Shown: piece after piece, positions 1-21,447 of the stretch
Layout: every line of letters begins with the position of its first letter
How positions within the stretch are numbered: position 1 is the stretch's first letter
Program-made: the position numbers and the translations under genes
Virus record (IMG/VR): IMGVR_UViG_3300035698_002268
Location: 1 to 21,447 of that record
Source of the DNA: a virus
Strand: one strand, 5' to 3'
DNA length: 21,447 nucleotides
Notes under the pieces: model-generated
Seen by the model: only the letters and a program-made list of their open reading frames with translations
Database searches by the model: none
What the model was told of the DNA's origin: nothing

Positions 1-1009
1 CGCCCTTCATCGATTCGATCGCGTCGGCGGTGTTCGCGGCGGCGGTCGCCTCCAATTCCTCGATCGCGTTGCCGACCTTGCGGCCCCACGCTCGCGGCCA
101 CTTCGACGGGGCGGCGTTCATCACCAACGCCTCGTCGTCCTCGCCTTCGCAATCGTTGAGCAGCATCGCTCGGAGTTCGCCGATCTTGACCTTGGCTTTC
201 GACAACCGCGTCCGCAATCGTTGCTCGGCGGCTTCGCCCAACAGGGGCACTTCGCCGTCGGGCGTCGTCACGGGCTCCGGGTTGCCAGCCGCGTCCGCTG
301 CTGCGTCGGCGACCTTCGTTGCGACCTCGGCGGCGCGTGACGCGGGCTTGGCTGTCGCCTTCGGTGTCGGGTCGGTGTTGCGGTTGTCGTTCTCGGGCGG
401 CTTCGCGTCGGCGCTGCCGGTGGCGTTCGCCCTGGTGTCAGCGTTCGCTTCGGTCGACGGACTCATTTCGTCGGCCGTGTAGAGCCCGCTGAGGTCGTTC
501 GGGAACGCACGTCGCAACGCCAACGCCTCGGCGCACTTGCCCAACATGAGCGAATCAAACTTCACCCACATCGAAGTCAGAGAGCCGTCGTTTTTCTTCT
601 GCGCGTACTGTTTCCACGTCGCGACGGCGTAGAGCGGATTGTCGAAATCGTTTCGCATCACGCCGACCCGCGCGGCCTTGGGCGGCTTATCTTCGAGCCA
701 CACGTCTTTCCAGATCCCGTCGCCGCCACACCATTCGGGGCCGAGCTGTCCGGTGTAGTGACCCGACCGCTCGGCGATCAAACGGAACCCGTCGATCGAA
801 ACGAGGATCGCGAGCGTTTCCCGCCGCGAGTCCCTGTTCCACCGACCTGTCGCGTAGATCTGCCGCCCGAACGGGTCGAGACCGGTGCGATCGCAGGTCA
901 TAAAAAACGTGGTCTGTTCGTCGGCGGTGAACTTGAACAGCATCGTCCGCTTCAGGTGCTCTCGCTGTTCGCCGGTGAGTGTTCTTTGCACGGTGTCAAC
1001 GGTCGTCAT
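1..1009 (-). CDS. bet: Bet/RecT single-strand annealing protein (3' end off the window)
   Basis: The frame is open from ATG 1009 to the left edge, giving 336 visible residues with no stop. GAGAGGA lies eight bases before the start. Residues 1-181 carry the Bet/RecT core: FFMTCDRTGLDPFGRQIYATG (key part LDPFGRQIY, 44-52), ETLAILVSIDGFRLIAERSG (64-83), MWVKFDSLMLGKCAEALALR (147-166) and RRAFPNDLSGLYTADEM (166-182). An Ala/Asp/Pro/Thr-rich linker (185-250) leads to a C-terminal region with charged helices (256-336). The core anneals complementary single strands made by the YqaJ nuclease. Lambda Bet has about 260 residues, so this protein has a C-terminal extension of at least 75, perhaps a docking domain for a partner such as SSB. 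Confidence 0.9.
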   Translation of the reverse strand, partial: MTTVDTVQRTLTGEQREHLKRTMLFKFTADEQTTFFMTCDRTGLDPFGRQIYATGRWNRDSRRETLAILVSIDGFRLIAERSGHYTGQLGPEWCGGDGIWKDVWLEDKPPKAARVGVMRNDFDNPLYAVATWKQYAQKKNDGSLTSMWVKFDSLMLGKCAEALALRRAFPNDLSGLYTADEMSPSTEANADTRANATGSADAKPPENDNRNTDPTPKATAKPASRAAEVATKVADAAADAAGNPEPVTTPDGEVPLLGEAAEQRLRTRLSKAKVKIGELRAMLLNDCEGEDDEALVMNAAPSKWPRAWGRKVGNAIEELEATAAANTADAIESMKG

Positions 1010-1304
1010 CGTTGGTGTCCTCTCGGCGTTTGGTTTCTTCAGCCCGGTCCTGCAATCGATCAGCGGTGTACCGCCAAAGGTCAACAAGGCCAGCCATCAC
1101 GAGATAGTTGATCGTCGCGTCTGACAGCAAACGCGCTACATCAATCGTGGAATCGGCATGATGGATTTGTGTCGTGGTGCGGACCAGCAACGGCATCAAT
1201 TCCTCGAGCGACATCGAGTCGAGCGAGTTGTTGAGCGTCGTTTCGATCCGGTCGGCGTACGCGCGGGCACGCACCGCGCTGTGCATCGGGGTTGGGTCGC
1301 TCAT
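996..1304 (-). CDS. Hypothetical helical protein between exonuclease and Bet (102 residues)
   Basis: A 102-residue protein starting at an ATG that overlaps the exonuclease stop (ATGA) and ending 14 bases inside the Bet gene. It appears almost fully helical: AVRARAYADRIETTLNNSLD (9-28), LEELMPLLVRTTTQIHHAD (33-51), a more hydrophobic helix ATINYLVMAGLVDLWRY (67-83), then a highly charged tail ending in TNDDDR. No known family is recognised. The tight coupling between an exonuclease and its annealing partner makes a helper or modulator of recombination plausible, comparable in position but not in sequence to lambda Gam. That is inference only. Confidence 0.65.
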   Translation of the reverse strand: MSDPTPMHSAVRARAYADRIETTLNNSLDSMSLEELMPLLVRTTTQIHHADSTIDVARLLSDATINYLVMAGLVDLWRYTADRLQDRAEETKRREDTNDDDR

Positions 1305-2254
1305 TTTCCGATCTTGCCCTTCGTCGTCAGCCGCGCGTGCGTGCTGGCCTTCATGTAGGACGCGTGCAGGTCCGGGTGATCTTTCTTGAGCGAGGTCGCG
1401 TCGAACCTCGACGTGCTGACTGTCGCCATGCCGCACGACCAGCCCTCGCACTTGCCGTGCTCGCTGTCGCCCAACTCGATCAACAGCGACGCGCGGGCGG
1501 CGGCGGCTTCGTCCTTCGCGAATTTCTCGCTCGCCTTCGCGTCGATAAACCGCTGCGCCGTCGCCATTGACACGGCCACGACCTTGGTCGAGTCGCGTTC
1601 GATTCGATCGAGGAACCCGAGCGACGCGGGCGGCTTGCCCTGTGCGATGGGGGGCGGCATGTCCTTCTCGACGTACTTCGACCAGAAGTTTTCCGCGGCT
1701 TCCTCGATCGCCAGCATCAGGTCGCCGTTCAGCGGCACCTCGTAGGTCGTGAACGGGTCGCCGTACCGATCGAACAGGATTCGACCGACGCGGGAGTGAT
1801 CCGACCCGCAGCACGCCATCTGTGCGTGAACCTGAACCAGCACGCGGTCGGGCACCTGATCCGTGCCGGGTTCGCCCCAGCCGTCAACGATCCGGGTCGA
1901 CTTCGCTTCACCGATCGGGCTGCCGCGCGTCATCTCGCCTTCCATCGCGTCGACCGTGGCGAACATCGGAGCCGTCGGGTGCTTGAAGTGCCCCGCTGCC
2001 TGTGACGACGGATCAGCGTCGGGGTCGGGCACGACGTACTCGACCCCGTGCTGTTCGCCCATCAGCTCGACGATCAGCGGTTCGACCGCGTTGCCGAGCC
2101 GAGCCAGCACGCCCGACTCGCTCGGTCCTTCCTTGCCGGTCTTGCGTGCCCAAACGTCGGTCGCCGTCGACCACGGGTTGAGGCCTATGATCGCGGCGAT
2201 CTCGCTTGCGCCGAGTCCTTGGTTCCGAATTTTCAGTTGTGCGTCAGTCAGCAT
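1301..2254 (-). CDS. YqaJ/lambda-exonuclease-like viral recombinase nuclease
   Basis: A 317-residue protein with the signature order of the YqaJ family (PD-(D/E)XK fold). GLGASEIAAIIGLNPWST (13-30) is followed by ARLGNAVEPLI (51-61) and ATVDAM (99-104) with D102. GEAKST (115-120) supplies E116 and K118, and VQVHAQM (140-146) supplies Q141. D102/E116/K118 correspond to the metal-binding D-E-K triad of lambda Exo. The enzyme degrades the 5' strand at double-strand ends so that the annealing protein can load. Bet, its expected partner, is encoded two genes downstream. The start at 2254 follows GAAAGG. The stop overlaps the next start by four bases. The C-terminal ~100 residues are helical and end in a basic tail. 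Confidence 0.9.
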   Translation of the reverse strand: MLTDAQLKIRNQGLGASEIAAIIGLNPWSTATDVWARKTGKEGPSESGVLARLGNAVEPLIVELMGEQHGVEYVVPDPDADPSSQAAGHFKHPTAPMFATVDAMEGEMTRGSPIGEAKSTRIVDGWGEPGTDQVPDRVLVQVHAQMACCGSDHSRVGRILFDRYGDPFTTYEVPLNGDLMLAIEEAAENFWSKYVEKDMPPPIAQGKPPASLGFLDRIERDSTKVVAVSMATAQRFIDAKASEKFAKDEAAAARASLLIELGDSEHGKCEGWSCGMATVSTSRFDATSLKKDHPDLHASYMKASTHARLTTKGKIGK

Positions 2255-2285
2255 TTGCGGGGCCCTTTCGGTCGTACACGACTAT

Positions 2286-2675
2286 CTAGAATGATTCCAT
2301 GCCCTTGGAGAGCGCGAACTGACGCACGATCCAGAGCTGAGTTTTCCAATCGGATTGCTTGCCGCTGATCTTGTCGCGGATCGATTCGTCGAGCGCGACG
2401 TATTCGGCGAACGCGGTGAGGAACGGCATCACGTTCAGGATCTCGATTGCGCTCTGCAACGCCATCGCTTCGTCCATCAGGCCGTCGAATTTGTCGAGGT
2501 GCATATTCTGTTCGGCGCGCTCCATGAGTTGCAACGCCAGGGAGTTCAACGCGAATCCCCACACGGCGACCATCACGATCGGCACCGGCTTTTTCGTGCC
2601 GGCGATCTCGGGCGCGAACGCAAAGCGGCACGCGCGGTCTACTTCAAATCCGGGGCGTTCGATCTTGGGTGGCAT
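2286..2675 (-). CDS. Hypothetical protein, mostly helical (129 residues)
   Basis: A 129-residue protein of unknown function. A hydrophobic segment at residues 32-50 (PIVMVAVWGFALNSLALQL) is long enough to span a membrane but is followed by soluble amphipathic helices. These include MDEAMALQSAIEILNVMPFLTAFAEYVA (shown here only to indicate its helical nature: AMALQSAIEILNVM at 70-83) and WKTQLWIVRQFALSKGM near the C-terminus. The start at 2675 lies two bases after the upstream stop. It precedes the YqaJ exonuclease gene by 31 bases, so it may belong to the recombination block. I cannot assign a role. Confidence 0.65.
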   Translation of the reverse strand: MPPKIERPGFEVDRACRFAFAPEIAGTKKPVPIVMVAVWGFALNSLALQLMERAEQNMHLDKFDGLMDEAMALQSAIEILNVMPFLTAFAEYVALDESIRDKISGKQSDWKTQLWIVRQFALSKGMESF

Positions 2676-2677
2676 GA

Positions 2678-2845
2678 TCAGTCGTCCTCGTTGATAAACG
2701 TGATGCGGATCGCGACGATCGACGGCGAGCCCTTCGGCCCAACGTCGATCACTTCAACCAGGTACCCGCCGTCGCCGTACCCGGACGACGACACGAACCC
2801 CGGCACCAGCCTGGTGTCGCCGTGCGGGCGATCGTTGAATGACAT
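2678..2845 (-). CDS. Small hypothetical protein (55 residues)
   Basis: A 55-residue protein beginning MSFNDRPHGDTRLVPGF and continuing with a Gly/Tyr/Ser turn region (SSSGYGDGGY), then strands (YLVEVIDVG, SIVAIRITFI) and an acidic end (NEDD). ATG 2845 is preferred because GGAGA lies about six bases upstream; the alternative GTG at 2914 has no ribosome site. No family is recognised. Position after the fibre gene suggests either a last small tail component or the first gene of the post-tail block. Its stop is two bases before the next start, so the two are co-translated. Confidence 0.6.
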   Translation of the reverse strand: MSFNDRPHGDTRLVPGFVSSSGYGDGGYLVEVIDVGPKGSPSIVAIRITFINEDD

Positions 2846-2893
2846 GGGCGATCTCCGGTTCAGGTGACGGGTGTTGAGCGACGCGTTCTGCGT

Positions 2894-2899
2894 TGTCAA
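2894..2899 (-). promoter_or_regulatory. Possible -35 box TTGACA before the post-tail genes
   Basis: The minus strand has an exact TTGACA in the 111-base gap between the DUF2793 gene and the 55-residue gene. At a 16-18 base spacing the -10 candidates (TCAACA or nearby) match TATAAT poorly. It is noted because a fresh promoter for the recombination genes would be expected around here. The rest of this gap shows only the ribosome site GGAGA before 2845. Confidence 0.2.
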
Positions 2900-2956
2900 C
2901 AGGTAGATCGTCACGCCGCGCGGGATCGGTTGGGCGAAATCGAGGTTTTTTTCGGA

Positions 2957-3772
2957 TCAGCTCGCCCGGCGCTTCCAATACGCGTCCATCGCCACGTTCG
3001 CTGGGGCGGTGCCCGTGTAGGTGATCGTCGTTTTGGGCGTGAGACTGGCGGTGATATCAAAGTCCAACGCGCCCTGATTGAAGTTCAGCGCCGCGCCAGT
3101 GTCGGAGGTGCTGCCTCGCAACGTGGCCCCGTCGTAAAAATTGAACAGGCAAGTGGTCGGCGGGCCACCGGTCCACTGGCCGCACGCCCTGATAATCGTG
3201 CCGTCGAACGGGGAGACAGAACCCCGAAGGGTCGCGGACGCAATGCTCGACGGCAATTGCATCGCGGCGGGCGACGCGGCGACCGCGCCCGATTCGACAT
3301 AAGCAAAGTGATACGTCGCGACGGACAGCCATTTCGTCCGAGTCGAATCGTAGAAAAACACTTCGTAATCGAGATCGGTTCTCATACAGGTGTCGCCGCT
3401 CACGGGCGACGCGGGCATGGCGGTCCCGGTGCTGTGGTGCGCGTCGAACAACCACGCGGTGCCGTCGAACAAGCCGGGGCGATCGGTGTCCTTGACGTAC
3501 ACGCGCAGGCCCTCGAACGGCGTGAGGAACGTCCACGCGGCCCCGAAGTACGTCGCCACAGTCGAGTCGTGCCCCGCCCACGCGCCCGTCGCGGACGTGC
3601 CGACGAGGTACACGTCGCCCTCGGCCGGGCTGCCGGGCGGCGCGGTGTCGCCGCTGCTCTGAGCGATCAGGTTCGCGAACGTGTCGAGCACGTTGATCGC
3701 GTCGTTGTGCGTGATCTCGCCGCCGGCCGCGCCGGTCGAAACATACGGGGCTGCAAATTTGGGGGTCGCCAT
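2957..3772 (-). CDS. DUF2793-domain tail fibre / receptor-binding protein
   Basis: A 271-residue protein directly after the baseplate gene (11-base gap, AAGGA eight bases before ATG 3772). Residues 6-110 match DUF2793: a VSTGAAGGEITHNDAINVLD segment (11-30), TAPPGSPAEGDVYLVG (43-58), ATGAWAGHDSTVATYFGAAW (61-80) and GLFDGTAWLFD (100-110). DUF2793 proteins are found at the end of GTA-like tail operons in phages of Alphaproteobacteria and are thought to be fibre or host-recognition parts. The C-terminal 150 residues are strand-rich, with VSPFDGTIIRACGQWTGGPP and AALNFNQGALDFD, and are likely the variable binding domain. No collagen repeats or chaperone domain are visible. Confidence 0.8.
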   Translation of the reverse strand: MATPKFAAPYVSTGAAGGEITHNDAINVLDTFANLIAQSSGDTAPPGSPAEGDVYLVGTSATGAWAGHDSTVATYFGAAWTFLTPFEGLRVYVKDTDRPGLFDGTAWLFDAHHSTGTAMPASPVSGDTCMRTDLDYEVFFYDSTRTKWLSVATYHFAYVESGAVAASPAAMQLPSSIASATLRGSVSPFDGTIIRACGQWTGGPPTTCLFNFYDGATLRGSTSDTGAALNFNQGALDFDITASLTPKTTITYTGTAPANVAMDAYWKRRAS

Positions 3773-3783
3773 GAGTGAAATCC

Positions 3784-6366
3784 TTACGCTGTGAACTCGT
3801 ATGTCTCGGACGCGTTGATACCGTTGCGAGTGTGCATCGTCAACCGAATTGTGATCGGGTCGCCGACCGCGAATCCGTCAGTGATGATATCAGCCGCGGC
3901 GTACTGCTTGCCGAAGTACGACCGTCGCCGCAGGTCGCCCCAATCGGTGTAGTCATACCCCTCCTTGGAATAGTCCCAATACGGGTGGCTGCCGTTGACC
4001 ATTTCCTCTTGATCCATCAGCGTGCGGAGCGTCGCGCCGTCTGGACCGTCGAGGACCTCGAGCGTGAAGGTCATCCAATCGTCGCCGTCGAGCTTGATCA
4101 CCTCACGCTCACGCCCCCACCAATTCGTGTCGGGAAACAGCGTGCGCCGGGTGTAGTTCCGGGTGTACCGCCGCCATGCCAAATCGAGATTCCCCGATGC
4201 GTCCCAGCGGCTGCGACCGTCGCACGGCAAGAACGGCCGATCGCTCGGGCGGTCGCGAACGTCTTGTTGGAACGCGATATTGCTGCCGAGCTTCTCCGAT
4301 CGCTTCGCCGTTTTCCAGTGCGTCGGGTCGGGCGCCCTTGACACTTTTACCGACGTTTCGGGCTCGCCGGTCGTATTGATCCCTTCGCCGACCAGATCCG
4401 CGAACACGCACACCGTGGAGTTGACGGGCCATTCTTGCACGAACGGCTCGGTGCCCATTCGTCCTCGGAGCAGTTGCGAAATCACGAACCGGCGGTTGCC
4501 CAGGTCGACCGCATTGACGAACGCGATCAGCTCGGGGCCTCCGTTCTCGCCCATGATCAGCAAATGATTCTCGCCGCCCAGCACCGCTTCCTCGGTGGCC
4601 GTCACCAGATCCGCGTCCACGCTGTTGGACGACATATCGATCGTGAGTTCGCTGCTGTAATCCCAATAGCGATTTCTTGCCTCGGGCACGCCGGCAGGCA
4701 ACACCGTTTTGGTCAGCCCCACTCGCGAATTCGGCACGCCGTTCGCCCGCGAATCCAATTGTCTCGCTCTGTCGAAACCGCTGCTGGCGTTGTTGGCCAG
4801 CCACGCGCTCGTTCGGTTGTTCAAATCGACGTCGGGATCGGCGGGGCCCCACGCGATCATGGCGTGGTTTGTCCCTTCGTTCAAGCCGCCTTTTTCTTCG
4901 CCGTTGCTGACAGACCACCCGACCGACACGCCGAGGACGTGCGTCGAAACGGTCTGAGTGTTTTCGGGCGGCAAGCACGATCGCGGGTTGTCGATCCCGA
5001 CCTGATCGAAGATCCCCGGTTCCTCGACAACGCCGGAGAACTTGGTCAGGTAACTGGGGCCACGATCGAGCTGAATAATTCGCACGTTCTCGGTCACGTC
5101 GCCGTCGCTGACTGTCACAAGGTCGCCGGGCAGCAACGCGATATGCCGAGGGGTCAGGTGTGCCTCGATCCCGACGCGGGTGCCGTGAGCCGCAGCGAGC
5201 AATCGCATCGCGGTCGCGCTGGCTTCTTCGCCCGTCATGGTCATCGGCAACGAGGCCGAGTTTTCACCTTCGAGCGAGAACGCTTGCTTGGACGCCTTGC
5301 GTGACGCGCCCTCAAAGTTGCATTCCGGGTCGGCGTACATCACGACGGATCGTTTGGGCAATTTGTCGGGGGCCGCGTCGGTGCGTGCGAACGGCCACAT
5401 CCGGTTGCGTGCGTCGCCGGGTGAGCCCGCGCCGAGGTATTCGTCGGCGATAACGAAATCGACTGTTTCGCCGCGTTTGCGGAACGTGATCTTGCCGCGT
5501 TCTTCCCGCACGGTCAAGTCGTAGGCAATGATGAACGACTCGATCGCTGCGGCGGTCGGTTGCGGACCCGACACCGAAAACCCGCGACACACGACCGCGT
5601 CGTCGAGTTCGGACGTGTCGATATTCGCGTTCGAGATCCCGGCGCGAGTGCAGAGCCGCGTGAGCGCGACCGCCACGGTCAGGTCGCCATCCTCGGTTTC
5701 GATAATCGCCTCGAAGTTGGGCGCGCGGTTGCCGAAATCGGCGAGCTTCAAACCTTCCACGACGAAATACGCCGACCCCGTGTAGTTCGGCGTGAGCCCC
5801 ACGCCTTTTTCTGCTTCGATCTGCGCGTCGGGTGTCGTCTGATCGCCCAAATAAATTCGCAGGTCGGCCACGCGGTCGTCGAGTTCGGTGTCGTCCACAC
5901 CGTAGATTTTTTTAGTGTTGGCGAAGATCGTTTTGACGCGGTGAATTTTCTTGTTCGTGAGCGCGTCGGTGTCGCACAAGTGAATCGCCATGCTCACCGA
6001 GTAAGAAAACGTCGTCGATTTTTGGCTCGGCCCGCCCTTGCCCCCGCTCGATGACGTTTCCGACGTTTCAACGAGCGTGGTTGACCAGATCACGCCGCCG
6101 CCGACTCGCCTGCCCACGTCGACCGCGTTGCCCGCCGCCATCACGAACGTCGCGGGCGATCCTTCGCTGCCGAGCGTCACGCTCAGGTCGTCGAGCTTCG
6201 AGCCCGAGAAATCTTCCGGCCCGCCGAAGATCGCGGGGTACACCAACTGGCTATCGATCACTGATCCGGCGGCGATCGCACCCGACACGATCACGGAGGC
6301 CCAGAACCCGCCCGCCGCCCCGCCGGTCGCTGCCGTTGCCGCCGCGCCAAATGCGATCGTCGCCAT
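3784..6366 (-). CDS. Baseplate/tail-tip protein, Rcc01698-like 'megatron' without the TIM-barrel domain (GTA g15-like)
   Basis: An 860-residue protein starting at ATG 6366, which shares a base with the upstream stop. An Ala/Gly-rich hydrophobic N-terminus (1-48) is followed by the hub-type core: VMAAGNAVDVGRRVGGGVIW (75-94), SMAIHLCD (125-132) and AYFVVEGLKLADFGNRAPNF (199-218). The Phage-tail_3-type region includes ESFIIAYDLTVREERGKITF (276-295). Later, LLRGRMGTEPFVQEWPVNS and RRYTRNYTRR match the C-terminal pattern of GTA g15-like proteins ('RGr.GTE......G', 'W.RRtR'). The GTA protein is about 1,300 residues and carries a GTA_TIM glycoside-hydrolase-like domain. That domain is absent here, so this is a short form. 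It probably contacts the host surface and anchors fibres. Confidence 0.85.
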   Translation of the reverse strand: MATIAFGAAATAATGGAAGGFWASVIVSGAIAAGSVIDSQLVYPAIFGGPEDFSGSKLDDLSVTLGSEGSPATFVMAAGNAVDVGRRVGGGVIWSTTLVETSETSSSGGKGGPSQKSTTFSYSVSMAIHLCDTDALTNKKIHRVKTIFANTKKIYGVDDTELDDRVADLRIYLGDQTTPDAQIEAEKGVGLTPNYTGSAYFVVEGLKLADFGNRAPNFEAIIETEDGDLTVAVALTRLCTRAGISNANIDTSELDDAVVCRGFSVSGPQPTAAAIESFIIAYDLTVREERGKITFRKRGETVDFVIADEYLGAGSPGDARNRMWPFARTDAAPDKLPKRSVVMYADPECNFEGASRKASKQAFSLEGENSASLPMTMTGEEASATAMRLLAAAHGTRVGIEAHLTPRHIALLPGDLVTVSDGDVTENVRIIQLDRGPSYLTKFSGVVEEPGIFDQVGIDNPRSCLPPENTQTVSTHVLGVSVGWSVSNGEEKGGLNEGTNHAMIAWGPADPDVDLNNRTSAWLANNASSGFDRARQLDSRANGVPNSRVGLTKTVLPAGVPEARNRYWDYSSELTIDMSSNSVDADLVTATEEAVLGGENHLLIMGENGGPELIAFVNAVDLGNRRFVISQLLRGRMGTEPFVQEWPVNSTVCVFADLVGEGINTTGEPETSVKVSRAPDPTHWKTAKRSEKLGSNIAFQQDVRDRPSDRPFLPCDGRSRWDASGNLDLAWRRYTRNYTRRTLFPDTNWWGREREVIKLDGDDWMTFTLEVLDGPDGATLRTLMDQEEMVNGSHPYWDYSKEGYDYTDWGDLRRRSYFGKQYAAADIITDGFAVGDPITIRLTMHTRNGINASETYEFTA

Positions 6367-6812
6367 TATTCGACTCCCGGAAAATCGAACGCGTGAGTGA
6401 TTCGTTTGTCCCACTCGGGCCCCATCGTGTGTTCGCACACGCCGGGCCAACCGCTGCCGTTGTACGCGTGCAGCATACGCCGAGGCTCGATCGTTGTCAG
6501 GATCGCGCAATGCTGCGGGAGTCGAACGTCGGGGCTGCACTCGCCCTCGATCGCGAAAATCATCACCGAGCCGGGCCGGATTTCCTCGAGCCCGATCGCG
6601 ATCAGTCCCGCTTTGTGCAGGAACCCGACCAGCGTGCCGTTCGGCGCTGCCGGGTATCGCGACGGGGCCTCGTACTCGATCCCGACCTGGTCAGCGGTGC
6701 ACGTCAACACGCCGATGCAATCCAACGCGCGGCCCGGTCGTCGGCCCCACATACGGAACGGGGTCTTGTTCAGCGTCCTCGCCGCGCGCACGATTTCGTC
6801 GCGTGCGATCAC
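6366..6812 (-). CDS. NlpC/P60-type cell-wall peptidase of the tail tip (GTA g14-like)
   Basis: A 148-residue protein with a GTG start at 6812 that overlaps the hub gene stop. No suitable ATG exists in frame before the catalytic motif. The N-terminal helix IARDEIVRAARTL leads to TPFRMWGRRPGRALDCIGV. C32 is the likely nucleophile, H101 (QHCAI) the base and H115 (LHAYNG) the third residue, in the order seen in NlpC/P60 enzymes. The ending DKRITHAFDFPG matches GTA g14-like proteins ('W..RI...frfpG'). The enzyme should cut peptidoglycan peptides locally during tail penetration, and it is the only cell-wall enzyme visible here. The next gene starts in a TAATG overlap. Confidence 0.87.
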   Translation of the reverse strand: MIARDEIVRAARTLNKTPFRMWGRRPGRALDCIGVLTCTADQVGIEYEAPSRYPAAPNGTLVGFLHKAGLIAIGLEEIRPGSVMIFAIEGECSPDVRLPQHCAILTTIEPRRMLHAYNGSGWPGVCEHTMGPEWDKRITHAFDFPGVE

Positions 6813-7801
6813 GGCGTTCTCATGATCGACCCGGTGCCGGGCATATCGGGGAAGCCTCGGAACCTGCCGTAGTTGTTCGCCCACGGTCGACCGCCCGGCC
6901 CTGCGGTGCCTCGGCAATCGTCGGGGATCTTGCGGCACCCGGGCACGATCGAAAACGTCTCCCCGGCCGTGATCGCGAACGGCGATCGGTATTCGAGCGT
7001 GATCACGCCGCTGGCGTTGACAAAATCCTTCACGTCGAGCACGAGGTTTTCGTTCGGGCCACTGGTGAACGCGATCCGCCCGAGGTGATACAGCCCGTCC
7101 GCACCGCTGAGCGTCGTCGTGAACACGCGGCGGTTCTCGCTGACCGCCACGATCTCGTCGGTGACGCGGTGCGCTTCGATATTGACTCCGCATCGTTCGT
7201 CGCCCAGGTCCGCATCACAGTCCCGCGACAACGTGCGGCCGACCTTACGACCGAGCACGCCCATCAGCCCGACGATTTGCGCTTGCCACACCTCGCCGGT
7301 GAACGCCACTTCTTCGATCCGGTACACCTCGACATCGAACGCTCCCGCCCACGGGTACATCCAATCCACTGTTCGCACGGTCACGTCCGCGTCACGGTAC
7401 AAGCCCGCGCGGAGATCTTCTTTCGTGATCAGGTCGCTTGCCAGCGCGCCGCGCAGCTCGACGTTCGCCGATTCGGTGCCGCTGAGTCGTTGCGCCGCGC
7501 TCGATGATGCGTCGGCCGGGGCGTAGGTGTTCCCGTCGAAATACAGGGCCGACGAATGATCGGTGAAATACAACGTCGTGCCGTCCGAGCGTGCGATCTC
7601 CCACAACTTCGCGTATCGGAACACGTTCGTTTTTCGCGATCGGAGGGCTTCCATTCCTTCGCCCATTCGTGACGCGCTGCCGACGACGGACGGGGTGCTG
7701 ACCGCGTACAAAGCCGCGTCGTCGTCCATCACGATTGTCAGGTTGGACTCGGTGAGCAGGTTCGCCCCGTATTCATCCAACAGCACGTTGTCGGTTGCCA
7801 T
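6809..7801 (-). CDS. Tail hub protein, DUF2163 / BR0599 family with four cysteines (GTA g13-like)
   Basis: A 330-residue protein. Residues about 55-215 carry the DUF2163 pattern: KLWEIARSDGTTLYFTDHSS, then ALASDLITKEDLRAGLYRDADV, VRTVDWMYPW and WQAQIVGLMGVLGRKVG. Four cysteines follow in two pairs, C195/C204 and C289/C296. The C-terminal NNYGRFRGFPDMPG is the BR0599 signature. Homologues (GTA g13, lambda gpL) use four such cysteines to bind an iron-sulfur cluster at the tail tip, so the same is likely here. The first ~45 residues (LLDEYGANLLTESNLTI...) look like an added N-terminal segment. ATG 7801 is preferred to the TTG at 7807, which falls before the upstream stop. Its stop overlaps the next GTG start (GTGA). 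Confidence 0.87.
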   Translation of the reverse strand: MATDNVLLDEYGANLLTESNLTIVMDDDAALYAVSTPSVVGSASRMGEGMEALRSRKTNVFRYAKLWEIARSDGTTLYFTDHSSALYFDGNTYAPADASSSAAQRLSGTESANVELRGALASDLITKEDLRAGLYRDADVTVRTVDWMYPWAGAFDVEVYRIEEVAFTGEVWQAQIVGLMGVLGRKVGRTLSRDCDADLGDERCGVNIEAHRVTDEIVAVSENRRVFTTTLSGADGLYHLGRIAFTSGPNENLVLDVKDFVNASGVITLEYRSPFAITAGETFSIVPGCRKIPDDCRGTAGPGGRPWANNYGRFRGFPDMPGTGSIMRTP

Positions 7802-7803
7802 AA

Positions 7804-8433
7804 TCAAGTCGCCTGTGAAGATTCGAGCACGATCTGATCAATCAGAAGTGTGCCCGCGTCGTTGCTGAAAAACTCGAATTCGATCAACGCACGCCGCATG
7901 TCATCGGTGTGCAACGGGAATGCGAACGCGATCGAAAAATCGTTGGCCGTCGCTCCGTACCAGTTGGAACCCAACCACCCGTAAACGTATCGCGTCAGCG
8001 TCGTCGAATAGCCTGCGTCGCGCTCGGTGATTTTGGCTCGCACGAACATCGTTTTGAGAACGCCGCCGGGCGTGTATCGCAGCTCAAGCGACGCACGCAG
8101 CATCGACCCGAGCGGAAGGTTCTCGAATTCGCAGCGGTTCGACGCGACGACCCACAACGGGTTCACGCCAACGTCGATCGGCAGGTAATCAGAATTCGAT
8201 CGCGAGCCCGCGCCATCGTTGAGGATTTTCGTCCACGTCGAAGCGCTGACCGCTTGTGTCGCCGTGTTGTGATCAACCAACTCCCACCCCATCGCGTCGA
8301 GCCCGAGCGACGCACGCAGGTTGGCGAACGTGATCTTTTTCGTCGTCGCGACACCCGACGGGTCATCGACCGCTGTGAGCAGGTCAACGTCGGCGAGTTC
8401 AGTCAGGGCGGTCAGGCTTGTGATCTTCGGCAT
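7804..8433 (-). CDS. Short tail-fibre-like protein
   Basis: A 209-residue protein. The N-terminus (MPKITSLTALTELADVDLL, then AVDDPSGVATTKKITFANLRASLG, residues 1-44) is the short adaptor motif found at the start of many phage fibre and tail-spike proteins ('kis.l.~lt.l.~~D.l~~vd~~s~~tkkit~~nl'). The rest is strand-rich, with a jelly-roll-like feel (LRASLELRYTP, TLTRYVYGWLGSNWYG, DFSIAFAFPL, LIDQIVLESS), compatible with a small carbohydrate-binding or fibre head domain. The start at 8433 has GAGG six bases upstream and lies inside the end of the methyltransferase gene. The hub gene begins two bases after its stop. Being coupled to the enzyme gene, it might be the substrate or partner; that is inference. 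Confidence 0.65.
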   Translation of the reverse strand: MPKITSLTALTELADVDLLTAVDDPSGVATTKKITFANLRASLGLDAMGWELVDHNTATQAVSASTWTKILNDGAGSRSNSDYLPIDVGVNPLWVVASNRCEFENLPLGSMLRASLELRYTPGGVLKTMFVRAKITERDAGYSTTLTRYVYGWLGSNWYGATANDFSIAFAFPLHTDDMRRALIEFEFFSNDAGTLLIDQIVLESSQAT

Positions 8434-9832
8434 GGTCAACCTCGCAGACGTACATGATCGTGGCACCGACGGGGTGCGACGACACGACGAACCCCGCTTC
8501 GCGGAGCATGGGTTTCAGTTCAGCGGGCGTCCATCGCCCGTGGTCACAGATCGTTCGATCCATCGTGGACAGCATAAGCGACCCGGTACAGAGCTCGCGC
8601 AACCGGCGAAGGAATCGCATCGGGTCGCCCGGCAGGTGCTCGGCGACTTCGATGCACAAAACCATCGGCGCGGGCTCGATCGTCGGGCACTCCGGGTCGA
8701 GCAGGTCGAACGGGATCAATGTGTCGCGTGCGTCACACGGGCGACCCGCGACCTCGAGCGATTCGTCGTCCAGGTCAACGCCGACCCAATCGCCCTCCCA
8801 GCCCATCGATCGCAGCACGTCGCGGCTGAGCCCGTTGCCGCACCCCACGTCGAGCACGCGGGGATCACGCCCGGGGATCATCGAGCACGCCGCGTCGAGA
8901 ACGCGTTTGTGCCACGCCGAATAGTCGCTGTGTTCCCGGAGTTCGAGCATCTGGGCTTCTGATCGGTCCTCCCCGACGTGTGCGGCGTACCAGCCCTCCG
9001 ATCGAGTTCCCACCGGGTCAGGACGGCAAACGCCGCACAACGCGTCTGAGAGCCCCGTGCGTCGAAACGCCGTGAGGCCAGATTCGCCCTCGGTCGCGTT
9101 GATCACGTCGAGGCCCGCGTCGTCAAACACGGGGCGGAGCTCCGTGCACCGAGCATCGAGCGTCGCGAACAGCGATTGGTTGTGAGCGACGACCCGATCC
9201 GGGTGAACCTCGCCCGACGCGTACTGCGGGCCCTCGGATTCCATGTTGAAATCGGCCCCGACGACGATGATCTTCCTGAACCCGAGGTGCCACGCCAGCC
9301 GCAGCGCCGCGAAGAACACCGAGCGGATGCCCTTGTACCCGCCGGTCCGCATCCTCGCCGAGTTGCCGATCGTCGTGCCCATCGATTCGAGGAAACGGTG
9401 TGCTTGGAACCCCGTTTCGACCGGGTAGAACAGCGTGTTGGGTGATCGACCTGGCGTGCGACCGATTCGGTAGAACTCATCCGTGTCGGGGTCACGCCGT
9501 CGCAGCTTGGCGTTTTGCTGTCGCAGCGGGCACAACTTCAAGATCCCCGGATGCGCCCAGCCCACGTCAACGAACGACGACGGCTTGTCCAAACAGCACC
9601 AGAGATCGGGGCGATACACCTGCCACGAATTGTTCATGCCCATCGTCGTGATCCCGCTCGCGCGGATCGCATCGAGGTCGGTTTGCTCGAGTGACGGCCC
9701 GCCCGCGATCAAGATCAACGGCTCGCCGAGCCAATGATTTTTCATCTCGACCGGGTGCCCGTTCGCGGCGTACAACTCGAACCGATCCGGGTGCGTTCGT
9801 TGCGTGAGCTTGTTTCGATCGAGTTGTTCCAT
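8399..9832 (-). CDS. Two-domain enzyme: DUF115/MptE/GT42-like Rossmann domain fused to SAM-dependent methyltransferase
   Basis: A 477-residue protein. Residues about 35-265 contain EPLILIAGGPSL (37-48), GMNNSWQVYRPDLWCCLD (65-82), SMGTTIGNSARM (150-161) and FRKIIVVGADFNME (185-198). That pattern recalls the DUF115/6-hydroxymethylpterin diphosphokinase MptE-like and GT42 sialyltransferase-like folds seen in some phages. After a Cys-containing linker (265-325) comes a class I methyltransferase: motif I VLDVGCGNG (326-334), WVGVDLDDESLEVA (349-362) and VLCIEVAEHLPGDP (391-404). A nucleotide-sugar transferase or pyrophosphate-type reaction plus methylation of a glycan or other surface group is plausible but unproven. 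It lies inside the tail-tip operon (start in TGATG overlap; its 3' end overlaps the next gene by 35 bases). ATG 9832 is chosen by that overlap; upstream frame lacks coding character. Confidence 0.75.
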   Translation of the reverse strand: MEQLDRNKLTQRTHPDRFELYAANGHPVEMKNHWLGEPLILIAGGPSLEQTDLDAIRASGITTMGMNNSWQVYRPDLWCCLDKPSSFVDVGWAHPGILKLCPLRQQNAKLRRRDPDTDEFYRIGRTPGRSPNTLFYPVETGFQAHRFLESMGTTIGNSARMRTGGYKGIRSVFFAALRLAWHLGFRKIIVVGADFNMESEGPQYASGEVHPDRVVAHNQSLFATLDARCTELRPVFDDAGLDVINATEGESGLTAFRRTGLSDALCGVCRPDPVGTRSEGWYAAHVGEDRSEAQMLELREHSDYSAWHKRVLDAACSMIPGRDPRVLDVGCGNGLSRDVLRSMGWEGDWVGVDLDDESLEVAGRPCDARDTLIPFDLLDPECPTIEPAPMVLCIEVAEHLPGDPMRFLRRLRELCTGSLMLSTMDRTICDHGRWTPAELKPMLREAGFVVSSHPVGATIMYVCEVDHAEDHKPDRPD

Positions 9833-10299
9833 CAGGCGGTACCCCCGCTGCCTACCAACGTCGGCGACGTGATAATCCCGCCCGATCCTTGGAACCCGGT
9901 CGAGATCGAGTACGAGAACGCCGGTGTCGAGGTCGGCGTGCTCGTTGACGGGGCGACCCCGGACGTGTTCGGCACGTCGAAGGCGCCGCACTTGATAAAC
10001 CAGCCGCCGCCGGCAGTCTGATTCGTCATCGAGTACAACGAACACACGTCGCCGATCGCGACGGTGCCGACCGTGATCCCCAACTGATCTTCAACAGTGA
10101 ACGCGTGCGCCCCGTCGTTCATGAACCAGATCACCGGCCCGCCCGTGTGCGTGAACAACCGCATATCGGGCAGGATCATCGCGAGGCCCGAGGACGCCAT
10201 CGCGACACGCACCACGCGGCCGTCGGCGATCGACCAATCCCTATCCGCCGCCGGCTGGATATACGAACCGCCGCCCATGAAAACGCTTTGCCGGATCAT
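9832..10299 (-). CDS. Small beta-rich tail-tip protein of unknown function
   Basis: A 155-residue protein starting at an ATG that overlaps the DUF2460 stop by four bases; its own stop overlaps the next start (TGATG). The centre (residues about 50-105) has THTGGPVIWFMNDGAHAF, VEDQLGITVG and GGGWFIKCG segments. These resemble the C-terminal domain of the preceding protein (GGPYFVIS..., DLVDSTGTITV, PEWIAA), so the two probably share a small beta-sandwich fold. The C-terminal 45 residues are Ser/Thr/Pro/Gly-rich low complexity, like a flexible linker or stalk. A minor virion component at the tail tip or a head/tail decoration is likely from context, but no family is recognised. Confidence 0.7.
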   Translation of the reverse strand: MIRQSVFMGGGSYIQPAADRDWSIADGRVVRVAMASSGLAMILPDMRLFTHTGGPVIWFMNDGAHAFTVEDQLGITVGTVAIGDVCSLYSMTNQTAGGGWFIKCGAFDVPNTSGVAPSTSTPTSTPAFSYSISTGFQGSGGIITSPTLVGSGGTA

Positions 10300-11285
10300 G
10301 CGGCGATCCATTCCGGGTCGCCGCTCCCGTTGACGGTGAGGAACACCAGCACGACGGCACCCGCCGCGATCGCTGCGGACACCGTGATCGTGCCGGTCGA
10401 ATCGACCAGATCCACGTTGTTCGACCCGGTGATGGGCGAGATCACAAAGTACGGCCCGCCGAGGGGCAGATTCGCGTTGCCGGGCAGCTTGAGTTTCACG
10501 CCGGTCGTCGAGGCGTTCACGGCTTTGATCCGTCCAGTCGCAAGCGAGAGCGTCACGTCGATCGAGGTCGTGAACAGGTGCGCGCCGCCGAGCCAATAAT
10601 CGTCGGCGACTTCCACCTCGCCGCTGACCTCGATCGCGGTCAGCCCCGGCAACGTCGCGTTGTCGAAATCGTTCGTGATCATCTGCAGCCATTCGTCCAC
10701 CGTGTCGTCGAACCGCACGGGCACGTCGAACTCGAACCCGCAGGTGATCGCGTGCCCGCTGGTCGGTGCCGAGTTGAACGTGACGATCCCGGTGACGGTG
10801 TTCACCGAGTAATCGACCCCCTCGGTGACGCTCACGCCGTTGACTTTGACGACGACGGTCGACGCGCGCGGCTTCGTGATCGTTCGCACGATATTGGGGG
10901 CCACGCCGTCGGTGTACCGCTTGACGAGCTGATAGTCGGTTTTGGTGCCGTCGCCGGTGCCGAGATCCTGATCGGTGTCGGCGAGCGTCGCGCCGCCCTC
11001 GTCGCCCGCCGAACGCCCGAGCGTCGTCGAGTTGTAGTCGGACCAATCGCGGAGCCGAAACGAGTGCAGCGCCCCGCGTCGCAGCATCACGAAATCTTTC
11101 ATCGCGCTGAGGTCGTCGAGCGTTCGATCGGACCACATCAGATCGAACCGATGCTTGGGTGCCTCCCAGCGTGCGACGCGCTCCTCCACCCCGCTGAACG
11201 CGTCAGTGATCAGGGTCTTGAACCCCGGCCCGGCGGCAGCGCCGAAGGAGAGATCATCTGGAAAAAGAACCTCGTGTGCCGACAT
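10296..11285 (-). CDS. Distal tail protein, DUF2460 family (GTA g12-like)
   Basis: A 329-residue protein whose first ~210 residues match the DUF2460/TIGR02217 pattern. It starts HEVLFPDDLSFGAAAGPGF (4-22), followed by GVEERVARWE (32-41), DLSAMKDFVMLRRGALHSFR (58-77) and RDWSDY (79-84). Further along are the GDGTKTDYQLVKRY block, a VKVNGVSVTEGVDY segment and FDVPVRFD. In the R. capsulatus gene transfer agent the homologous g12 product forms the distal tail ring. Here it directly follows the tape measure gene (3-base gap, AGGGG upstream). The C-terminal ~60 residues (GGPYFVISPITGSNNVDLVD... to the end) form an extra beta domain that resembles part of the next gene product. The stop overlaps the next start (ATGA). 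Confidence 0.85.
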   Translation of the reverse strand: MSAHEVLFPDDLSFGAAAGPGFKTLITDAFSGVEERVARWEAPKHRFDLMWSDRTLDDLSAMKDFVMLRRGALHSFRLRDWSDYNSTTLGRSAGDEGGATLADTDQDLGTGDGTKTDYQLVKRYTDGVAPNIVRTITKPRASTVVVKVNGVSVTEGVDYSVNTVTGIVTFNSAPTSGHAITCGFEFDVPVRFDDTVDEWLQMITNDFDNATLPGLTAIEVSGEVEVADDYWLGGAHLFTTSIDVTLSLATGRIKAVNASTTGVKLKLPGNANLPLGGPYFVISPITGSNNVDLVDSTGTITVSAAIAAGAVVLVFLTVNGSGDPEWIAA

Positions 11286-11288
11286 AAA

Positions 11289-13922
11289 TTATCCCCTGAA
11301 AACGCCCATCTCGCGCTTGGCTGATTGACGAACCTGCCGCAGCGACTGTCGGAATTCTCCGGGATCGTTCGCGCGGATATTGATGTTGATCGTTTGACCG
11401 CCGCCACCGACACGCCCGCCGGCGTTCATCTCGCTCATCGCGCCGGGGTTGTTCTTCATGGCACGACGATTCAGCACGCCCTCGCCGGGGGTCAACATCG
11501 CCCGCACCGAGTCGCCGCCCGTGAACACGCCGCCGACGACACCGCCACGCGCCCCGATTTCAACTGTGCCGCCGGTCTGCTCGGTGCCGCCGACGTTGCC
11601 CGCGAGGTTGTTCACGAACCCGGAGAAAATGCCCTGGTAGTTCTGCCCGCCGAACCCGGTGCCGCCGAACATCACGGCGAGGATCTGATTCGTGACGATC
11701 TGCTGCACGATCGTTTCGAGGATGCCCCTGAACATGCCTTCCACGGCTTCGCCGAACGTCTGGGTCCCGGTGAGCATCGATTGGAAGAAACTGCCCACGG
11801 ACGACTTGAGCCCGCTGGTGAGGGAATCGGCGACCGACTGTGCGGCGGGGGTCAGCACGGTGTTGATCGAGTCGGCCGTCTTTTTCACGCCGTCGTTGGC
11901 GGCAGCGGTCGCGTTGGCGGCTCGCTCGGCTTCGTCCGCGACGGTCGCGGCGGGGCCGGCGGCAGCCTCGAACGGGGCGGCGGTGTCCATACCGGTGATC
12001 CGTGCCATGGCGCCCTGCACCGTGTCGGCGAACGCGTTCATGGTCGAAGCCATGCCGTCGTCGCCCATGAGGAATTCGCCAAACGAGCTGCGTTCGTCGG
12101 GGTTGTTGGGTCGGTTGCCCCCGCCCCCGAATCGTTGATCGCGTTCGGCGGCGCGGTCGATCCTGTTTTGCGCGATCGCCGCGACACGCAAGGCTTTTTC
12201 CTCGCCGGCTTTGACGCGCAGCGCAGCGATCGCCGCGTCCCGTTCGCTTTGCGTGGTCGCCCCGCCGATTGTGAGTGCGTTGCTGAACGCGCTGCCCAAC
12301 GCGGGGTTCGCCGCGCCGAGTACGCCGGTGACGATCCCGACCATTGCGGTCGAGGACCACAGGTGCCGGAATTCAGCGACGAATTCTTGGAGCTTTTTCG
12401 ACGCGAAGATCCCGATATCGTCGAACAGCGAAAACACGATATTTTCGACCTGCAACACCACGCCTGCCATCCAATCGCCGATCACCGCGACCCCGAAGAA
12501 TTGGTCGTACAGCCACTCGCCGAACTTGAACGACATCAGCCCCGTGACCGCCGCCGCGAAAATCACGGTGGACGTGGCGAGCGAGGCCATTGACAGGTTT
12601 GCCAGGGTGCCGCCCGCCGCGACCTTGGCGAGCCACACGGCCATTTTGAGCCCGACCAGCACCGCGGCGCCCGCCGCGATCGATCGCACCGTCGCCGCGA
12701 ACAGCACCGCCTGCGCGTTGGCTTTGTCGGCCTCTTCGGCGAACCCGCCCAAGATCCGCACCGCGCCGGTGAGCGACCCGATCAACGTGCCCGCCTTGTC
12801 GCTTTGTGAGTCGCCGATCCGCAAGATCACTTCCTGAATCGCCGACTGGAACGCGAGGAACTTGCCCCGCATCGTGTTGTTCAGAACGTCGGCGACCTTC
12901 TGTGCCTCGCCGGATGCCTGTTCGAGGTTGCGTGTCGCGGCGCTCACGCCGCTCGCGTTTTCGATCAGGATCTGCGCCGCACCCGCGAACCGCTCGCCGA
13001 AGATCGTGAACCCGTCGGCCCCGCCCAACGACGAATCGCGGAGCCGCTGCAACACAGTTTCCATATCGTTGAACACGGGCGACACTTGCGCGGCGGTCAG
13101 CCCGGCGCGGCCCAAGAGAACTTCCGCCTCGCTTGTCGGCTTCGCCAGCGACGAAAGCATGGATCGAATCGCGGTGCCCGCACGGCTGCTCTTGATTCCT
13201 TGATTCGACAACTCCCCGATCGCCGCAGCGGTGAATTCCAACGACACGCCGAGCTGTTTCGAGGCTGGCCCGGCGAACGACATGCCGTCGGCGAGTTGTT
13301 CGATCGACGTGTTGGACGTATTCGCGGCGAGCGTCATCACGTCGACCGCGACGGTGGTCGCTTTCACCTTGCCGCCGTACTGAGCCGCGAACGTCGAGCC
13401 GACGTTGGTCGCGATATCCGACGCACGCCCGAGCTCCATCATGCCCGCCGTCGCGAAGTTGAGCGTCGCCCCGATCGTGCCCAACTGTTCCTCGACCGTG
13501 AACCCGGCCCGAGCGAGCTGCAAGAATCCCTCGGCCGCGTTCGTCGCCGTGAATCGGGTCGTGCCGCCCAAGCGACGCGCTTCGGCCTCCATTGACTTGA
13601 ACGCGGCGCTGCCGACCTCGACACCCGCCGTGACCGCCGCGAAACTGATCGATTCCTCGAAATCGGCAAACGTCTTGGAAGCGCTTCGCACCGCGAGTCC
13701 GAAACTGAGACCGCCGAACACGCCGAGCAGGGCGGTCTTGGCGCTGATCGCTTTCGACTTCACCTGGTCGAGCGCCTTCGCCGATTTGTTGAGCCCGGTC
13801 TGAGATCGTCGCGCCGATTTGTCGAGCTTGTCGAACCCGTCGCTGACCTTTTTCAGCTTCGCGTCGCCCCCGCGAGGGTCGATCTCAACACCAACCCGGA
13901 TCAGGTCATCTTGGCTTGCCAT
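11289..13922 (-). CDS. Tape measure protein
   Basis: An 877-residue protein and the longest gene here, placed directly after the chaperone pair. Residues about 10-60 are charged and helical with repeated KLDKS-type segments. Residues about 65-370 form the conserved TP901/PhageMin_Tail core with ADFEESISFAAVTAGV, GGTTRFTATNAAEGF, MTLAANTSNTSIEQLADGM and NQGIKSSRAGTAIRSM. Two to three long hydrophobic segments follow at about 405-500, as expected for a protein that reaches the host membrane during DNA entry. The C-terminal third is Ala/Gly-rich and ends with a basic helix. The ATG at 13922 is chosen because GGAGGT lies eight bases upstream (13931-13936); a longer frame to 13973 would overlap more of the chaperone frame. 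The length suggests a tail of very roughly 130 nm, by the usual rule of thumb. Confidence 0.92.
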   Translation of the reverse strand: MASQDDLIRVGVEIDPRGGDAKLKKVSDGFDKLDKSARRSQTGLNKSAKALDQVKSKAISAKTALLGVFGGLSFGLAVRSASKTFADFEESISFAAVTAGVEVGSAAFKSMEAEARRLGGTTRFTATNAAEGFLQLARAGFTVEEQLGTIGATLNFATAGMMELGRASDIATNVGSTFAAQYGGKVKATTVAVDVMTLAANTSNTSIEQLADGMSFAGPASKQLGVSLEFTAAAIGELSNQGIKSSRAGTAIRSMLSSLAKPTSEAEVLLGRAGLTAAQVSPVFNDMETVLQRLRDSSLGGADGFTIFGERFAGAAQILIENASGVSAATRNLEQASGEAQKVADVLNNTMRGKFLAFQSAIQEVILRIGDSQSDKAGTLIGSLTGAVRILGGFAEEADKANAQAVLFAATVRSIAAGAAVLVGLKMAVWLAKVAAGGTLANLSMASLATSTVIFAAAVTGLMSFKFGEWLYDQFFGVAVIGDWMAGVVLQVENIVFSLFDDIGIFASKKLQEFVAEFRHLWSSTAMVGIVTGVLGAANPALGSAFSNALTIGGATTQSERDAAIAALRVKAGEEKALRVAAIAQNRIDRAAERDQRFGGGGNRPNNPDERSSFGEFLMGDDGMASTMNAFADTVQGAMARITGMDTAAPFEAAAGPAATVADEAERAANATAAANDGVKKTADSINTVLTPAAQSVADSLTSGLKSSVGSFFQSMLTGTQTFGEAVEGMFRGILETIVQQIVTNQILAVMFGGTGFGGQNYQGIFSGFVNNLAGNVGGTEQTGGTVEIGARGGVVGGVFTGGDSVRAMLTPGEGVLNRRAMKNNPGAMSEMNAGGRVGGGGQTININIRANDPGEFRQSLRQVRQSAKREMGVFRG

Positions 13923-14669
13923 TGTGATTGACCTCCGGGGCGGGTTTCGCGAGCCGTCTACGTTCGTCGTCAAGTCTACCCACGACCTGCGCGGTTCGCA
14001 TCAGATCGTCGGGGTCCTCGAGCCCAGCCAGCCGCAGCCAAGCAATCAGCGTGGTGAACTCGATCGGGGCAATCCCCCCGAACGACTCACCCCGGCACGA
14101 ATCCAGCTCCATGAAACACCGCCACGGCAGGGTGTTCCAAGGAGCCAGATCGGGCGATCCGGGAACGATTCGCTCCCCGGTGCGTTCTTCGCGCCGCCTC
14201 GCCGCTCGAACCGTGGCCGAGTCCTCGTCGGCCCAATCGATCGACCAGCGAAGAAGCGCGATCAGTTTCCCGCGTCGTCCTCCACCGACTCCCGACGGAA
14301 CAAATCAGCGTCGGCAGCCATGCCGAGAACCCACTGGAACAGGTCCTTGAGTGCCGGCTTGCCCAGCATTTCCTCGGCTGCGGTCGAAGTAAACTTGATC
14401 GCCTCGCCGTCGTCGCCCTCGATATTTTTCCAGTCGAGCACGACGTGCGCACACACGCACGGCATGATCAGGGCTGCCGTTTCGGCCTCGGTCATTTTCT
14501 TGATGTCGGCCATCGTGACCCGCTTCGATCGACGACGACGATTCATCGCTGTCTCGTAGGCGGGATTGCCCAGGCGTGCGATCAAGAATTCGGCGTCGGT
14601 GCCCGGGAAGCGGCACCAAACGCCGTCGGATTCCTTGGCGGGTACGGTTTCGAGACTTGAAATCTTCAT
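13906..14669 (-). CDS. Tail assembly chaperone, long (G-T type) product by -1 ribosomal frameshift
   Basis: If ribosomes slip back one base at GGGAAAC (14265-14271), translation avoids the TGA at 14262 and continues through 119 more codons to a stop at 13906. The fused protein is 254 residues. The extension is clearly protein-like: a WSIDWADEDSATVRAA start, then ERIVPGSPDLAPWNTLPW, FMELDSCRGE, PIEFTTLIAWLRLAGL and a charged helix. It has no in-frame start near its beginning; the first ATG is at codon 52. The pattern matches the G/GT chaperone pairs of lambda and most long-tailed phages, where the minor fused form recruits the tube protein to the tape measure. The extension overlaps the tape measure start by 17 bases. 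Confidence 0.82.
14262..14669 (-). CDS. Tail assembly chaperone, short (G-type) product
   Basis: A 135-residue acidic, helical protein. It contains DAEFLIARLGNPAYE (25-39), a basic patch (44-50), CAHVVLDWKNIEG (73-85), then a KFTSTAAEEMLGKPALKDLFQWVLGMA-like region, here seen at 92-118. This is the usual pattern of the first-frame tail assembly chaperone that binds the tape measure protein. I chose ATG 14669 because AGAGG lies nine bases upstream. The longer frame starting at 14717 begins before the tail tube stop and lacks a ribosome site. The last codons before the TGA are GGA AAC inside a GGGAAAC heptamer, which allows a -1 shift into the overlapping frame. See the fusion product entry. 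Confidence 0.8.
   Translation of the reverse strand: MKISSLETVPAKESDGVWCRFPGTDAEFLIARLGNPAYETAMNRRRRSKRVTMADIKKMTEAETAALIMPCVCAHVVLDWKNIEGDDGEAIKFTSTAAEEMLGKPALKDLFQWVLGMAADADLFRRESVEDDAGN
14265..14271 (-). promoter_or_regulatory. -1 programmed ribosomal frameshift site GGGAAAC
   Basis: The zero frame reads G GGA AAC then TGA, an exact X XXY YYZ slippery heptamer directly before the stop codon. After slippage the next codon is CTG in the -1 frame, which stays open for 119 codons. A perfect 6-bp hairpin GGCCGA/TCGGCC with a 7-base loop lies at 14215-14233, about 31 bases downstream. That is further away than usual for a stimulator, so its role is uncertain. Confidence 0.85.
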
Positions 14670-14713
14670 CTGGAAAAACCTCTCGCTGAGTGTGACGAGA
14701 CACGCAGCACGGA

Positions 14714-15895
14714 TCAAGCCGTGAAGCGTGCCACTCGGATAGTGATCGATTCGGTGTTGTCCTCGTACGCCTCAAAGTTGAGCGTCGGGGTCACGTCGTT
14801 GTCGGGGCCGTCGGACGTGCGCGGCCCGCTGTTGAACTTGCACTTGGGGATATCGATCAACAGCACGTTGCCCGCGTCGTCGGTCATGACCAACGCCAGC
14901 GACGATGCGGTCTGGTTGATGAACTTGTCCACCAGCGTCGAGTTCTCGTAGAACGCCGACAGCGACCCGGTCAGGCTCACCCGGCTGAGCCCGTACGATT
15001 TCACGTTGCCCTGCCCGATCACGCGACGCGCCCGCAGGCCGTTGCTGAGGTTGATCGCGAGGCCTGTGACCTCGGCGACCGTCCCGCCTTCATGAATCGC
15101 GGTGACGTGGTTCGCCGCGTCGAACAACTGGTTGTCCACCGCCGCCGTGTTCGAGCCGTCGCCCACCGTGGCGTTCGAGGTCGTTTCGTTCGACCCCATG
15201 CAATCGAAACTGAACTCCACGATCCCGTCACCGTTCACGTCGACCGAGAACCCGCCGAACGTGGTGCCGACGTGTTGCATGAACGAATTCGCGGACAGAT
15301 CCACAAACTCGTTTTCCATCGTGAACGACCGCAGGCCCGAGCCGTCGGTGACCTCGGACAGCACCGTGATCGTGACGGTATCGCCCGCCGCTTCGATCGT
15401 GAGCGCTGCGCCTTCGATCGCGAGGTTGAGACCCGACACGGCCGCGACCTTGAAGATCCCGTTGTTCGCGGCCACGGTGAACCCGGTGACCTTGATCCAG
15501 TTGCCGGCGACGACCGTGACTCCGGCCCACGACGCGCTGTCCGCGAACACGGCAGCGGCGGTCACGGAGTACGTCGTCGCGGTGTCCGAGTCCTCGGTCG
15601 ACCATGCGCCATCGGCACACAGCGACGCTTGCAGGAAGTCATCGAGCGCGGCGGACTGTGATTCGACGACGATCGAGCCCTCGGCCGAGAACGTGGTCTG
15701 CCGCACGTCGTTGATCCGGCGCGACTGTCGCATTTGATTCGGCGTGACCGTGTTGGTCGACTTCGCCAGCCCGTAGGACGTGACGTAGATCTCGGCCAGC
15801 GTCGGGGGACCGGACGGGGTGACCCCGAACGCGGTTTCCTCGATATAGGCGACCTTGAGTTTGTTGGTTTCGGCGATCGTGTCGGTCAGGGGCAT
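14714..15895 (-). CDS. Major tail tube protein (Phage_tube_2-like)
   Basis: A 393-residue protein with the N-terminal pattern of siphovirus tail tube proteins of the Phage_tube_2 type: KVAYIEETAFGVTPSGPPTL (14-33), a strand segment ending in RQSRRINDVRQT (56-67), then AEGSIVVE (71-78) and LDDFLQASL (84-92). Residues about 115-180 form a beta insertion with AGNWIKVTGFTVAANNGIFK, the small 'wI.v.Gf....NnG.fkv' module common in this group. After it, LRSFTMENEF returns to the tube core. It should form the stacked hexameric rings of the tail. The start at 15895 has GAGG seven to eight bases upstream. Order (terminator before, chaperone and tape measure after) strongly supports the call. Confidence 0.87.
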   Translation of the reverse strand: MPLTDTIAETNKLKVAYIEETAFGVTPSGPPTLAEIYVTSYGLAKSTNTVTPNQMRQSRRINDVRQTTFSAEGSIVVESQSAALDDFLQASLCADGAWSTEDSDTATTYSVTAAAVFADSASWAGVTVVAGNWIKVTGFTVAANNGIFKVAAVSGLNLAIEGAALTIEAAGDTVTITVLSEVTDGSGLRSFTMENEFVDLSANSFMQHVGTTFGGFSVDVNGDGIVEFSFDCMGSNETTSNATVGDGSNTAAVDNQLFDAANHVTAIHEGGTVAEVTGLAINLSNGLRARRVIGQGNVKSYGLSRVSLTGSLSAFYENSTLVDKFINQTASSLALVMTDDAGNVLLIDIPKCKFNSGPRTSDGPDNDVTPTLNFEAYEDNTESITIRVARFTA

Positions 15896-15905
15896 GATTA
15901 TTTCC

Positions 15906-16400
15906 TCACTGTGTCAGGTGAACCCGGAACGGGCAACGGACGGCGAGCTGCCAATATCCGCCCGAGCGTCGGGCATTTCCTACGGTCGGGGTTCGCCACC
16001 GAATCCCGTTTGTCTCAAATCGCCGGAACGCAGGAACGACCTGCGAAGCCGTGCGGAGTATATCACCGTCCCCTCGATCCAACTGATCGAACACCGTGAC
16101 CAGCAAAACGCCGGGGATATTGAACTTGGCGAGCGTCCCGCCGATGGTTTTTTGGGTCTGTTCGCCGTACCGAATCGACACGCGGCCCCATTGTGTACCC
16201 GACGGCGGGTCGAACGGGGCGTTGTCGTGCTGCACGGCAAGCCCGAGCTGATCGACGAGGCACGCGACGGCTCGCGATCGGACCGCGTTGCTGATCGCCT
16301 CGTAGTCGCCCACCCCGTCGGTGAGCGCGGCGTTCATGCGCTGCTGCATCAGCTTCTTTTCGGCGGGCGTGATCACGGTTGGGAACGGGCTCGGGCTCAT
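15906..16400 (-). CDS. Tail terminator protein (DUF4128-like)
   Basis: A 164-residue protein between the HK97 gp10-like protein and the tail tube gene, which is the canonical slot for the tail terminator. The N-terminus is helical (residues 10-50), and the centre has FDPPSGTQWGRVSIRYGEQTQKTIGG-like sequence (short core: TQWGRVSIRYG). 'W.r.si.......~iG....~~G.l.v.vf' is typical of phage minor tail / DUF4128-type terminators. The C-terminal part is strand-rich with a final VRCPFRVHLTQ. The terminator caps the growing tail tube and provides the surface that joins the head. The start at 16400 overlaps the preceding stop. The tail tube gene starts 10 bases after its stop. Confidence 0.7.
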   Translation of the reverse strand: MSPSPFPTVITPAEKKLMQQRMNAALTDGVGDYEAISNAVRSRAVACLVDQLGLAVQHDNAPFDPPSGTQWGRVSIRYGEQTQKTIGGTLAKFNIPGVLLVTVFDQLDRGDGDILRTASQVVPAFRRFETNGIRWRTPTVGNARRSGGYWQLAVRCPFRVHLTQ

Positions 16401-16819
16401 CGGAACATCTCCAAAACTTCCTCGAGCGACACGGCGACCATGCCCTCGGGGGTGTCCGAGGCGTGCCCCTGTTCGAGGTACACCGTGTAGTTCACGTTGT
16501 TCGTGATCGTGATCACCTGCTTGTCCGCGTCGCCCAAACCTGCGAGCGCGTTCAGGCCGTTCTTCAACACGGTGTCGATATCGGACGCTTCGAGCACGTC
16601 CAAGTTCCCGATATGGTCGTCGCCGATAAACACTTGCCAGTTGCCGCGACTCAGGCCCGTATCGACGGGCGACTTTTCTACGATCCGCTTGAGCAGTTCG
16701 AGCACGATTTTCTTCATGATCAATTTGCGCTTGGCGGGGATTCGTGCCTGCGTGAGATTGTGCACCTTTTTCCGCAGCGTTTCGAGCCCGGTCACCTTGA
16801 ACGTCGCGGCGGTAGTCAT
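16397..16819 (-). CDS. HK97 gp10-like neck/tail completion protein
   Basis: A 140-residue protein beginning MTTAATFKVTGLETLRKKV, followed by a basic helix (about residues 25-50). Next comes the motif KSPVDTGLSRGNWQVFIG (49-66), the hallmark of the HK97 gp10 family, whose members join or complete the tail at the neck. A tail segment NNVNYTVYLEQGHASDTPEGMV also fits the family pattern 'YA.yvE.G......P.gm'. The longer frame upstream of 16819 has no coding character. The ATG at 16819 overlaps the upstream stop by four bases, and its own stop overlaps the next start by four bases. Confidence 0.82.
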   Translation of the reverse strand: MTTAATFKVTGLETLRKKVHNLTQARIPAKRKLIMKKIVLELLKRIVEKSPVDTGLSRGNWQVFIGDDHIGNLDVLEASDIDTVLKNGLNALAGLGDADKQVITITNNVNYTVYLEQGHASDTPEGMVAVSLEEVLEMFR

Positions 16820-17229
16820 CGCGCCGCCGATCCGCTTGCGTCGCTCACGCCGCGTCGGAGCTGGAACTGGTACGCGGCCACGTCGTCGCCCGAATAGAAC
16901 GCCTCCCAGCCGATCACCTGCCAGTCGTCGCCGTCGAGCACGAACACCAGATCGTTCGACGGGGTGAACACGATCCCGCTCGCGGCGGCGATCACCTTGC
17001 AATCGCCGTCGAGCACCGCGTCGCCGTTGATCAACGATCGGTCGTACCCCTCGGGCGGGCTGACCTTCACGGCGGGCCACGACACGTCCTCGCCACCGCC
17101 GACGACGCGGCCCGAGTCCGGGTCATATTCGTTCGCCTGGTCGGGCTCGCGCACGGTGATCGTCTTGCCGTATTTTTCGATCACGGCGAGCACCTTCGGG
17201 ATCACTTTGAGATCGAGTGCAGTGGTCAT
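16816..17229 (-). CDS. Probable head-closure / head-tail joining protein
   Basis: A 137-residue protein lying between the connector and the HK97 gp10-like gene, the usual place for a head-closure (Hc1-type) protein. An N-terminal helix (about residues 5-20) is followed by strand-rich sequence. This includes GKTITVREPDQANEYDPDSG (21-40) and a C-terminal beta region LVFVLDGDDWQVIGWEAFYSGDDVAAYQFQ-like, of which the DGDDWQVIGWE part is the clearest. Many head-closure proteins have such a 'W.V.....' small beta-barrel. The start at 17229 overlaps the upstream stop (ATGA), and the stop overlaps the next start the same way, which implies translational coupling. Sequence similarity alone is weak; the call rests mainly on gene order. 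Confidence 0.6.
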   Translation of the reverse strand: MTTALDLKVIPKVLAVIEKYGKTITVREPDQANEYDPDSGRVVGGGEDVSWPAVKVSPPEGYDRSLINGDAVLDGDCKVIAAASGIVFTPSNDLVFVLDGDDWQVIGWEAFYSGDDVAAYQFQLRRGVSDASGSAAR

Positions 17230-17741
17230 GCGCGGCTCATCAGGTTCGTGTCATCGAGCAGGTTTTCGGCGAGCGCGTCGATCAGGCGGAACCGCTTGAA
17301 CCCGAGCGACCCGCCGCTGCCGAACTCTTCGTGCACCGTGATCGGGCCGACCTTCACCACGTCCTTGGTCTTGCCGGCGGTGTCGTCTTCGTCGGGCATC
17401 AGCGTCTCACTCAACGCACGCAACGCCGCTTCCATCGTCATACGGACCAGGGCCGTCGGGAGCGAGTCGTCGTCGATCGCGATCCCGTCGCTGTCCGAGG
17501 CGCCCATGCGGGGCCAGTCGAGGGCTTGATCGTCGTCGGCGCGGGTGCCTTGCCAGGTCGCGCCGTACAGGGCATCGAGGTACTGCGTCGCTTGCCTGAT
17601 TGCGACCTCTCGCAGCGCGTCGGTCGCCGCCGCCGCCCACGCCGCGTTCCCGAAATCGGCGTGATACGTCGACGCGGTGGCGAGCGAAACGTATGCGTCC
17701 GCTGTCGTGAGCCCGGTTCCATCTTCGACGATCAGGGCCAT
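17226..17741 (-). CDS. Head-tail connector / DnaT-like ssDNA-binding family protein
   Basis: A 171-residue protein. It opens with the familiar phage pattern MALIVEDGTGL...ADAYVSLA...YHADFGNAAW (residues 1-35), then RQATQYLDALYGATWQGTR (49-67) and QALDWPR (72-78). A helical region with MTMEAALRALSE follows, and then a VGPITVHEE segment. This pattern belongs to phage proteins often annotated as putative DnaT-like ssDNA-binding proteins; by position they are neck adaptor (gp6-like) proteins that bridge portal and head-closure ring. The start at 17741 has GGGAGG six bases upstream. It overlaps the next gene by four bases (ATGA). I favour the connector role over a replication role because it is first in a cluster of neck genes. 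Confidence 0.75.
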   Translation of the reverse strand: MALIVEDGTGLTTADAYVSLATASTYHADFGNAAWAAAATDALREVAIRQATQYLDALYGATWQGTRADDDQALDWPRMGASDSDGIAIDDDSLPTALVRMTMEAALRALSETLMPDEDDTAGKTKDVVKVGPITVHEEFGSGGSLGFKRFRLIDALAENLLDDTNLMSRA

Positions 17742-17918
17742 TGGGTGCCTCCCGGCGGGGTCAGTGTCGCACGCGACACATCAAGGAAATCGGTCGTCCT
17801 GAACACGTCGTGAGCCGTTCGGGGCCTCACACGCGTTCCTGATCGTTCCTCGCGTCGGGACGCGGGAGAACGCAAGCAGGCGGGTCACACGGGCGACGCT
17901 GGCCCGTCGTCTGAAACG
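17742..17918 (-). other. Hairpin-rich intergenic region before the connector genes
   Basis: This is the main part of the largest non-coding gap in the window. Besides the 9-bp stem-loop just upstream, it can form CGCGT/ACGCG (17851-17864), a bulged GUGAG(G)CC/GGCUCAC hairpin (about 17810-17830), and GTGTCG/CGACAC with a 4-base loop (17764-17779). The last lies 22 bases before the next start codon. GGGAGG at 17748-17753 is the Shine-Dalgarno sequence for the next gene. I see no convincing -35/-10 pair and no open frame with coding character. Confidence 0.4.
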
Positions 17919-17947
17919 AGGCCCGGTCGCACGTCGCAACCGGGCCT
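17919..17947 (-). terminator. Stem-loop immediately after the 68-residue gene; possible weak terminator
   Basis: A perfect 9-bp inverted repeat, AGGCCCGGT and ACCGGGCCT, flanks an 11-base loop. On the minus strand it is followed by CGTTTC rather than a long T-run. Termination would therefore be weak or Rho-dependent, and an RNA-stability role is also possible. It sits between the stop at 17953 and the hairpin-rich gap that follows. Confidence 0.5.
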
Positions 17948-17952
17948 ACGGG

Positions 17953-18159
17953 TCAATCATCCGTCGATTTCGGGGCAGGTGCTTTGGCCGTGGCCTTTTT
18001 CGTGGCGACCAATGCCGGTCGCGCGTTCTTGCCGCACGCCCAGCCCCGCTTGGTGTACCAGGGCACGCACGCCTCGCTGATCGTGGCGACCCGGTTTCCC
18101 TTGGTCGCCCTGATCTTGTCGCGATTGCCCACGTTGGGTTTTCTAGTCGTTGTCTCCAT
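17953..18159 (-). CDS. Small hypothetical basic protein in the head-neck region
   Basis: A 68-residue basic protein. I chose the ATG at 18159, which overlaps the end of the upstream gene by 17 bases and has GGAGGCGG just before it. A longer reading frame from further upstream would overlap the preceding gene much more. A segment at about residues 14-45 (KIRATKGNRVATISE...RGWACGK) resembles short phage proteins of the form 'KGxRV...rGW' that often sit between capsid and connector genes. A Lys/Ala/Pro-rich tail follows. It contains two cysteines (30 and 41) and no membrane segment. Function is unknown. A hairpin begins six bases past its stop codon. Confidence 0.65.
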   Translation of the reverse strand: METTTRKPNVGNRDKIRATKGNRVATISEACVPWYTKRGWACGKNARPALVATKKATAKAPAPKSTDD

Positions 18160-18538
18160 TGGTGCCGCCTCCGCTGTCGTGTGACGGGCCCTTGCCCGTG
18201 TCGGTGTTCGCAAGCGCAGCGGCGGGCGGCTCAACGCCGGCAGCCATCAGCCCCTGCACGATATTCGACTTGGTGAGCCCCTTGTAGGCCACCTTGTTGT
18301 CCTCGCCGAGCGATTGCAGCTCGTTCTTCGACAGCGACATGAACGCCATATTGATCACGCCCTCGTCGCCGGTGTCGTTGTCGTCGTACTCGTCGCCCTT
18401 GTCGGGCTTGTCGCCCGGCTTCAACGGGAGACACGTTTTCTGCTGGAACAGCTCGCGCGCATCGACCGGGTAAGCCCAGATATATTCCTCGCGCGGGATG
18501 GACCAGATTTTCACTTTGCCTGCTTTGTTCTTCCGCAT
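18143..18538 (-). CDS. Hypothetical protein with HeH/LEM-like C-terminal helix pair
   Basis: A 131-residue protein of unknown function in the head-neck interval. It has a short basic N-terminus with a Trp/Tyr-rich segment (IWSIPREEYIWAYPV, residues 11-25), then a very acidic Lys/Asp/Gly linker (about residues 40-60). Next comes a segment at about 67-101 of the form SLSKNELQSL...YKGLTKSNIVQGLMAAGV, which resembles the small HeH/LEM-like helix-extension-helix motifs of phage proteins. A Gly/Asn/Asp-rich tail ends the protein. The start at 18538 is preceded by AGAGGA. The next gene starts inside its last codons (17-base overlap), so the two are likely translationally coupled. A structural or assembly role is inferred from position only. 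Confidence 0.7.
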   Translation of the reverse strand: MRKNKAGKVKIWSIPREEYIWAYPVDARELFQQKTCLPLKPGDKPDKGDEYDDNDTGDEGVINMAFMSLSKNELQSLGEDNKVAYKGLTKSNIVQGLMAAGVEPPAAALANTDTGKGPSHDSGGGTNGDND

Positions 18539-18574
18539 GATTTTTCCTCTCGCTTGAGTTGGAATCGTGAACTG

Positions 18575-18610
18575 AAAAAAGGCACAGCCGGGGGGTTGCC
18601 CCCCCGACCG
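18575..18610 (-). terminator. Rho-independent terminator-like hairpin after the cement gene
   Basis: On the minus strand a GC-rich hairpin (CGGGGGG, loop GCAA, CCCCCCG; 11 pairs if two G-U wobbles are included) is followed four bases later by TTTTTT at 18575-18580. It lies about 50 bases downstream of the cement gene stop and 37 bases upstream of the next start. All downstream genes run the same way and no good promoter is visible between, so it is probably partial. That would lower expression of connector and tail genes relative to the capsid genes. Confidence 0.6.
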
Positions 18611-18659
18611 GCCCGCGAGAAGAGCCCGTCAGTCTCTCCCCGCACCCGACGGTCGTGGC

Positions 18660-19103
18660 TTACGCCCCGATCGCCGCGTATGCCTGAGCGATGATCAGCG
18701 TGGGCGTAGTGCCAGCGATCACCACGTTGACCTTCATGTAGCGATAGATCGTCCCGTTCACGTTGTTGCTGAACGGCACGACGACACGCCCGGTCGAGAG
18801 ATCGATATCGGCGTTCCCGAGGATCCCCGCCTGATCACCGATCTGCAACGACGCGCCTGCGGCAATGCCCGAGGCGTGAGTTGCCGAGTTGGAGAACTCG
18901 CAAATCAGGGTGTAAATCTCGTTGCCGCTCGTCACGTCGGCGGCGGTGATATCCACGATCACTTCGCCGTTCACCTCGGACGAACCGAGGTCGAGAACCG
19001 CGTCGGCGGCGGCGACTTGCAGCTCGGCCGTCGCGGTGAGGGTGGCCCCGTCCGACAGTTCGAGGTTCGCGTCGAAGGTCTTGTGCTTTGTGCGTCCCGG
19101 CAT
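18660..19103 (-). CDS. Probable capsid cement/decoration protein (Bbp16-like)
   Basis: A 147-residue protein, beta-rich and short of aromatic residues, directly after the major capsid gene. The middle reads like Bbp16-family capsid cement proteins: a VLDLGSSEVNGE segment (about residues 36-47), an alternating-hydrophobic stretch with YTLICEFSNSATHASG, then an RVVVPFSNNVNGTIYRYMKVN segment near residues 106-126. Such proteins bind the outside of HK97-fold shells and strengthen them. The start at 19103 has AAGGAG six bases upstream. A terminator-like hairpin lies downstream of its stop, so the capsid genes may form one highly expressed transcript. The alternative is a non-homologous decoration or head protein; the exact family needs a profile search. 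Confidence 0.6.
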   Translation of the reverse strand: MPGRTKHKTFDANLELSDGATLTATAELQVAAADAVLDLGSSEVNGEVIVDITAADVTSGNEIYTLICEFSNSATHASGIAAGASLQIGDQAGILGNADIDLSTGRVVVPFSNNVNGTIYRYMKVNVVIAGTTPTLIIAQAYAAIGA

Positions 19104-19168
19104 GGGATGCTCCTTGAATCGAGGGGCGTTGCGTCGTCGCGCGCCCCGGTGGGTGTTTCAGAAATGAT

Positions 19169-19184
19169 GCCCGGTCGTCCGAGC
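19169..19184 (-). other. Small stem-loop between major capsid and cement genes
   Basis: The minus-strand RNA here can pair GCUCGG with CCGGGC around loop ACGA (six pairs, one wobble). It lies 22 bases after the major capsid stop and is followed by AUCAUUUCUG, which is only a weak U-tract. It may be an RNA stability or partial termination element, but it is short and could be chance in GC-rich DNA. Confidence 0.25.
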
Positions 19185-19206
19185 CCAGAGAATCAAGCCC
19201 GTCGGG

Positions 19207-20142
19207 TCAGGCGACCACGGCCGCGTCGGTGATCGAGTACAGGCGAGTGCATGCGCGGGGGTGCCACATGATCTGCCCGATGTACCAGTCGACCCGCGTA
19301 CGGAACACGGGCTTGGTGTCGATCTCGCCGAGGTCGCGAGCGTTGAGGGTGCCGTTCTGCAATCCTTCGAGCATGCCAGGGCGGAACGACGGCACGTAGA
19401 TCGACGTGCCCACGTTGGAGCCGCCGCCGGCGTTGGCTTCGTCGAACCCGATGATCGAGAACTGCCCGCCGTTCACGTCGATCGGGATGATCGGCAGGTC
19501 GTTGTACTTCGTGACCTGCTGCCCGAACGCGTCCTTTTCGTAGGTGACATACCCACCGACCGTGGTCGTATGCGCGGCAGTTGTGAGCCGACGGCGCATG
19601 GCCTTGGTCATGATCAGGTGCGTCGGGTCGTCGGACGCGTCGATCGCCTCGTCGAGCTTGGCGAGCGAGAGCGGGTCGCCGCCACTCGACGCGCCGTTGG
19701 CAACGAGCTGATCGCCGGTGCACCGGTTCTGCAGGCCGTCGAACTCGCGAGCGTCGGAGGTGCTGTCACCCTTGATCATCTTGCGAGCCACGTCGTGCGC
19801 GAGGTACTTGAGCTTCATGCCCACGCGGATCGCTCGCTGGGATTCGCCCATCGTGTCAACGATGAACTTGTCCACGTCGAGGTCGCCGCCCGCGATCGTG
19901 AGCGGTTCGTTCATCGGGTCCAGCTTGCCGCTGTCCTCGGTGTACGCCTCATTCACGCCACGGAACGCGGTCGTGCCGAGGTCGCCCTCGCGGTTGAACC
20001 GCTGGGCCGAGCCCGCGATCGAGTGAAATGGCATCGCGGCGAGCAGCGGGTGGCTCGAGGCGAACTTCTGGATCACGGCTGCCTGCAGGTCCGCGCCGTT
20101 GTTGGCGGCGATCTTTGCGGCTTCGAGAAGGGTCATGCTCAT
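19207..20142 (-). CDS. Major capsid protein, probable HK97 fold
   Basis: A 311-residue protein placed after the scaffold gene. Its features are typical of HK97-fold major capsid proteins that lack an N-terminal delta domain and use a separate scaffold. There is a helical N-terminus, an E-loop-like region with TAFRGVNEAYTEDSG around residues 58-72, a spine-helix region around residues 100-125 (MKLKYLAHDVARKMIKGD), and REFDGLQNR at 132-140. The P-domain-like C-terminal half includes LIMTKAMRRRL and YNDLPIIPIDV. The start at 20142 is preceded by AAAGGA with suitable spacing. It should self-assemble into the icosahedral shell with the scaffold and probably the cement protein that follows. The assignment is strong by order and overall character, but the exact Pfam family was not computed. 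Confidence 0.87.
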   Translation of the reverse strand: MSMTLLEAAKIAANNGADLQAAVIQKFASSHPLLAAMPFHSIAGSAQRFNREGDLGTTAFRGVNEAYTEDSGKLDPMNEPLTIAGGDLDVDKFIVDTMGESQRAIRVGMKLKYLAHDVARKMIKGDSTSDAREFDGLQNRCTGDQLVANGASSGGDPLSLAKLDEAIDASDDPTHLIMTKAMRRRLTTAAHTTTVGGYVTYEKDAFGQQVTKYNDLPIIPIDVNGGQFSIIGFDEANAGGGSNVGTSIYVPSFRPGMLEGLQNGTLNARDLGEIDTKPVFRTRVDWYIGQIMWHPRACTRLYSITDAAVVA

Positions 20143-20186
20143 GGCCCGATTCCTTTGCGTTTGGTCGACCCGTCAGGCAGCGGCTT

Positions 20187-20969
20187 TTATTCGCCGCCGC
20201 CGTCTGAATTCTCGAACGCCGCAGCGAGCGCTGCGTCGGGATTCATCGGATCGAGTTTGGTTTTTTCGCCGGTGGCGCTACGTTGCCCACCGGTCCCCTT
20301 GTCGGTGCCACCTCCCGTGGCCCCACTTCCCTTGAACCCGACCGCGAAATCGGGGTTTTTCATCATCACGTCCTTGACCAATTCCTCGACCCCCATGAGG
20401 TCGGTGCTGCCCGACTTCATCGTGATGCGGGGGTTTCCAGTCGCGGGGTCGATGACCTGCGTTGCAAACGTGCCGTCGTCGGCTTCGACAACCTTGGTCA
20501 TCGCTCGGAGGTGCGGCATCAACAGGACGGGGTTGCCGCCGTGCTTCGCCAGGGCGATCACGCCCTTTTCCTCGATCAGCAATCGAGTCGTTTCGGTCCG
20601 GTACTTGTCGGATTTGTCGTTCGCCGACTTGAGATCGGTTTCCGCCTTGGCCTTGATATCCCGAACCGCTTGCTCGATCTGCTCTTTCACTTTCTGATCA
20701 GGCGACCAGTCCTTGATCACGTCGATCTTCGCCAACGCGTCCCGCGCGGCCTTCACGTCGAGTCCTTCAAACTGCTTGGCCGCGTCCTTCACCTTGCGGA
20801 GATCTTCACGGGTGGTGGACAGCGCCGACTTGAGCCCGGACACGTCCTCAAGCGCGTACCCCGACACCGATTCAACGGTGAGGACAAATTTGCCCGCGTC
20901 GTTTTGGGTGTAGTGCGTGCGCATGGATTCGTCTACGTTCTCGAGTGTTTCAATCACAGCTTTCAGCAT
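20187..20969 (-). CDS. Capsid scaffolding protein
   Basis: A 260-residue acidic, Lys/Glu/Ala-rich protein with long predicted coiled-coil stretches at about residues 40-145. A C-terminal part follows of the type seen in phage scaffold / minor structural GP20-like proteins: a block around residues 150-225 ending in a PDFAVGFKGSGATGGG-like tail. Scaffolds assemble inside the procapsid and guide major capsid protein assembly. Its position directly before the major capsid gene supports this. I chose the ATG at 20969 because GGAGGTGA lies five bases upstream (20975-20982); the upstream ATG at 20990 lies inside a strong hairpin and has no such site. The C-terminus is Gly-rich and low complexity, then ends with an acidic tail. 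No Ser protease motif is visible, so I do not call it a protease-scaffold fusion. Confidence 0.8.
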   Translation of the reverse strand: MLKAVIETLENVDESMRTHYTQNDAGKFVLTVESVSGYALEDVSGLKSALSTTREDLRKVKDAAKQFEGLDVKAARDALAKIDVIKDWSPDQKVKEQIEQAVRDIKAKAETDLKSANDKSDKYRTETTRLLIEEKGVIALAKHGGNPVLLMPHLRAMTKVVEADDGTFATQVIDPATGNPRITMKSGSTDLMGVEELVKDVMMKNPDFAVGFKGSGATGGGTDKGTGGQRSATGEKTKLDPMNPDAALAAAFENSDGGGE

Positions 20970-21076
20970 CGTTGTCACCTCCGGTCGCATCCCGCGACCG
21001 CCCTTTTCTTCACGCGTTGTGGGGTCATCCCGACCCCGAATGGTGGACGGCTCCCGGCCGCCCGACGAAAATCAGC
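20970..21076 (-). promoter_or_regulatory. Leader region with three tandem stem-loops before the scaffold gene
   Basis: This gap between the MuF and scaffold genes can fold on the minus-strand RNA into three hairpins. Hairpin 1 (21045-21063) has a 7-bp stem GGGCGGC/GCCGUCC with one G-U pair and loop CGGGA. Hairpin 2 (21021-21037) has a 6-bp stem GGGGUC/GACCCC and loop GGGAU. Hairpin 3 (20982-21000) has a perfect 7-bp stem CGGUCGC/GCGACCG and loop GGGAU. All loops are five bases and contain GGGA. The last stem shares its final G with the Shine-Dalgarno GGAGGTGA of the scaffold gene. None is followed by a T-run, so they do not look like terminators. A role in translation control, RNA processing or protein binding is inference. 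Confidence 0.5.
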
Positions 21077-21447
21077 CTACACGCCCTCCAAGGCCCGTAG
21101 CTGTGCGATCGTCAGAAGTCTACCACGTTCGTCAAGGAAGCGATCGATCGTCAATCGGTTTCCCCTGTACAAATTGGCCCGTGTCGGCCCGAGAATCTGG
21201 TTTTGCACCGATCTGGGCTGCCCCCTGAGCCATTGCGAGTATTTCTGTGCCGCCGGCACTTGCCCGTCCATCGACTGGCGCGTACCCGGTGGGGCCTCTT
21301 TCAGATCGATCCCGAGTTCGTTCCACGATTTCAGGATCGGGGTCGTCGTCGATCGACAGTTGACGTGCTGCGGCGGTCGCGGCCCGCGCCCCACCTCGTA
21401 CACCTGCCCGTCGAGCGAGCCACAGATCAGCGTCGTGCGGTTGTCGA
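21077..21447 (-). CDS. Phage head morphogenesis protein, MuF / SPP1 gp7 family (C-terminal part; 5' end off the window)
   Basis: The frame is open from the right edge of the window to a stop at 21077, giving 122 visible residues, so the start is missing. The visible part carries the signature of the MuF C-terminal domain: an ICGSLDG motif near the edge, then a GPRPPQHVNCRS motif with the conserved His and Cys, then a basic region. Family members are minor head proteins that sit near the portal inside the procapsid and are usually encoded between portal and scaffold. The neighbour order here fits, because scaffold and major capsid genes follow. An internal GTG (21403) could be mistaken for the start, but it lies in the middle of the conserved motif. 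I see no toxin domain in the visible part. Identification rests on motif recognition and synteny. Confidence 0.85.
   Translation of the reverse strand, partial: DNRTTLICGSLDGQVYEVGRGPRPPQHVNCRSTTTPILKSWNELGIDLKEAPPGTRQSMDGQVPAAQKYSQWLRGQPRSVQNQILGPTRANLYRGNRLTIDRFLDERGRLLTIAQLRALEGV

Follow-up and report, generated by a model that had tools for sequence, protein, structure and literature searches.

Closest in fold to the enzyme described here is Maf, which O-glycosylates Ser and Thr residues of flagellin with nonulosonic acids and has a central domain resembling CstII (PMC11339370). Glycosylation of phage-particle proteins is documented for mycobacteriophages; glycosyltransferases encoded by Che8, Corndog and Myrna are described as decorating capsid and tail proteins (Freeman et al. 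2023, as cited in PMC12363180 and PMC12619734). Dressing of virus particles with methylated sugars is hardly known in phages. For the tail operon the reference system is RcGTA, in which g12 is the distal tail protein and g13 is the hub (PMC7296036). The locus studied lies in the window, an entire IMG/VR contig of 21,447 bases from an uncultured phage, and its enzyme is of a known kind, the phage GT42/DUF115 enzymes; what is new is an uncommon but conserved fusion to a methyltransferase, within a recurrent association of glycosyltransferase (GT) and methyltransferase genes.

The fusion gene and its tail operon

The fusion gene occupies positions 8399..9832 of the minus strand, running from an ATG at 9832 to a stop at 8399, and encodes a GT42/DUF115(Maf)-like domain followed by a class I SAM methyltransferase (477 aa); the open reading frame is as described in an earlier sequence-only reading, which had given no strand. 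That reading held the gene to be translationally coupled to virion genes on both sides. The overlaps are present as claimed: the TGA of a 155-aa ORF upstream (9832..10299, minus strand) overlaps the ATG of the fusion in TGATG, and a 209-aa ORF downstream (7804..8433, minus strand, ATG at 8433) begins 35 bases within the fusion gene. The virion identity of the two neighbours does not follow in the same way; neither matches any named family, the N-terminus of the 209-aa protein looks like tail-fibre N-termini when judged by eye, and that both are virion proteins we can only infer.

The operon runs in the order tape measure, DUF2460, 155-aa protein, fusion, 209-aa protein, DUF2163 hub, NlpC/P60, megatron-like protein and DUF2793 protein, and contains the succession of distal tail protein, hub, peptidase and megatron seen in GTA-like tail operons of the RcGTA type. 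The DUF2460/Rcc01695-type distal tail protein (10296..11285, minus strand) is matched at 5.8e-60 and the DUF2163/BR0599 baseplate hub protein, of Rcc01696 type (6809..7807, minus strand), at 2.7e-39; TIGR02217 and TIGR02218 reach 177.8 bits (cut-off 136.65) and 147.5 bits (cut-off 80.5) in this operon. The NlpC/P60 match (6366-6833) is weak and below its cut-off, and the match of the megatron-like baseplate protein (3784..6540, minus strand; Rcc01698 C-terminal and Phage-tail_3 domains) is partial, at 257 bits against a cut-off of 800. Since g12 and g13 of RcGTA are the distal tail protein and the hub, the fusion sits between two tail-tip genes, and the tail-tip setting proposed earlier is upheld. 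The "glycoside hydrolase" labels found on DUF2460 matches are annotation names inherited within the distal tail protein family, and they were not counted as evidence of glycan activity. The fusion shows no sign of recent acquisition: the GC content of its halves, 63 and 65%, is in line with the 63% of the window. A gene for a RecE-like recombination exonuclease (phrog_434; 1301-2254) follows the tail genes closely and shares their strand.

Something is carried between the DUF2460 and hub genes in 50 of 65 related tail operons. By sequence, annotation and Pfam, the inserts in this slot include fibres (Gp38-like, kelch), lysis genes and, in locus L099, a GT2 glycosyltransferase (8971-10086; 1.3e-16), which follows a protein with the same N-terminal domain as the 155-aa protein. 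No GT42-like gene was found in the slot of the related tail operons besides that of locus L053. Because the inserts are so varied and include the GT2 enzyme of L099, the slot is considered a cargo position that glycosyltransferases have entered at least twice.

Fold and active-site residues of the two halves

The C-terminal half (8429..8935, minus strand; residues about 300-467) is a class I SAM-dependent methyltransferase by both curated Pfam cut-off and motif I, VLDVGCGNG, at residues 326-334. Methyltransf_23 matches residues 320-432 at 4.9e-9 (36.6 bits, cut-off 27), Methyltransf_25 (29.8 bits, cut-off 27) and Methyltransf_11 (28.1 bits, cut-off 21.2) are also over threshold, and NCBIfam UbiG is matched at 1.4e-8, under its cut-off. 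The full AlphaFold model matches solved methyltransferases across residues 304-467 with a best Z of 9.8, much of this half having low model confidence.

The N-terminal half (8990..9832, minus strand; residues about 20-275) is GT42/DUF115-like. PF01973 (MptE-like/DUF115) is matched at 1.6e-4, under the Pfam gathering cut-off (23.9 bits for the domain alone versus 34.6), and 19 of 24 relatives match it at an E-value of 0.01 or better. PHROG 4603, "alpha-2,3-sialyltransferase", is matched over residues 160-266 at 9e-10 and by 23 of the 24 subfamily members. In profile searches of the PDB, CstII is reached at 5e-4 by a profile of 38 phage relatives and at 4e-4 by a profile of the closer subfamily, and MptE is reached weakly, at 0.04, by the wider-family profile.

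AlphaFold models were made from the window and viral homologues, the N-terminal domain being modeled first and the full protein afterwards. The top structural match is Maf (5mu5) in both, with Z of 13.4 and then 14.7 over 200 residues at 12-13% identity, and as the match spans most of the domain it places the N-terminal half in the GT42/DUF115 (Maf) superfamily fold. In the full model the next matches are MptE HPPK (8sd5, Z 10.9), CstII (about 10) and mammalian sialyltransferases (up to 9.6), with no structural family among the best; for the N-terminal domain model most unrelated folds lie at about 5 or less, and SteA and thiamine pyrophosphokinases lie at 8-10, the latter at up to 9.7. Plain Foldseek against the PDB gave nothing better than 1e-3; its top candidates, sugar epimerases, were rejected with TM-scores of about 0.2, VIA-align placing Maf, MptE and CstII higher. 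Both domain types named in the sequence-only reading are therefore confirmed, the methyltransferase by Pfam and motif I, and the GT42/DUF115 domain by PHROG 4603 and the fold match.

Residues G45-P46-S47, N67, D82, W92, R170, D194, Y204 and N218 are invariant in the 24 subfamily members. By profile alignment Y204 corresponds to Y162 and D194 to D154 of CstII, and the GPSL motif is present. The position of His188, the catalytic residue of CstII, is occupied by A223 in a column that is not conserved in the subfamily, in a comparison that is a sequence profile alignment rather than a residue-level superposition and with CstII numbering counted from that alignment. As the His188 counterpart is absent, the chemistry of the domain cannot be assumed. 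Among the same-subfamily GT42-like proteins, those of L011 (5554-6720) and L057 (6494-7765) carry Cys-rich, possibly zinc-binding N-terminal extensions.

Relatives and Ser/Thr-rich neighbours

Relatives surfaced only when alignments were used as profile queries. Scans of viral and genome contigs with the fusion as a single-protein query returned no relative, nor did tblastn of the whole fusion protein against 50,697 phage records, in which the subfamily members found at best weak and distant matches; an alignment-based scan of genome contigs, for prophages of sequenced bacteria, likewise returned none. One mixed alignment was discarded because it had wrongly placed stand-alone methyltransferases over the N-terminal domain.

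The fusion is genuine, and it is conserved. Locus L053, a different and diverged contig, holds a full-length homologue (41% identity over residues 4-464) in the same order as the window: DUF2460, 155-aa homologue, fusion, hub, NlpC and megatron. The two methyltransferase halves are 36% identical, with motif I intact in both, and the two GT domains form a fully supported pair in the tree. A second and different kind of fusion is found in L089. Here the methyltransferase joined to a GT relative is of a separate type and shares 54% identity with a free-standing methyltransferase of L081, whose gene overlaps the GT gene immediately upstream of it; to this type the methyltransferases of the window and L053 show only weak similarity. 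The methyltransferases paired with GT fall into at least two sequence groups. On the best GT-domain tree the fused state requires two changes, although a single origin is conceivable.

As separate genes the pairing is recurrent. A stand-alone methyltransferase gene overlapping the GT gene is seen across a cluster of 27 loci (represented by L075, with L081 a member) and again in L063, while the genes of a comparable pair in L058 overlap by 4 bases; in 9 of 16 non-redundant loci no methyltransferase was found within two genes of the GT gene. The architecture had been called unusual at the outset, which stands for the exact fusion, common only to the window and L053, and fails for the presence of a GT-methyltransferase pair near tail genes. 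Members of the subfamily recur in tail modules of sipho- and podovirus-like contigs, the GT gene of the latter overlapping tail genes. In Pseudomonas phages PAJU2 and IME307 and Caulobacter phage CcrBL9, a stand-alone GT lies in the structural region with a methyltransferase gene 2-4 genes on, and in a Bradyrhizobium phage-like plasmid the GT immediately precedes the tail terminator and is itself preceded, at some distance, by GT9 and methyltransferase genes. Wider relatives include mergers, L050 having GT2- and GT4-like regions and L055 a GT2-like region, with domain names read from sequence rather than from profile matches. Named in the same way, a single 976-aa phage ORF in L045 (5587-8517) has GT42-like, GT8-like and other glycosyltransferase-like regions and a methyltransferase-like C-terminus.

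The 155-aa protein directly upstream of the fusion has the highest Ser/Thr density of the 22 window proteins, with a Ser/Thr/Pro tract, TSGVAPSTSTPTSTPAFSYS, at residues 112-131, and its homologue in the same place in L053 has its own Ser-rich tract, STMSSATSAASSPASSAAST. Stronger Ser/Thr tracts lie nearby in L058, L057, L092, L093 and L085. Right after the GT42-like gene of L081, the gene at 7795-8832 encodes an extreme tract, a long Ser/Thr- and Gly-rich stalk followed by Hint-like (intein-like) sequence, and similar loci have such a gene downstream as well. Approximate gene calls were used for 16 loci made non-redundant at 70%. When each locus is represented by its highest Ser/Thr density within two genes of the GT gene, the average is 0.58, compared to 0.51 (sd 0.03) when positions are drawn at random from those loci (p = 0.008); L058 and L055 break the plus/minus two-gene rule. 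This clustering of tracts near the GT gene is suggestive only, since tail-fibre genes, including their linkers, are commonly Ser/Thr-rich. The N-terminal domain of the 155-aa protein, of about 105 residues, also opens a kelch-like fibre (3e-14) and other slot proteins of relatives (window 9832-10299, L007 7058-8308, L053 6507-6986, L099 8017-8958), and a weak match to it (E 0.001) lies at the C-terminus of the DUF2460 protein in the window; judged from these recurrences it is perhaps a fibre adaptor with interchangeable C-termini.

Proposed function and comparison with known systems

The preferred reading, held with about even confidence, is that a tail-associated Ser/Thr-rich protein receives an O-linked sugar from the enzyme, which then methylates that sugar. 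It would be a late-expressed bifunctional enzyme for virion glycosylation. Its Maf/GT42-like half would attach the sugar to Ser/Thr of the tail-associated protein, for which the Ser/Thr/Pro-rich 155-aa protein is the likeliest candidate; the analogy with Maf and CstII suggests that the sugar may be a nonulosonic acid donated by a CMP-sugar. The methyltransferase half would then methylate the transferred sugar, leaving the glycan capped or diversified to the presumed benefit of the phage. Among the window proteins scanned, none was recognised as an enzyme of sugar-nucleotide synthesis, and the donor would have to be supplied by the host or by parts of the genome that lie beyond the contig. With a Maf/GT42 fold, the role in glycan building that was first suggested is likely. 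Of the two outcomes then considered, fibre decoration is favoured by the recurrent late-tail-module position and the Ser/Thr-rich neighbours, and a change of the host surface still stands as a rival.

This main rival, considered unlikely but worth weighing, is that the fusion modifies a host surface glycan (LPS or capsule) and thereby blocks superinfection or the rebinding of released virions, its place in a late operon reflecting expression timing. GT42 enzymes such as CstII act on lipooligosaccharide, the bacterial-plasmid relatives (MptE-like proteins) adjoin acylneuraminate cytidylyltransferase genes, and glycosyltransferases of temperate phages change host serotype (PMC12619734). Against it, the gene recurs within podovirus-like tail modules, where it overlaps tail genes, and members of the subfamily lie near Ser/Thr-rich proteins.

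It is less probable still that the two halves act on different targets, for example with methylation of Lys or of the N-terminus of a tail protein, and are joined for co-delivery to one structural protein. Glycosylation and Lys methylation do co-occur on Aeromonas flagellin (PMC9290775), and the existence of at least two sequence groups of paired methyltransferases would suit such a role; however, the methyltransferase half matches generic small-molecule, UbiG-like types and no protein-methyltransferase family.

There is little likelihood that the N-terminal half is a pyrophosphokinase or nucleotide-modifying enzyme of MptE/thiamine pyrophosphokinase type rather than a glycosyltransferase. MptE HPPK is the second-best fold in the full model, thiamine pyrophosphokinases score well in the first model and the Pfam name of the family is MptE-like, but Maf lies about 4 Z units above MptE, profiles reach CstII far more readily than MptE, and GT2-, GT8- and GT4-like domains are joined to relatives or lie beside them. 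Just as doubtful is a virion structural component that keeps the enzyme fold and has no catalytic role, for although ORF010, the homologue in PAJU2, carries the annotation "structural protein" and the catalytic His of CstII has no counterpart, the active-site-like GPS, N67, D194 and Y204 are invariant across the subfamily and motif I is intact in both fusions.

Returning to virion glycosylation, a wider and more tentative proposal is that a cassette of Maf-like GT, sugar methyltransferase and Ser/Thr-rich tail protein has spread through uncultured sipho- and podovirus-like phages, and could here be condensed into one enzyme adding methylated glycans to a tail-tip protein, replacing or beside a protein receptor-binding domain. 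If true, a distinct family related to the flagellin glycosyltransferase glycosylates the tails of many uncultured phages, and the named candidate acceptor and predicted methylated sugar make the effect testable for phage adsorption, antigenicity and escape from host recognition.

Among known systems, the mycobacteriophage enzymes are likened to the fusion as phage-encoded glycosyltransferases that decorate virion proteins, and their glycans sit on capsid and tail-tube C-termini. The phage proteins of phrog_4603 (PAJU2 ORF010, CcrBL9 gp527) share the setting of a GT gene in a structural region near a methyltransferase gene, whereas they are stand-alone proteins of about 190-215 aa, without the insert of roughly 50 residues and without the fusion. 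CstI/CstII (GT42) resemble the fusion in the profile match at 4e-4, the GPSL motif and the D154/Y162 counterparts D194/Y204, and CstII differs in having His188 in place of A223 and in sharing only about 12% identity. Maf (Maf_flag10, PF01973; 5mu5) is like the N-terminal domain in fold, at 12% identity and with only its central domain matched (residues 255-519 of 632); in place of the three-domain Maf architecture the fusion has an intact methyltransferase, and where Maf is encoded in a flagellar locus and acts on an extended surface filament protein, the fusion is encoded in a phage tail operon.
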